Assembly: GCF_000772955.1 (NCBI RefSeq)
Contig: NZ_JPVO01000054.1
Coordinates: 62,001 to 126,000, forward strand
Length of the DNA stretch: 64,000 nt
From: Ureibacillus sinduriensis BLB-1 = JCM 15800
Lineage (GTDB): Bacteria; Bacillota; Bacilli; Bacillales_A; Planococcaceae
Direction of reading: 5' to 3'
Of the stretch, positions 1 through 64,000 are shown one piece after another. The translations under genes were made by a program, and so were the position numbers. Position 1 is the first letter of the stretch. Each line of letters starts with the position of its first letter. Under the pieces are notes generated by a model, which ran no database searches, was not told the origin of the DNA, and worked only from the letters and a program-made list of their open reading frames with translations.

Positions 1-2
1 AT

Positions 3-386
3 GACTATACAAGAAGATTGCATGTTCATATTGAAAATGTTGCAGAGGAGAAAGTCATCAGTTTCTTGAATGTGGATGCCCGCATGTCCTATATTTTGTC
101 GGATGATGCGAGCGGCTTTTTAAGGTTTGCAGGTTTCTCCAGTATCGCTGGTCCATATAATGCAACGTCTTCCGGAACGTATTCATTGAAGGAATTGATG
201 GAAATGGTTGAGAAAAATGTGGGGAAGAAAGCAAAAATCGCGCTTATTGGAAACGATGAAACGAGATCGCCGTTTGCAGTGCCAAAAGACTGGTATATGT
301 CACAGGGAAAATCGATTGATGCAGGTTTTGAATGTCAGCCATTAGAGAGGTGGCTCCCAAAACTTATCGAAAAATTATCGCAGTAA
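3..386 (+). CDS. C-terminal part of an SDR-like (NAD-dependent epimerase/dehydratase type) protein, cut by the window edge
   Basis: The reading frame is open from the first bases of the window (residues D-Y-T-R-R precede the TTG at position 18), so the true start lies upstream and only about 127 C-terminal residues are visible. The tail has a pattern I associate with C-termini of atypical or extended short-chain dehydrogenases: a threonine/serine-rich TSSGTYSLKEL stretch, then SPFAVPKDWYMS, then a helix GFECQPLERWLPKLIEKL. The nucleotide-binding Rossmann part would be outside the window, so the family call rests on the tail only. No partner gene is close: nearly 500 bases separate it from the next gene. 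Confidence 0.45.
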   Translation, partial: DYTRRLHVHIENVAEEKVISFLNVDARMSYILSDDASGFLRFAGFSSIAGPYNATSSGTYSLKELMEMVEKNVGKKAKIALIGNDETRSPFAVPKDWYMSQGKSIDAGFECQPLERWLPKLIEKLSQ

Positions 387-886
387 ATAGCTAGTGAATA
401 GTTTCGCTTGAGAGGTACGCTCTAATTAACACTGCGGGGCCCGTACTGTTGCTAATTCTTTTAAGGGGCAAATTCTTCATCAGAATAGCTTGTTTGGTAT
501 CTCGAAGCTTTCCCGTATTTACCTATCCGCATAGTCGTTTCAGGAAGTTTTTGTTCAACCGTCGATCATCATCCGTCGGTTCGTAGCAATAAGCTTTTGT
601 ATTTTTTCATGGGGGCCCCCATATTATGTTTCAAATTTAAAAATATGCAACTATAGTCCTCAAATTCATTCGATTAAAATCAAGAAAATACGGTTAATAC
701 TTGTATAAATTAAAAATAATTGTTTCTATCGAAAATAAAATGTTAAAATAGCATGGATTGACTGGTAATATTTTCATCGGAAAATAAGAAAGATAAACTT
801 TCCTAGTCTCGCATAAGTGCAACGATGGCCTATCGTTTCCAAATCGATAAGCTTAGTTTTCAAATTGACATCAGGGAGTGAGACGT
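387..886. other. 500-base intergenic region with a 14-bp GC palindrome
   Basis: No convincing gene was found. The clearest structure is the perfect palindrome ATGGGGGCCCCCAT at 609-622, which stands out in AT-rich surroundings. The last part (about 640-860) is AT-rich and should contain the promoter of the downstream TPR gene, but I could not fix a -35/-10 pair with confidence. Confidence 0.4.
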
Positions 887-1885
887 TTGAAAAAAAGGCA
901 ATTAAAACACACAACATTTGACAATGTCGTTATATTTCCTGGTACAGTTGAAAAATTAATTGCTCGTGCCCATGAATATGTTGAGAACTACCAATATGAT
1001 TTAGCCAATGACAGCTTCGAGGAAGCACTTCAATATACGGAGGGTGATGAAGTAACCCTTAGCGTTTATGCGTATTCACTTTACGAAACAAAATCATTCG
1101 AAAAAGCTAAAGAAGTTTGTGAACAACTATTGAGCATTGGCCCTACAATGTATTTAGAAGTAATGGAATTATATTTAACGATATGTATGCAGTTAAAGCA
1201 ATATAAACAAGTAGAAACCATTATTGCTTCGCTATTGGAGGAAGGGGCCATTCCCCAGGAGCAAATTGATAAATTTGAGCGACTGAAAGATATAAATGCG
1301 AATATAGCTGACAATGCAAAAAAACAGGAAGACATCGCCATGAGTGTCAATGAAATAGATGAAGAACTATTTCAATTAGAAAGATTTATGTCGCTTTCAC
1401 CGAACAAGCAACTAACCTTGGTACATGAACTGACTACATTGAATATTCGACCGATCATGCAGCACTTAAAGGCAATTATTGAAAATGCCAAAACCCATCC
1501 TTTTATTAAAAGTATTGTCTTGATTTTGCTTGTCGAGCAGCAAGTGGACGTCAATATAAAAGTGAGTAAGTTCGATCAAGAAAAGTATGTGAATCCATCA
1601 GTAATGGAATTACCGACGAAAATGCCCCAGTTTATTGCGGTTTCGAAAATGATTATCGATAAACTGGAAAAAGAGCCCTCTACTTTGGAAATGGTAGAAT
1701 ATTTGCTTTCAAAACACGCAATTGTCACTTATCCATTTGAATGGCTTCATTACGAGACGGAAGATGTGGCCCTTGGTTATATTGATCTAGTCAGGACGAT
1801 GTTTGGCGGTGTCCAAGAAATGGATTATGAGCTGGTAGAATTTTTGCAGATCCTCGAAAAGTTAACAGAACTACAAGAAGTATGA
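887..1885 (+). CDS. TPR-repeat protein, YsoA-like
   Basis: A 332-residue helical protein with no signal peptide. The segment around residues 20-110 has TPR-like spacing (helix pairs such as ANDSFEEALQYTEG and KSFEKAKEVCEQLLSIGP), so a protein-interaction scaffold is likely; the function is unknown. B. subtilis carries the TPR protein YsoA at this place just before tig, so it is probably that orthologue. I chose the TTG at 887 because the Shine-Dalgarno AGGGAGTGAG (873-882) lies the right distance before it. The in-frame GTG at 878 is inside that ribosome binding site. It is followed closely by the tig promoter. Confidence 0.7.
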   Translation: MKKRQLKHTTFDNVVIFPGTVEKLIARAHEYVENYQYDLANDSFEEALQYTEGDEVTLSVYAYSLYETKSFEKAKEVCEQLLSIGPTMYLEVMELYLTICMQLKQYKQVETIIASLLEEGAIPQEQIDKFERLKDINANIADNAKKQEDIAMSVNEIDEELFQLERFMSLSPNKQLTLVHELTTLNIRPIMQHLKAIIENAKTHPFIKSIVLILLVEQQVDVNIKVSKFDQEKYVNPSVMELPTKMPQFIAVSKMIIDKLEKEPSTLEMVEYLLSKHAIVTYPFEWLHYETEDVALGYIDLVRTMFGGVQEMDYELVEFLQILEKLTELQEV

Positions 1886-1891
1886 AAAAAG

Positions 1892-1919
1892 TTGAAACTG
1901 CGAGTATCTATGTTATACT
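1892..1919 (+). promoter_or_regulatory. sigma-A promoter of tig
   Basis: TTGAAA (1892-1897), a 16-base spacer and TATACT (1914-1919), preceded by the TG of an extended -10. It lies just past the stop of the TPR gene and about 75 bases before the tig start, so tig has its own promoter. Confidence 0.65.
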
Positions 1920-1991
1920 AAAATGGTTGTCAAAATCGTAGATACGAGTGGTTTGTCTAACAATTGTAAACTAATTTTGGAGGTATTATAT

Positions 1992-3284
1992 ATGTCAGCG
2001 AAATGGGAAAAACAAGAAGGAAATATTGGTACACTAACGATTGAAGTATCAGCTGAAGAAGTTAACAAAGCGATCGATAAAGCTTTTGCTAAAGTAGTTA
2101 AAGAAATCAACGTGCCTGGATTCCGTAAAGGGAAAATGCCACGCCCGATGTTCGAAAAACGTTTTGGTGTAGAAGCTCTATACCAAGATGCGCTAGAAAT
2201 TTTAGTTCCAGATGCATACTCGAATGCAATCGACGAAACAGGTATCACTCCTGTTGATTACCCGGAAATCGACGGAACTGAAAACTTCGCTAAAGGCGAA
2301 AACTTCACTTTCATCGCAAAAGTTACAGTTAAGCCTGAGCCAAAACTTGGTGACTACAAAGGTTTAGAAGTGAAAAAAAGTGAAACAGTAGTAACTGATG
2401 AAGAAGTAGAAGCACAAATCGAAGAGCGACTAGCTCGTAAAGCTGAGCTTGAAATTAAAGAAGACGAAGCAATCGTAACTGGCGACACTGCTACAATCGA
2501 TTTCGAAGGTTTCTTGGGTGAAGAAGCATTCGAAGGCGGTAAAGGTGAAGACTACGCGCTGGAAATCGGTTCTGGTTCATTCATTCCAGGTTTTGAAGAA
2601 CAATTAGTAGGATTAAAAGCTGGTGAATCGAAAGATGTAGTCGTAACATTCCCAGAAGAATACCATGCTGAAGAGTTAGCTGGAAAAGAAGCTACTTTCA
2701 AAGTAACGGTGAAAGAAGTAAAAACAAAAGTACTTCCAGAATTAAACGATGAATTCGCTAAGGAAATCGACCCTGAAGTTGAATCTTTAGAAGCATTGCG
2801 TGCTAAAATCAAAGAACAAACAGTTGAACAAAAGAAAGCGGATGCTGAAAGCGCACTACGTGACGAATTAGTAGAAAAAGCTGCTGAAAATGCTGACGTT
2901 GAAATTCCTGAAAGCATGACGCACAACGAAATTCACCGCATGATCGAAGAATTCGGTCAACGTTTACAAATGCAAGGTATGACTCTAGATCTTTACTACC
3001 AATTCTCTGGTCAAGATGAGCATGCTTTACATGAACAAATGCGCCCAGAAGCTGAAAGCCGTGTACGCGTATCATTAGTTCTTGAAGCAATCGCAAAAGC
3101 TGAAAACATCCAAGTATCTGAAGAGGACGTAAAAGCTGAATTAGAAAAAATGTCCGGCCAATTCGGAATGACTGCTGATCAGATTTTATCTGCATTAGGT
3201 GGAACTACAGAAATCCTTGAGAACGATATCCGTACTCAAAAAACTGTGGAATTCTTAGTTGAAAATGCAAAAATTACTGAGTAA
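1992..3284 (+). CDS. tig: trigger factor, ribosome-bound chaperone and peptidyl-prolyl isomerase
   Basis: Trigger factor binds ribosomal protein L23 at the exit tunnel and shields and folds nascent chains in the cytoplasm. At 430 residues it has the full family length. The N-terminal ribosome-binding domain carries the signature GFRKGKMPR (about residues 43-51). The FKBP-type isomerase domain follows (about 160-245, with [11 protein letters not shown] and [13 protein letters not shown]), then the helical chaperone domain. The ATG at 1992 is preceded by GGAGG at the right distance and gives the canonical N-terminus [10 protein letters not shown]; a longer frame upstream has no such site. A strong hairpin terminator follows, so it is probably transcribed alone. 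Confidence 0.97.
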
Positions 3285-3352
3285 TCCTTATTTTTCCGAT
3301 ACAATGTAATTGATTGTAGAAAAGTAAAATGTTAGTTTAATAATAGATGATG

Positions 3353-3386
3353 AACAAGGTACGGCATATTACCGTACCTTGTTTTC
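3353..3386 (+). terminator. Rho-independent terminator after tig
   Basis: A perfect 12-bp stem AACAAGGTACGG (3353-3364) / CCGTACCTTGTT (3372-3383) with a 7-base loop, running into a short T-run. Confidence 0.8.
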
Positions 3387-3590
3387 AAAATAAAAAAATT
3401 CAGATACTTAGTAATTTTTACATTAACGCAATAGTTCTGAGTGGAGTTAATGAATCAATTCTGACATACTGGATAATACATAGACAAAAAATGTTTATAA
3501 TATATCTAATTATAAGCTGATACAAAACAACTTATTTGATAATGACTACAGAATCTTGTAAGATTGTTGCTTGAATAGGGGTGAAGCACA

Positions 3591-4859
3591 TTGTTCAAAT
3601 TTAATGATGAAAAAGGCAATTTAAAGTGCTCGTTCTGTGGTAAACCACAAGAACAAGTACGAAAACTAGTAGCTGGACCGGGCGTGTACATTTGTGATGA
3701 ATGTATCGAGCTGTGTTCTGAAATCGTTGTGGAGGAATTAGGGGTCGAAGAAGAAATTGATTTCTCAGAAATCCCTAAACCGAAAGAAATCCTATCGATT
3801 TTGGATGAATATGTTATTGGACAAGAGCGCGCCAAAAAAGCATTAGCTGTTGCCGTGTACAATCACTATAAACGTATTAATTCGAACAGTAAAATTGATG
3901 ATGTAGAATTATCAAAATCGAACATCGTTTTAATTGGACCGACAGGAAGTGGGAAAACACTGCTTGCTCAAACACTAGCTCGAATTTTAAATGTGCCGTT
4001 TGCAATTGCAGATGCGACTTCACTAACAGAGGCGGGTTATGTTGGGGAGGATGTTGAAAATATCCTTCTTAAATTGATACAAGCAGCCGATTATGACATT
4101 GAACGTGCAGAAAAAGGAATAATTTATATAGATGAAATCGACAAAGTAGCTCGTAAATCTGAAAATCCTTCTATTACGCGTGATGTTTCAGGCGAAGGTG
4201 TTCAACAAGCATTGCTGAAAATTCTTGAAGGAACTGTGGCAAGTGTTCCTCCACAAGGCGGAAGAAAGCATCCGCATCAAGAATTTTTACAAATAGATAC
4301 TACGAATATTTTATTTATCGTAGGTGGGGCGTTCGACGGAATTGAACAAATCATTAAACGTCGCCAAGGACGAAAAGTAATCGGGTTCGGCTTAGATCCA
4401 AGTAAAATGGAAGAAGAAAAAGTATCCCTTCTTTCACAATTGATCCCAGAGGATTTACTGAAGTTTGGATTAATTCCGGAATTTATCGGCCGTTTACCGG
4501 TCTTAGCATCATTGGAACAACTGGATGAGGACGCATTGGTTCAAATCTTGACTGAACCAAAAAATGCTCTTGTCAAGCAGTACCAAAAAATGCTTGAGCT
4601 TGATAAAGTCGAATTGGAATTTAATGACGAAGCTTTATTGGCAATTGCAAAAGAAGCAATCGAGCGTAAAACAGGTGCACGTGGGTTACGATCCATTATT
4701 GAATCGACTATGTTGGAGATGATGTTCGAGCTTCCTTCACGCGAAGATATAGTGAAATGTATTGTAACGAAAGAAACGATCACTGATAAAGCAACACCAA
4801 AATTAATTCTTGCTGATGGCACTGAGTTAAAAAAGAACGATAAAAAAACTTCAGCTTAA
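3591..4859 (+). CDS. clpX: ATP-dependent Clp protease ATP-binding subunit ClpX
   Basis: AAA+ unfoldase that feeds substrates to ClpP in the cytoplasm. The 422 residues carry the N-terminal zinc finger (KCSFCGK at about 12 and [10 protein letters not shown] at about 36), Walker A GPTGSGKT (about 118), the pore loop GYVG, Walker [10 protein letters not shown], and the IGFG loop (about 270) that docks on ClpP. The start is TTG at 3591 with AGGGGTGA upstream; it gives [17 protein letters not shown], the usual N-terminus. clpP is not in the window. tig-clpX-lon is the standard Bacillaceae order, although lonB, present between clpX and lonA in B. subtilis, is missing here. Confidence 0.97.
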
Positions 4860-4888
4860 TTTAGCTTAAGTTCAGCATACTAAGATCG

Positions 4889-4945
4889 AGAGCTGACTTC
4901 GAACTTGCGTGATCAAACGCTTGTCGCAAGTCAGCTCTTTCTTCC
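4889..4945 (+). terminator. terminator after clpX
   Basis: Outer stem AGAGCTGACTT (4889-4899) / AAGTCAGCTCT (4928-4938) with an inner imperfect helix, followed by TTTCTTCC. Confidence 0.7.
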
Positions 4946-5143
4946 AAAATAAACTTTATACATATTGAGTCTAATTTGAGCAATTATTTACATAATAAGT
5001 AGTAGGTAGGATAAAATGAATAAATGAGATTTGGAATTCTCATTACAAAAATTACTATGATTATGTAAGTGAAAAGTTAATCTTTTAAGACATACTAACA
5101 AAGCGGGTTGTTTCGGAAAACGTGGATGGAGGTGAATACCCGC

Positions 5144-7465
5144 ATGAGTAAAAAAATAGAAAATATACCACTTTTACCATTACGTGGATTGCTAGTCTAC
5201 CCTTCAATGGTTTTACATATCGATGTTGGGAGAGCTCGTTCAGTAGCAGCTTTAGAGCATGCAATGTTAAATGATAATCAAATCTTCTTGGCAACACAAA
5301 GGGATTTGCGTGTGGAACAGCCTAGTGAAGAAGAACTTTATTCGATTGGAACTTTGGTCAATGTAAAACAAATGCTGAAACTTCCAAACGGAACGCTACG
5401 CATACTAGTGGAAGGCATCAGTCGTGCGAAGATGGGCAACTATCAAGAACAGAAGGACTTTACGACCGTTGACGTAGAAGTTCACGAAGATGAAAAAGAA
5501 AAAGACGCTGAAATCGAGGCATTAATGCGTACACTGGTTAGTTATTTCGAAAAGTACGCAAAATCCTCAAACAAGATTACGACAGAGACAATCGACTCCA
5601 TCTTGGACATCGAGGAACCTGGTCGCCTGGCAGATATTGTGGCTTCTCATCTACCATTTAAAGTTTCGGAAAAACAGGAAGTCCTTGGGATTTTCAATGT
5701 GAAGAAACGATTGGACCATTTAATTATTAGGCTTCACGATGAACAAGAAGTTTTAAACCTTGAAAAGAAAATTAATTCCAAAGTGAAACAAGCAATGGAA
5801 CGTACGCAAAAAGAATACTATTTGCGTGAACAAATGAAGGCAATTCAGGCTGAGCTTGGCGACAGAGAGGGTAAAACTGGAGAAGTGGCAGATTTACGAA
5901 AGCGTCTGGAAAATGCCGGTATGCCGGAATCGACGCTTAAAGTCGCATTAAAAGAACTGGATCGCTACGAAAAGTTGCCTGCAGCAAGTGCAGAAAGCGG
6001 CGTAATTCGAAACTATATTGAATGGCTAGTGACCATTCCTTGGAAAGAAAGTACTGAAGATCGTCTTGATATTAAGCATGCCGAAGAAATTCTGGATCGT
6101 GACCATGATGGATTGGAAAAAGTGAAAGAACGTATTTTGGAATACTTATCAGTTCGTCAGTTGATGAATTCTGTACGCGGCCCGATTTTGTGTTTGGCAG
6201 GACCTCCTGGTGTGGGAAAAACTTCCTTGGCTCGATCAGTTGCTGAAAGTTTAAATCGTAATTTTGTACGCGCCTCACTCGGTGGTGTTCGGGATGAGTC
6301 GGAAATCCGTGGACACCGCAGAACCTATGTTGGAGCGATGCCAGGCCGAATTATTCAAGGGATGAAAAAAGCGGGTACAGTCAATCCGGTCTTTTTACTG
6401 GATGAAATCGACAAAATGTCGAACGACTTCCGTGGGGATCCTTCTGCTGCAATGTTAGAAGTATTAGACCCTGAACAAAACAGCAATTTTAGTGACCATT
6501 ATATCGAGGAGTCATATGACTTATCGCAAGTTATGTTCATTGCAACGGCAAATGATTTGAGCACAATACCAGGTCCTTTACTTGACCGTATGGAAGTCAT
6601 CTCGATTGCCGGCTATACAGAAATTGAAAAAACAATGATTACGAAAAATCATTTGATACCTAAACAAATTAGCGAAAATGGGTTAAAGAAATCACAGCTT
6701 ACTATTAAAGACGAAGCAATTATTGATTTAATTCGTTATTATACACGTGAAGCCGGGGTCCGAAATCTTCAAAGGCAAATTGCTGCACTTTGTCGTAAAG
6801 CGGCTAAAATTATTGTTTCCGGCGAGAAAAAGCGTGTAACAGTCAATTCAAAAGTATTAGAAGAGATGCTAGGCAAACATCGATACCATTATGGTCAAGC
6901 CGAAGAGGAAAACCAAGTCGGGGTTGCAACGGGATTGGCCTATACGACTGTTGGTGGCGATACTCTGCAAATCGAGGTGTCGTTAACTCCAGGTAAGGGC
7001 AAGTTGATACTGACAGGTAAACTTGGGGACGTAATGAAAGAATCAGCTCAGACAGCACTATCTTATGTTCGATCACTTTCGGATACATTAAAAATTGATA
7101 CGGATTATTTTGACCATAATGATATTCATATCCATGTTCCTGAAGGTGCAGTGCCGAAAGATGGTCCTTCTGCAGGGATTACAATGGCAACGGCGTTGGT
7201 ATCGGCCATTTCCAATAAGCCAATTAAGCGCGAAGTTGGGATGACCGGTGAAATCACCTTGCGAGGCCGGGTCCTTCCGATTGGAGGCTTGAAAGAAAAA
7301 TCGTTGGGTGCCCACCGTGCAGGATTGACTACAATTATTATTCCAAAGGATAATGAAAAAGATATTGATGATATTCCAGGGAGTATTCGTGAACAACTTA
7401 CGTTTAAACCTGTATCATCTGCAGAAGAAGTGCTTAATATAGCACTTGTTGGAGGTTTTAAATAA
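5144..7465 (+). CDS. lonA: ATP-dependent Lon protease (LonA)
   Basis: Homo-oligomeric AAA+ serine protease that degrades misfolded and regulatory proteins. At 773 residues it matches LonA (B. subtilis about 774). Domains in order: N-terminal substrate domain beginning [15 protein letters not shown], coiled helical region, AAA+ module (Walker [11 protein letters not shown], Walker B FLLDEIDK), and protease domain with catalytic serine in PKDGPSAG and catalytic lysine in [15 protein letters not shown] chose ATG 5144, eight bases after GGAGGTGA; the frame stays open upstream to 5108 but without a better site. Its stop overlaps the start of ysxC by one base, indicating translational coupling. Confidence 0.97.
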
Positions 7466-8046
7466 TGAAAGTCCATAATGTAGAAATGGTCATCAGCGCT
7501 GTGAAGCCGGAGCAGTATCCAGAAGATGGACTTCCTGAATTTGCACTAGCTGGTCGATCGAATGTTGGTAAATCATCATTTATCAATAAAATGATTGGAA
7601 GAAAAGCATTAGCACGCATCTCTTCGAAACCCGGAAAAACTCAAACGTTGAACTTTTACAAAATAGAAGAGCAATTGTTTTTTGTAGACGTCCCTGGATA
7701 TGGCTACGCAAAAGTTTCGAAATCCGAACGTGAAGCCTGGGGTAAAATGATTGAACGATATATAACAGCGCGTAGTGTATTGCGTGCTGTTGTATTAATC
7801 ATTGATTTACGTCATCCTCCTACAAATGATGACATAATGATGTATGATTTTTTGAAATATTACAACATCCCTGCGATCATTATCGCGACAAAAGCGGATA
7901 AAATCAAAAAAGGTAAATGGGACCAGCATAAAAAAGTAGTTAGGGACACATTGGAAATGGACAAAAATGATCCATTGATTGTTTTCTCGTCTGAAACCGG
8001 ACTTGGTTTTGAACAGGCTTGGCAAGAAATAGAAAAACGAATGTAA
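7465..8046 (+). CDS. ysxC: ribosome biogenesis GTP-binding protein YsxC/EngB
   Basis: A small essential GTPase needed for late 50S subunit assembly. 193 residues with G1 GRSNVGKSS (about 30), G3 DVPGYG (about 75), G4 TKAD (about 145) and G5 SSETG (about 175), as in the EngB family. The start ATG overlaps the lonA stop in a TAATG arrangement, and the GGAGG inside the last lon codons acts as ribosome binding site. lonA-ysxC is a conserved pair in Bacillaceae. Confidence 0.96.
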
Positions 8047-8135
8047 TGCTTACATACTTTAACGAGGCGGGGACAGAATTGGGGATTTCTTAGAATAATG
8101 GAGAAATCTATATTAAGAAATTGATATTATAAAAG

Positions 8136-8235
8136 TTGATTGGAGTGGAGGGGCGACTCCAGGGGGAACAGCACGAGGGAGAGACGCTCGTGTCGAGCCG
8201 TGCCATTGGATGCGCGTCCTCGCAACGGAAATCAA
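8136..8235. repeat. 100-bp palindrome-rich intergenic element, probably a decayed interspersed repeat
   Basis: The ends are inverted (TTGATT at 8136, AATCAA at 8230) and the inside contains GC-rich blocks such as GGGCGACTCCAGGGGGAACA and CACGAGGGAGAG. From memory this looks like a degenerate copy of a palindromic intergenic repeat (TTGATTGGAGCGG...GGCGACTCC...GGAAATCAA) scattered in many Bacillaceae genomes. Only one copy is in this window, so the repeat status is inferred. Confidence 0.5.
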
Positions 8236-8250
8236 TTTAGGCTACATCAA

Positions 8251-8290
8251 GAAAACACCATTTTCCTTCTTTCGGGAAAATGGTGTTTTC
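8251..8290 (+). terminator. long perfect hairpin between ysxC and hemA
   Basis: A 16-bp perfect stem, GAAAACACCATTTTCC (8251-8266) / GGAAAATGGTGTTTTC (8275-8290), with an 8-base loop. The arm ends in TTTTC without a longer T-run. It may end the lon-ysxC transcript, and by symmetry could act on either strand. Confidence 0.55.
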
Positions 8291-8631
8291 GGCTTATGTC
8301 CCTGCCTCATTTTGTCTAGTCCAAGGAGAAAACTTTATCGATGAGCAAAAACAGGATTAATATGACGATTCCAGAGGAAAACTGTATCGAGAAGCGAAAA
8401 AACTTATTGTTCATACGATCACCAAGGAATATAATGGTGGAATATTTGCAATATTACTTTAAAAGTCATCTTTATTGAAACATAATGTAATGTTTGTTAC
8501 ACTTACTTTAGAATAATTCTAATTTAAAAATGATAAATAATTTCATAACCTGTTCACAAAAAGATTATGGATAACACTTTCTTTATGTTAGAATAGAGTT
8601 TGTGAAATAGATCGTGTGAGGTGTAAAGTTC
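8291..8631. other. AT-rich region upstream of hemA
   Basis: No gene. It should contain the hem operon promoter: TAGAAT preceded by TG (about 8588-8596) resembles an extended -10, but no good -35 is visible. I saw no CIRCE or T-box element. Confidence 0.35.
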
Positions 8632-9993
8632 ATGCATACACTTGTAGTAGGCTTGAATTATAAAACTGCGCCAGTCGAAATTCGAGAGAAATTGTCGTTT
8701 ATTGAGAATGAACTTCCGAAGGCGATGGCAGCATTGAAAAAAGAAAAGAGCATATTGGAAGACGTCATTGTTTCAACTTGTAACCGAACTGAAATTTATG
8801 CGGTTGTAGACCAACTGCATACAGGACGTTATTATATTAAACAATTTTTAGCAAAGTGGTTCGAAATTCCGGTCGAGCAATTTGACGAACATCTTTACAT
8901 CCGTGAAGATGACGACTCATTGCATCATCTTTTCCGTGTCACATCTGGAATCGATTCAATGGTGTTGGGTGAGACGCAAATCCTTGGACAAGTGAAGAAG
9001 AGCTTCTTGGATGCACAGGAAGTGGGGACAACAGGCACTATTTATAACCAGTTGTTCAAACAAGCTGTAACATTTGCCAAACGCGCACATAATGAAACAA
9101 CAATCAATGAAAATGCAGTATCTGTTTCTTATGCGGCGGTGGAACTTGCTAAAAAGATTTTTGGTACGTTGAAAAATAAACACGTTGCTATTTTGGGAGC
9201 CGGCAAAATGGGTGAACTAGCAATCCAAAATCTCTATGGCAATGGTGTTGGTAAAGTAACGGTTGTCAATCGTACATTTGAAAAGGCAGAAAAACTTGCT
9301 TCTAAATTTAATGGGGATGCAAAATCGATGCAAGAATTACAATGTATGCTTTTAGAAGCTGATATTCTAATCAGTTCTACAGGTGCGACTGAATATGTAA
9401 TTGATTTTGAATTAATGCAATTTGTTGAACGTCTGCGTAAAGGCAAGCCTTTATTTATGGTTGATATTGCCGTACCACGTGACATCGATCCACGTATAAG
9501 CGAGTTGCCTAATGTATTCTTATATGATATTGATGATTTGCAAGGAATTGTTGAGGCAAACTTAGCAGAGCGTGAGCAAGCTGCAAAGGAAATCACGGAT
9601 ATGATTGGACAAGAGGTAATTCAATTTAAGGATTGGTTCGCAACTCTTGGGGTCGTTCCGGTAATTTCCGCACTGCGTAAAAAAGCAAACCGCATTCAAC
9701 AAGAAACGATGACAAGCATTGAGAATAAAATGCCGAATCTAACAGAGCGTGAAATCAAGATTCTAAATAAACATACGAAATCCATCATTAACCAACTATT
9801 GAAGGATCCTATATTGCAAGCGAAAGAATTGGCTAATTCTCCAAGAGCTGATCAGCAACTTCAACTTTTCCAACAAATTTTTGGCATTGAAGAAGAAGTT
9901 GTAGAAGAAGTGAATGCACAACAAAAAGAAAAAACGGTTTTCGAAAGTTCACAGAACAAAGGCGTTTTATTAGATGGGAAATTGTCATTCTAA
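8632..9993 (+). CDS. hemA: glutamyl-tRNA reductase
   Basis: First committed enzyme of the C5 haem pathway: reduces glutamyl-tRNA(Glu) with NADPH to glutamate-1-semialdehyde. 453 residues. The catalytic cysteine is Cys50 in STCNRTEIY. The NADPH-binding domain has [12 protein letters not shown] (about 188-199), and the C-terminal helical dimerisation domain follows. The ATG at 8632 has a GTGAGGTG ribosome binding site. Genes hemX-hemC-hemD-hemB-hemL follow in pathway order. A terminator-like hairpin about 130 bases downstream may reduce readthrough into hemX, which is unusual if all six genes form one operon. Confidence 0.97.
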
Positions 9994-10119
9994 CTTTATT
10001 CAACCTTGACGTTAAGTTTTGTTACTAAGTTAAAATTTGTACAAGTCTTTTATAGATTAATACTAAAATTAATAAGACAATGTCAATTTGGTCAAGGCGT
10101 AATAATGATTGTGAAATTG

Positions 10120-10170
10120 AGGCGTTTTCGTATCTGTATGTTAAAATAGATACGAGGACGCCTGTTTTTA
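10120..10170 (+). terminator. terminator-like hairpin between hemA and hemX
   Basis: A 16-bp stem, AGGCGTTTTCGTATCT (10120-10135) with AGATACGAGGACGCCT (10148-10163), containing two G-U pairs, followed by GTTTTTA. It sits inside what is a single operon in B. subtilis, so it may be an attenuator or may mean hemX onward has a separate promoter in 10171-10318. Confidence 0.7.
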
Positions 10171-10318
10171 CAACTTTACGTAATTTCAAACTTGCATTAT
10201 TTGCTTGATAAGCATTACTGACTAAAACGTTAATGTATTTTTACATAATATTACGTAATTATTGTAAAATATGGTATTAGCTTCATAAAAGTTGTAAAAG
10301 ATGAAGAAGGGTAGCGAA

Positions 10319-11146
10319 ATGACAGAATTAGCAATGGCTTGGCTTTATGAAATAATGGTTGTCCTATATGCAACCGGTATTGTTTTTTATTTCATTGATT
10401 TTTTTTATAAGCGTGTAAAAATTCGTCGACTTGGATTTTGGTTAATCTCCATCGTATGGGTGTTGCAAACAATTTTCTTCATATTATATATTGTCGAAAC
10501 AAAACGATTTCCAATTCTTTCATTAACAGAAGGAATTTATTTTTATGCCTGGTTACTTGTGACGCTATCGATTCTGCTTCATTGTATAGCACGTGTCGAT
10601 TTGCCGGTGTTTTTCATCAATGTGCTGGGATTTATTTTCGTCACGATTCACCTATTTGCTCCAAATCAGGTTGAAAACCCGCTAGTGAAATCGCTTGAAT
10701 CGGAAATGCTGTTCATACACATTTCCTTTGCTATACTTGCCTATGCGGCGTTTTCCCTGTCATTTGTTTTTTCAGTCTTATATTTAATATTATATCGATT
10801 ACTAAAAGAGAAAAAATATACGAAATTATGGTCCAGACTGCCAGATTTACATCAAACGAGCAGGTGGATGCTTTATTCCATTTTGGTCGGTGTACCGATT
10901 ATTTTTATTAGTTTGATTCTGGGTCTTGAATGGGCATTTTTGAAACTTGATGCACTGTCCATTTTTGATGTAAAAATATTGGGTTCCTTCGTTATTACAA
11001 TTATTTATTTGTTGATTTTAGTACTGCATCGCAGCGGAAAACTAACGGGTCTAAATTTTGCATGGGCCCAAGTTTATACTTTTTTACTAGTTGTGATCAA
11101 TTTCTTTTTGGGAAGTAAATTATCCAACTTCCACATTTGGTATTAA
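10319..11146 (+). CDS. hemX: HemX-type membrane protein (CcsA/cytochrome c assembly family)
   Basis: Integral membrane protein with at least seven hydrophobic segments over 275 residues, the same length as B. subtilis HemX, which lowers the amount of HemA. It belongs to the cytochrome c assembly/CcsA-like family; the histidines in YFYAWLLVTLSILLH and EMLFIHISFAILAY fit that family. I chose ATG 10319, eight bases after AAGAAGGG, over the in-frame ATG 10301, because it gives MTELAMAWLYEIMVV directly before the first membrane span. It follows hemA and precedes hemC by about 40 bases. Confidence 0.85.
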   Translation: MTELAMAWLYEIMVVLYATGIVFYFIDFFYKRVKIRRLGFWLISIVWVLQTIFFILYIVETKRFPILSLTEGIYFYAWLLVTLSILLHCIARVDLPVFFINVLGFIFVTIHLFAPNQVENPLVKSLESEMLFIHISFAILAYAAFSLSFVFSVLYLILYRLLKEKKYTKLWSRLPDLHQTSRWMLYSILVGVPIIFISLILGLEWAFLKLDALSIFDVKILGSFVITIIYLLILVLHRSGKLTGLNFAWAQVYTFLLVVINFFLGSKLSNFHIWY

Positions 11147-11185
11147 CTTTTGTTCGTGGTTTTACAAAGGAAAGGTAGGCTTATC

Positions 11186-12115
11186 ATGAGAAAAATTATC
11201 GTAGGTTCAAGAAGAAGCAAGTTAGCATTGACACAAACAAACTGGTTCATCAACGAGTTGAAAAATGCAGGGGTTCCTTTTGAGTTCGAGGTGAAAGAAA
11301 TCGTGACAAAAGGGGATCGCATTCTAGACGTTCAACTATCTAAAGTTGGAGGTAAAGGCTTGTTTGTTAAAGAAATTGAGCAAGCTCTTTTTGATAAAGA
11401 AATCGATTTTGCAGTACATTCGATGAAGGATATGCCGGCGGTTCTTCCGGAAGGTTTAGTGATCGGTTGTATCCCACCGCGTGAGGACGCAAGAGATGCA
11501 TTCATATCCAATGGACATGTCAAATTCGCTGACCTTCCAAAAGGAGCGGTAGTAGGGACAAGCTCATTACGTCGAGGTGCACAGTTGCTTCAAGCCAGAC
11601 CGGACCTAGAAATTAAATGGATTCGTGGAAACGTAGAAACACGATTGGCTAAGTTGGAGAGTGAAGGTTTCGATGCGATTATCTTGGCTGCTGCAGGATT
11701 GAAAAGACTTGGTTGGAGCGACGAAGTAGTAACGGAATACTTGGATGCCGATATTTGTTTGCCAGCCGTGGCGCAAGGTACATTAGGCATTGAATGCCGT
11801 GGGGATGACCAAGAACTTTTATCGGAACTAGCAAAATTAACAGACCAAATCACTTGGAATGAAGCGCATACAGAACGGGCATTTCTTGCTGCAATGGATG
11901 GGGGTTGCCAAGTGCCGATTGCTGGATACGCAACGACTGCAGGCGATACAATCACTTTCACCGGTCTAGTAGCAGCTCCTGATTCATCAGTAATTTATAA
12001 GGAAACAGTAACGGGAACCAACCCAGAAGAACTGGGTAAGGAAGTAGCCAAAATTTTGACGGAGCAAGGGGCCTTTGATTTGATTCAAAAAGTGAAGGCT
12101 GAGCTGGATGCTTAA
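11186..12115 (+). CDS. hemC: porphobilinogen deaminase (hydroxymethylbilane synthase)
   Basis: Polymerises four porphobilinogen molecules into hydroxymethylbilane on a dipyrromethane cofactor. 309 residues. Visible motifs: [12 protein letters not shown] at the N-terminus, [14 protein letters not shown] (about 80-93), [11 protein letters not shown] (about 125) and the cofactor-attaching cysteine in [11 protein letters not shown] (about 240). The start ATG at 11186 follows AAAGGAAAGG. The 3' end overlaps hemD by 8 bases, so the two are probably translationally coupled. Confidence 0.96.
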
Positions 12116-12875
12116 ACCACTTCATGAAAAAACAGTCGTTGTAACAGGCTCTTCCAAAACATCGGCTGTCCTTTCCAGAATTGAGCAATTGGGTGGAGTT
12201 GCAGAATTTTATCCACTTATCAAAACTACCGAGAAGATTCTGCCGGATGATCCTGTGAAATTAGACCAGGCACAAACATTTGATTGGTTAATTTTCACGA
12301 GTCAAAATGCAGTAGAAGCTTTTTGTAAGAAAATCAAGCGTTGCGAGTTGAAACGTTTCGAATTTGGTGGGAAAATTGCATCAGTAGGTTCCAAAACAGC
12401 GGAATTATTGATAGAAAACAATTTTGATGTAAATTTTACGCCCTCAGTTTATAGTGCGGATGTATTTGTAAATGAGTTTCCGCTGATCGCAGGGCACAAT
12501 CCGAGATGTTTGTTTTTAAGGGGAAATAAGGCAAAGGACACCCTGAAAAATGGGTTGCCATTTGAAATTGCGGAATGGACGGTCTATGATACAAGCGAAA
12601 ACCTGTCTATCGTGGAACCATTCGTCCAACTTATCCGCTCTAGGAAACAACCTATCATTATCTTTGCTAGTCCATCTGCGGTGGATGTTTTTGCCAAGAA
12701 TATTGCTCCTATCGTAGGGTGGCAAAAAGCAACATATGCATGCATAGGCCATATAACGGCAGCTAGAATTGAACATTATGGAGCTCAGGTTACATATCAG
12801 CCATCTAACTATACGATGCTGGAGGTCATAGAAGAAATACGTATGAGAGAGGGAATTAGACATGAAAGAACTTAA
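12108..12875 (+). CDS. hemD: uroporphyrinogen-III synthase
   Basis: Cyclises hydroxymethylbilane with inversion of ring D. 255 residues. The family is poorly conserved, but the opening [21 protein letters not shown], the central [14 protein letters not shown] (about 63-76) and [13 protein letters not shown] (about 180) are characteristic of HemD halves. The start overlaps the end of hemC and the stop overlaps the start of hemB, so it sits in a tight hemC-hemD-hemB unit. Confidence 0.92.
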
Positions 12876-13842
12876 TTTCAGAAGACATCGTCGTCTTCGT
12901 TCATCACAAGCAATGCGATCAATGGTTAAAGAAACTTACTTGCATAAAGAAGATTTAATTTATCCGATTTTTGTAATGGAAGGCGAAAACATTAAGAATC
13001 CGGTCAGTTCAATGCCCGGGGTTTTCCAATTTTCTTTAGATACATTAAATGCTGAAGTGGATGAAGTAGTAGAACTGGGTATTCCCGCGGTGATACTTTT
13101 TGGCTTGCCTGCTGAAAAAGATGCGGTGGGGACAGGCGCTTTTCATGATCATGGTATCGTTCAGGAAGCGACTCGACAAGTTAAAGAACGTCATCCCGAG
13201 CTAATCGTTATTGCAGATACTTGTCTATGTGAATTCACTGATCATGGTCATTGTGGAGTAGTTGAAGGGGAGAAAATCCTAAACGATGCTTCTCTTGATG
13301 TATTGGGTCGTACTGCCGTATCCCAAGCAAAAGCCGGGGCGGATATTATTGCGCCATCCAATATGATGGACGGTTTCGTGGCAGCCATCCGTGCTGCTTT
13401 GGATGAAGCTGGATTTGAAGATGTTCCGATTATGTCCTATGCTGTCAAATATGCTTCCGCATATTATGGGCCGTTCCGTGAAGCGGCTGATGGTGCTCCT
13501 CAATTCGGTGACCGCAAAACATATCAAATGGACCCGGCCAACCGCTTGGAAGCGTTCCGTGAAGCGGACTCAGATATTGAGGAAGGGGCAGATTTCCTAA
13601 TCATCAAACCTGCTCTATCATACTTGGACATCATCCGGGATGTTCGAAATAATTACACTTTGCCTATCGTTGCCTATAATGTATCTGGTGAATATGCAAT
13701 GATTAAAGCAGCTGCGCAAAATGGCTGGATTGAAGAAAAACCGGTTGTCATGGAGACTTTGCTAGGAATGAAGCGTGCAGGGGCAGACATGATCTTGACT
13801 TATCATGCAAAAGATGTCGCTCGCTGGTTGGAGGGGAAATAA
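12862..13842 (+). CDS. hemB: delta-aminolevulinic acid dehydratase (porphobilinogen synthase)
   Basis: Condenses two 5-aminolevulinate molecules to porphobilinogen. 326 residues. A zinc site of cysteine type is visible (C121, C123 and C131 in [14 protein letters not shown]). The two Schiff-base lysines are in [15 protein letters not shown] (about 197) and [12 protein letters not shown] (about 250). It overlaps the end of hemD by 14 bases and is followed two bases later by hemL. Confidence 0.97.
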
Positions 13843-13844
13843 GT

Positions 13845-15131
13845 ATGACATATGAAAAATCAATTCAAGCTTTCTCTGAAGCTGTTCATTTAATGCCTGG
13901 CGGCGTAAACAGCCCTGTCCGAGCATTCAAATCTGTTAATACCGACCCTATTTTCATGGATTCAGGTAAAGGTGCCATCATTAAGGATATCGATGGCAAT
14001 GAGTATATTGATTACGTTTTAAGCTGGGGCCCGCTTATTTTGGGTCATTCACACCCGCAAGTGGTAGCGGCAATTCAAGAACAGGCTGTAAAAGGTGCGT
14101 CATTTGGTGCACCAACATTGTTAGAGACTAAACTGGCTCAAATCGTCATTGATCGTGTACCTTCCGTTGAGATGGTTCGTTTTGTTTCATCGGGAACAGA
14201 AGCTACAATGGCTGCATTGCGTCTTGCACGTGGCTATACAGGAAGAGACATCATACTAAAATTTGAGGGCTCCTACCATGGGCATGGAGATTCATTATTA
14301 ATCAAAGCGGGTTCAGGTGTAGCCACTCTCGGTTTGCCGGATAGCCCAGGAGTACCTGCGGATATCGCCAAAAATACAATGACGGTTGCCTACAACGATA
14401 TAGAAGCAGTTCAAGTTGTATTCGAAACATATGGTGATCAAATTGCCGGAGTGATAGTTGAACCGGTAGCAGGGAACATGGGTGTAGTGCCGCCTAAACC
14501 AGGTTTCCTTGAAGGATTGCGTAAAGTGACCGAAGAAAACGGCGCCCTTCTTATCTTTGATGAAGTCATGACTGGATTCCGTGTTGATTACAACTGTGCA
14601 CAAGGCTACTTTGGAGTGAACCCTGATTTAACATGCTTGGGTAAAGTAGTGGGCGGTGGCCTTCCAGTTGGCGCATTTGCAGGTAAACGCGAAATCATGG
14701 AACATATTGCACCTGCTGGTTCAGTATATCAAGCTGGAACACTATCAGGAAATCCTTTGGCCATGACAGCAGGTATTGAGACATTATCACGTTTGACACC
14801 TGAATCTTATGAGCATTTCAAAAAGCTTGGAGATCAATTAGAGGCAGGTATTCGTGAAGCTGCAACGAAGTATAATATCCCGCATACAGTCAACCGTGCC
14901 GGATCAATGATCGGGTTATTCTTGACGAATGAAGAAGTGGTCGACTTTGAATCTGCAAAAACTTCCGATTTAGCAATGTTCGCAGAATACTTCAAGTTAA
15001 TGGCTGAAGAGGGCATTTATTTGCCGCCTTCCCAATTTGAAGGATTATTCATCTCTACGGCACATACGGAAGAGCATATTGCCAAAACAGTACAAGCTTT
15101 CCATAATGTTTTCGCTAAGCTTGCAAAATAA
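13845..15131 (+). CDS. hemL: glutamate-1-semialdehyde 2,1-aminomutase
   Basis: PLP-dependent enzyme that turns glutamate-1-semialdehyde into 5-aminolevulinate, the step after HemA. 428 residues. The start [12 protein letters not shown], the PLP region [16 protein letters not shown], the FDEVMTGFR aspartate (about 245) and the PLP lysine in [14 protein letters not shown] (about 268) are all present. It is the last gene of the hem cluster, closed by a strong terminator. Confidence 0.97.
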
Positions 15132-15146
15132 ATGGTGATCTATAGT

Positions 15147-15187
15147 AAAGCATCTTTTTCTTTAATGAAAAAGATGCTTTATTGTTT
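15147..15187 (+). terminator. terminator after hemL
   Basis: A perfect 14-bp stem AAAGCATCTTTTTC (15147-15160) / GAAAAAGATGCTTT (15167-15180), followed by ATTGTTTT. Confidence 0.8.
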
Positions 15188-15312
15188 TGGGAACTTGGAC
15201 TTTTCATAAGTTAGATACACAAATAGAATAACTAGATAAAAGTGTTCAAACATAATGTAGATTTAGCATACTTGCCATCCTTCAGCATATGGTAGTTACG
15301 GGAGGGATGCAG

Positions 15313-16332
15313 GTGCAAAAAATTAATTGGGATATGATGACGCAATTTGTTTTTCCGGAGCAGTTAGGTCTTGTTGAAGAAGTAGTTTCGGTCGATATTA
15401 AACCAATTTGGCAGCAAATAGAAACGGAAGATTCGGTGCGTTTGGTAGGAATCTATCATATCGCAGCAGTTGCGCGCTTTAACCCAGATGAGCTACCCGA
15501 ATACAGCGATGGTACATTAATTGAAGAACTCGAATTTGAGGGGAATAATGGGTATTTTGAATATGCATTGCCATTGGAGATCGATTTGCCGCGAGATAAG
15601 GTAGCCTATGATTGCACACCGGATATAAGTGTGAATGACGTTGCGCATTTTGTGTATGATGGTTCCAATTGTACTTTTAAATGGGATGTGGATTGCCAAT
15701 TTAGTGAAGTGGTTGAAGGTGGTTTATTTCAATTCGAACAGCAATCTCCTATTGAATTCGACCAAGTTCCGTTACCAGAAAAACCTGTAATTGAAGAGGT
15801 TGTATCAGTCCATGAAGAAGGCGCGGAAGAATCACATCTTCAAGGGGTTGCCTCAGAATTCGAAGCAATCTCCGAAGAGCCAGCTAATGAACAAGTTGAT
15901 GCGCCTCCAATAGAAGTGGCTCCTTCCTACGAAGATTTCCAATCACAAGAAGAAACAACGGAGACAGAAGAGATCCATTTTGGTGGAACAGATGGGATTT
16001 TTCCGGAAGAAACGTCATTTACTGAAGGACAACCACCTATAGAAGAGGTAAATGAAGAAGAGGACGCCATTACACTGGAAGATGCTTTAGGTAAAGCTGA
16101 TGAAAGCCCGAGCTTGAAAGCTGAACCGAGCAGTTATGATGTAAGCGATGCTACGTTGGTAGAAAGCATTGCCGAACAAAAAGTGGAAGAACCTAAGTTA
16201 GAAAAAATCGACAAGGAAAAAGTTGTGGAAGCTAGAAATCAATATTTCCCTACAGATACAGATGATTTCTATAATGAGCTGACTGAATCTTATACAATAC
16301 TCAACGTATCCAATAAATCCTATCGTGAATAA
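15313..16332 (+). CDS. spoVID: SpoVID-like spore coat morphogenetic protein without the C-terminal LysM
   Basis: SpoVID drives spore encasement and binds SafA and SpoIVA. The call rests on position (directly after hemL, as in B. subtilis) and on the N-terminal region (about residues 1-150), with beta-strand-rich text such as VRLVGIYHIAAVARF and FEYALPLEIDLPRDKVAY. A long acidic, proline/glutamate-rich linker (about 155-310) follows. The protein stops at SYTILNVSNKSYRE with 339 residues; the family's terminal LysM domain is not visible in this frame or in the two other forward frames just downstream. I chose GTG 15313, six bases after GGGAGGG. The B. subtilis neighbour ysxE is absent. Confidence 0.72.
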   Translation: MQKINWDMMTQFVFPEQLGLVEEVVSVDIKPIWQQIETEDSVRLVGIYHIAAVARFNPDELPEYSDGTLIEELEFEGNNGYFEYALPLEIDLPRDKVAYDCTPDISVNDVAHFVYDGSNCTFKWDVDCQFSEVVEGGLFQFEQQSPIEFDQVPLPEKPVIEEVVSVHEEGAEESHLQGVASEFEAISEEPANEQVDAPPIEVAPSYEDFQSQEETTETEEIHFGGTDGIFPEETSFTEGQPPIEEVNEEEDAITLEDALGKADESPSLKAEPSSYDVSDATLVESIAEQKVEEPKLEKIDKEKVVEARNQYFPTDTDDFYNELTESYTILNVSNKSYRE

Positions 16333-16472
16333 CTGCAAAGAAACTAAAGTTTCGGTCGTGGCTGAAATTAAATAACTACCGTTTGAGATGAAGCAATATT
16401 TCCATAAGTAGACGATAGGTCAGTGGTTCTGGCGTGTTATCTTTAAAATTTTTCTTCCTTTCATTAAAATTG

Positions 16473-16502
16473 TTGTCACTTTAAAACTGTTGATGGTATA
16501 TT
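16473..16502 (+). promoter_or_regulatory. probable sigma-A promoter of the valS leader
   Basis: TTGTCA (16473-16478), an 18-base spacer and TATATT (16497-16502), about 100 bases before the T-box leader fold begins. Confidence 0.5.
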
Positions 16503-16599
16503 ATACTTTAAGAACAGTAATACTTTGTGTATACAGAGTCTCTTTCCAAATTTGAGAATTGAGACAAAAGAAGCAAAGTAAAAGTGAATAATGTTGGAT

Positions 16600-16880
16600 G
16601 CGTTGAAAAGGAAGAGTAAAATGTTCTTGCTTGCTATAGAGAGGAAACGGTAGCTGAAAAGTTTCTGTGAGCAATCATTTGAAGGTAGCCTTGGAGCAGC
16701 TTTTGTGAAATAGCAGTAGCAAAATGCCGGGAAAACCCCGTTATCTTAATCGAGAGCCGAGAACTTGGTGGAAGTCCTTTAAAATTTAATTGGATGACAC
16801 TAAACTCGGAACTAAAGGTGGTACCGCGAATCAAAACTCCTTCGTCCTTTTATTAGGGCGATAGGAGTTTTTTTATTTTT
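16600..16880 (+). promoter_or_regulatory. T-box leader of valS with a GTA (valine) specifier
   Basis: The T-box sequence AAAGGTGGTACCGCG (16814-16828) is followed by a terminator, AACTCCTTCGTCC paired with GGGCGATAGGAGTT plus a T-run (16834-16880). In Stem I the AGAG motif (about 16640) and the AGTA loop (about 16614) are recognisable. The helix AAGG (16608-16611) / CCTT (16689-16692) places the specifier at GTA (16685-16687), preceded by GAAG and followed by a purine. GTA is a valine codon, matching the downstream gene. Uncharged tRNA(Val) would prevent termination. Confidence 0.92.
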
Positions 16881-16921
16881 GTTTCGCCGCTTGCCAAAAA
16901 ACTATATAAGGAGGAGTCAAT

Positions 16922-19573
16922 ATGACAGAACAACAAAACTTATCAATGCCAACAAAGTATGATCCACAAAGTATTGAAACAGGACGCTATGAATGGTGGC
17001 TGCAAGGGAAATTTTTCGAAGCACAGCCGGAAAGTGGGAAACAACCTTATTCCATCGTAATTCCGCCTCCCAACGTAACAGGTAAATTGCACCTAGGGCA
17101 CGCTTGGGATACAACATTGCAGGATATCCTCATTCGTATGAAACGCATGCAAGGCTATGACGCTCTTTGGTTACCAGGGATGGACCATGCCGGCATCGCG
17201 ACGCAAGCAAAAGTAGAAGAAAAACTTCGTGCAGACGGCATTACACGCTATGACTTGGGGCGCGAAAAGTTCCTTGAAAAAACATGGGAATGGAAAGATG
17301 AATACGCCAGCCATATACGCGCACAATGGGCAAAACTTGGTCTAGCATTAGACTATTCACGTGAACGCTTCACCTTGGATGAAGGTTTATCAGATGCGGT
17401 AAAAGAAGTATTTGTCAAATTGTATGAAAAAGGGTTAATTTACCGTGGCGAACGAATTATAAACTGGGATCCGGCAGCCAAAACGGCATTATCCGACATC
17501 GAAGTAATCCATAAAGAAGTAGAAGGTGCTTTCTACCATATGGAATATCCACTAGCCGATGGATCTGGCAAACTGCGTGTTGCTACAACGCGCCCGGAAA
17601 CGATGCTTGGGGATTCTGGCGTTGCTGTACACCCGGAAGATGAACGTTATAAACATCTAATTGGGAAAACAGTGATTCTTCCAATCGTTGGCCGGGAAAT
17701 TCCGATTGTTGCAGATACGTATGTTGACATGGAATTCGGAACAGGGGTCGTTAAAATGACGCCTGCGCATGATCCAAATGACTTTGAGGTTGGTAACCGT
17801 CATAACCTGGAACGTATCCTTGTTATGAATGAAGATGGTTCAATGAATGATCTAGCCGGAAAATATGCCGGAATGGATCGTTTCGAATGCCGAAAACAAA
17901 TTGTCAAAGATTTGCAAGAAGCTGGCGTATTAGTTGAAATTGAGCCGCATGTTCACCAAGTAGGCCACTCCGAACGTTCGGGTGCTGTTGTTGAACCTTA
18001 TCTATCAGCGCAATGGTTTGTTAAAATGGGGCCGTTAGCTGAAGAAGCTTTACAAATGCAAAAACAAGAGAACGAAAAGGTAAACTTCATACCGAATCGC
18101 TTCGAAAATACTTATAACCGTTGGATGGAAAATATCCATGACTGGTGTATTTCCCGTCAATTATGGTGGGGGCATCAAATTCCGGCTTGGTATCATAATG
18201 AAACAGGCGAAATTTATGTAGGAAAAGATGCACCTAGTGATGCCGAAAATTGGACGCAAGACGAAGACGTGTTGGACACTTGGTTCTCCTCGGCTCTATG
18301 GCCGTTTTCGACTATGGGCTGGCCGGATACAGAAAATGAAGAATTCAAACGTTACTATCCGACAAGTGCATTAGTTACAGGCTATGATATTATTTTCTTC
18401 TGGGTATCACGCATGATTTTCCAGGGCAAAGAATTTACTGGTGAACGTCCATTCAAGGATGTATTAATCCATGGTTTAATTCGTGACGGTGAAGGACGCA
18501 AAATGAGTAAGTCACTTGGAAATGGTGTTGACCCGATGGAAGTTATCGACCAATACGGTGCAGACGCGCTTCGTTATTTCTTGGCGACAGGTTCATCCCC
18601 AGGTCAAGATTTGCGTTATACAACCGAAAAAGTAGAATCTGTTTGGAACTTTGCCAACAAGATTTGGAATGCTTCCCGTTTTGCCCTCATGAATATGGAA
18701 GGGATGACATACGAAGAAATCGATTTGACGGGAAATCTAAATGTTGCCGATAAATGGATTTTAACTCGATTGAATGAAACAATTGAACGTGTGACAGCTT
18801 TATCCGATAAATACGAGTTCGGTGAAGTCGGTCGTGAGCTTTATAACTTCATTTGGGATGACTTCTGTTCTTGGTATATCGAAATGGCGAAGTTGCCACT
18901 TTATAGTGAAGATGAAGCGGCAAAGAAAACAACTCGCTCAGTATTAGCTTTTGTTCTGGATAACACAATGCGACTGCTTCATCCAATGATGCCGTTTATT
19001 ACCGAAGAAATTTGGCAGCATCTTCCTCACGAAGGGGACTCGATTACAGTGGCGGCATGGCCGACTGTAAAAAAAGAGTTCAATTTTGCTCAAGATGCAG
19101 AGAGCATGAAGCTTCTGACTGAGATTATCCGTTCTGTGCGCAATATCCGTGCGGAAGTTAATACGCCGATGAGTAAAAAAGTGCCTTTGACAATTTCAGC
19201 AAATGAAGAACTAATTGCCGGTATTCTGGAAGCGAATAAAGGATACATCGAAAAATTCTGCAACCCTGAAACGTTGACGATTGGTACTTCTTTGGAAGCG
19301 CCAGCCCAATCGATGACGGCTGTAGTAACAGGCGCTGAAATCTACTTGCCGCTAGCAGGATTGATTAATCTGGATGAAGAGATTTCACGTCTTGAGAAAG
19401 AGCTGGAAAAATGGGCAAAAGAAGTGAAGTTGGTAAATGGCAAGCTTTCTAACGAAAAATTCGTTTCAAAAGCACCAGAGAGCTTAGTTGCAAAAGAACG
19501 TGAAAAACTAGCGGAATATGAAGAAAAACACGAAGCAGTTGAAAAACGTTTGGCAGAGTTAAGAAGTATGTAA
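16922..19573 (+). CDS. valS: valyl-tRNA synthetase
   Basis: Class I synthetase charging tRNA(Val), with editing of threonine. 883 residues, the full family length. The HIGH motif is HLGH in [15 protein letters not shown] (about residues 44-58), and the KMSKS motif is in [14 protein letters not shown] (about 523). The CP1 editing domain lies between, and a C-terminal coiled-coil tail ends the protein (about 815-883). The ATG at 16922 has AAGGAGGAG upstream. It is controlled by the T-box leader directly before it. Confidence 0.98.
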
Positions 19574-19610
19574 CAATGTAATAATAACCTTTGGAATTCT
19601 CTCGAGGATA

Positions 19611-19660
19611 GGGGACTGAAGCAAACTTGAAATTCGGAGTTTGCTGCAGTCTCTTTTTGT
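19611..19660 (+). terminator. terminator after valS
   Basis: The stem GGACTG-A-AGCAAACT pairs with AGTTTGCT-G-CAGTCTC, then TTTTTG. The 52-bp repeat array begins about 115 bases later. Confidence 0.75.
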
Positions 19661-19776
19661 TTTAAAGGAGAAGTGGTTGATTTGCCTCGCTTTTAATAGC
19701 AAGGGCGCAAGGCTTCTTTGATTGGAGTTATAAAGAAGGCTGGCGCTGTGTTTAGCCGCACCCGTACTGCCGATAA

Positions 19777-20490
19777 GACAAAAGGAAGAGTGAAGGCGGC
19801 AGAATTGTCTAATAGAAACGGGCTAATAGACAGAAGGAAGGGCTGAGCCAGGGAGAGTGTCCAATAGAAGTGGTCTAAAGGACAAAGCTAAGTACCAAGG
19901 CAGGCAAATTGCCTAATAGGAGCAGTCTAATAGACAAAGCGAACAGCCAAGCCGGGAAAGTGTCCAATAGAAGTGTCCTAAAAGACAAAGCGGAGAATCA
20001 AGGCAGGCGAATTGTCCAATAGAAGCAGTCTAATAGACAAAACGAACGGCCGAACGGGGAATAGGAGTGGTCTAAAGGACAGAATGAACGGTGAAGGCGG
20101 CAAAAATGTCCAATAGGAACGGTCTAAAGGACAAAGCTAAGTACCAAGGCAGGCAAATTGTCTAATAGGAGCAGTCTAATAGACAAAACGCATAGTGAAG
20201 GCGACAGAACTGTCCAATAGAAGTGGTCTAAAAGACAGAAGGGACGTCTGAGCCAGGGGGAGTGTCCAATAGGAGCAATCTAAAAGACAAAACGAAGCAC
20301 CAAGCCAAGGAGACTGTCCAATAGAAGTAGCTTAATAGATATAACAAAGAATCACCAGGCGAATTGTCCAATAAAAACAGTGTAAAAGCCACACAAAATG
20401 CCAAGCTAGGAAAACTATCCAATAGATAAAGCTAATGAGACAGAACCAACTCACGAGCCAGGTGAATTTGTCTAAGTGAAACGATCCACT
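19777..20490. repeat. 14-unit imperfect tandem array, 52-bp period, with TGTC-N19-GACA modules
   Basis: Units start at GACA-like sites at 19777, 19829, 19881, 19933, 19984, 20036, 20078, 20130, 20182, 20234, 20286, 20338, 20388 and 20439. Ten steps are 51-52 bases, nine of them exactly 52 except single-base losses; one unit (20036) lost about 10 bases and the 3' units are degenerate. A typical unit is GACAAARCGAA, then about 18 bases rich in CAAGGCRGGCRA, then TGTCCAATAGAAGYRGTCTAA. From each TGTC to the next GACA the offset is 23 bases at every scorable junction. No reading frame is preserved because 52 is not a multiple of three. It fills the gap between valS and folC. Confidence 0.93.
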
Positions 20491-20679
20491 CGCCAATATG
20501 AGCCGATCATTAAAATCAAAATTTCCTGTTGACCTACGAAGCCCAAAAAACTTACCATTTGCCACAATAACCCGCAAATTAATATTTTTCCTCGCTTATG
20601 TTTTTGTTATTTTACAATTGCAACAGAGTGTGCGAAAGTTTAACTATATAACTATTTTTGATACTTAGGAGATAATACT

Positions 20680-21978
20680 ATGTTTCATTCCATAGAAGAA
20701 TGTACCGATTTTATTTTTAAGTTAAGGGCAAGTACATATAAAGGCAAGCCTCTCGAGGCGGTACGAAGAATATTATTTGAATTGGATAATCCGCATGAAA
20801 AAGTGAAATTCATCCATTTTGCTGGTTCGAACGGAAAGGGATCGACGCTTAATGCGACACGGGAAATATTAATGGAGCATGGAATGCGTATAGGGGCATT
20901 TATATCGCCTCATCTAGAACGGGTGAATGAGCGTATCACGATTGATAACGAGCAAATAACGGACGAAGATTTTCTTAAATATGCAAACTCGATCGATCAT
21001 ATTATTCGAACGAAGCTGGATGGGCAGTATCCTAGTTTTTTTGAAATAATGACCGTTATTGCATGCTTGCACTTTGCGAATGAAGCGATGGATGTTGCTT
21101 TAATGGAAACCGGCATTGGTGGCCGAATCGATTCGACCAATATCATCACCCCGGAAGTTTCGGTAATTACGACAATATCTCTGGAACATACAGAGATATT
21201 GGGGGATACCATTGAAAAAATAGCTTATGAGAAAGCCGGAATTGTGAAACCCGGAAAACCGGTAGTAGTAGGCGTCAAGCAATCGGAAGCAAGGGAAGTC
21301 ATAAAACAAAAAGCAATCCAATGTCATTCTGAATGCTTCTCTATAAACGAAGAAATAATGATTAATAACATAAAGAAAGGGTCCCCACAATATTTCGATT
21401 TTTCTTTTGGGGACGTTGAGATCAATCACATTCCCATAGCAATGCAAGGACACCATCAAATACACAATGCCGCACTTGCGATTGCCGCTTCATATTTGTT
21501 TGATCCAGCAATTGCTGAAACTACAATTCGCAACGCATTAAGAAAGGCGCGATGGGAAGGGCGTTTCGAAAGGTTGAACAACCAAGTCATTATTGATGGG
21601 GCCCATAATTCTGAAGGAACTGAAGCTTTAATAAACACCTTGATTGAACTATACCCTGACAAAAAGTATAGGTTCATTTATGCTGCCCTCCAAGATAAGG
21701 ACCATGCAGTCAGTATCTCCATGATGGATCAGGTAGCCGCTTCAATGAGCTTTACACAAATAGACTTGCCAAGAGCAGCAAAGGCAGCCGTACTCGCATC
21801 TCAGTCAAATCATTCAAATATCCGTTTTAGTGAAAATTGGGAACAGGTAATAAAGGATGAGATTACTACTTTGCAAGAGAATGAACTGTTGATTATAACA
21901 GGATCTTTATATTTTATAGCTGAAGCACGGAAATTTTTAGTAGAGAAGGTTGAAATACGTGATACCGAGATTGGATGA
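20680..21978 (+). CDS. folC: folylpolyglutamate synthase/dihydrofolate synthase, first paralogue
   Basis: Mur-ligase-like ATP enzyme that adds glutamate to dihydropteroate or folates. 432 residues. ATP loop GSNGKGST (about 50), SPHLERVNERI (about 78-88), the Mg/metal region METGIGGRIDSTN (about 140-152), SLEHTEILG, and DGAHN (about 308) are intact, so it looks fully functional and the more canonical of the two copies. The ATG at 20680 follows AGGAG. The second folC starts inside its last codons. In B. subtilis this position holds a single folC followed by comC, which is missing here. Confidence 0.93.
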   Translation: MFHSIEECTDFIFKLRASTYKGKPLEAVRRILFELDNPHEKVKFIHFAGSNGKGSTLNATREILMEHGMRIGAFISPHLERVNERITIDNEQITDEDFLKYANSIDHIIRTKLDGQYPSFFEIMTVIACLHFANEAMDVALMETGIGGRIDSTNIITPEVSVITTISLEHTEILGDTIEKIAYEKAGIVKPGKPVVVGVKQSEAREVIKQKAIQCHSECFSINEEIMINNIKKGSPQYFDFSFGDVEINHIPIAMQGHHQIHNAALAIAASYLFDPAIAETTIRNALRKARWEGRFERLNNQVIIDGAHNSEGTEALINTLIELYPDKKYRFIYAALQDKDHAVSISMMDQVAASMSFTQIDLPRAAKAAVLASQSNHSNIRFSENWEQVIKDEITTLQENELLIITGSLYFIAEARKFLVEKVEIRDTEIG

Positions 21979-23218
21979 CTATAAGAAAAAATGGGATGTT
22001 GCAAGTGATCAATCGATTAAGCCTGGGCTGGATGCGATGAGGGAAGCCCTGGACTTGTTAAATAACCCTGAACAAAAGATAGCGTTTGTTCATATAGCGG
22101 GTACGAATGGAAAGGGTTCTACGCTCACCTTTTTGGAACACATATCCAGAAGTCATGGATTGAATGTTGGAAAGTTCATGTCTCCTTGCATATACGATGT
22201 GCACGATCAAATACAAATTAATGGCGACCCGATCTCGGAAAATGAAATGGACGATATTTTCGTTCAGCTAAAAAACGCCGGACTCAGCGGGAAATTAACG
22301 GATTTTGAACTGTTGACTTGTGTGGCATTTCTTCATTTTTCTCAGCAAGAGGTAGATTTCGTATTATTGGAAACCGGTATGGGGGGGCGGGAAGATAGTA
22401 CGAATGTCATCACGCCAATCGTATCCATTATCACAAGTATTGCACTGGAGCATACAAAGTTCCTTGGCCCGACAATTGAAAGTATTGCTTCGCATAAGGC
22501 GGGGATCATTAAACAAAGTATCCCCGTCGTTGTCGGTAGATTGCCGAAAGAGGCCATTTCTGTAATTGAATCCGAGGCATTTAAAAAACATGCGCCCCTA
22601 ATTGAACTTGGAGATCATTTTGAAGTGTCGATTGAAGGTTCATTCGATGTTTATAAAAACGATGAAAAAGGGTTGGAGATCCAAAGATTACTCCGCGCTT
22701 TGCCAGGAAACCATCAAGCCGACAACATGGCGCTTGCCATCACCGCATTTTTTGAAGTTGCCGAGTATTTCAAATTAGCGGTTGATCTAGATAAAATAAG
22801 AAAAGGCATCTTAGAGTCCGTTTTGCCCGGTCGATTTGAGGAAGTCTTGCCGAATGTTTACTTCGATGGGGCTCATAATCCACAAAGTGCGGAGAAACTT
22901 GTCCAGACCATCAAGGCGAAATTTCCGAACGAGAAAGTTCGGTTTGTCGTAGGGATGCTGGCCGATAAAGATGTTGGGGCAGTATTGAGACTGCTGGAAA
23001 AGGTAAGTTATGAATTTTATTTTGTTGACTTTATAAATGATCGGGCGATGACATCCACAGAAATACTCTCTCTTTCTCGCGCATCGCAAGCCGCATCGTT
23101 AGAGGATCCGATTACTTTCCTAAAAAATGCTTCAACAAACGGTGGCAAAACCTTTGTAACGGGATCTCTTTATTTATTGACTGAGATTAGAAAGGAAATA
23201 ATAAAAAATAAAATTTGA
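21959..23218 (+). CDS. second, divergent FolC paralogue
   Basis: The Mur-ligase fold is recognisable: GTNGKGST (about 48), LETGMGGREDSTN, IALEHTKFLG and DGAHN, 419 residues. The segment that reads SPHL...ERI in the first copy reads SPCIYDVHDQI here, so the histidine and the ER pair are replaced and the substrate preference may differ (dihydropteroate versus folate, or another acceptor). I chose GTG 21959, nine bases after AGAAGG; TTG 21950 abuts that site. It overlaps the first folC by 20 bases, indicating coupled translation. The two copies are too different to be a recent duplication. Confidence 0.85.
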   Translation: MIPRLDDYKKKWDVASDQSIKPGLDAMREALDLLNNPEQKIAFVHIAGTNGKGSTLTFLEHISRSHGLNVGKFMSPCIYDVHDQIQINGDPISENEMDDIFVQLKNAGLSGKLTDFELLTCVAFLHFSQQEVDFVLLETGMGGREDSTNVITPIVSIITSIALEHTKFLGPTIESIASHKAGIIKQSIPVVVGRLPKEAISVIESEAFKKHAPLIELGDHFEVSIEGSFDVYKNDEKGLEIQRLLRALPGNHQADNMALAITAFFEVAEYFKLAVDLDKIRKGILESVLPGRFEEVLPNVYFDGAHNPQSAEKLVQTIKAKFPNEKVRFVVGMLADKDVGAVLRLLEKVSYEFYFVDFINDRAMTSTEILSLSRASQAASLEDPITFLKNASTNGGKTFVTGSLYLLTEIRKEIIKNKI

Positions 23219-23314
23219 TCGGAATGTGTTTTAAACACGCATCATTTGTAGATATTACTAGTAAGTAGTGTCGAAGTGAATCTTTTTATAGCATTTATTG
23301 CGAAATGTTTTTTA

Positions 23315-23344
23315 AGTGAGACGACATCTGTCTCGCTTTTTTTT
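23315..23344 (+). terminator. terminator after the folC pair
   Basis: An 8-bp stem AGTGAGAC / GTCTCGCT (one G-U pair) with a 7-base loop, then a run of T. Confidence 0.75.
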
Positions 23345-23383
23345 AACTTATATTTGTTACCGTTAGCATATGAGGTGATGCGT

Positions 23384-24040
23384 ATGAAATTTCCTAATGC
23401 AATAGGAAGGCGAGAACTTAAAAATGCAGCAGTGATCGGTTCCATTGCGGGCCTCGCTGGCGTCCTATTTTTTATACTTTTGCTCAGTTCCATGGGTTCT
23501 TCAACAGAGCAGCCGCAACAACAGGCAAGCTCGGACGAAGGGCAGGAAGAAATCATCCCTGTACAATCATCCAATGATTCGAGTGAAGTAATTGAGGGCA
23601 ATTCTTCAGCAGAATTTTTTGCAAATCAATATGGTGTGTTTACGAGTAAAGAGTCTGCATCGGATTTCATCTCGGAATACCCTGTTTTAAATACAAGTGC
23701 AACAGTGGAAGTGGATGGGAAATTCTATGTTTGGTCGTCGATCACACCAATTAGGGAAGAACTGATTTTATCAAGCAATCCAACTTCTTTTGCAAAGTCC
23801 TTCAAGTTTTCAACCGAGGCTTGCACAGAGGAGACGTTAAAAGGATTGCCTACTGTTTTAGAAAGCAATGATCCGTCAAAATTTTATTTTCAAGATGGCA
23901 ATGTCCCAGACAATATTCCGCAAGATTGGCAATCGATAACATCAGCGCTATCAAGCTTTTCACAGGATTTGGGCATTACGCGTCTACACTTGGTCGCCCA
24001 TTATTTTGAACAAAATGATTGCATGAAAATCGAGTTTTAA
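23384..24040 (+). CDS. SpoIIB-like membrane protein with a SPOR-like domain
   Basis: One membrane span near the N-terminus (about residues 15-37, ending LLLSSMGS) is followed by a serine/glutamine-rich linker and a periplasm-side or septal domain. Residues 78-125 (EFFANQYGVFTSKESASDFISEYP...VEVDGKFYVWSSI) have the spacing of a SPOR domain, which binds denuded septal peptidoglycan. In B. subtilis spoIIB, also a SPOR protein that helps septal wall thinning during engulfment, lies between folC/comC and maf, so this is probably its counterpart. 218 residues is shorter than B. subtilis SpoIIB. ATG 23384 is preceded by GAGGTG. Confidence 0.6.
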   Translation: MKFPNAIGRRELKNAAVIGSIAGLAGVLFFILLLSSMGSSTEQPQQQASSDEGQEEIIPVQSSNDSSEVIEGNSSAEFFANQYGVFTSKESASDFISEYPVLNTSATVEVDGKFYVWSSITPIREELILSSNPTSFAKSFKFSTEACTEETLKGLPTVLESNDPSKFYFQDGNVPDNIPQDWQSITSALSSFSQDLGITRLHLVAHYFEQNDCMKIEF

Positions 24041-24133
24041 ACAAGATATGAGTGTGAAAGCTTATTTTTCAAAAATGCAACGGATTTTTCAAAATTCCAT
24101 TCCTCGGCTATTATTAGAGCAGGAGGAATGGAT

Positions 24134-24721
24134 ATGAATTTTAAAACGAATCATCAGCTTGTTTTGGCGTCTGCATCACCTAGAAGAAAAGAACTCTTTT
24201 CAAAATTGGGTATTCCTTTCGAAGTAATATCGAGCAATGTTGAAGAAACATCCGTAAGAGCTGAGGCGATGGATGCCTATGTACGTGAAGTGGCATTGTT
24301 AAAAGCGCGTGATGTAGCAAAAAAAGAGAAGGATAAAACAATTATTGGTGCGGATACGGTAGTGACCTTCGAGGGAACACTGCTACACAAGCCGAAAAAT
24401 GCACAAGAAGCAATTACTCATTTAACCAGATTGTCGGAAAAATCCCATCTGGTAATGACGGCGGTGGTCATTATTCTGCCGGATGGAGCGGAAGAAGTTT
24501 TTGTTGAAGAAACAAAGGTGCATTTTAAGAAATTAAACAGGGAACTGATTGAAAGTTATGTAGAAACCGGCGACCCTTTCGACAAGGCTGGTGGCTATGG
24601 CATTCAAACGGATGGTGTATTTTTTGTGGATCATATCGTTGGTGACTATAACAATGTAGTGGGATTGCCGTTAGCAAGCCTATTCGAAAAACTGGTCGCA
24701 TTAAACATTCTAAAACTATAG
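24134..24721 (+). CDS. maf: Maf family nucleotide pyrophosphatase
   Basis: Hydrolyses non-canonical or dTTP/UTP-type nucleotides to monophosphates; overproduction blocks septation in B. subtilis. 195 residues with the hallmark N-terminus LASASPRRKEL (about 9-19), the catalytic region IIGADTVV (about 70-77) and the end GDPFDKAGGYGIQ (about 145-157). I chose ATG 24134, seven bases after AGGAGG, over ATG 24128, which is too close to it. radC follows 14 bases after the stop, so the two are probably co-transcribed. Confidence 0.95.
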   Translation: MNFKTNHQLVLASASPRRKELFSKLGIPFEVISSNVEETSVRAEAMDAYVREVALLKARDVAKKEKDKTIIGADTVVTFEGTLLHKPKNAQEAITHLTRLSEKSHLVMTAVVIILPDGAEEVFVEETKVHFKKLNRELIESYVETGDPFDKAGGYGIQTDGVFFVDHIVGDYNNVVGLPLASLFEKLVALNILKL

Positions 24722-24735
24722 GAAGTGATAATTGA

Positions 24736-25434
24736 ATGACGATTGCCCTATTTCCCGAGCCTAAAATACGCGACGTACATGTAGAAGACCGGCCGAGGGA
24801 GAGGTTGATTCGACAGGGAGCCCAGAGTTTATCGAATCAAGAATTGATCGCCATATTATTGCGGACCGGCACGAAACAAGAGTCCGTGTTAACTCTTTCT
24901 AATCGCGTTTTAACTTATTTCGAAAAGCTGCATGGATTAAAGCACGCGACAATCGAAGAAATCATGTCGATCAAAGGAATTGGAGAAGCGAAGGCCGTTC
25001 AACTCCTGGCGGCCATAGAGCTTGGGAGAAGACTATCCCAAAAGCAGGTAGACGAGCGATTTACAATTCGTTCCCCACAAGATGCAGCTACTTTTTTAAT
25101 GCCCGAAATGTCTTCGCTTCAGCAGGAACATTTTGTGGTTTTATTTTTGAATGTAAAAAATCAAGTGATGCATAAACAAACTATTTTTATAGGAAGTTTA
25201 AACTCCAGCATCGTACATCCACGGGAAATCTTCCGCGAAGCTGTGAAACGTTCCGCGGCATCCATTATATGCTCGCACAATCACCCTTCCGGCAATGCAA
25301 CGCCGAGTCCCGAGGATATTGAAGTGACCAAACGGCTGCAAGAAGCGGGATACATTATCGGAATCGAACTGATTGATCATGTCATCATCGGAGATCATCA
25401 ATATATTAGCCTGAAAGAAAAAGGATACATGTAA
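24736..25434 (+). CDS. radC: RadC family JAB-domain protein
   Basis: 232 residues. The N-terminal helix-hairpin-helix-like part (about 1-100, with ELIAILLRTG and IKGIGEAKAVQLLAAIELGRR) precedes a JAB/MPN metalloprotease-like domain whose zinc motif SHNHPSG, followed by SPEDIEVTKRL, is intact (about 178-200). The exact role is unresolved; the old link to DNA repair is weak. maf-radC-mreB is the standard Bacillaceae order. Confidence 0.94.
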   Translation: MTIALFPEPKIRDVHVEDRPRERLIRQGAQSLSNQELIAILLRTGTKQESVLTLSNRVLTYFEKLHGLKHATIEEIMSIKGIGEAKAVQLLAAIELGRRLSQKQVDERFTIRSPQDAATFLMPEMSSLQQEHFVVLFLNVKNQVMHKQTIFIGSLNSSIVHPREIFREAVKRSAASIICSHNHPSGNATPSPEDIEVTKRLQEAGYIIGIELIDHVIIGDHQYISLKEKGYM

Positions 25435-25451
25435 TTTATATAAAAGATTTT

Positions 25452-25490
25452 AGTCGGATGTCCAACTTTTTTGGATGTGCGACTTTTTTT
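25452..25490 (+). terminator. terminator after radC
   Basis: AGTCG (25452-25456) pairs with CGACT (25480-25484), with an inner TCCAA/TTGGA helix, followed by a 7-T run. Confidence 0.65.
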
Positions 25491-25861
25491 GGGGCAAATT
25501 AATATAAAATAGCATTATAAACAAATGACATCATTATTACAATTGATTGAAGGAAGGCGTCGACAACAGTAATTGCAAGGCAATTATATTTCATTTTCAT
25601 TTCAAAGAACCTATTCCATTCTTTTTCGTCATTACAATGGAGTACTTGTTACGTGAATGTAAAAACTTACATAATTATTTTATTTGTTTCATGGACAAAT
25701 TCGAAATAAAATGAAGAATGTCGAATAAAAATGAATCATTAGAGAAATATGGTAGAACAGTACATGTGACACTATAAATTCTCGATCTTTTCAGCTATAA
25801 TAATTCTTATGATTTTAAGCGCTATTAATAGATGGCTTAAAGAAGAAAGGGAGTACTAAAT
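25491..25861. other. 370-base AT-rich region upstream of mreB
   Basis: No gene or repeat seen. TATAAT at 25796-25801 is a likely -10 for the mreBCD-minCD transcript, about 65 bases before the start codon, though no matching -35 is clear. Confidence 0.4.
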
Positions 25862-26881
25862 TTGTTTGGATTAGGGAATAAGGATGTCGGGATTGATCTT
25901 GGCACAGCGAATACACTAGTTTTCATTAAAGGAAAAGGGATTGTATTAAGAGAACCTTCTGTAGTAGCAAAAAATACAAAAACTGGGGACATTGTTGCAG
26001 TTGGTAATGATGCGAAAAATATGATCGGTCGTACACCGGGGTCAATCGTGGCCATCAGACCGATGAAAGACGGGGTTATTGCGGATTTCGATATTACAAC
26101 ATCGATGATTCAATATTACCTTAAGCAAGCTTTAAAAAATTCAGGATCTAATTGGAAAAAACCAAATGTAATGATTTGTGTGCCTTATGGAATTACGTCT
26201 GTCGAGCAGCGTGCGGTAATCGATGCATCTCGACAAGCCGGGGCAAAAGAAGCCTTTACAATTGAAGAACCTTTTGCAGCGGCAATTGGTGCAGACCTTC
26301 CTGTATGGGATCCAACTGGTTCCATGGTTGTTGATATCGGTGGAGGTACAACAGAAGTTGCCGTCATTTCATTGGGTGGCATTGTAACAAGTGAATCGGT
26401 TCGTATCGGTGGAGATGCAATGGACCATTCAATCATCAGTTATATTCGTAAAACGTATAATCTTACTATCGGTGAGCGTACTGCAGAAAAAATCAAAATA
26501 GAAATTGGTACAGCCCGTGTAGATGATAGCAATGAAAAAATGGAAATCCGTGGACGTGATTTATTAACTGGATTGCCAAAAACAATTGAAATTACTGCAG
26601 AAGAAATTTCTGATTCCTTGAAAGAAGCGATTTCAGCTATAATTGATGGAGTGAAGAAAACGTTGGAACAAACCCCTCCAGAGCTTTCCGCGGACGTAAT
26701 GGAAAGAGGAATCGTGTTAACTGGCGGTGGGGCGCTACTACGCAACCTCGATAAAGTTATCAGCGACGAAACAAATATGCCTGTGTTTATCGCGGAAAAT
26801 CCACTAGATTGTGTGGCAATTGGTACAGGTAAAGCTTTAGACCATATTGATTTAGTTCGTTCTCAACAGATGAAAGGGTAG
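25862..26881 (+). CDS. mreB: rod-shape determining actin homologue MreB
   Basis: Actin-like filament protein that positions the elongation cell-wall machinery under the membrane. 339 residues. Phosphate-1 motif [10 protein letters not shown] (about 12), phosphate-2 [16 protein letters not shown] (about 160) and adenosine motif [14 protein letters not shown] (about 280) are intact; the N-terminus [10 protein letters not shown] could be a membrane-binding patch. The start is TTG at 25862 after AAAGGGAG, and this N-terminus matches the family. It heads the mreBCD-minCD cluster. Confidence 0.97.
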
Positions 26882-26893
26882 GGAGGATTCGCA

Positions 26894-27820
26894 ATGCCAC
26901 ATTTTACGAACAAGAAATTAATACTGCTGCTAGTTGGCACAATTTTCCTTGTGGCATTGATTAGCTTCTCTTTACGAGATCGACAAAACGCAAGCGTTCC
27001 GGAACAATTTATTAAAGACACAGTTGGTTTTGCACAATCCATTGTTGCAAAACCAGCAAATTACATAACAGGTATTTTTAATGATATTAATTCTTTATTA
27101 AATACGTACGAAGAAAATAAACGTCTAAAAATGCGTTTGGAAGATTTTGCAGTGCTTCAAGCAGAAGTTAATACTTTGCAATCTGAAAATAAATCTTTAA
27201 AAGAACTGGTAGAAAAAGAGGATAGTTTGAAAGACTTTGATCCGCTGAAAGCAACTGTCATTGCCAGAAATCCTGATCAATGGGAAGAAAAAATCATTTT
27301 GAATAAAGGGTCATCTCATGGTGTCCAATTAAATATGGCGGTAATGACAGCGAACGGCTTAATCGGTAAAATCAGCTTAGTGACGCCTTTCACATCAGAA
27401 GTGGAGCTATTATACTCGAACAATCCAAACTATCGTGTATCCGCGATTGTTCAAGGAGAAAAATCGGATGTTTTTGGTTTAATAGAAGGATATGACACGG
27501 AGCGTAATGAATTAATATTAAAGAGAATCGATTCAAGCTTCAAAGTAAATAAGGGTGAACAGGTTGTAACATCGGGTTTAGGCGGGATTTATCCAAAAGG
27601 CATATTGATCGGAGAAGTAACAGAAGTAACAACCGATGATTATGGTCTAACTAAAATGGCCTATGTCAAGCCGGCGGCAAGTTTTTCAATGTTGGAGGAT
27701 GTTATAATCGCTTTAAGAACTTCAATATCTGTCGATGGTTCCGATGGCTCGGGTACGAATGCCGATTTGACAAATGGTACTGAAAATGAAACTACTGATA
27801 CTAATGAAGGTGAAGAATAG
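26894..27820 (+). CDS. mreC: rod-shape determining protein MreC
   Basis: Bitopic membrane protein that links MreB to the periplasmic-side elongation enzymes. 308 residues: short cytosolic start, a single membrane span (about residues 8-26), a coiled coil (about 65-105, LNTYEENKRLKMRLEDF...LQSENKSLKELVEKE) and a beta-rich domain (about 110-270), then an acidic Thr/Asn-rich tail. It directly abuts mreD with no gap. Confidence 0.95.
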   Translation: MPHFTNKKLILLLVGTIFLVALISFSLRDRQNASVPEQFIKDTVGFAQSIVAKPANYITGIFNDINSLLNTYEENKRLKMRLEDFAVLQAEVNTLQSENKSLKELVEKEDSLKDFDPLKATVIARNPDQWEEKIILNKGSSHGVQLNMAVMTANGLIGKISLVTPFTSEVELLYSNNPNYRVSAIVQGEKSDVFGLIEGYDTERNELILKRIDSSFKVNKGEQVVTSGLGGIYPKGILIGEVTEVTTDDYGLTKMAYVKPAASFSMLEDVIIALRTSISVDGSDGSGTNADLTNGTENETTDTNEGEE

Positions 27821-28345
27821 ATGATACGATTCTTGATTCCCTTTGTAGCGGTTGTTTTATTTTTGTTAGAGCCAGAGTTTGCATTATTTTCACCAATTAG
27901 TTGGGGAGAACAAACACTAGTTTTAGTACCTAGGTTTGTCATTCTTTATTTGATATTTATTTCAATATACTACAGTAGAAAGAGAGCATGTCTATATGGT
28001 TTGATTTTTGGGCTCTTGTATGATGTGTTCTACATTGATATTATTGGATTATATTCCTTTTTATATCCACTTCTTTGTTTTGTTGCTGGCTCGACTGTAA
28101 AATTTATCCATCAACATTTGAGTGTCACAACAATATTATCCGTAGTGCTAGTAGCTATAATGGAAGTTTTTTTGTATTATTTCTTTCATTTTATTCAGTT
28201 TACAACAATTCCGGTAAGCGATTTTTTAAGCAACCGTTTACTTCCTACTATTATCGCAAACCTATTATTTTTAATAATGCTTGGTTGGGCATTTAAATAT
28301 TTAATCAATGCGCGTTTGTTACAGCGTGCCCGAGATAATTCTTAA
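27821..28345 (+). CDS. mreD: rod-shape determining protein MreD
   Basis: Small polytopic membrane protein of the elongasome; 174 residues with about five hydrophobic segments. Sequence conservation in the family is low, but length, hydrophobicity and the position immediately after mreC (start codon adjacent to the mreC stop) support it. minC follows after about 30 bases. Confidence 0.93.
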   Translation: MIRFLIPFVAVVLFLLEPEFALFSPISWGEQTLVLVPRFVILYLIFISIYYSRKRACLYGLIFGLLYDVFYIDIIGLYSFLYPLLCFVAGSTVKFIHQHLSVTTILSVVLVAIMEVFLYYFFHFIQFTTIPVSDFLSNRLLPTIIANLLFLIMLGWAFKYLINARLLQRARDNS

Positions 28346-28374
28346 ATTGACTTGGCGTGAGGTGTCGCTTTTTT

Positions 28375-29043
28375 ATGAATAAACAGCTTGTCCATATAAA
28401 GGGGACAAAAGCGGGGTTGGTACTACGGCTTGATGATCAGTGCGCCTACGCAGATTTAGTGGAAGAACTTGAACGTAAGGTTTCAGAGGGTGGAATCGAT
28501 GGCAAAGTTGATGTACAGCTTCACCTAGGTCATCGTTACCTGCTCGAAGCACAGCAAAAAGAGCTCATTGAAATTGTACAGGGCCCTGGAAATATGCACG
28601 TTTCGAAGGTGCACAGTGATGTTATAACAATTGAAGAGAGTAATGAGAAAGTGCTCTCGGATCAGAGTGAGACTTATATTGGAATTATCCGCTCTGGTCA
28701 AATAATTAAAACTGATGGAGATATTGTTGTTATTGGAGATGTAAATCCAAATGGGAAGATTGAAGCTGGGGGAAGTATTTTCGTACTTGGCAATCTAAGA
28801 GGAATCGCCCATGCTGGGGTAAAAGGAAATAAAGAGGCCATTATCGTTGCGTCTCATTTTGAACCTACCCACGTTTTAATTGACGACCAAATCGAAACTA
28901 TGTCCAACGAAAAACCTTTTGTAAAAGATAATGCAGAACAAATTTTTGCATATATTAATAGAGATGGCATAATTTCATATGAACGAGTACAAGAAGTAAG
29001 AAAAATACGTCCATTATTAAGTACGATTAAAGGGGGAAGCTAA
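28375..29043 (+). CDS. minC: septum site-determining protein MinC
   Basis: Inhibitor of FtsZ assembly, recruited to the membrane by MinD. 222 residues: N-terminal domain (about 1-95) and a C-terminal beta-helix domain (about 105-205) with repeated glycine turns such as GDIVVIGDVNPNGKIEAGGSIFVLGNLRG, which binds MinD. I chose ATG 28375, preceded by GTGAGGTG. One base separates its stop from minD. Confidence 0.95.
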   Translation: MNKQLVHIKGTKAGLVLRLDDQCAYADLVEELERKVSEGGIDGKVDVQLHLGHRYLLEAQQKELIEIVQGPGNMHVSKVHSDVITIEESNEKVLSDQSETYIGIIRSGQIIKTDGDIVVIGDVNPNGKIEAGGSIFVLGNLRGIAHAGVKGNKEAIIVASHFEPTHVLIDDQIETMSNEKPFVKDNAEQIFAYINRDGIISYERVQEVRKIRPLLSTIKGGS

Positions 29044-29044
29044 T

Positions 29045-29842
29045 GTGGGTGTAGCAATCGTGATAACTTCAGGTAAAGGCGGAGTAGGTAAAACAACAAC
29101 AACTGCCAATCTGGGAACTGCATTGGCTCTTCAAGGGAAAAAAGTATGTTTGGTAGATACAGATATCGGCTTACGCAACTTAGACTTGGTATTAGGGTTG
29201 GACAATCGAATTATTTATGACCTGGTCGACGTCGTAGAAGGTCGCTGTAAAATTCATCAAGCGTTAGTCAAGGACAAACGTGTCGATGAAAAACTATTTT
29301 TATTGCCTGCAGCTCAAACAACGGACAAAAATGCCGTAACGCCGGAGCAAATGAAGAGTTTAATAGATGAGTTAAAGCGTGAATATGATTTTGTTTTAAT
29401 TGACTGCCCTGCAGGGATTGAACAAGGTTATAAAAATGCAGTAGCCGGTGCAGATCGCGCTATTGTTGTAACAACTCCTGAAATCTCAGCTGTCAGAGAT
29501 GCAGACCGCATCATCGGGCTGTTGGAGCAGGAATCGATTGAACCGCCGAAATTGATTATCAACCGAATTCGTAAAGATTTAATGAAAAATGGCGATTCAT
29601 TGGATATCAATGAAATTACGACACATTTATCAATTGATCTATTAGGTATAGTGATTGATAGTGAAGACGTAATCAGTTCATCCAACAAAGGTGAACCAAT
29701 TGTTATGGATCCAAATAGTAAGGCTTCTTTGGGGTATCGTAATATAGCAAGAAGAATATTAGGGGAATCCGTTCCATTAATGTCAATTGAAGATAATTCC
29801 AAAGGGATGTTTAAAAAGTTGATCTCGATGTTCTCGAAATAG
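29045..29842 (+). CDS. minD: septum site-determining ATPase MinD
   Basis: Membrane-associated ParA/MinD-type ATPase that carries MinC to the poles. 265 residues with deviant Walker A GKGGVGKTT (about 10-18), switch DTDIGLRNLD and Walker B FVLIDCPAG (about 115-123). The C-terminal amphipathic membrane helix is MFKKLISMF. The start is GTG 29045 after GGGGGAAGC. minE is not expected in this lineage. A terminator ends the cluster. Confidence 0.96.
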   Translation: MGVAIVITSGKGGVGKTTTTANLGTALALQGKKVCLVDTDIGLRNLDLVLGLDNRIIYDLVDVVEGRCKIHQALVKDKRVDEKLFLLPAAQTTDKNAVTPEQMKSLIDELKREYDFVLIDCPAGIEQGYKNAVAGADRAIVVTTPEISAVRDADRIIGLLEQESIEPPKLIINRIRKDLMKNGDSLDINEITTHLSIDLLGIVIDSEDVISSSNKGEPIVMDPNSKASLGYRNIARRILGESVPLMSIEDNSKGMFKKLISMFSK

Positions 29843-29847
29843 AGTAG

Positions 29848-29882
29848 AAGGTTATTGGTGAAAATCAATAGCCTTTTTATTT
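29848..29882 (+). terminator. terminator after minD
   Basis: AAGGTTATTG (29848-29857) pairs with CAATAGCCTT (29866-29875), followed by TTTATTTTT. Confidence 0.8.
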
Positions 29883-30166
29883 TTCATACGAAAAGCCACC
29901 TGAGTCACCTTACTTGTGGACTTTAAAGGACAAGGAGTTGAGTTTAATTCGCAGTTGCCTCTACGCTTATCCATAAGAGCAACAGACGTTGCTCATGTTG
30001 ACAAGGCAGCGCGATACCCGTTTGTCAATCCTAAGGCCCGAGTAACCGCAAGATTTCCAAATCAAATAATTTGATATATGCTTTTAGCATTAAAGATTTT
30101 TTTCTTGATACTAAAAAGATCAAGTCACTTTACTCATATACCACTTTTAAAACAATGAGAAAATTA
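29883..30166. other. non-coding stretch with several small inverted repeats, left of the MITE-like element
   Basis: No convincing gene. It contains the hairpin GAGCAAC-AGAC-GTTGCTC (29977-29994), a TTGACAA...TTTGTCAA pair around 29998-30030, the palindrome ATCAAATAATTTGAT (about 30060-30074) and CTTGAT...GATCAAG just after 30100. These may be remains of further repeats; no RNA family was recognised. Confidence 0.4.
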
Positions 30167-30382
30167 TTTTCATTTCAGACTGTTGACAAACACTTTCATC
30201 CTGCGTTGGTTGTGACTTCATCGCCTCATGAACGTAATGTTCTACTCATCTCTTCACTCGACTGCCCGCCTTGTCTGCCAAGCGTTCAAGACAGTCTGGG
30301 TAATTTTTCATTGAAGGAAATAGCCTAAAAAAACGTGTAGACAAAGTCGAAGATCGACTTTGTCTACACTCTGAAATGAAAA
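30167..30382 (+). mobile_element. MITE-like element, copy 1 (216 bp, terminal inverted repeats)
   Basis: The left end (30167-30190) and the reverse complement of the right end (30359-30382) match at 22 of 24 bases; the core is TTTTCATTTCAGA-N-TGT-N-GACAAA. Next to the right end is a perfect 16-bp hairpin (30335-30350 with 30354-30369, GTGTAGACAAAGTCGA arm). A second copy in the opposite orientation lies at 39685-39890 and shares the interior, for example ACTGCCCGCCTTGTCTGCCA, CTTTCATCCTGCGTT and CTCATGAACG. There is no room for a transposase, so it would be non-autonomous. Confidence 0.8.
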
Positions 30383-30490
30383 AATTTATTTCATTTCCAT
30401 TCGACGCAATTGGACAGTATCTTTTCATTTACACCAGAATCCTAATTTCATATTTTTCATATACTATGAAAAAGAGAATGGGATGAGGTA

Positions 30491-31042
30491 GTGAACAAGA
30501 AATGGAAATGGTTTGCGGCAATTGTTCTCTGCGCGGTCGTCATATTAGGTACTCAGCTTCAAGAAAGAGGCCAGTTAGCATTAGATGTAAAGAAAATTGT
30601 CTATAGCTCCGAGGATCTAACTGTTATGCGTAATCTGCTGCAAGAAGTATTCGGACAGGAGCCAGATGAGAAAATAACGGTTTCAACGGAAAACGTGAAT
30701 CAAGAGCTTTTATCATTTGTCTCAGTAAAACCGTATGATGAAGGCTATCTGTTAACATTTGAAGAAGCCATTCCTATACTTGCAATCGAAAATGGACTTG
30801 TCGTATATACTGGTCATGCGAAAAACACGGGAAAAACAATATCGGTGTTTTATGAGGGTGATACTACTGTCACTTATGGAAATGTGGATTCGTTTTCATT
30901 ATTGCCCTATACATCTGTTGAACGGGGAGGTACCATGGCAAATAAAGAACCTGGGGATCTATATATTAAAATAGAAGATGACGGGAAAGTGTTGAACCTG
31001 GAGGAGACTTTAGAATGGATGAAAGAGCATACGCAATCATGA
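30491..31042 (+). CDS. spoIVFA: SpoIVFA-like regulator of the SpoIVFB protease, short N-terminus
   Basis: In B. subtilis SpoIVFA holds SpoIVFB inactive in the outer forespore membrane until the forespore signals through SpoIVB. The 183-residue protein has one membrane span at its very start (about residues 6-21, WFAAIVLCAVVILGTQ) and an extracytoplasmic, M23-peptidase-like but non-catalytic domain (about 60-175) with ENGLVVYTGHAKNTGKTISV. The B. subtilis protein has a long cytosolic region before its span; here an in-frame stop (30467-30469) limits the start to GTG 30491. The ribosome binding site GAGG sits very close to it. The MITE-like element ends about 110 bases upstream. It overlaps spoIVFB. 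Confidence 0.75.
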   Translation: MNKKWKWFAAIVLCAVVILGTQLQERGQLALDVKKIVYSSEDLTVMRNLLQEVFGQEPDEKITVSTENVNQELLSFVSVKPYDEGYLLTFEEAIPILAIENGLVVYTGHAKNTGKTISVFYEGDTTVTYGNVDSFSLLPYTSVERGGTMANKEPGDLYIKIEDDGKVLNLEETLEWMKEHTQS

Positions 31043-31653
31043 TGCGTATGACCATTCATCCATTATTTTTGCCGATTCTTTTCAGTATTGTGTTATATGG
31101 CAACATTTCTTATTACGCACTTATTTTATCTTCTTTAATTATTCATGAAATCGGGCATATCTTGGCAGCTTTTCTATGTAAAGTGAAAGTGGAGAAATGT
31201 GTCATCATGCCTTACGGCGGGGAAATTCAATTGAAGGGCGGGAACTCCATCGCCCCCAAAAAGCAGTTGATCATTGCTCTTGGAGGCCCGGTTGCCACTC
31301 TTTGTTGCATTGCAGCAACTCAGTTTCTTGATCCGTTACTGGCAGATCCAATGTTGAAGATTCAATTTATCTTGCTTGCAATCAATATGATTCCTATTTG
31401 GCCTCTGGATGGTGGGCGTATAATCATGTCACTCATCCATATTTTTTATCCACGGGTCCGGATAGTTGAATTTTACTTATCCATTTCGCTCATACTGATT
31501 ACGGCTACTGTCTTTATAACATTTATTTTATTGCCAAAATCTCTGTTCTTGCTAGTATTGAGCATTTTTTTACTTATACAAATCATCAATGAGTGGAGAT
31601 ATAGAAAATACCGTTTTGCATTTGAGAAACACGTAATTAAACGGTTGACTTAG
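31015..31653 (+). CDS. spoIVFB: SpoIVFB-type intramembrane metalloprotease (S2P family) lacking a CBS domain
   Basis: Site-2 protease family enzyme that cleaves pro-sigma-K in the mother cell. Zinc ligands are visible: HEIGH (H44, E45, H48) in one membrane segment and D132 in PIWPLDGGR in a later one. About six hydrophobic segments are present. The protein ends at residue 212, shortly after the last span; the cytosolic CBS domain of B. subtilis SpoIVFB (about 288 residues) is absent. The start ATG 31015 follows GGAGGAG by eight bases and overlaps spoIVFA by 28 bases. The -35 of the rplU promoter lies in its last codons. Confidence 0.87.
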   Translation: MDERAYAIMMRMTIHPLFLPILFSIVLYGNISYYALILSSLIIHEIGHILAAFLCKVKVEKCVIMPYGGEIQLKGGNSIAPKKQLIIALGGPVATLCCIAATQFLDPLLADPMLKIQFILLAINMIPIWPLDGGRIIMSLIHIFYPRVRIVEFYLSISLILITATVFITFILLPKSLFLLVLSIFLLIQIINEWRYRKYRFAFEKHVIKRLT

Positions 31654-31674
31654 AATGCTGTATTATGATAGTAT
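31645..31674 (+). promoter_or_regulatory. sigma-A promoter of rplU-prp-rpmA
   Basis: TTGACT (31645-31650), an 18-base spacer and TAGTAT (31669-31674). The -35 overlaps the 3' end of spoIVFB, so the ribosomal genes have their own promoter. Confidence 0.65.
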
Positions 31675-31680
31675 TGTAAT

Positions 31681-31786
31681 GTTAGTTTGTAGCACCCGTG
31701 CTACAACCGCTCTGGGAAGGTCTTAAGCATCTTAATGATCACCTTTCATTACAGGCGAGTCTGAGTCTAAGAGGAGGTGCATTTTA
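31681..31786 (+). promoter_or_regulatory. L21 leader (ribosomal protein autoregulatory leader)
   Basis: A 105-base leader before rplU with a stable hairpin, TTGTAGCAC (31687-31695) / GTGCTACAA (31698-31706), and conserved-looking CGCTCTGGGAAGGTCTTAAG and GGCGAGTCTGAGTC blocks. The position matches the known L21 leader of Bacillota, which is thought to mediate control of this operon by its own product. I have not folded it formally. Confidence 0.65.
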
Positions 31787-32095
31787 ATGTACGCAATTAT
31801 CGAAACTGGTGGTAAACAAATCAAAGTAGAAGCTGGACAAGAGATCTATGTTGAAAAACTAGGTGTTGAAGCTGACGAAGTAGTTACTTTTGATAAAGTT
31901 TTATTCGTAGGTGGAGAAACAGTTAAAGTTGGAGCTCCAACTGTTGCAGGTGCTACTGTTACAGCGAAAGTTGTAAAAGAAGGACGCGCGAAAAAAATTA
32001 CTGTATTCAAATACAAAGCGAAGAAAAACTACCGTCGTAAACAAGGTCATCGTCAACCTTATACAAAATTAGTTGTTGAAACAATCAACGCTTAA
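31787..32095 (+). CDS. rplU: 50S ribosomal protein L21
   Basis: 102 residues, starting [18 protein letters not shown], with the conserved C-terminal basic stretch [19 protein letters not shown]. It binds 23S rRNA in the large subunit. The ATG is preceded by GAGGAGG. It is first in the conserved rplU-prp-rpmA operon. Confidence 0.98.
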
Positions 32096-32112
32096 GAGTC
32101 GAGGTGTATGGA

Positions 32113-32457
32113 ATGATAACTGTTACAATCCATCACGATGAAAATAGACATGTTTCCGCATTCGAATTTTCAGGTCATGCCGAGTACGATCAGACAGGTA
32201 AGGATTTAGTATGTGCAGGTGCATCTACAATTGCCATTGGCACGGTAAATGCCATTTATGCATTATTACAAATCGAACCGAAAATCGACCAGGCAACAGA
32301 GGGTGGAGGCTATCTACGTGTAGATCTTCCTAACGATATTGACGTGGAAGTCGATGCAAAATTACAGCTTATTGTCCAAGTTATGACTGCTCAAGTTTAC
32401 TCGATGGTTCAAACTTATGGACAATATATTAAAATCAACTATAACCAAGTAGCCTAG
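32113..32457 (+). CDS. prp: ribosomal processing cysteine protease Prp (YsxB)
   Basis: Removes the N-terminal extension of L27 before it is built into ribosomes. 114 residues with the catalytic pair H22 (in FSGHAEY) and C34 (in DLVCAGAS) at the family positions. I chose ATG 32113 after GAGGTG; the GTG at 32104 overlaps that site. It lies between rplU and its substrate gene rpmA, whose product here does carry the cleavable extension. Confidence 0.95.
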   Translation: MITVTIHHDENRHVSAFEFSGHAEYDQTGKDLVCAGASTIAIGTVNAIYALLQIEPKIDQATEGGGYLRVDLPNDIDVEVDAKLQLIVQVMTAQVYSMVQTYGQYIKINYNQVA

Positions 32458-32472
32458 TAGGAGGTGGAACGA

Positions 32473-32772
32473 ATGAAATTATTACTTTCTTTAGACCTTC
32501 AGTTTTTCGCTTCGAAAAAAGGGGTAGGTTCTACAAAGAACGGACGTGACTCTGAGTCAAAACGCCTTGGTGCTAAACGTGCTGATGGTCAATTCGTATC
32601 TGGTGGTTCAATTCTTTACCGTCAACGCGGTACAAAAATTTACCCTGGTACAAACGTAGGCCGTGGTGGAGATGACACACTTTACGCTAAAGTTGACGGT
32701 GTTGTTAAATTCGAACGTTTAGGTCGCGACAAGAAAAAAGTAAGTGTATACCCTGTAGCTCAAGAAGCTTAA
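32473..32772 (+). CDS. rpmA: 50S ribosomal protein L27 with Prp-cleavable N-terminus
   Basis: 99 residues. The N-terminus [12 protein letters not shown] precedes [15 protein letters not shown]. The L-x-L-Q-F-F/A site is the known Prp cleavage motif, so mature L27 should begin at Ala13. L27's exposed N-terminus reaches the peptidyl transferase centre, which explains the need for cleavage. The ATG at 32473 follows GGAGGTGG. Confidence 0.98.
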
Positions 32773-32787
32773 TAGGATATATTATAC

Positions 32788-32817
32788 AAAAAGGACTGCT
32801 AGCCAGCAGTCCTTTTT
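32788..32817 (+). terminator. terminator after rpmA
   Basis: Stem AAAAAGGACTGCT (32788-32800) / AGCAGTCCTTTTT (32805-32817), loop AGCC. Confidence 0.85.
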
Positions 32818-33009
32818 CATGTATAAGGGTAGTTATGTTCATATAATAACTAAATATAAGTTTGCAATAATGATTATAGGCAATGGATAATTGAAATTTT
32901 CTTATAGTATTCCATTAACTTTAGGGCAAAGAAAGGCGAAATATAGAAAAACTTGTTATACTAATAAGGATATTGGTAGGATTTTTTCTATTACGTTTGG
33001 AGGACATGT

Positions 33010-33537
33010 ATGAAAACTTCAACACTTTCGATTAATGAGGTTTTAAGATTTGCTAATCATGATTTCATGAATCAAATTCAGTTAATTAAGATGAATTTAG
33101 ATTTAGGTAAGGTTGAAGAAGCAAAAGCGATAATTGAAAGAATTTCAGAGCAAAGCAAAAGCCTTTCAAATATCAATAAATTAAAACTGCCGAAGACGGT
33201 GGAATGGTTGCAAACTGTACAGTGGAGATATCCTGCATTCGATATTACCCTAAGCAGTAATGTAATGGTTCCGGTTGATATGAAAAAAGATGGACAAATT
33301 GTAGAATACTTAGAAAAGACAGTTATTCATGTTTATGATACTCTAGATCCCTTTACTGAACAGCAACTGGATATTTCAATTGAATCAAATGAAAAACAGT
33401 TCACTGTGCTCTTTGACTTAAAAGGTAAGTGGGATACGGTAGTTTTCAATTATGAAGCAAATAACAATATAAAGGTTCAAACATATGAGCAAACTACGAA
33501 AGAGTGGAAGTATGCTTTGAGCATAGAACAGGAGTGA
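33010..33537 (+). CDS. spo0B: sporulation initiation phosphotransferase Spo0B
   Basis: Passes phosphate from Spo0F to Spo0A in the sporulation phosphorelay. 175 residues. The N-terminal helical hairpin carries the phospho-accepting histidine, here H17 in [18 protein letters not shown]; the C-terminal part is the degenerate ATPase-like domain without kinase boxes. It lies between rpmA and obg as in B. subtilis, five bases before the obg start. Low similarity in the C-terminal half is normal for the family. Confidence 0.9.
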
Positions 33538-33542
33538 ATGTA

Positions 33543-34832
33543 ATGTTTGTCGATCACGTCAAGATTTATGTGAAAGGTGGAGACGGCGGGGATGGTATGG
33601 TCGCCTTTCGCCGTGAAAAATATGTACCAAATGGTGGCCCTGCAGGTGGAGATGGAGGTAATGGGGGAGATGTCGTTTTCCTGGTTGAAGAAGGATTGCG
33701 AACACTAATGGATTTCCGTTACCAACGTCATTTTAAGGCTGACCGTGGGGAACATGGGATGAGTAAAGGAATGCACGGAAGAAACTCCGGTGATTTGGTG
33801 GTAAAAGTTCCGCCTGGTACAGTGGTCATGAATGAAGAAACTGGTGCAGTTATTGCGGATTTAGTTGAGCATGGCCAAACAGCAGTTATTGCACGTGGTG
33901 GACGCGGTGGTCGAGGGAATAGCCGTTTTGCTACACCATCAAATCCAGCACCGGAACTAGCTGAAAAAGGCGAACCAGGGCAAGAGTTAAATGTTATATT
34001 AGAGTTAAAAGTATTGGCGGACGTTGGATTGGTTGGCTTCCCAAGCGTAGGAAAATCGACCTTGCTATCAGTTGTATCATCGGCGAAACCAAAAATCGGT
34101 GCTTACCACTTCACTACGATTGTTCCTAACCTTGGAATGGTTGAAACAGAAGATGGCCGCAGCTTTGCTATGGCAGATTTACCAGGGCTGATTGAAGGGG
34201 CGCACCAAGGTGTTGGGTTAGGTATGCAATTCCTTCGACATATTGAAAGAACAAGAGTAATTGTACATGTCATTGATATGTCGGGTATGGAAGGTCGTGA
34301 CCCGTACGAAGATTATTTAACGATCAATGAAGAACTTAAACAGTACAATTTACGCCTAACAGAAAGACCGCAAATTGTGGTTGCCAATAAAATGGACATG
34401 CCGGATGCAGAAGAAAACCTCAAAGAATTTAAACAAAAAGTCGGGGATTCTGTGAAAGTTTATCCTGTATCCGCAGTTTCACGACAAGGTTTAAAGCCGG
34501 TATTGTTTGAAGTAGCAGACTTACTAGAAGTGACACCTCATTTTGAATTGCATGAAGTGGTTGCAGAAGATAGCGACGCAACAGTACTATATAAGCATGA
34601 GAAAAAAGGTGATGACTTTGAAATCACTCGTGATGATGACGGGGCATATGTGTTATCAGGCTACTCTATTGAACGCCTATTCAAGATGACTGATTTCAGC
34701 CGTGAAGATGGCATACGAAGATTTGCAAGACAATTGCGTGGTATGGGTGTCGATGATGCCTTGCGCGAACGGGGAGCAAAAGACGGCGATATTGTCCGCT
34801 TAATGGAATTCGAATTTGAATTTATAGAATAA
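33543..34832 (+). CDS. obg: GTPase Obg/CgtA
   Basis: Essential GTPase in ribosome assembly and stress response, co-operonic with spo0B. 429 residues: glycine-rich Obg fold (about 1-158, with [22 protein letters not shown]), G domain with G1 [11 protein letters not shown] (about 165), G3 [10 protein letters not shown]4 NKMD, and the C-terminal OCT domain (about 350-429). I chose ATG 33543, preceded by AGGAGTGA at the end of spo0B; the frame extends further upstream inside spo0B without a better start. Confidence 0.97.
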
Positions 34833-34874
34833 ACTTTTTAGTTTTTTGATCGTAGGAGATTTTGGGGGGAGAGT

Positions 34875-35330
34875 ATGAAAAACGTTGCCAATCAACGGTA
34901 TTATTTAGTTCGAGAAGATGTGCTTACCGATGCAATGCAAAAAACATTGGAAGCAAAGCATTTATTGCAAAGTGGTGCGGTTTCTTCAATTTGGGATGCG
35001 GTAAAAGAAGTGGATTTATCGCGAAGCGCATTTTATAAATATCGGGATGCCGTTTTTCCTTTCCACTCCATTGTACGCGAACGAATTCTAACGATTTTTA
35101 TACAATTGCAAGATGAAAAAGGAACACTCGCAAGTTTATTGGAAATCATTTCTGTTGCGCAATGCAATATACTGACGATCCATCAAACAATACCGATCCA
35201 AGGAAGAGCCAATGTCACGCTTTCTTTGGATGTAACGAGTATGGTGTTCGAATTGGATGAACTTATCCAGCAACTAAAGAAATTGGAATTTGTTGAGTCA
35301 GCGGAAGTCATTAGTTCCGGTGCGCTTTAA
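34875..35330 (+). CDS. pheB: ACT-domain protein PheB
   Basis: 151 residues. An N-terminal helix-turn-helix-like part (VSSIWDAVKEVDLSRSAFYKYRDAVFPF, about 38-65) precedes an ACT domain (about 75-148, with DEKGTLASLLEIISVAQCNILTIHQ). Once annotated as chorismate mutase, it is better regarded as an amino-acid-sensing regulatory protein. Position between obg and pheA is conserved. A terminator separates it from pheA, so pheA may have its own promoter. Confidence 0.92.
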   Translation: MKNVANQRYYLVREDVLTDAMQKTLEAKHLLQSGAVSSIWDAVKEVDLSRSAFYKYRDAVFPFHSIVRERILTIFIQLQDEKGTLASLLEIISVAQCNILTIHQTIPIQGRANVTLSLDVTSMVFELDELIQQLKKLEFVESAEVISSGAL

Positions 35331-35346
35331 CCAATAAGGTATAAAG

Positions 35347-35382
35347 AGGAGAGCAAAGTTAAATTTTGCTCTCTCTTTTTCA
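35347..35382 (+). terminator. terminator between pheB and pheA
   Basis: AGAGCAAA pairs with TTTTGCTCT, followed by CTTTTTC. Confidence 0.7.
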
Positions 35383-35437
35383 AAGAAGAATAGATTGAAT
35401 AGTGATTCTTGTCAGATAACTATAGGGGGCAATTATA

Positions 35438-36310
35438 GTGAAATATGAAGAAAAAAATCAACAGATTGCATATTTGGGACCGGAAGCTTCCTTTACATAT
35501 TTAGCGACAAAAAGTTTATTTCCAGATGACAGCCTTTTGCCATGTGCAACCATCCCGGAGTGTATTGAAGCTGTTTCCGATGGCAAGGTGAACTTTGCTG
35601 TGGTGCCTCTAGAAAACACAATAGAAGGCACAGTGCCAATGACGATCGATTATTTATATCATGAGGCCGAATTGTTCATCGCCGCGGATTGCTTATCTAA
35701 AATTAAGCAGCATTTAATGGTCCATAAAAGTCAAAAAGACAATTGGCAAAATATCGAAGAAATTTACTCCCATCCACATGCTTTGGCCCAATGCCATAAG
35801 TTCTTGCACCAACGCTTTGGTTCTGTACCACTGGTTCGATATTCTTCCACTTCCGCGGCGGCAAAATTAGTCTCTGAAACTCCGGAACGTTGTATTGCAG
35901 CTATTGGAAATAGTTCATCGGCAGAAAAATATGGTTTGGAAATCGTGCAAAAGAATATTCATGATTTTCAGTTCAATCATACACGTTTCCTTGTATTATC
36001 AAAAAACAATATGAGATTACCAATCGAAAATTCAGAAGGAAATGCGAAAACAACTCTCATGATCACCTTGCCAGTCAATGTATCGGGGGCACTGCACCAA
36101 GTACTCTCCGTTCTTGCATGGAGAAAACTGGATTTAAGCAAAATTGAATCCCGTCCCCTAAAAACAGGGCTTGGCGAGTATTTCTTTATTATGGATGTAC
36201 ACGCAGATGAAAATGATGCTATGATGAAAGGAGCCATGGAAGAATTGGCGGCCCTAGGTTGTAATGTGAAATCCCTGGGTACCTATTATACATACTTAAC
36301 ACAAGAGTAA
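35438..36310 (+). CDS. pheA: prephenate dehydratase
   Basis: Converts prephenate to phenylpyruvate in phenylalanine synthesis. 290 residues: prephenate dehydratase domain (about 10-185, IAYLGPEASFT at the start and the NHTRFLVL motif at about 180-187) and a C-terminal ACT domain (about 205-285) with the phenylalanine-binding ESRPLKTG. No chorismate mutase domain is fused. The start is GTG 35438. The next gene follows after 19 bases. Confidence 0.96.
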   Translation: MKYEEKNQQIAYLGPEASFTYLATKSLFPDDSLLPCATIPECIEAVSDGKVNFAVVPLENTIEGTVPMTIDYLYHEAELFIAADCLSKIKQHLMVHKSQKDNWQNIEEIYSHPHALAQCHKFLHQRFGSVPLVRYSSTSAAAKLVSETPERCIAAIGNSSSAEKYGLEIVQKNIHDFQFNHTRFLVLSKNNMRLPIENSEGNAKTTLMITLPVNVSGALHQVLSVLAWRKLDLSKIESRPLKTGLGEYFFIMDVHADENDAMMKGAMEELAALGCNVKSLGTYYTYLTQE

Positions 36311-36329
36311 TAGAAGGGCTGGTATAAAT

Positions 36330-36716
36330 ATGAACATTATTCTATTCGATGGGGAATGCCATTTTTGTGATGCCAGTGTTCAATTTATCATGAAGAGGGA
36401 TAGAAGGAAGTATTTTAAATTTGCCTCTATTCAAAGTGATATAGGTCAAAGATTGTTGGAGGAATTTAACATTCCGGAAACAATTGATAGTGTCGTATTT
36501 ATTGAAGGAAAGAAAAGTTATGTAAAATCGACAGCTGCATTAAAAATTTGTAGCAGGCTAGATGGAATGTGGAGGTTGTTTTCGCCGTTCCTAATCATCC
36601 CCAAAAAATTTCGGGATGCGATATACGACATTGTCGCAAAGAATCGCCACAAATTATCGAAAAAAAATGAATGCAAAATCCCGACCAAAGATGAGTTGGA
36701 AAGATTTTTGCATTAA
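36330..36716 (+). CDS. DCC-type thiol-disulfide oxidoreductase-like protein (DUF393)
   Basis: 128 residues with the family signature FDGECHFCDASVQFI at the N-terminus, a CxxC redox-type motif at residues 10-13 inside a thioredoxin-like fold. The redox role is predicted from the family; the partner is unknown. It follows pheA by 19 bases and is probably read through from it. It converges with niaR across a shared hairpin. Confidence 0.88.
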   Translation: MNIILFDGECHFCDASVQFIMKRDRRKYFKFASIQSDIGQRLLEEFNIPETIDSVVFIEGKKSYVKSTAALKICSRLDGMWRLFSPFLIIPKKFRDAIYDIVAKNRHKLSKKNECKIPTKDELERFLH

Positions 36717-36721
36717 GAGAT

Positions 36722-36757
36722 AGTGGGCTGTTCCGGTTTGGAAAGCCCACTTTTATT
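36722..36757. terminator. bidirectional terminator between the DCC protein gene and niaR
   Basis: AGTGGGCT (36722-36729) pairs with AGCCCACT (36744-36751), then TTTATTAT. It sits between convergent genes and could serve both. Confidence 0.65.
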
Positions 36758-36762
36758 ATAGG

Positions 36763-37296
36763 TTATTCTTCCTCGACCAAGTATCCTTTTTTTCTCAGCA
36801 TTTCTACGGCCCGATCTAAAAGAGCGTTGGAAGAAGCAGAGATCTCATGTAAATGTGTACCGTCCGTCAAAACTGATAAATAGTTTGCATTCGTCTCTTT
36901 GACCCGTTGCAGGAAACTTTTAACATCGTGTCGATTGGATAACATCATGGATGCGGTAATTTCACCATAAACAGGATGATCAATGATGACGCTTTTCAAT
37001 GTAACCCCACAATCGATAATAGTTAACATTTCATCTTCAGCTTGTGCTGCTGTATGTAAACAGACAATTTTCCGCTCAAAAATTTCCGTATTTTCTTCAC
37101 GTGTCAGGTACATGTAGCCTTGACTTGTGGCAATGATCGGTTCGTTCCTGGCTTTCAGTAAATTCATATCGTTGACAATAACTTGCCTGGACACATTCGC
37201 ATGTTTTGCCAGATCTGTCCCTCTAATCGGCACATTTGTACTTTTTAAAATATGGAGCAGCTCAAGTCGACGATCCTCGCCTAACATTTTTTTCAT
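36763..37296 (-). CDS. niaR: NiaR/YrxA, niacin-responsive transcriptional repressor
   Basis: Represses NAD synthesis and niacin uptake genes when niacin is plentiful. 177 residues: N-terminal winged helix (about 3-62, with GTDLAKHANVSRQVIVNDMNLLKAR) and a 3H domain (about 75-170) whose histidine-containing segments HTAAQAEDE, DHPVYGEI and TDGTHLHEI are present and bind metal/niacin. The first possible ATG is at 37350. I prefer the ATG at 37296, which has AGAGG seven bases upstream and gives a family-length protein. The nad and nifS genes that neighbour it in B. subtilis are absent. Confidence 0.9.
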   Translation of the reverse strand: MKKMLGEDRRLELLHILKSTNVPIRGTDLAKHANVSRQVIVNDMNLLKARNEPIIATSQGYMYLTREENTEIFERKIVCLHTAAQAEDEMLTIIDCGVTLKSVIIDHPVYGEITASMMLSNRHDVKSFLQRVKETNANYLSVLTDGTHLHEISASSNALLDRAVEMLRKKGYLVEEE

Positions 37297-37442
37297 TTTC
37301 ATACCTCTTTCATATGGAATTTCATGTATATACATCACTCTCTCCTTCATAGTTTATCACGAGGAATAACACAAAGCGTTTTATTTTTTTGTGTCCTTTT
37401 CATATGAATCACATATTATAAAACGAGAAAAGGAGGATGTTT

Positions 37443-38762
37443 GTGCGAATTCATATTGTTCAAAAAGGTGAGACACTTTGGCGTATTGCTAAACAGTATG
37501 GGATTGGGCTTGATGAATTGAAACGTTTAAATACACATTTGGCTAACCCTGATTATATTGTTCCGGGAATGGAGATTATTTTGCCTGAAGAAGGGGCTTC
37601 AACTTCAAAAACAAACATGACAAAAGAGCAACAGACGGCACCAGCGCCATCAAAAAATATGATGACTGCCCCAAAAGAAAAATTAACAGAACCTATAAAA
37701 GAACAACCGGTAAAGGAGGTTCCTAAGAAAGTGGAAACTGCACCTATTCCAGCACCTATCCCGCAACCGATGCCAGCACCAGTACCTATGCCGGTACCGC
37801 AAGTAGATCTAATGCCACAATTCCAGTTCGATTTTGCACCACAAATGCATTTCGAGCAGCCACAACATTTACCAGCACCAGCACCAGTACCGCAGCCAAT
37901 GCCGCAACCACAACCGATCTATATACAAGTGCCACAACCGAAAGTGGAAACGAAGCATGAAACCACGATAGAAAAAGATGTGGAGTACATTCATGTACCG
38001 GTGCCACAACCACAGCCACAAATTATTTACGTTTGCTGTCCGCAACCGCAACCGCAACCACAACCACAACCGCAACCATGTGGATGTCATGAACAAGTAT
38101 ATTATCATAATCCATGTGGATGTCACGAACAAGCATACTATCATAACCCATGTGGTTGCCAAGATCAGCATTATCACCAACCACACCCATGTGGCTGCGA
38201 CGATCATGCTAGTTATCAATATGCACCATATGGTTACCAAGAAGATGATTATCAACAAATGCCGCAACAACCTTATAACGATTGTGGCTGTGGCGGAGGA
38301 GGCTATCCATCCCAGGAAATGATGCAATATGGAATGGAGAATTTTGAGCCGAACTATGATATGGCGCCAATGACGGATGTAGCGCCGGCAATGCAAGATC
38401 CCTATGATGACCACGATGGATTACCCGATTGGTTATTGGATTCTTCAGAAGTAAAAGATCAGTTGATAGATCAAGATTTTGATCAAAATGTAGGAGCCCC
38501 TGATTTTGAGGGATATAACCCTTACGACACGAATGTAGAATCTGAACAAGTTAATAACCCTTACCAAGAAGATTACAACTATGGAAATGGCGCTGCTCCG
38601 TATTCTCAAAACTATTATGGACCTTATGACATGCAACAAGCGATGCCGGGCCAAATGAGCCACATAATGCCGCAACAAATGATTCCGCAAATGATGCAAC
38701 CAAATTGCCAAGGTTATCCTTATAATCCTTATTCAGTACAAAATAGACCATGGAATTACTAA
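37443..38762 (+). CDS. safA: SafA-like spore coat assembly protein
   Basis: SafA anchors the inner coat at the cortex surface through SpoVID. The N-terminal LysM domain (about 1-47: HIVQKGETLWRIAKQYGI...LNTHLANPDYIVPGMEI) is followed by a long, low-complexity region: Pro/Gln/Met-rich repeats (about 100-210), then repeated Cys-Gly-Cys units of the type NPCGCHEQ (about 210-265), then a Gln/Asn/Tyr/Met-rich tail. 439 residues. GTG 37443, six bases after AGGAGG, gives the family N-terminus MRIHIVQKGE. CATATTAT upstream (about 37412) resembles a mother-cell sigma -10. Confidence 0.9.
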   Translation: MRIHIVQKGETLWRIAKQYGIGLDELKRLNTHLANPDYIVPGMEIILPEEGASTSKTNMTKEQQTAPAPSKNMMTAPKEKLTEPIKEQPVKEVPKKVETAPIPAPIPQPMPAPVPMPVPQVDLMPQFQFDFAPQMHFEQPQHLPAPAPVPQPMPQPQPIYIQVPQPKVETKHETTIEKDVEYIHVPVPQPQPQIIYVCCPQPQPQPQPQPQPCGCHEQVYYHNPCGCHEQAYYHNPCGCQDQHYHQPHPCGCDDHASYQYAPYGYQEDDYQQMPQQPYNDCGCGGGGYPSQEMMQYGMENFEPNYDMAPMTDVAPAMQDPYDDHDGLPDWLLDSSEVKDQLIDQDFDQNVGAPDFEGYNPYDTNVESEQVNNPYQEDYNYGNGAAPYSQNYYGPYDMQQAMPGQMSHIMPQQMIPQMMQPNCQGYPYNPYSVQNRPWNY

Positions 38763-38763
38763 A

Positions 38764-39621
38764 ATGCAAATTAAAAGCAATATTTGGAAGAAAGAGACAG
38801 CCCAAGGAACACTGTTCATAAAAAAATATGATAATTCAAAGGTTGCAGAAAAAGTTAAAACAATCCATAACCAACTTGGAGATATCAAATTTCCATATGT
38901 CATTCCGTTAGTGAAAAGCAAAGATCCGGATTTGGTTGTTCAATATTGGCAACATGGGAGTTTCAGCGCCGATTTTTCAAAAGAATCCCACCGTAAACAA
39001 AGCTTCAAAATATTGAAAGCATTGCATGATACAAGCGATAAAATTGATTGGAAAAACCAGGCTAGTTTTCCAAGACAGCAGCTTTATCAGAAATGGAATG
39101 CCCGCCTTGAACGTTTTATAATTAATGAACAAGAGTTGCTTCCATTATTGCAGCATGCTTATTATGATATTACACTGTTTGCAAGCAGGGTTTTGAAGCA
39201 AATGCGCAAGCAGAAGCATCGTGTCGATGGAAAACTGACATTGCTTCATGGCGACGTAGTACATCATAATTTTTTGATTTGCAAAGATAGTAAAATGAAA
39301 TTAATCGATTTTGATCTAGCAGTTGTAGGTGATTCGGCAGAAGAAATGATTCTTTGGATGCACCGCGTCTTGCCTACAATAGATTATGATTTGGAAAAAC
39401 TACTAAATGAAAATCCATATCTTTATAAGCTTTGCTTGCAAAAAATCAATTACCTGCAGTATCCAAACGAACTACTGAGGGAATGGCTTTATGTGCTGCA
39501 ATTAGGTAAATATGAGCGAGAAGCATTCTTAGACTATTTAATGCCATTTACCGAAAAAGCGTTAAGGCATTGGCCTGAATTACTCATAGAAACCGAAAAA
39601 TTATATTCGAACCGTCATTAA
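38764..39621 (+). CDS. APH/choline-kinase-fold protein next to safA (possible coat-associated kinase)
   Basis: 285 residues with the phosphotransferase catalytic loop HGDVVHHNFL (H162-N169) and the metal aspartate motif IDFD (181-184). These motifs and the overall length fit the aminoglycoside phosphotransferase fold that includes the spore coat proteins CotS, YutH and YsxE. It starts one base after the safA stop, with no clear ribosome binding site of its own, so it is probably coupled to safA. In B. subtilis ysxE follows spoVID, a place empty here; this gene may be a relocated relative, but orthology is not shown. Confidence 0.7.
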   Translation: MQIKSNIWKKETAQGTLFIKKYDNSKVAEKVKTIHNQLGDIKFPYVIPLVKSKDPDLVVQYWQHGSFSADFSKESHRKQSFKILKALHDTSDKIDWKNQASFPRQQLYQKWNARLERFIINEQELLPLLQHAYYDITLFASRVLKQMRKQKHRVDGKLTLLHGDVVHHNFLICKDSKMKLIDFDLAVVGDSAEEMILWMHRVLPTIDYDLEKLLNENPYLYKLCLQKINYLQYPNELLREWLYVLQLGKYEREAFLDYLMPFTEKALRHWPELLIETEKLYSNRH

Positions 39622-39684
39622 GTCCCGTAGAATATGATAAAATGAAAAAAACATCTACAATCTAAAATAGTTAAAGGCCATCTA

Positions 39685-39890
39685 TTTTCAGAGTGTAGAC
39701 AAAGCGATAATCCACCTTGTCTACACGTTTTTTAAAGTTATTTCCATAAATGAAAGATTACCCGCACTGTTTTGATAACGCTGGCAGACAAGGCGGGCAG
39801 TCAAGTGAAGTGTGAATAGAACGAAGCGTTCATGAGAGCACGAACGTGTGAACTAACGCAGGATGAAAGCTTTTGTCAATAATCTGGGGC
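39685..39890 (-). mobile_element. MITE-like element, copy 2 (about 206 bp, opposite orientation to copy 1)
   Basis: The reverse complement of this stretch aligns with 30167-30382 along its whole length. The ends are inverted: CAGAGTGTAGACAAA on the left (39689-39703) and CAGATTATTGACAAA as the reverse complement of the right (39872-39886). The internal hairpin next to the GTGTAGACAAA end is kept but less perfect (39692-39706 with 39713-39726). It occupies the gap upstream of ruvA, where B. subtilis has csbX-bofC. Confidence 0.8.
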
Positions 39891-40014
39891 CGTCTAATTG
39901 ACGGTCTTTCTTTATGTCTTTCCAAAAATGGCTGTATCGTTTTGCTAGTTTATAATGTTCGGGCTTACCCCAAACATTATGATATAATCTATAAAGTGAA
40001 TGTGGGGGATTAGG

Positions 40015-40635
40015 ATGTATGACTATATAATAGGACAAATAAAACGAGTTACACCGGAATATATCGTTTTGGAGCAGCAAGGATTGGGATGGCAAATTTT
40101 TACGCCAAACCCTTTTGCCTTTCGAAAAACAGAAGAGCTTAAACAAATTTTTATACATATGCACGTACGGGAAGATGCCCAGATGCTGTTCGGTTTTAAA
40201 TCACTTGATGAAAGAGAACTTTTCCGGAAACTGATCCAAGTGTCCGGAATCGGACCTAAAGGTGCATTGGCTATTTTGGCTAGCGGGAATCCTTCGCAAG
40301 TGATTTCTGCCATCGAGATGGAAGATGATGCTTTTTTAGTCAAGTTTCCCGGCGTAGGAAAAAAGACGGCAAGGCAAATGATACTCGATTTAAAAGGAAA
40401 GCTTGGTTCATTATTGGATCAAGTTGAGTTGCCCAGCACAGAGGATGAGTTGCCATTGTTCGGCGTTAATCCAAACAAGCAAGAAATGGAGGAAGCAATC
40501 CTGGCATTACTGGCACTTGGTTATTCCGATAAAGAACTAACGAAGATCAGACCAATCCTAGAGGATAACAATGAGCTCACGACTACGGAAAGTTACATGA
40601 AACACGCATTGCAGATGCTGCTAAAAATGAAGTAA
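40015..40635 (+). CDS. ruvA: Holliday junction helicase subunit RuvA
   Basis: Binds four-way junctions and loads RuvB for branch migration. 206 residues: N-terminal OB fold (MYDYIIGQIKRV), the HhH region (about 70-140, with LIQVSGIGPKGALAIL and FPGVGKKTARQMILDLKGKL) and the C-terminal RuvB-binding domain. I chose ATG 40015; the longer frame adds a non-family leader. TATAAT at 39983-39988 is a likely -10. ruvB follows after 12 bases. Confidence 0.97.
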   Translation: MYDYIIGQIKRVTPEYIVLEQQGLGWQIFTPNPFAFRKTEELKQIFIHMHVREDAQMLFGFKSLDERELFRKLIQVSGIGPKGALAILASGNPSQVISAIEMEDDAFLVKFPGVGKKTARQMILDLKGKLGSLLDQVELPSTEDELPLFGVNPNKQEMEEAILALLALGYSDKELTKIRPILEDNNELTTTESYMKHALQMLLKMK

Positions 40636-40647
40636 GGAGGAGGAGAA

Positions 40648-41649
40648 ATGTCCGAGCGAATTATCTCAAGTGAATCAAATGGCTTTGATGAGCAATATGA
40701 GCTTTCCCTCAGGCCACAAAAACTTTCTCAATATATCGGTCAACACAAGGTGAAAGAAAATTTAAGTATTTTCATTGAAGCGGCAAAGCTCCGACAAGAG
40801 AGTCTTGATCATGTATTATTATATGGGCCACCTGGCCTAGGGAAAACAACGTTAGCGACAGTGATTTCCAATGAAATGAATGTCAATATCCGGTTGACGA
40901 GCGGTCCGGCTATTGAAAGGCCTGGTGACTTAGCGGCGATTGTAAGTTCATTGGAACCAGGTGACGTTTTATTTATAGATGAAATACACCGCCTTCCCCG
41001 TGCAATAGAGGAAGTTCTCTATCCGGCAATGGAGGACTTTTGCCTGGACATTGTAGTTGGAAAGGGACCGGAAGCACGGTCAATTCGATTGGATTTGCCG
41101 CCATTTACATTGGTTGGTGCCACAACAAGAGCAGGCGCGTTATCCGCACCATTGAGAGATCGGTTCGGTGTGCTGCTAAGACTTGATTTTTATGATGAAG
41201 AAGCACTTGTGGAAATTGTACTGCGCAGCAGTCAGTTATTCAATGTCGAGATAGACCGCCTGGCTGCTCGCGAAATTGCACGCCGCTCAAGAGGGACTCC
41301 CCGTATTGCCAACCGCTTATTGAAACGTGTCCGGGATTATGCACAAGTATTAGGAGATGGAGCCATCTCGCATTCATTGGCAAATCAAGCGCTGGAATTA
41401 CTCCAGGTAGACCCGCTAGGACTTGATCATATTGACCATAAATTGATGATTGGCATGATTGAACGGTTCCGAGGCGGACCTGTTGGCCTTGACACCATTG
41501 CCGCATCAATCGGTGAAGAAAGTCAAACAATCGAGGATGTATATGAACCTTACTTAATGCAAATCGGATTTATCCAAAGGACGCCAAGAGGTCGTGAAGC
41601 AACGAAGTTAGCCTATGATCATTTTGGTTATACTTATCCAGAACAATGA
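40648..41649 (+). CDS. ruvB: Holliday junction helicase subunit RuvB
   Basis: AAA+ motor driving branch migration. 333 residues with Walker [12 protein letters not shown] (about 60), Walker B FIDEIHRL (about 109), sensor 1 GATTRAG and the arginine-finger region RDRFG, plus the C-terminal winged helix (about 260-333). AAGGAGGAG precedes the ATG. It lies in the ruvAB-queA-tgt-yajC run. Confidence 0.98.
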
Positions 41650-41669
41650 TAACGAAGGAAGTTGTAAAA

Positions 41670-42710
41670 ATGAAAGTAGAAGATTTTGATTTCCATTTAC
41701 CTGAAGAGCTGATTGCTCAAACACCATTAGAAGATAGAACAGCTAGTCGGTTGATGATTGTGGACCGTAAAACTGGTAAAGTTGAAAATAGTCATTTCCC
41801 ACAAATTGTGGATGAATTACAAAAAGGGGATTGCCTAGTTTTAAATGATACACGGGTAATGCCTGCTAGACTTTTTGGCGTAAAAGAAGAAACGGGTGCT
41901 CATATCGAGGTATTGCTGTTGAAGCAGGGTAGCGGCGACGAATGGGAAACCTTGGTTAAACCGGCCAAGCGCGTAAAAGTTGGGACGGAAATTACATTTG
42001 GCGACGGACTGCTTAAAGCGACCTGCATCGGTGAATTGGATCATGGCGGGCGTGTATTCAAGTTTGACTATGACGGAATCTTTTATGAGATTTTGGATCA
42101 GTTGGGTGAAATGCCGCTTCCTCCTTATATTCATGAAAAGTTGGAAAATCGTGAACGCTATCAAACGGTCTATTCAAAAGAAATTGGATCTGCCGCAGCC
42201 CCGACAGCGGGATTACATTTTACGAATGAAATTCTGGAACAAATCAAGAAAAAAGGTGTAGAGATTGTTTTCATTACTTTACATGTTGGTCTTGGAACTT
42301 TCCGGCCGGTAAGTGTGGATTCCATCGAAAGCCACGATATGCATTCCGAGTTTTATAGTGTGAATGAAGAAGCAGCGACGACAATTAACCGCGTAAAAGC
42401 AAATGGCGGGAAAGTGGTCGCTGTAGGAACAACTTCCACTCGGACACTCGAGACTATTGCACAAAAATACGACGGCGAAATACGAGCGGAACAGGGTTGG
42501 ACCAACATCTTCATCTATCCCGGCTTTGAATATAAAGCCATTGATGGACTGATAACAAACTTCCATTTGCCGAAATCTACTTTAGTGATGCTGGTAAGCG
42601 CGCTAACCTCTAGAGAAATTATTTTAAATGCGTATAATAGAGCAGTGGAAGAACAATACCGTTTCTTTAGTTTTGGAGATGCGATGTTCATTCGACCAAT
42701 CCGCCCATGA
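41670..42710 (+). CDS. queA: S-adenosylmethionine:tRNA ribosyltransferase-isomerase
   Basis: Makes epoxyqueuosine in tRNA by transferring a ribosyl part of SAM to preQ1-tRNA. 346 residues with the start [32 protein letters not shown] (about 173-181), [10 protein letters not shown] and the end [13 protein letters not shown] 41670, preceded by AAGGAAG, matches the family start. It pairs with tgt downstream; both belong to queuosine modification. Confidence 0.97.
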
Positions 42711-42757
42711 AGTGGGTACGCTGATGTATAAATAAACCGGGGAAACCTAAAAACTAA

Positions 42758-43945
<1,188 letters not shown>

Positions 43946-44087
43946 AAATGGCTCTGTTGTATGGCAAAATGTCGAAGAATATGTAAAAGTGTGATTATTT
44001 TCATAAAAATAATAGTTTCAGATCGCTTTTTCCATTCATTTTATACTATACTAATGAAGTGAGATTTAGAAAGGGGGACATAAAACT

Positions 44088-44351
44088 ATGGATACATTAG
44101 TTGGTTTACTTCCAATACTTATTATGTTCGTCGCGATGTGGTTCATTTTAATCCGTCCGGCACAAAAAAAACAAAAACAAACAGTACAAATGCAAAATAG
44201 CATAAAACGAGGAGACCAAGTAGTAACAATCGGTGGCTTGCATGGAGAAGTCGATGCTCTAGAAGACACTGCAATTTACATTATCGTTGACGGTAAAACT
44301 CGTTTGAAATTCGAGCGTCAAGCAATCGGTCGAGTACTAACTGAGAAATAA
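44088..44351 (+). CDS. yajC: preprotein translocase subunit YajC
   Basis: Small single-span membrane protein (87 residues, span about 5-22 ending WFILIRP) with the cytosolic domain KKQKQTVQMQNSIKRGDQVVTIGGLHG. It accompanies SecDF in the Sec holo-translocon; secDF is about 3 kb downstream. GAAAGGGGG lies before the ATG. Confidence 0.96.
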   Translation: MDTLVGLLPILIMFVAMWFILIRPAQKKQKQTVQMQNSIKRGDQVVTIGGLHGEVDALEDTAIYIIVDGKTRLKFERQAIGRVLTEK

Positions 44352-44361
44352 TATGAAAATC

Positions 44362-44406
44362 AAAAGCTTACTAAAACGGACAAGCACCGAATTAGTAAGC
44401 TTTTTT
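44362..44406 (+). terminator. terminator after yajC
   Basis: AAAAGCTTACTAA (44362-44374) pairs with TTAGTAAGCTTTT (44392-44404), followed by more T. Confidence 0.8.
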
Positions 44407-44482
44407 CGTTTTAAAAGGAATTCTTTTCAATGAATACATATTTTATTGTATGCCCAGAATGTCTAGTGAAGGATGTGGACAT

Positions 44483-45130
44483 ATGGAAACATATTTGGAG
44501 ATTTTTTTTAGGACGGTCTTTCTGTACATTTTTATATTGATTGTTTTCCGTCTGATGGGTAAGAGGGAAGTGGGCGAATTAAGCATAATGGACTTGGTGG
44601 TCTTTGTCTTAATCGCCGAATGTGTAGCATTTGCCTTGGAAGATGTAGATAAACCTGTAATACAGAATGTCTTCCCGATTATCATTTTATTAGTCATTCA
44701 ATATATCAATTCTTTATTTACATTAAAAAGCAAGAAGATACGTGACATTATAGATGGAGATCCCTCCCTCATCGTCCGCGACGGTGTTATCAATCAGGAG
44801 GAAATGCGAAAACAACGTTACAACCTGGATGACTTATTTCAACAGATGCGTGAAGAAAGGATTCCATCTGTTCAACAAATCGATTATGCCTTTTTGGAAC
44901 CATCAGGTAAACTATCAATCTTTTTAAAAAGTGACGATCCACTTGTCCTTGCACTTATTGTGGATGGGTACATTGTCGATAAGCATTTAACAATAATGAA
45001 CAAAGATAAAGACTGGCTAATGAATGAACTGGAGAATCAAGGCTATAGTGAAAGAATAAATGATATCTTTTACTGCTGTTATGAAAACAATGAGCTGCAC
45101 GTTCAATTAAAGTCGACGGGAGATAACTGA
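44483..45130 (+). CDS. yrbG: DUF421/YetF-type membrane protein, YrbG-like
   Basis: 215 residues: three hydrophobic segments in the first 85 residues (ending VIQYINSLFTL) and a cytosolic domain with RDIIDGDPSLIVRDGVI and QRYNLDDLFQQMRE, typical of the YetF/YrbG family. The molecular role is uncertain; relatives affect spore traits. I chose ATG 44483, after AAGGATGTGG. It converges with spoVB and overlaps its 3' end by 24 bases. Confidence 0.87.
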   Translation: METYLEIFFRTVFLYIFILIVFRLMGKREVGELSIMDLVVFVLIAECVAFALEDVDKPVIQNVFPIIILLVIQYINSLFTLKSKKIRDIIDGDPSLIVRDGVINQEEMRKQRYNLDDLFQQMREERIPSVQQIDYAFLEPSGKLSIFLKSDDPLVLALIVDGYIVDKHLTIMNKDKDWLMNELENQGYSERINDIFYCCYENNELHVQLKSTGDN

Positions 45131-46624
45131 ACGCAAAACTTTAAAGTCGCTCCATTTAATTTGATTTGTAAGTACCAATAAAAGTGTTAGTATGACCAAC
45201 GTGAACGCACTATTTGTCCAAAAGCTAAAGGAAACCATCGGAATAAGGTAAGATTGGATAAAACACGTCAAAATGAAAATACCATAAGGGATGGCGAAGA
45301 ATCTAAAACCGGCAGCAATCATTTTATGATTTCGAAGTGTTGCCATGTGTAAAAATGAAGTGACCAAAACGCCGAAGCCAATCGCGATGATTGCCCCGTA
45401 TTCCTGTATAAAGGGTTGGGAGGCTAGTACAAACATCACAAATAGCTTTCCAAGGCCGCCATAAATCGAATTCATCATAGCAGGGCGCGCTTCATCGATT
45501 GCCTGCAAGATGGAGTGCAGTGGACTTTGGATATAATAGAAATAAAAAATTGGCGCCAAAATTTTCATGAACCCTCGATCTTCTTCCAAATTGAATAGTT
45601 TCATCGCCAGCTCATCGCCGTGAAGGAAGAAATAAGTTGCAGCATAACAACCAACAAGTGAAGATAATCGTAAAGAAATGCCGATTCGTTCGTTAAGTGA
45701 TTGAATATTGCTTCTTGCCACAGCATCGCTGACGGCCGGTATAAGAACGATCGCCAGTGCGTTGGGAATGAAGGATGGGAATAAAAGCAAAGGTACATGC
45801 ACCCCGGAGATAATCCCGTACAAAGTGGTTGCTCCGACAGCAGTTAAGCCTGAAACCGTAAGCGCCTTTAAGAAAACGATTGGTTCCAAAAACCAAGTAA
45901 ACGTACCAAATAACCGGCTACCGGCGGATGGGACCGCAATTCTTAAAAGCGGCATTGCTGGATAGGACTTAACTGGATCGTTTTTCTTTGCTTTCTTTTT
46001 CTTATATTGATAATGAATGTATAAATAGATGAATGAAAAAACTTCCCCAAATGCCGTAATCGCCATTGCGTAGGCGGCCGTTAAAGCAGGGTTGTCAGCT
46101 GTAACCAAGAACGGCAATAGTAGTGAGATTAAAGCGATCCGGATCACTTGCTCCAACATTTGTGACCAAGCCGTGGCAGAGATCACGGCAATGCCCTGTA
46201 AGTAACCTCGTATCAATCCTGAAAAGACAACAATCGGAACAGCTCCCAAACCAATATATAGCGTTAACCTAGTTGCATCATTATGTAAAAGTGTCCCAGC
46301 CAAGTATGGTATGAACAAGAACAATAACGGCGTGAAAATAATAATCGAAATAATTGACCATCTTCCGGCCGTTTTCATGACAGCTTGCAGTTGAGCTTCT
46401 CTCCGTTTGGCGTGCAGCTCAGCTATGACTTTTGCCACAGCAATCGGTATACCCAGTTGCAGTAGCGAAACAAAGAAGATAAACGCTGGATAGGCAGTCA
46501 TATAAATACCTACAGCTTCTTCGCCCGCAACCCGCATAAACTGCATTCTATATATGAAGCCAAACAGTTTAGATAAAAAAATCACAAACGTTAAAAAAAT
46601 AGTTCCTTTTACAAATGAACTCAT
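45107..46624 (-). CDS. spoVB: SpoVB, MOP-superfamily lipid II-type flippase for spore cortex
   Basis: 505 residues with about 14 membrane spans and the N-terminus MSSFVKGTIFLTFVIFLSKLFGFIYR characteristic of polysaccharide/lipid flippases of the SpoVB/MurJ-like group. In B. subtilis SpoVB is needed for cortex synthesis. It is the only gene on this strand between niaR and the amidase, as at this locus in B. subtilis. comN is divergent from it. Confidence 0.9.
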   Translation of the reverse strand: MSSFVKGTIFLTFVIFLSKLFGFIYRMQFMRVAGEEAVGIYMTAYPAFIFFVSLLQLGIPIAVAKVIAELHAKRREAQLQAVMKTAGRWSIISIIIFTPLLFLFIPYLAGTLLHNDATRLTLYIGLGAVPIVVFSGLIRGYLQGIAVISATAWSQMLEQVIRIALISLLLPFLVTADNPALTAAYAMAITAFGEVFSFIYLYIHYQYKKKKAKKNDPVKSYPAMPLLRIAVPSAGSRLFGTFTWFLEPIVFLKALTVSGLTAVGATTLYGIISGVHVPLLLFPSFIPNALAIVLIPAVSDAVARSNIQSLNERIGISLRLSSLVGCYAATYFFLHGDELAMKLFNLEEDRGFMKILAPIFYFYYIQSPLHSILQAIDEARPAMMNSIYGGLGKLFVMFVLASQPFIQEYGAIIAIGFGVLVTSFLHMATLRNHKMIAAGFRFFAIPYGIFILTCFIQSYLIPMVSFSFWTNSAFTLVILTLLLVLTNQIKWSDFKVLRSVISRRL

Positions 46625-46716
46625 TCATTCAATCCCTTCTCATTTCAAGAAATATCAGATACAATATTTGTATGCTTAAATGTAGTGAGTTAAAACTATT
46701 GGTTGGGGGGATTGTA

Positions 46717-47034
46717 ATGATTCAGTTCGAACAGCTATACAAAAAGGTTTTACCAGTATTACAAAGCAAAATGGATGAAATAACTTATTATGAATACGAT
46801 GGAATCAAGCTAGAAGATATTTGGAACTTTTGCATCAAAAAAAAGTGGAGAAAGAAAGAAATAGAAGAATTACATTTATATGAAATAGTGGAGACAATCT
46901 ATTCCGTTAAACCATCTGAAATTGTTAGTTACTTTCAAATACAGCAATTTCGGACTGAAAATTGGTTCGGGGATATAAATCAAGGTGAATTGCAAGAGTT
47001 GTTAAAGCCCAAAAAGGTAGCGGATGCAAAATAA
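46717..47034 (+). CDS. comN: ComN/YrzD post-transcriptional regulator
   Basis: 105-residue acidic protein with MIQFEQLYKKVLPVLQSKMDE and a DIWNFCIKKKWRKKEIEELHLYEIVETIY helical core, matching the YrzD/ComN family, which regulates comE mRNA and is placed at the poles by DivIVA in B. subtilis. I chose ATG 46717, preceded by TTGGGGGG. It sits between spoVB and secDF as in B. subtilis. Confidence 0.83.
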   Translation: MIQFEQLYKKVLPVLQSKMDEITYYEYDGIKLEDIWNFCIKKKWRKKEIEELHLYEIVETIYSVKPSEIVSYFQIQQFRTENWFGDINQGELQELLKPKKVADAK

Positions 47035-47291
47035 ATACATGTCCATTGGTTTGACAGCCAGCGAATCGTGTCTCATAATGGGTTTTGTACATAAACTATG
47101 CCCGTTGGTTTTTATCCATTAAACTACGGGGAAATTGATATTTCGATAGAAAAAGCTAGATGTATGTTGCAAATATCCGAAAGAATTATATTAAGACATG
47201 CACAATCGATTTAGCACGCACGTGTGGTAAATCGTGTTTTTCTATTGTGTATACAGCAAAAGGTATACACAAATTTGAGGAGGATTTACAG

Positions 47292-49559
47292 ATGAAGCTT
47301 AAAAGCCGTATTTTTACTTTTGTACTTGTGGCAGTAGTGCTATTTGCCGCAATGGGTGCAACAGTACAAGGAGTTTTGAAGGACGTAAAACTCGGGCTTG
47401 ATTTACAAGGTGGGTTTGAAGTTTTATATGAGGTCGAATCACTAGTTGAGGGCCAGAAAATTACGCAAGATGTTTTGTCTGACACGACGACTGCGCTCGG
47501 AAACCGAATTAACCAATTCGGGGTAAGTGAACCGAGTATTCAAGTTGAAGGTGAAGATCGAATTCGTGTGCAACTTGCAGGAATCGACGATCAGTCTTCC
47601 GCTCGTGAATTGTTATCAAGTACGGCGAACTTAACATTCCGAGATGTAAATGACAATATTTTATTAGACGGGACAGATTTAAAAGAAGGTGGGGCAGCTG
47701 CTTCATTTGATCAGCAAAATCGTCCGATTGTAACACTTACTTTAAAAGATGCTGCTAAGTTTGCAGAAGTGACGAAGCAAGTATCTCAAATGGGACCTGG
47801 TCAAAATCTTTTAGTTGTTTGGATGGATTTTGAAGAGGGCGTAGATTCGTATGCCGCAGAAGCACAAAAAGAAGATCCGAAATTCATATCAGCAGCCGGA
47901 GTAGATCAAGTATTAAATACGACGGATGTTATGATTAGTGGGAACTTTACTGTTCAAGAGACAAAAGACTTTGCCAGTATTTTAGATGCAGGGGCATTAC
48001 CGGTTAAGTTAACGGAAATCTATTCAACCTCCGTCGGTGCACAATTTGGTGAAGAAGCATTGAACAGCACTGTGTTTGCCAGCGTGGTCGGGGTAATTTT
48101 AATTTTCATCTTCATGCTCTTTTACTACCGTTTGCCTGGATTTGTATCGATCATTACTTTAACGGTATTTACTTATTTGGTCTTAACAGTATTCAATGCA
48201 ATAAATGCGGTGTTAACATTGCCAGGTATTGCGGCACTTGTGCTTGGTATCGGGATGGCCGTGGATGCCAATATCCTGACTGCCGAACGTATACGTGAGG
48301 AGCTGCGTGTCGGCAAGTCCATTAAAGAGGCTTACCAACATGGATCAAAACAGTCCTTGACTGCTATTATTGATGCCCAGCTAACAACTTTATTGGCTGC
48401 TGCTGTACTATTCTTCTTTGGTACAAGCTCGGTTAAAGGGTTTGCTACAACATTGATGATTACAATTGTATTAAGTTTCGTAACGGCCTTGTGGTTATCG
48501 CGGATACTACTAGGTTTACTGGTGAACAGCGGGTATTTCAACAGCCCTTCACTATACGGAGTACGCAAATCGAAGGTTCATGATATATCGGAAGGAATTG
48601 AAACACTGGATTTATCAACGAATTTCGATCGATTGGACTTTGTTAAAAATCGCAAAAAATTCTATTCAATATCCATTGTGATTCTTATTGTCGGGGCTGT
48701 AATCATTGGTATCTTCAGGTTGAATCTAGGCATTGATTTCTCAAGTGGTACCCGTGTAGAAATTCTTGCTGATGAGCAAATTACACAAGAAGAAGTAACA
48801 GCCTATATTGACGAAATCGGCTTCCCTTCTGAAAAAGTGATTATTTCTGGCGAAGACCAAAAATCGGCAGTCGTTACTTATAAAGAAGACTTAACACAAC
48901 AAGAAATACTTGATTATAAAGCGGCGGTAAAAGCGGATTATGGTCACGAACCAAGTGTAAGTACAGTATCGCCTACAGTAGGGCAAGAGTTAGTCATAAA
49001 CGCTATAAAAGCCTTAGCTATCGCTGCACTTGGAATAATCATTTATGTGGCGCTAAGATTTGAATGGCGCATGGGTGTCGGGGCAATTGTTTCCTTATTG
49101 CATGATGTATTCTTTATGGTAGCAATTTTCAGCTTCTTCCGATTGGAAGTGGATATTACATTCATTGCAGCTATCCTCACAATCGTTGGTTACTCGATTA
49201 ACGATACGATTGTTACGTTTGACCGTATCCGTGAAAACGTCAATCGAAAAGGTACAATTGCAACAAAAGAAGAGTTGGCTGGCATTGTGAATAAATCACT
49301 TCGCCAAACTATGGGACGTTCAGTGAATACCGTATTGACTGTAATCATAGTGGTAGTTGCCTTATTGTTATTTGGTGCTCCAGCAATCCAAAACTTCTCG
49401 ATTGCTTTACTGATTGGTTTAATTACAGGGATGTATTCATCAATTTGTATAGCAGCCCAAATTTGGTACACTTTAAAATGTCGTGAAATGGACAAAAAAG
49501 GTACTGTTGTCGAGAGTAAAGAGAAAAAACAATGGGGTTCTGACGAGCCGGTTGTATAA
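47292..49559 (+). CDS. secDF: fused protein translocase subunit SecDF
   Basis: 755-residue single polypeptide joining SecD and SecF, the form typical of Bacillus relatives. Twelve membrane spans are expected: SecD with GLDLQGGFEVLYEVE (about 35-49), its large external domain and five spans including GMAVDANILTAERIREE; SecF with FRLNLGIDFSSGTRVEI (about 477-493) and GYSINDTIVTFDRIREN (about 634-650). It uses proton motive force to pull proteins through SecYEG. ATG 47292 follows GAGGAGG. Its stop codon lies within the first bases of a perfect 23-bp palindrome. Confidence 0.97.
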   Translation: MKLKSRIFTFVLVAVVLFAAMGATVQGVLKDVKLGLDLQGGFEVLYEVESLVEGQKITQDVLSDTTTALGNRINQFGVSEPSIQVEGEDRIRVQLAGIDDQSSARELLSSTANLTFRDVNDNILLDGTDLKEGGAAASFDQQNRPIVTLTLKDAAKFAEVTKQVSQMGPGQNLLVVWMDFEEGVDSYAAEAQKEDPKFISAAGVDQVLNTTDVMISGNFTVQETKDFASILDAGALPVKLTEIYSTSVGAQFGEEALNSTVFASVVGVILIFIFMLFYYRLPGFVSIITLTVFTYLVLTVFNAINAVLTLPGIAALVLGIGMAVDANILTAERIREELRVGKSIKEAYQHGSKQSLTAIIDAQLTTLLAAAVLFFFGTSSVKGFATTLMITIVLSFVTALWLSRILLGLLVNSGYFNSPSLYGVRKSKVHDISEGIETLDLSTNFDRLDFVKNRKKFYSISIVILIVGAVIIGIFRLNLGIDFSSGTRVEILADEQITQEEVTAYIDEIGFPSEKVIISGEDQKSAVVTYKEDLTQQEILDYKAAVKADYGHEPSVSTVSPTVGQELVINAIKALAIAALGIIIYVALRFEWRMGVGAIVSLLHDVFFMVAIFSFFRLEVDITFIAAILTIVGYSINDTIVTFDRIRENVNRKGTIATKEELAGIVNKSLRQTMGRSVNTVLTVIIVVVALLLFGAPAIQNFSIALLIGLITGMYSSICIAAQIWYTLKCREMDKKGTVVESKEKKQWGSDEPVV

Positions 49560-49612
49560 TACAGTAAAAAAGACAAAGTGCGAAATTATGCACTTTGTCT
49601 TTTTTACTGTAT
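49559..49612. terminator. perfect 23-bp hairpin after secDF
   Basis: The left arm 49559-49581 and right arm 49590-49612 are exactly complementary (core AAAAAAGACAAAGTGC / GCACTTTGTCTTTTTT) with loop GAAATTAT. The A and T runs inside the stem make a terminator functional on both strands. The first base of the stem is the last base of the secDF stop codon. Confidence 0.85.
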
Positions 49613-49719
49613 ACATACCAGCTTAGGAGGTTGCATAAAAAATTCAAATAGCCGATTGGGCATGTCTCTCAAAGTGGCAAACTAGCTTGTTTTTATGGAG
49701 ATGTGAAACGAGGTAATGG

Positions 49720-49918
49720 GACAAAACGAGATAGTGGAGCGAATGAAGTGTCTCGAAATAGGGAATATAGTGACAAAACTGATAGGGTAAAGAGATGAAA
49801 GTGTCACGAAACCAGACGTTTTAAGACAAAACGAGTTAGTCGAACTAATGAAGTGTCACGAAACGGGGTTTAATTAGACAAAATTGGTAAGCTGGATCAG
49901 CGAAGTGTCTCGGTTTTA
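49720..49918. repeat. 4-unit imperfect tandem array with 52-bp period, related to the 19.8-20.5 kb array
   Basis: GACA starts at 49720, 49772, 49825 and 49877 (steps 52, 53, 52); TGTC starts at 49749, 49802, 49854 and 49906 (steps 53, 52, 52). Every TGTC-to-next-GACA offset is 23, the same as in the larger array. The typical unit is GACAAAACGAG, about 11 bases, then AATGAAGTGTCACGAAAC and about 13 bases. The rest of 49613-50058 is AT-rich; TATAAT at 50031-50036 is a likely -10 for recJ. Confidence 0.88.
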
Positions 49919-50058
49919 TATAATTATAGGAATCTTATTGGTTTCATACAGATACCCAAAAATCAATAGATGTTCCTAATTTTATCAATTCAGCTATTTT
50001 TATAGATTAGTAGTTCACCTATTTTTTCGGTATAATGAAAACTTGAGGAAGTGAGTAA

Positions 50059-52392
50059 ATGATACAATCAACCAAACAATGGGTTGTTGGACAACCTGAT
50101 GAAAACTTAATAAAACAACTGCAAAATGAATTGAATATATCCTCGTTAGCAGCAAAAATATTGGCTGCCAGAGGCTGCACAACGATTGAAAAGGCAAGAA
50201 AAATCCTCAATATGGATGAAACAAACCTGCACTCCCCCTATCTATTAAATGGTATGGAAGAAGCAGTGGAACGAATCGAAGCGGCTTTAAACAACGGAGA
50301 GAAAATCCTGATTTACGGGGATTATGACGCCGATGGAATTACTAGTACTACGGTTATGATGAATGTATTGCTTGATTTAGGGGCGGATGTCGATTTTTGC
50401 ATCCCAAATCGATTTACACACGGTTATGGACCGCATGAAGAATTATTCCGGAAAGCATTCGACGAGGGCGTACAATTAATCATAACTGTCGATAATGGCA
50501 TTAGTGGGATTGAACCTGTTCGACTGGCTAAGGAGCTAGGAATGGATGTCATTATAACAGATCACCATGAAGCTGGTGATATATTGCCGCCAGCAGATGT
50601 GATCATTCACCCTAGATTGCCGGAGGGACACTATCCATTTGGCGAACTGGCAGGGGTAGGAGTTGCCTTTAAATTAGCGCATGCATTATATGGAGAAGTC
50701 CCTAAGCATTTGTTTGAGCTAGCGGCCATTGGGACGGTGGCTGATTTGGTGCCCTTAGAAGGGGAAAATCGCTACATTGTACAGCAGGGCATTAAACAGT
50801 TGAAAATCTCCCCAAATCCATGGATACGCGCCATATGTGAAGTAACAAGTGTGAAACAGCATGAAATCGATGAGGACGCGATTGGATTCTACTTTGCGCC
50901 TCGGTTAAATGCAATAGGTAGATTAGGGGATGCCGATCCGGGTGTCGCTTTCCTAATGAGTGAAAATGATTTGGAAGCGGCAACAGGCGCGAAACTATTA
51001 AACCAAAAGAACGTTGAACGAAAAGAAATCGTTCATACGATTACCGAACAGGCGATTGAAATGATTGAAAATGACCCGTCAATCTCGAATTCACTTGTTT
51101 TGGTCATAGCTAAAGAAGGATGGAACCCTGGCGTTATCGGAATAGTTGCCTCGCGCTTAGTTGAGAAATATTATCGCCCTGCCATTGTATTATCTCTTGA
51201 TTCGGTCAAGGGCACCGCAAAAGGATCCGGACGTAGTATTGAAGGCTTCCATCTATACCACGAGCTAGCAAAAAACCGTGATATACTGCCGCATTTTGGT
51301 GGGCATCCCATGGCGGCAGGAATGACTTTTGGAGCAGAACATGTAGATGAGCTTCGCAACCGTCTTCACCAGCAGGCTACGAACTGCCTGAACGATGAAT
51401 TATTGACTCCGAAGCTTGCGATCGATGTACCTTTGGAAATTAGTGAAGTAACTGTTGAAGCAATTGAGGAAATTAAAAAACTAGGTCCATTTGGAACTGG
51501 CTTTTCTAAACCAATCTACGCACTACAGAACGTTCAAGTACGTTCCATGAGAAAAATTGGTGCAGGAGAAAGCCATTTGAAGCTGGAATTGGAGGATGCT
51601 CATGGTTTCATCGATGCAATTGGATTTGGCAAAGGGTATTTGCATGATGAAATTACCTACGGAGTTAAGCTTTCGTTTGTAGGGGATCTCCAAATCAATG
51701 AATGGCAAGGGAAGAAAAAGCCTCAATTAATGATTACAGATGTTCAAACAAATGAATGGCAGCTTTATGATTATAGAGGGAAAAACCAAGCGCAAAAGTG
51801 GCTACACACATTACCGAAAGAAACAACCGATTTCATCGCGTTCCGACAATCAACTATACAAGCTTTCGAGGGACAAATTGCAAACCCTATCCGACTTATA
51901 GCAAACGAGGATGAACTGCAAAACCTTTCTCCCAATATGGTGCTGTTGGATTTACCAAGAAGTGCGCAAATTTTGGAGAAATTAATTGCACAAGGAAGGC
52001 CGAACCGAATTTATGCAGTATTCTACACACCCGAGTCCAAATATTTCAACGGTATGCCTACAAGGGAGCATTTCGGTTGGTATTATAGCTTTTTGAAAAA
52101 ACGTCCTAATTTCAATCTCCAAATGCATATTGAACAATTGGCGCAACATATCGGCTTAAATATTGAAGTAATTAAATTCATGACAAACGTGTTTTTTGAG
52201 CTAGGTTTTGTTACAATAGAAAATGGTCTGACAACAGTAAATAGTAATGTACCAAAACGATCACTTTCCGAAGCGGATGTTTATAAGCAAAGGATTGAAC
52301 AAATCGATTTGGAACAACAACTTTTGTATGCACCATATTTGGAACTAAAACAATGGTTTAACGAACGAATGAGGGAATATAACTATTCCTAA
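50059..52392 (+). CDS. recJ: single-stranded-DNA-specific exonuclease RecJ
   Basis: 5'-3' exonuclease for recombination and repair. 777 residues. DHH-phosphoesterase motifs are visible: [14 protein letters not shown] (about 90-103), [16 protein letters not shown] (about 166-174), and the DHHA1 region [15 protein letters not shown]...[13 protein letters not shown] (about 393-425). The C-terminal extension (about 560-777) is the Bacillota-specific domain. The ATG follows GAGGAAGTGAG. It is followed by apt 16 bases later. Confidence 0.96.
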
Positions 52393-52408
52393 GGAGGACA
52401 AATTAGTA

Positions 52409-52921
52409 ATGGATTTAACGCAATATGTAACAACGGTAGAAAACTGGCCAAAAGAAGGCATTAGCTTCAAAGATATTACGACGATTATGGATAATGGTCC
52501 AGCTTTTAAATATGCGGTAGATAAAATCGTAGAATTCGCAAAAGAAGTAGGGGCCGATATTATTGTTGGTCCTGAAGCCCGCGGTTTCATTATCGGATGC
52601 CCGGTAGCGTACGCACTAGAAATCGGTTTTGCACCTGTACGTAAAGAAGGGAAGCTGCCGCGAGAGGTTGTACGCGTGGAATACGGTTTGGAATATGGAC
52701 AAGACGTATTGACAATGCATAAGGATGCAATGAAACCAGGCCAAAAAGTATTAATTGTGGACGACTTGTTAGCAACTGGTGGAACTGTGGATGCGACAAT
52801 CCAGCTAATCGAGAAATTAGGCGGCGTCGTAGCAGGTTGCGCATTTATCATTGAATTAAAAGAACTGAATGGTCGCGATAAAATTGGCAACTATCCAGTT
52901 AAGACTCTAATCGAATACTAA
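52409..52921 (+). CDS. apt: adenine phosphoribosyltransferase
   Basis: Salvages adenine with PRPP to AMP. 170 residues with the PRPP-binding motif [13 protein letters not shown] (about 118-130) and the N-terminal [20 protein letters not shown] precedes the ATG. recJ-apt-rel is the usual order; here a glycosyltransferase gene separates apt from rel. Confidence 0.97.
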
Positions 52922-52933
52922 TATAAAGCAGCA

Positions 52934-52972
52934 GCCGTCCGAAAGTGCAAAACTTTCGGGCGGCGTTTTTTT
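52934..52972 (+). terminator. terminator after apt
   Basis: GCCGTCCGAAAGT (52934-52946) pairs with ACTTTCGGGCGGC (52951-52963), then an 8-T run. Confidence 0.85.
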
Positions 52973-53114
52973 TATAAAGATACTAAAATGATTACAAAAT
53001 CTTAACCAAAGTTTAAATATGGATTTATCTAAAATTAGAATTGGTGGTATATAATTACAGTTCGAAGGGGGAAAATAATAATAATCTGAATTTTGATACC
53101 ATGGAGGTTTCACC

Positions 53115-54398
53115 TTGGAGTCTTTTATATCTTCGTTTCTTTATCATTTCAACATTGTCACATTTTTAGTTTTTTTATTGTTTTATTCTTACCAATTTAT
53201 CTATATGATTGTTGCCCTGAAGAGTAAAGTGAGTAAAAAAATCGTGGGAGAAGAAGATCGATTCAATAAATACGCAGTAATTATAGCGGCAAGAAATGAA
53301 GAATTAGTCATAGGAGAGTTGATAAAAAGTATCCATAAGCAAACCTATCCCCAGGAATATGTTGATATATTTGTTATAGCGGATAATTGTACCGATCAAA
53401 CTGCTAAAGTTGCCAAAAAAGCAGGGGCTTTCGTCCGGGAACGTTTCAATAAGAATAAAATAGGTAAGGGTTATGCCCTTGATTTTATGTTCAATATCAT
53501 TAAAGCTGAGTTTGCATCCAATCAATACAAAGGTTATTTTATTTTTGATGCCGATAATTTACTTGACGAGAACTATATAATGGAAATGAATCGAACGTTC
53601 AATCAAGGCTACCGGGTTGTAACAAGTTATCGAAATTCCAAAAACTTCGATCAAAATTGGATTACTGCCGGTTATGCTATTTGGTTTTTGCATGAGGCGG
53701 AGTATTTGAACCTGCCGAGAATGAAATTGAATGCAAGCTGCGCCATTTCTGGAACTGGGTTTCTAGTGCATGCGGATATAATAAAAAAGAATGGCGGCTG
53801 GATTCATCATCTACTGACCGAGGATATAGAGTTTTCCATTTCAAACATTCTAAAGGGAGAAAAAATCGGCTATAGTCCAAATGCTGTTTTTTACGATGAA
53901 CAACCGATAACCTTTAGGCAATCCTGGAACCAAAGATTACGATGGGCGAAAGGCTTTTATCAAGTATTATCGAAATACGGGAAAGACTTGATTCGTAATA
54001 TTTTTATTCGAAATCATAATAGTTTTTCCTGCTTTGACATGACCATGACCATAATGCCCGCAATGATTCTTACCATTGTCTCAATACTCATAAATGGTTT
54101 GTTCTATCTGGCAATTTTGATGGGTATTTTTGAAAAAGAGAGCATAGGGGACACGACAATCCTGATGCTCAGATCCTTTGGAATGTATTATCTAGTCATG
54201 TTGTGTATGGCTTTAATGACGATAATTACCGAGTGGAAGAGAATTCATTGTGCGGGTTGGAAGAAAATAGTGTATTCTTTTACATTTCCTTTCTTCATGC
54301 TGACGTATATACCCATATCAATCGTTGCATTGTTCAAAGAAGTAGAATGGAAGCAAATTCCACACACAGTCGTCAAGTCAATTGATGATGTTCGTTAA
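53115..54398 (+). CDS. family 2 membrane glycosyltransferase
   Basis: 427 residues. A membrane span at the N-terminus (about 14-36), a GT-A domain with AARNE (58-62), the nucleotide-sugar aspartates in FDADN (144-148), the base TEDIEF (235-240) and QRLRW (273-277), then further spans (about 310-405). The combination of ED and QxxRW is that of processive cellulose/hyaluronan/poly-GlcNAc synthase-like enzymes. The product is unknown. The TTG start is preceded by GGAGG. The gene is absent from this position in B. subtilis, is AT-rich, and is bracketed by terminators, so it looks like an insertion. Confidence 0.87.
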   Translation: MESFISSFLYHFNIVTFLVFLLFYSYQFIYMIVALKSKVSKKIVGEEDRFNKYAVIIAARNEELVIGELIKSIHKQTYPQEYVDIFVIADNCTDQTAKVAKKAGAFVRERFNKNKIGKGYALDFMFNIIKAEFASNQYKGYFIFDADNLLDENYIMEMNRTFNQGYRVVTSYRNSKNFDQNWITAGYAIWFLHEAEYLNLPRMKLNASCAISGTGFLVHADIIKKNGGWIHHLLTEDIEFSISNILKGEKIGYSPNAVFYDEQPITFRQSWNQRLRWAKGFYQVLSKYGKDLIRNIFIRNHNSFSCFDMTMTIMPAMILTIVSILINGLFYLAILMGIFEKESIGDTTILMLRSFGMYYLVMLCMALMTIITEWKRIHCAGWKKIVYSFTFPFFMLTYIPISIVALFKEVEWKQIPHTVVKSIDDVR

Positions 54399-54448
54399 AG
54401 CGTATGTTGCTAACAAAATAGTGATCGTTATTTTCTCGAGGATACAAA

Positions 54449-54485
54449 AGGTTGTCTCAATTGGAATGAGGCAACTTCTTTTTTT
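54449..54485 (+). terminator. terminator after the glycosyltransferase gene
   Basis: GTTGTCTCA (54451-54459) pairs with TGAGGCAAC (54467-54475) with one G-U pair, then TTCTTTTTTT. Confidence 0.8.
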
Positions 54486-54569
54486 ATAGTTAATTAGTCA
54501 TATATTTTCTTGTTTTCTACAAAAAAGATTAAAATTCGCCTTTTTTTATAAAGTAATTGTCGACGTGCC

Positions 54570-54597
54570 TTTACATTGAGTACACATATTTTATACA
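54570..54597 (+). promoter_or_regulatory. probable promoter of relA
   Basis: TTTACA (54570-54575), a 16-base spacer and TATACA (54592-54597), about 50 bases before the start codon. Confidence 0.45.
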
Positions 54598-54648
54598 ATT
54601 AAAACTATATATCCTATTCGGAAAAATTTTTAACAAGGTGGACAACTA

Positions 54649-56847
54649 ATGGCGAAAGAGCAAATATTGACGCCCGAAGACGTATTCGCGCTAGTCAAAG
54701 CATATATGAACGATGAACATGTTGCCTTTGTAAAGAAAGCTTACGAAGTAGCAAATGAAGCACATAAAGAACAATTACGCAGCTCTGGGGAACCCTACAT
54801 CATCCATCCCATCCAAGTTGCCGGCATCTTGGCGGAATTGCAAATGGATCCAGATACTGTTGCTGCTGGTTTTCTTCATGATGTAGTGGAAGATACGACC
54901 GTTACACGGGAAGACCTAGTAAATGAGTTTAGTGAAGAAGTCGCAATGTTGGTTGACGGTGTGACAAAACTTGAAAAGATTAAGTATTTATCAAAAAAAG
55001 AGCAACAAGCCGAAACGCATCGGAAAATGTTTGTTGCCATGGCTCAGGATATCCGTGTCATCCTGATCAAACTTGCCGACCGTCTGCACAATATGCGTAC
55101 ATTAAAACACCTATCTGCCGAAAAACAGAGACGTATATCGAATGAAACATTGGAAATTTTTGCACCACTCGCTCATCGCCTTGGAATATCGAAAGTAAAA
55201 TGGGAGTTAGAGGACACGGCATTACGTTATTTAAACCCCCAACAATATTATCGTATAGTTAGCTTGATGAAAAGAAAACGTGTTGAACGAGAGGCTTACC
55301 TGGATAATGTTATGAATGAAGTAAGGTCGCAACTAGTCGATGTTGAAATAGATGCTGATATTTCGGGAAGACCGAAGCATATTTATAGCATTTATCGAAA
55401 AATGGTATTACAAAATAAACAGTTTAATGAAATCTATGATTTATTGGCCGTACGTGTGCTGGTAGATAGCATCAAAGATTGTTACGCCGTCCTGGGAATT
55501 GTACATACATTATGGAAGCCAATGCCTGGTCGCTTCAAGGATTATATAGCAATGCCGAAACAAAATCTATATCAATCGCTTCATACAACCGTCATTGGAC
55601 CATATGGGGACCCCTTGGAGGTACAGATTCGCACACGCGATATGCATCAAATAGCCGAGTACGGGATTGCGGCACATTGGGCATATAAGGAAGGCAAATC
55701 TGTCAACGGCGAGAAAGAAACAATCGACCAAAAATTGACATGGTTCCGTGAAATACTGGAATTTCAAAATGAATCCTCCAATGCGGAAGAATTCATGGAG
55801 TCATTAAAATTCGATTTATTCTCTGATATGGTCTATGTATTTACACCTAAAGGGGAAGTAATTGAACTGCCGGCAGGTTCGGTTCCAATTGACTTTGCTT
55901 ACCGTGTCCATTCGGAAGTGGGGAATCGGACAATCGGTGCGAAGGTGAATGGCAAGATGGTTCCACTAGATACGCCTTTGAAGACCGGTGATATCATTGA
56001 AATTTTAACATCCAAACAATCTTTTGGCCCAAGTCGGGATTGGTTGAAATTAGCACAAAGTTCTCAGGCGAAAAATAAAATAAAGCAATTTTTCAAGAAG
56101 CACTTACGTGATGAGAATATAGTAAAAGGAAAAGATTTAATCGATAAGGAAATCAAATCACAAGACTTTGATCCTAAGGAAGTCCTTTCCATAGAAAACA
56201 TGAAGCGAGTGCTAGATAAGTTAAATTATACGAACGAAGAAGATCTATATGCAGCGGTCGGCGTAGGTGGCATTACTGCACAACAAATCGTAAACCGTTT
56301 AGCGGAGAAGAAAAGAAAAGAGCGAGAACAGGAAGTTGCCCTGGAGAAAATCGTCAAAGAGATGCAAAATAACCAGGCTAGGAAAAGTCGAACAGAATCT
56401 GGTGTGATCGTGAAGGGCATCGAGAATTTACTTATCCGTTTATCACGATGCTGCACGCCTGTTCCTGGGGATGAAATTGTCGGGTTTATTACTAAAGGAC
56501 GTGGTGTATCTGTCCATCGTGCAGATTGTCCGAATATACAAGAGGGTGAAAATGCCGACCGTTTAATCGAAGTGGAATGGGAACATAGCGAAACGCCAAT
56601 TCGAAAAGAATACCCGGTTGATATTGAAGTATCAGCATTTGACCGTCCCGGCATCTTAAATGATGTGATGCATGCGGTTAGTGAAGCAAAAACGAATATC
56701 CTGGCCGTAACAGGCAGAGCAGATCAAGATAAGATTGCAACGATTCATCTAACGATTTCCATTTCGAACATTTCCGCTTTGCATAAAGTGGTGGAAAGAA
56801 TAAAACAGCTACCAGATATCTATTCAGTTCAACGTGTAATAAATTAA
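54649..56847 (+). CDS. relA: bifunctional (p)ppGpp synthetase/hydrolase Rel
   Basis: Controls the stringent response by making and breaking (p)ppGpp on starved ribosomes. 732 residues: HD hydrolase domain (HPIQVAGIL and FLHDVVEDT, about 52-85), synthetase domain (GRFKDYIAMPKQNLYQSLHT, about 290), TGS domain (VYVFTPKGEVIELPAGS, about 397), helical region, and C-terminal ACT domain (about 655-732). The intact HD motif and the RFKD form of the synthetase motif indicate a bifunctional enzyme. dtd follows 17 bases later, probably in one transcript. Confidence 0.97.
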   Translation: MAKEQILTPEDVFALVKAYMNDEHVAFVKKAYEVANEAHKEQLRSSGEPYIIHPIQVAGILAELQMDPDTVAAGFLHDVVEDTTVTREDLVNEFSEEVAMLVDGVTKLEKIKYLSKKEQQAETHRKMFVAMAQDIRVILIKLADRLHNMRTLKHLSAEKQRRISNETLEIFAPLAHRLGISKVKWELEDTALRYLNPQQYYRIVSLMKRKRVEREAYLDNVMNEVRSQLVDVEIDADISGRPKHIYSIYRKMVLQNKQFNEIYDLLAVRVLVDSIKDCYAVLGIVHTLWKPMPGRFKDYIAMPKQNLYQSLHTTVIGPYGDPLEVQIRTRDMHQIAEYGIAAHWAYKEGKSVNGEKETIDQKLTWFREILEFQNESSNAEEFMESLKFDLFSDMVYVFTPKGEVIELPAGSVPIDFAYRVHSEVGNRTIGAKVNGKMVPLDTPLKTGDIIEILTSKQSFGPSRDWLKLAQSSQAKNKIKQFFKKHLRDENIVKGKDLIDKEIKSQDFDPKEVLSIENMKRVLDKLNYTNEEDLYAAVGVGGITAQQIVNRLAEKKRKEREQEVALEKIVKEMQNNQARKSRTESGVIVKGIENLLIRLSRCCTPVPGDEIVGFITKGRGVSVHRADCPNIQEGENADRLIEVEWEHSETPIRKEYPVDIEVSAFDRPGILNDVMHAVSEAKTNILAVTGRADQDKIATIHLTISISNISALHKVVERIKQLPDIYSVQRVIN

Positions 56848-56864
56848 TTGAATGAGGTAAAAAC

Positions 56865-57317
56865 ATGCGAGTAGTAATTCAAAGAAGCAAGCAAGCATCT
56901 GTATCCGTGAATGACAAGATAACAGGTGCAATTGATTCGGGGTACGTCCTTTTGGTGGGGTTGACACACAATGACTCGCTAGAGGATGTTAAGTACGTAG
57001 CAAAAAAAGTTGCAGAACTAAGACTTTGGGAAGATGATGCAGGCAAGATGAATCATTCCATTACTGAACACGGTGGGGCAATTCTCTCTGTATCTCAATT
57101 TACTTTATATGCAGATACAAGCAAGGGCAGAAGACCGAGTTTCATCGATGCGGCAAGACCTGAAACAGCTCTTCCGCTATGGGAGGCATTCAACGAAGAA
57201 TTACGAGATGTTCATGGTTTACAAGTAGAGACCGGTGTTTTTGGAGCAATGATGGATGTATCGCTGATAAATGATGGTCCTGTAACAATCATTGTCGAGT
57301 CTAAAACAAAAGAATAG
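56865..57317 (+). CDS. dtd: D-aminoacyl-tRNA deacylase
   Basis: Removes D-amino acids from tRNA. 150 residues with the catalytic stretch [17 protein letters not shown] (about 78-94) and the C-terminal NDGPVTI motif (about 137-143) that forms the cross-subunit specificity site. The N-terminus [15 protein letters not shown] fits the family. Conserved neighbour of rel. Confidence 0.97.
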
Positions 57318-57326
57318 TTTTTGGAG

Positions 57327-57382
57327 AGGTTGACCAAAAAGGGCTTTGAAGCACAACTTTTTGTTTTCAACCTTCTTTTTAT
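57327..57382 (+). terminator. terminator after dtd
   Basis: AGGTTGA (57327-57333) pairs with TCAACCT (57367-57373), with an inner AAAAG/CTTTT helix, then TCTTTTTATTTT. Confidence 0.6.
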
Positions 57383-57390
57383 TTTGACTT

Positions 57391-57435
57391 AAAAAGAGGC
57401 TAACCTGACGTACAAAAAGTTTACAGGTTAGCCTC
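57391..57435 (-). terminator. terminator of the amidase gene (minus strand)
   Basis: A perfect 12-bp stem GAGGCTAACCTG (57396-57407) / CAGGTTAGCCTC (57424-57435). Read on the minus strand it is followed by TTTTT. Confidence 0.8.
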
Positions 57436-57439
57436 CTCA

Positions 57440-59083
57440 TTATTCATCTAGTTGTGCGTCGAAATAATTCAGGATTCCTTGGTAGATTCCCAACGTCGCT
57501 TGTTCGCGATAAAAGTCGGTCGTTACGACACTTTCCTCACTCGGATTACTTAAATAACCTAGTTCAATTAATATTGCTGCTTGTTTATTTTCGCGTGTCA
57601 CCAAATAATTTCCTGGCTGTACACCGCGATTTCGAATCGTGACTTTTTCTGAAAGCCCGTCATGGACATATTCTGCCAATTCACGCTGATAGCTATTGGT
57701 ATAGTATGTGGTGAAGCCTGATATCGAACTATCTTCAGTTGCATCATAGTGAATGCTGATGAATGCGTCGGCAGCGTACTGATGTGAAATGGACACTCTT
57801 TTTCTAAGATCGACATAAGCATCCGATTCGCGTGTAAGTATAACTTCAGCACCAGCCGATCGTAATTTGGATTTTAGCAATTCGACAGTTTTTAAGTTGA
57901 TTTCTTTCTCATTAGTGCCACGGGCGCCGGTTGTTCCTTTGTCATTGCCTCCATGACCAGGGTCAATAACGAGGGTGAGTCCTTTTAGCGTCCCTTTTTT
58001 ACGTTCTTTCTTCTCTTTTGGTTCTTTTTCCTCGCCCATAACTGAGTCAATATCCAAATCCTCTGAAACGACCCAATTGGCCACATAAGCGGAAGTATTT
58101 TTATCGATCTCAATTTTGTACCATTCACCATCGGTTGAGAGGATTTTGTATTTTTCACCTGCATCTGCGTGTACCACAACATTTGAAGAGGTGGATGGCT
58201 CCTCACGAAGGTTTGTCCCATTATAGATAATCGTCACATAGGGGTTGCTTGTTTTTTTAGTGTTATCTGAATCAGCGGATGCCGGGATTTTTTCATTCAC
58301 TTGAAATGAGCCGTAAAAACTATAGACCCAGCCTTCCTTTTTGCCAAATCGGATCTTCACCCAATTATTATTTCTTTCGAGCACATCGTATTGTTCACCT
58401 TTTTTTGCCGTTCCAAGCTTTTTGGAGGAGAGATCGGCTTTTTTTCGTATATTAACAACATCAACGGCAATCGTGAATAGTTTCGGGTCGATTTTTACGT
58501 TGTCTTTTTCTTCTTTTTCATTGTCATCTGTGGATTCATCCTCGGAAGGATCGCTTTTTTCATTCAAGTCATTTTTCTTGATCGTTACATAGTCTGTCGA
58601 GACCCATCCTAGACTGCCGTTGAAAGAAATTTGAACCCAGTTCGCTTCTCTCTCCAGCACTTTTGCTTCATCACCAGTGTTTAATTGGCTTAGGACAGGG
58701 GATGAAACAGATGGTTCCGCACGTAAATTTAAGTGGTCAACTTGTGAAATAACGGAATGATCTTCGGTCAAACTCCCTTCAGACTCACTTGGTTTTGAGG
58801 TGGAGGTTAGCCACGAAGCTACCCAACCTTCCATGTCTTTCACTTTTACGTGGTACCAATCATCCTGCTTTTCGATAAATTTCAGACCTTGTCCTTCTTT
58901 TAAGGTAACCATGATTGGATAGGACAATCCCGGGCCTTCCCGTAAATACAAAATATCAGCAGAAACGACCAGATCGGGATCATTGTCGGATGCATAGGCA
59001 GATGTTGTTTCATATGTATAGGGAGATAGTAATGAACAAAGTATAATGAGAGTGATCGAGTATTTTAACGTTTTGTGGAACAT
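57440..59083 (-). CDS. secreted N-acetylmuramoyl-L-alanine amidase with four SH3 domains (YrvJ-like)
   Basis: 547 residues. A signal peptide (about 1-31, hydrophobic core ITLIILCSLLSPY), four bacterial SH3 wall-binding repeats (about 40-95, 115-170, 205-260 and 282-340, each with an LREGP/LRAEP/IRKKA/LREEP motif), then a charged linker and an Amidase_3 zinc domain (about 368-545). Zinc/catalytic residues visible: DPGHGG, the E of NEKEIN, SIHYDA and LIELGYLSNPSEE. It cleaves the lactyl-amide bond of peptidoglycan. It lies opposite to its neighbours. B. subtilis has the similar yrvJ between dtd and hisS. Confidence 0.9.
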   Translation of the reverse strand: MFHKTLKYSITLIILCSLLSPYTYETTSAYASDNDPDLVVSADILYLREGPGLSYPIMVTLKEGQGLKFIEKQDDWYHVKVKDMEGWVASWLTSTSKPSESEGSLTEDHSVISQVDHLNLRAEPSVSSPVLSQLNTGDEAKVLEREANWVQISFNGSLGWVSTDYVTIKKNDLNEKSDPSEDESTDDNEKEEKDNVKIDPKLFTIAVDVVNIRKKADLSSKKLGTAKKGEQYDVLERNNNWVKIRFGKKEGWVYSFYGSFQVNEKIPASADSDNTKKTSNPYVTIIYNGTNLREEPSTSSNVVVHADAGEKYKILSTDGEWYKIEIDKNTSAYVANWVVSEDLDIDSVMGEEKEPKEKKERKKGTLKGLTLVIDPGHGGNDKGTTGARGTNEKEINLKTVELLKSKLRSAGAEVILTRESDAYVDLRKRVSISHQYAADAFISIHYDATEDSSISGFTTYYTNSYQRELAEYVHDGLSEKVTIRNRGVQPGNYLVTRENKQAAILIELGYLSNPSEESVVTTDFYREQATLGIYQGILNYFDAQLDE

Positions 59084-59184
59084 TTATAATCTCCTCTCTT
59101 AAAAGTATATGTCGCTAACTCGATGGATGCTCTTATTATTTTAAAATTAAATATGCAATAAAATCTACACTTTTTTGAAAATAG

Positions 59185-59214
59185 TTGACAAATCTGCCAT
59201 GGCCCAATTAAGAT
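59185..59214 (+). promoter_or_regulatory. promoter of the hisS-aspS leader
   Basis: TTGACA (59185-59190), an 18-base spacer and TAAGAT (59209-59214); the leader would begin near 59221. Confidence 0.6.
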
Positions 59215-59220
59215 AGGATA

Positions 59221-59598
59221 TATTATATAGCGTAATGAATGCCATTGACCAAGAAAGTAGGAATTACCTCTGTAGGCTAGAGAGGGAAAGACTGGGCTGA
59301 AATCTTTCCTGCTGCATGTAAGGACGAACAACACTTGAGAGGCTCTTTTTCGAAAAACAGCAAATGTCTAGTAGGGAAAGACGGAGACGGCCGTTATCCG
59401 TTTACGAGAGGATGCACTAATTTTTTCGGATTGATGTACGTCAATTTTTCGAAGTCCGGAAAAGAAAAAGGCATCAATTCACCATTTATGGTCGAATTGT
59501 GTTTTTTTATGCATCAACTAGGGTGGAACCGCGGAAGTAATTATAAGCTTTCGTCCCTTGCATATAGCAAGGGGCGGGAGCTTTTTTATTTTTTATAG
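59221..59598 (+). promoter_or_regulatory. T-box leader of hisS-aspS
   Basis: The T-box AGGGTGGAACCGCG (59520-59533) is followed by a strong terminator, AAGCTTTCGTCCCTTGC / GCAAGGGGCGGGAGCTT plus T-run (59546-59590). Stem I elements: the helix CAAG (59250-59253) / CTTG (59334-59337), the AGTA loop (59256-59259) and the AGAG motif (about 59280). By the same geometry that gives GTA for valS, the specifier is AAC (59330-59332, asparagine), preceded by GAAC and followed by A. GAC (59323-59325) and CAC (59332-59334) are nearby or overlapping alternatives. Confidence 0.88.
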
Positions 59599-59649
59599 AC
59601 TATTTAAATAATATTTCCATTAAGTTTTTTATGAAGGAGAGGAGTATAT

Positions 59650-60918
59650 ATGGCTTTTAAAGTACCTAGAGGAACTCAGGATATTCTGCCGGAACAAACA
59701 CCGAAATGGCAAAAGGTTGAATCGATCCTGAGACAATTAACCCATGTTTATCGTTATAAAGAAATACGCACACCGATCTTTGAGCAAACGGAATTATTCC
59801 AGCGTGGGGTGGGCGATACAACGGATATCGTCCAAAAAGAAATGTATACCTTTGATGATCGTGGAGGTCGTTCATTAACTCTCCGTCCTGAGGGAACGGC
59901 ATCCAGTGTTCGGGCGTATGTTGAACATAAAATGTTTGGCAGTCCGGATCAACCTGTAAAGCTGTCGTATATGGGTCCAATGTTCCGTTATGAACGCCAA
60001 CAAGCTGGCCGTTATCGCCAATTTGTGCAATTCGGCGTGGAAGCCATTGGCAGCAGTGACCCTGCCATTGATGCGGAAGTCATCTCACTGGCAATGGATA
60101 TTTACCAAACAGTTGGTTTAAAAGATTTAAAATTGGTCATAAATTCTCTTGGAGACAAAGAAACTAGAGAGGCACACAAAACGGCCTTAATTCAGCATTT
60201 CGAACCTAGCATTTCGGAATTTTGTTCTGATTGTCAAAATCGGTTAGCTAAAAATCCTTTACGTATTCTGGATTGCAAAAAAGATCATGAGCACCCATTG
60301 ATGAAGACAGCTCCAGCTTTAACGGATTACTTGACGGAATCATCAGCTCAATATTTTGCCGATGTGAAAAAATATTTGGATACGTTGGGCATCACATATG
60401 TAGTTGATCCAAATTTAGTTCGAGGCTTGGATTATTATAATCACACCGCTTTTGAAATTATGAGCACGTCCGAAGGGTTTGGTGCGATCACAACACTATG
60501 TGGTGGCGGGCGATATAATGGATTGGTAGAGGATATTGGCGGCCCTGATGTACCAGGGATCGGTTTTGCCATGTCGATTGAACGACTATTATTAGCTCTT
60601 GAAGCTGAGGGAGTCGAGTTGGATGTGGAAGATCACCTGGATATTTATCTTGTTGCCATGGGTGATGAAGCGAAATTAAAATCTGCAGAATTACTTAGTA
60701 CATTCCGTGCAAAAGGAATTTCAGCCGATATGGATTATGTGGATCGGAAAATGAAAGCACAAATGAAATCAGCCGACCGACTAAGCGCAAAATTTGTACT
60801 TGTTATTGGTGAGTCGGAACTAGAGGAAATGAGCGTCAACGTCAAAGAAATGGAAACAGGAAATCAAGAAAAAGTACCATTTTCTGACTTAGTGAATTAC
60901 GTATTAGAACATAAATAA
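59650..60918 (+). CDS. hisS: histidyl-tRNA synthetase
   Basis: Class II synthetase. 422 residues with the N-terminus [11 protein letters not shown], motif 2 [19 protein letters not shown] (about 113-131), histidine motif [14 protein letters not shown] (about 256-269), motif 3 [17 protein letters not shown] (about 298-314) and a C-terminal anticodon domain (about 325-422). It is transcribed under the T-box leader and followed 29 bases later by aspS. Confidence 0.98.
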
Positions 60919-60947
60919 TTATTTGAAAGCATATTGGAGGAAAGATA

Positions 60948-62720
60948 ATGGCTCAGAGAACACATGCTTGTGCTGATTTAAGTGAACATCAGCAAGGTGA
61001 AAAGGTAGTTTTAAAAGGATGGGTACAAAAACGCCGTGACTTAGGTGGATTGATCTTCGTGGATGTGCGTGACCGTAGCGGAATCGTGCAGGTCGTATTT
61101 GGGGACGAAGCAAAAGAGGCATTGGCAGTAGCGGAAAAAATCCGTAATGAATATGTCGTTGAAATAGAGGGGAAAGTCGTCCTACGTGATGAAAGCCAAA
61201 TAAACCCCAACATCAAATCGGGCAAAATTGAAGTAATTGCTTCAGCTATCAACATTATCAATGAAGCAAAAACACCACCGTTTGCAATTGATGACAAAGG
61301 GGAAATTTCAGAAGATATTCGCTTGAAATATCGTTATTTGGACTTGCGTCGTCCTGCAATGTTCAATACTTTCAAACTGCGCTCGGATATTACACGTTCG
61401 ATTCGAAACTTCTTGCAAAATGAAGGTTTCCTGGAAGTTGAGACACCGATTCTAACTAAATCCACTCCTGAAGGTGCACGCGACTATTTAGTACCATCTC
61501 GTGTACATGAAGGTGAATTTTACGCTTTGCCGCAATCACCGCAATTATTTAAGCAATTACTCATGGTTTCTGGATTTGAGAAGTATTTTCAAATTGCTCG
61601 TTGCTTCCGTGATGAAGATTTGCGTGCGGACCGTCAACCAGAGTTCACTCAAGTTGACATTGAAACTTCATTTTTGACGATGGATGAAATTATTGAAATG
61701 AACGAGCGTTTGATTCAAACGGTTATGAAAGAGACAAAAGGTGTTGACGTACAGTTACCATTCCAGCGCATGTCATACAAAGAAGCGATGGATCGTTATG
61801 GTTCTGATAAACCGGACGTTCGTTTTGGTCTTGAACTTGTCGGGCTTTCTGAAATTGTTCGAAACTCTTCATTCAAAGTATTCGCACAGGCTGTCGAATC
61901 AGGTGGCGAAGTAAAAGCGATCAATGTAAAAGGAAATGCGGACAAATATTCCAGAAAAGATATTGATGCACTGACAGAGTTTGTGAAAATCTATGGTGCG
62001 AAAGGTCTAGCTTGGCTAAAAGTAACGGAAGAGGGATTAAACGGTCCAATCGCGAAATTCTTTGAAGGTGAAACTGCAGAAAATCTAATGAAGGCAACCA
62101 ACGCAGAAAACGGAGATTTGCTACTATTTGTAGCGGATCGTTCAGATGTGGTTGCAGCTAGTTTAGGTGCTTTGCGTAACAAACTGGGGAAAGAATTGGA
62201 ATTAATCGATGAATCCGTTTATGCCTTCTTATGGGTGACGGATTGGCCATTGCTTGAGTATGATGAAGAAGCGGGCCGATACACAGCTGCCCACCATCCA
62301 TTCACACGTCCGTTTGAAGAAGATATCGATAAGATGGAAACAAATCCAGCAGAAGTTAGAGCACAAGCATACGATATCGTATTGAATGGTTACGAGCTAG
62401 GTGGGGGATCATTGCGTATTTACGAACGGGATCTTCAAGAAAAGATGTTCAAATTATTAGGCTTCTCGCAAGAAGAAGCACAAGAACAGTTTGGATTTTT
62501 ATTGGAAGCATTTGAATATGGGGTGCCGCCACACGGAGGACTGGCATTTGGGCTAGATCGCTTTGTCATGCTGCTGGCCGGACGCACAAACTTACGTGAC
62601 ACAATCGCATTCCCAAAAACAGCTACTGCAAGCTGCTTGCTGACTTCAGCTCCAAGCGAAGTATCGGAAGCGCAATTACAGGAATTAAGCTTAGCTGTCA
62701 CAAAGAAAAAAGAAAATTAA
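60948..62720 (+). CDS. aspS: aspartyl-tRNA synthetase
   Basis: Class II synthetase, bacterial type, 590 residues. N-terminal OB-fold anticodon domain (about 1-105, [22 protein letters not shown]), motif 2 [20 protein letters not shown] (about 218-237), the bacterial GAD insertion (about 300-410), and motif 3 [16 protein letters not shown] (about 530-545). Without seeing asnS or gatCAB I cannot say whether it is discriminating; the AAC-like specifier in the leader makes the question relevant. Confidence 0.98.
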
Positions 62721-62733
62721 TTTATTGTATAAG

Positions 62734-62776
62734 ACGCAAATGGCTGCCTGGAATTCCTCAGCTGTTTGCGTTTTTT
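62734..62776 (+). terminator. terminator after aspS
   Basis: ACGCAAATGGCTG (62734-62746) pairs with CAGCTGTTTGCGT (62759-62771) with two G-U pairs, then a T-run. Confidence 0.8.
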
Positions 62777-63003
62777 ATCGGTTGTAGTGGCAATAGTGCT
62801 CCTGATGTGGGGACTGGGGGATTTAGTAGAAGAATGCCTGAACCAATACCGTTAATGGCCTGTATTAATTTATTAATATAATGAATTTTCGCTTTTATGA
62901 CCCTTAACGAATAAATGTGCAACTTTTTAAATAAGACAAATCTACTATTAAGAAATGAAATGAAAGGAGAAAGAAAAAAATTTAATATTTTTGATTAACT
63001 GTA

Positions 63004-63032
63004 TTGAAAATTCAGATAACTAATGTTATTAT
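63004..63032 (+). promoter_or_regulatory. sigma-A promoter of the 6S RNA gene
   Basis: TTGAAA (63004-63009), an exact 17-base spacer and TATTAT (63027-63032), placing the start of transcription at about 63039. Confidence 0.75.
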
Positions 63033-63038
63033 AGATTT

Positions 63039-63240
63039 AACACGAATCCTGAAGTGTTAGTGAAGCTTTCATACTGTTTTGACCGAACAACAAATCGTTG
63101 GGAATTCATATTTTATCTTGGCGAACAAGCCCTGCAAATGGACGAGGGAAGTTTAAAGAGGTAAAGAGAATACCCACCTGTGATTATAGCGGGTTCAAAA
63201 CGATGCTTTCCCTGCTTACGGCATATTGGGATTCGTCATG
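63039..63240 (+). ncRNA. ssrS: 6S RNA (6S-1/BsrA-like)
   Basis: Located between aspS and tcdA (yrvM), where B. subtilis encodes 6S RNA. The closing stem ACGAATCC (63042-63049) / GGATTCGT (63229-63236) brackets about 180 bases that can fold as a long interrupted rod. The start TCCTGAAGTGTTAG closely resembles the B. subtilis 6S 5' end as I remember it. 6S RNA mimics an open promoter and sequesters sigma-A RNA polymerase in stationary phase. It has its own promoter and terminator. Confidence 0.83.
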
Positions 63241-63243
63241 CAA

Positions 63244-63275
63244 AACTCTCCTGCAATGTAGGGGAGTTTTTTTTT
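63244..63275 (+). terminator. terminator of the 6S RNA gene
   Basis: AACTCTCCTGC pairs with GTAGGGGAGTT (63244-63268), ending in nine T. Confidence 0.8.
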
Positions 63276-63391
63276 ATTTTGTGATTTATAATTTTACGGT
63301 TTACCCATTGAGTTTTGGATTCAAATTTACAGTAAGGATTGTGTATGTTATAATTCCGAGTAGTATAATACAGATTGAGAGGCATACAATT

Positions 63392-64000
63392 ATGTTACAT
63401 CAGTTTTCAAGAAATGAACTAGCGATCGGTAGTGAAGGACTCGAGAAGTTAAAAAATACGACGGTAGCCATATTGGGAGTAGGTGGCGTCGGTTCTTTTG
63501 CTGCGGAAGCATGTGCCCGTAGTGGTGTTGGCCGTATCATTTTAGTGGACAAGGATAATGTGGATATAACAAATGTTAATCGTCAATTAGTGGCATATCT
63601 TTCGACGGTTGGAAAATCCAAATCAGCCATTATGAAGGAGCGTATTGCCGATATAAATCCGGAGTGTGAAGTAATCGATATGCATATGTTCTATACGGAA
63701 GAAACATATGAAAAATTCTTCGCACAAAATATTGATTATGTCATTGATGCATCGGATACAGTAATGTACAAGATCCACTTGATGAAGGAATGCTTAAAAA
63801 GAGAGATTTCGATTATTTCAAGTATGGGGGCTGCGAACAAAATGGATCCAACCCGCTTCCAAATAGCGGATATCTCTAAAACACATACAGATCCGTTAGC
63901 GAAAGTAATTCGTACAAAGCTTCGTAAAGAGGGGATCACAAAAGGGGTTATGGTGGTATTTTCAGATGAATCACCAATTGTCGTCCGTCCTGATGTAGTT
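63392..64000 (+). CDS. tcdA: tRNA threonylcarbamoyladenosine dehydratase TcdA (YrvM), 5' part
   Basis: E1-like ThiF/MoeB family enzyme that cyclises t6A37 to ct6A in ANN-decoding tRNAs. 203 residues are visible before the window ends; about 50 more are expected. N-terminus MLHQFSRNELAIGSEGLEKL, the nucleotide-binding GVGGVGSFAAEACARSGVG (about 29-47), DKDNVDITNVNRQ (about 53-65) and DYVIDASDT (about 113-121). The start ATG 63392 follows TTGAGAGGC. It is transcribed after the 6S RNA terminator, so it should have its own promoter; TATAAT at 63364-63369 is a likely -10. Confidence 0.95.
   Translation, partial: MLHQFSRNELAIGSEGLEKLKNTTVAILGVGGVGSFAAEACARSGVGRIILVDKDNVDITNVNRQLVAYLSTVGKSKSAIMKERIADINPECEVIDMHMFYTEETYEKFFAQNIDYVIDASDTVMYKIHLMKECLKREISIISSMGAANKMDPTRFQIADISKTHTDPLAKVIRTKLRKEGITKGVMVVFSDESPIVVRPDVV

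What the first reader, a model, noticed from the sequence alone, without database searches (positions are those of the whole stretch)
49720..49918. A second array 29 kb away shares period and an invariant TGTC-N19-GACA module
The array upstream of recJ has four units at 52-53 base steps and differs in most of its sequence from the first array. In both arrays the distance from TGTC to the next GACA is exactly 23 at every scorable junction (three in this array, twelve in the other), while the distance from GACA to TGTC varies (28-30). The conserved part is therefore a 27-bp inverted half-site pair, TGTC-N19-GACA, not the whole unit. This fits a dimeric protein site or a structured RNA/DNA element under spacing constraint.
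Basis: partly seen in the sequence, partly recalled or inferred. Interest (0 to 1): 0.85.

Follow-up and report, generated by a model that had tools for sequence, protein, structure and literature searches.

The report
Nuclease genes with phased DNA arrays
The repeat array in front of recJ is one scattered copy of a bacterial repeat family whose likely source arrays sit right beside genes for an unstudied nuclease, with repeat lengths that fall on whole turns of the DNA helix, which points to a nuclease-plus-repeat system that seems not to have been described.

Summary
The array is real and belongs to a genome-wide family: TGTC-N19-GACA occurs 262 times in this genome against 27 for the reversed control, and tandem pairs occur in 13 of 25 genomes of the genus with a control of zero. 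Motif-blind arrays show a dyad-symmetric core and a 51-52 bp step. TGTC is not the essence: sister arrays keep the step with other words.

The partner was found by neighbourhood. Genes for a ~300-residue NERD nuclease with four invariant cysteines lie directly beside 51-53 bp arrays at 18 of 18 loci from 18 genomes in nine families of Bacilli. All 10 array-positive genomes of 398 carry the gene, against 8 of 388 others. Related NERD clades carry arrays of about 20.6, 41 or 62 bp; periods cluster on multiples of 10.3 bp. Of 50 scattered arrays tested, 29 match an array beside a NERD gene, 24 of them best in their own genome (2.2 expected).

I propose that NERD dimers bind these helically phased sites and spread or maintain them, as RAYT does REPs. 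Binding and spreading are inferred, not shown.

The parts
49720..49909 (+). Array 2 (the finding): four units, TGTC at 49749, 49802, 49854, 49906, between secDF and recJ; degenerate member of the family
   Evidence: an orthologous degenerate array is in G236. Best match among 36 NERD-adjacent arrays: L384 of G255 (E 4.8e-7), second L128 of this genome (E 2.5e-4)
49749..49775 (+). 27-bp dyad core, unit 1
49802..49828 (+). 27-bp dyad core, unit 2
49854..49880 (+). 27-bp dyad core, unit 3
19776..20373 (+). Array 1: about 12 units of the same family, between valS and a folC-like gene
   Evidence: (Tandem Repeats Finder); best match is the array beside this genome's NERD gene L126 (E 1.5e-12); orthologous array in G236
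47160..49559 (+). secDF, gene on the left of array 2 (context)
   Evidence: SecD/SecF models
50059..52392 (+). recJ, gene on the right of array 2 (context)
   Evidence: RecJ_OB, DHH, DHHA1
16922..19573 (+). valS, gene on the left of array 1 (context)
   Evidence: tRNA-synt_1, Val_tRNA-synt_C
20680..21978 (+). folC-like gene (Mur ligase models), gene on the right of array 1 (context)
   Evidence: Mur_ligase_M, Mur_ligase_C

Best explanation
The two window arrays are dispersed, non-coding members of a two-part system: (i) a ~300-residue protein with a NERD (PD-(D/E)xK-like) nuclease domain, a four-cysteine probable zinc ribbon and a C-terminal tail that by eye looks like a helix-turn-helix; (ii) a tandem array whose unit is a 27-bp imperfect dyad plus a ~25-bp linker, repeated every 51-52 bp (five turns of B-DNA). 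A source array lies directly beside the nuclease gene, usually at its 3' end; arrays of like letters lie scattered in gene gaps. Most likely mechanism: protein dimers bind the dyads side by side on one face of the helix, and the nuclease activity provokes copying of array DNA by repair or recombination, so that arrays grow, are homogenised and appear at new places. It would work like RAYT/REP, with another enzyme and phased tandem sites. SHOWN from sequence: gene-array pairing, period going with protein clade, letter match of many scattered arrays to gene-adjacent arrays of the same genome, dyad conservation profile. INFERRED: binding, dimerisation, cleavage, dispersal. My odds: pairing real 0.97, recognition 0.8, active dispersal 0.5.
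For: NERD is among the commonest families in 127 array-flanking proteins: 7 members, one ~300-aa family. A profile of 18 such proteins run on 398 genomes hits at E<=1e-80 in 18 (next best 2e-53); all 10 genomes with at least 2 tandem TGTC pairs are among them, 8 of 388 others are (Fisher 1.8e-15); the 8 have 52-bp arrays of other words: 18 of 18 loci have a 51-53 bp array beside the gene, 17 at the 3' side. 55 of 78 NERD proteins of 276-345 aa have a 3' array against 24 of 670 control ORFs; leaving out those among the seven that led me there, 52 of 72. Periods of 64 NERD-adjacent arrays cluster on multiples of 10.3 bp, resultant 0.925. On a tree of 96 NERD proteins period goes with clade; the short-NERD clade of 20 has no arrays. 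Of 50 scattered arrays 29 have a hit below 1e-6 to 36 NERD-adjacent arrays, in 24 the best is of the same genome (2.2 expected). D76, K91 and the four cysteines are invariant in 34 proteins. Dyad profile. Protein and array similarity correlate, r 0.30, highest for the zinc-ribbon region 0.315.
Against: No biochemical evidence. 21 of 50 scattered arrays have no hit below 1e-6: 8 of 14 from this genome, 9 of 9 from G493 (only one of at least five G493 NERD arrays was in the reference), 2 of 3 from G236, 1 of 18 from G255, 1 of 1 from G350. The finding's own array matches a G255 array best, its own genome's second; profile scores of window arrays against this genome's two NERD arrays are negative. 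9 of 50 NERD proteins of 276-312 aa lack an array, one of them (L377) inside the 52-bp clade. That clade's basal fork is weakly supported (80/45), and L441 (51 bp, 2.3 copies) groups with 41-42 bp genes. In this genome, G236, G241 and G257 arrays lie 5' of the gene. The correlation is modest. No filled/empty junction was resolved, so active dispersal is untested.
Confidence: 0.68

Rival explanations
1. The NERD protein and its phased arrays form a host-serving nucleoprotein system (chromosome organisation, repair, or defence in which arrays tether or restrain the nuclease); spread of arrays is secondary.
For: Arrays shared by G000 and G236 at two loci, core positions kept between copies, placement in convergent gaps 22 of 61 against 14 of 134, several paralogues per genome. 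Weak below-cut-off similarity of the NERD part to defence proteins MADS6 (E 2e-4 to 1e-3) and PglW (E 0.004 to 0.008).
Against: Patchy: 12 of 25 genomes of the genus have no tandem TGTC pair, though TGTC-based counts miss other words. Arrays in one genome split into types matching paralogues, which fits selfish families better than one genome-wide function. No PADLOC or NCBIfam model above cut-off.
Confidence: 0.25
2. Ordinary tandem satellites grown by slippage and unequal exchange, with no dedicated protein; the NERD neighbourhood is coincidental or indirect.
For: Within-array homogenisation and gain or loss at loci.
Against: Same step and dyad in nine families with unrelated letters; 18 of 18 NERD loci; 55 of 78 against 24 of 670; period going with protein clade.
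Confidence: 0.05
3. Array of RNA hairpins (guide-like or structural RNA), transcribed and folded.
For: Arms complementary between arrays, 205 of 318 cells against a swap mean of 138, maximum 173 in 5000 (not corrected for relatedness). PMC10910872 (passages and section 15) lists NERD as a putative CRISPR auxiliary and reports transcribed non-CRISPR repeat arrays.
Against: Inside units paired double changes (28 against 13.4 by shuffling) are enriched about as much as unpaired ones (28 against 15.6); one-sided changes break the pair 247 times against 66 to G-T. Steps of whole DNA turns have no reason in RNA. Both dyad and linker repeat, so there are no distinct spacers. No Rfam match to the arrays.
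Confidence: 0.05
4. The arrays are sites of a Tn3-like serine resolvase.
For: Likeness of TGTCYRATA to the res half-site (recalled); a 185-aa resolvase gene lies 124 bp from an 18-unit array in G000.
Against: That neighbourhood holds only in G000 and G236, not in 10 other g1 genomes examined. Array-positive G580 has only a longer YneB-like hit and G493 only hits of 217 aa or over 500 aa. No systematic TGTC/GACA sites upstream of small resolvase genes.
Confidence: 0.02

Closest known systems
REP/REPIN repeats with RAYT (TnpA-REP) transposases (PMC3116915, PMC8266576, PMC3733652: search listing and start of abstract only)
   Same: A gene with adjacent palindromic repeats and many like repeats scattered in gene gaps; types matched to paralogues; vertical inheritance.
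   Different: The gene is a NERD nuclease, not an HUH/Y1 transposase (RAYT enzyme class recalled); repeats are tandem and helically phased; no GTAG/CGTC tag at the palindrome foot.
CRISPR arrays and other nuclease-linked repeat arrays (PMC10910872, passages and section 15 only)
   Same: Regularly spaced array beside a nuclease gene; NERD is listed there as a putative CRISPR auxiliary.
   Different: No hypervariable spacers: dyad and linker both repeat; scattered solo arrays; step tied to DNA turns. I could not see that paper's supplement.
Partition sites such as sopC of plasmid F and replication iterons (recalled, not fetched)
   Same: Tandem dyads or iterons at near-integral helical steps bound cooperatively.
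   Different: Chromosomal, many loci and many letter types per genome; neighbour is a nuclease, not ParB or Rep.
NERD domain proteins, PF08378 (PMC9040797, passages only)
   Same: The protein is a member (above Pfam cut-off).
   Different: That paper says the role of NERD in bacteria had not been studied before it; it studies a membrane protein, SmdA, and no DNA array in the passages seen.

Membership tests
NERD-domain proteins (PF08378) | Match to PF08378 above the curated cut-off | tested here: met
   7 of 7 proteins, E 4e-16 to 4e-20
NERD-domain proteins (PF08378) | PD-(D/E)xK-like catalytic residues kept | tested here: met
   34 proteins: D76 34, K91 34, E89 33 (one D); that they form the active site is recalled knowledge of the fold
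NERD-domain proteins (PF08378) | Nuclease activity | not testable with these tools
   needs an assay
RAYT/REP systems | HUH/Y1 transposase beside the repeats | tested here: not met
   the recurrent neighbour is NERD; no Y1 model among the 25 commonest of 242 families shown for 127 flanking proteins
RAYT/REP systems | GTAG or CGTC tag at the palindrome foot | tested here: not met
   outer words are TGTC/GACA, TGGC/GCCA, GGTC/GACC
RAYT/REP systems | Scattered repeats like those beside the gene of the same genome | tested here: met
   24 of 29 arrays with a hit below 1e-6, of 50 tested
RAYT/REP systems | Mobilisation of repeats by the gene product | not testable with these tools
   needs an experiment
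CRISPR arrays | Identical repeats with unrelated spacers | tested here: not met
   linker identity between neighbouring copies 0.70-0.91
Tn3-family res sites | Cognate resolvase gene beside or with the sites | tested here: not met
Structured RNA repeats | Compensatory changes inside the helix | tested here: not met
   paired 28 against 13.4, unpaired 28 against 15.6
ParB/sopC-like partition sites | Bound by a ParB-type partner in partition | not tested
   no ParB search was made against the arrays

The most novel reading that the evidence does not exclude
NERD nucleases are the enzymes of an undescribed class of self-dispersing genetic elements: a nuclease gene plus a tandem array whose repeat length is set by the protein in whole helical turns (2, 4, 5 or 6), like a molecular ruler, with array families scattered across bacterial chromosomes.
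Probability: 0.5. Interest if true: 0.95.

Novelty: categorically new. Interest (0 to 1): 0.92.

Why it matters
It gives a concrete DNA partner to a widespread nuclease domain whose role in bacteria was stated to be unstudied until recently (PMC9040797, passages), and an owner to intergenic tandem arrays that occur by the dozen in some Bacilli. Period that goes with protein clade and with the helical repeat makes a direct prediction: each NERD clade should bind its own array with fixed phasing. If the enzyme copies its array, this is a new route by which DNA repeats arise and spread in bacteria.

Tried and rejected
Serine resolvase partner: pursued first because of the TGTC half-site (recalled); dropped.

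RNA hairpin: between-array complementarity looked supportive; the within-unit test did not.

Untranscribed placement: the terminator scans of both gaps found no terminator-like site. An inverted repeat with a T run after secDF (about 49568-49606) is seen by eye only, so I do not claim that the arrays are untranscribed.

Strand polarity: purine-rich linker strand agrees with local GC skew in 62 of 70 arrays, but 75% of 134 control gaps agree too, so it may be composition bias.

Faults met: one search's '39 spanned by ORF' is an artefact of masking with N (redone with stop-filled masks). One search's BLAST failed on bad parameters, so its zero hits are no result (repeated). One array is counted twice (L148 and L296 are the same DNA). 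In one search the 19 distinct periods are not independent (multiples reported by the repeat finder and neighbouring integers); the independent base periods are about four (20.6, 41, 52, 62).

Limits: TGTC-based genome counts miss arrays with other words, so they are lower bounds. Class-level results rest on a draw of 398 genomes. The E<=1e-80 line was set after seeing the results, but lies in a gap between 4e-99 and 2e-53. Loci behind searches were mostly picked by the TGTC motif, apart from the 60 unselected stretches, which enter. The searches for print cover an open-access library only; their listings showed no paper on these arrays or on NERD with such arrays, apart from the passages named from PMC10910872, whose supplement I could not see.

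Full report
WHAT IS THERE. The window lies in a genome of the Ureibacillus/Lysinibacillus group: the nearest named RecJ records are Ureibacillus chungkukjangi, 86%, and Lysinibacillus fusiformis S4 5007-2, 85%. Array 2 sits between secDF and recJ, array 1 between valS and a folC-like gene. The window holds 11 TGTC-N19-GACA, all in the two arrays, against 0.84 expected.

GENOME AND RELATIVES. The own genome has 262 such places against 27 for the reversed pattern, in arrays of up to 18 units at the loci sampled. In the genus 13 of 25 genomes have tandem pairs (1 to 460); 0 of 236 other genomes searched in the order do; the control is 0 in all 261. In a class-wide draw of 398 genomes the same architecture appears with quite different letters in other families: G350 515, G493 357, G572 61, G388 54, G398 27, G604 17, G509 12, G580 4, G417 2. 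G520, G540 and G608 have single hits that I leave unresolved. The control gave one hit, in G262.

ANATOMY. In 60 arrays (664 units, seeded by the motif) the core length is fixed (offset 23 in 524, 22 in 2) and the linker varies by a base (29 in 402, 28 in 106, others rare); the modal step is 52 in 45 arrays and 51 in 15. Among arrays found by Tandem Repeats Finder alone (65 of period 50-53 with at least 3.9 copies, one counted twice), 57 have TGTC-N19-GACA in the consensus. In these, identity between neighbouring copies is 0.94-0.98 at TGTC and GACA, has inner peaks at positions 8-10 (0.89-0.93) and 17-20 (0.89-0.94), dips at 6-7 and 21-22 (0.84-0.87) and in the centre (0.74-0.84), and is 0.70-0.91 over the linker. 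That profile is two-fold symmetric. Arms are complementary between arrays (205 of 318 cells against 138 by swapping), but changes inside units are not specifically compensated. I read this as two equal half-sites of a dimer, not a stem.

TGTC IS NOT THE ESSENCE. In unselected DNA (20 stretches of 20 kb per genome) I found 7 arrays of period 52 in G255 (6 of the TGTC type), 8 in G493 (5) and 2 in G238 (0). G237 and G238 have 52-bp arrays with TGGC...GCCA or GGTC...GACC around the same kind of dyad. G493 and G238 also hold a class of 40-42 bp arrays.

FINDING THE PARTNER. I scanned 127 proteins flanking arrays against Pfam. Of 242 families (25 shown) ABC transporters lead (8 members; the overlapping models SMC_N and AAA_21 have 8 and 7), then NERD with 7. 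ABC transporters are common genes; NERD genes number 1-12 per genome here. The seven are one family of about 300 residues; two of them (L126, L160) look like the same locus in sister genomes. I then fetched 41 further NERD genes from seven array-bearing genomes. Those of about 300 residues mostly lie directly beside a 52-bp array, whatever its word; other NERD genes have none, or arrays of another period.

INDEPENDENT TEST. A profile of 18 such proteins was run on the class draw of 398 genomes, the same handles. It hits at E<=1e-80 in 18 genomes of 9 families; the next best is 2e-53. All 10 genomes with at least two tandem TGTC pairs are among the 18; 8 of the other 388 are (Fisher 1.8e-15). 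Those 8 are no exceptions: at each of the 18 best loci, the 8 included (one locus, G000's, was known before), a 51-53 bp array lies beside the gene, on the 3' side in 17; two arrays (L421, L428) have only about two copies. Related clades carry arrays of 41-42 bp (L438-L440, L443, L445), 62-63 bp (L442, L444, L447) or multiples of about 20.6 bp (22 of 29 tree rows). On a tree of 96 NERD proteins, 37 of 38 rows of the 52-bp group have the 51-53 bp array or a multiple of it (L377 has none); its basal fork is weakly supported (80/45). L441, with 51 bp, groups with 41-42 bp genes and is an exception. The 20 short NERD proteins have no arrays.

PHASING AND ADJACENCY. One period per distinct NERD gene with an array (64) gives values from 41 to 185 that cluster on multiples of 10.3 bp (resultant 0.925); for the 19 distinct values none of 20000 random sets does as well, though these values are not independent. 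55 of 78 NERD proteins of 276-345 aa have an array at the 3' end and 7 at the 5' end, 16 have none, against 24 of 670 ORFs of at least 200 aa with a 3' array in the unselected stretches. Without those among the first seven, 52 of 72.

LETTERS MATCH THE PARALOGUE. In G255 seven further arrays match the array beside NERD gene L384 and ten further array segments the one beside L308 (two arrays are split by an insertion); L385's matches only itself and L296:12043 none. Over 50 scattered arrays tested against 36 NERD-adjacent ones, 29 have a hit below 1e-6 and in 24 the best hit is of the same genome (2.2 expected). The five others are L129 and window array 2 (G000), L309:18709 (G255), L158:3371 (G234) and L244 (G236). 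Twenty-one arrays have no such hit, among them 8 of 14 from G000 and 9 of 9 from G493. Window array 1 goes to this genome's NERD gene L126. Window array 2 is degenerate: best hit L384 of G255, second L128 of this genome. Protein and array similarity correlate modestly (r 0.30 over 34 pairs), most for the zinc-ribbon region.

HISTORY AND PLACE. Arrays at both window loci are shared with G236 and absent from G237 and G246; G241 lacks the one before recJ, and its folC has another gene upstream. So they are inherited, and gained or lost. Among arrays that could be classified, 22 of 61 lie in convergent gene gaps against 14 of 134 control gaps (p 4.5e-5) and 7 of 61 in divergent ones against 28 of 134 (p 0.16), which looks like placement away from promoters.

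MECHANISM. I infer that the protein binds its dyads as a dimer through the zinc ribbon and tail, in register with neighbours every five turns, and that its nuclease activity leads to copying of array DNA: the RAYT/REP logic with another enzyme. Pairing, phasing and letter match are shown; binding and copying are not. A host role (nucleoid, repair or defence) is the main rival.

NOVELTY. Four proteins tested show no NCBIfam or PADLOC match above cut-off or of note (weak NERD-part similarity to MADS6 and PglW); the profile has no PDB relative by sequence; a phage family of unknown function, phrog_21557, matches (E down to 1e-12), yet one protein (L308) found no match in the plasmid and phage collections. 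The literature searches listed no description; the library holds only open-access papers. PMC9040797 (passages) says the NERD domain had not been studied in bacteria before. PMC10910872 (passages and section 15) lists NERD as a putative CRISPR auxiliary and reports other repeat-array systems, whose supplement I did not see.

Noticed in passing
L145:3735-4940, L152:3693-4928, L154:3442-4647, L151:3140-4096, L307:11972-13204 (G255): IS256-type (Mutator family) transposase genes lie between array segments at five places; in 3 of the 4 insertions read, the element enters 8-9 bases after TGTC (read by eye).
   Followed up: partly
L381, L387, L392, L394-L396, L400, L402-L404, L413-L415, L418, L419, L370, L371, L373, L376, L449: A second NERD group (mostly 313-345 aa) carries arrays built on ~20.6-bp direct repeats (periods 21, 42, 82, 92, 103, 113, 185).
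   Followed up: partly
L438-L440, L442-L445, L447: NERD relatives in families f42 and f9 carry 41-42 bp and 62-63 bp arrays directly at the gene's 3' end.
   Followed up: partly
L296:12043-12214 (G255): A 52-bp array of 3.3 copies with another word that matches none of the 36 NERD-adjacent arrays below 1e-6.
   Followed up: no
array linkers, 70 arrays: Linkers are strongly purine-skewed (mean absolute skew 0.37 against 0.075 in control gaps); the purine-rich strand follows local GC skew in 62 of 70.
   Followed up: partly
ends of contigs C1, C5, C7, C10, C14, C16, C19 of G000: Several contigs begin or end in or next to array units, so the arrays probably break the assembly.
   Followed up: no
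L137:4785-5342 and L155:4166-4717: A conserved 183-185 aa serine resolvase with an HTH_7 domain, in a conserved neighbourhood, beside an array in G000 and G236 only.
   Followed up: yes
window 16594-16852, 59236-59561, 63043-63236, 31695-31772: Two T-box leaders, a 6S RNA and an L21 leader.
   Followed up: no
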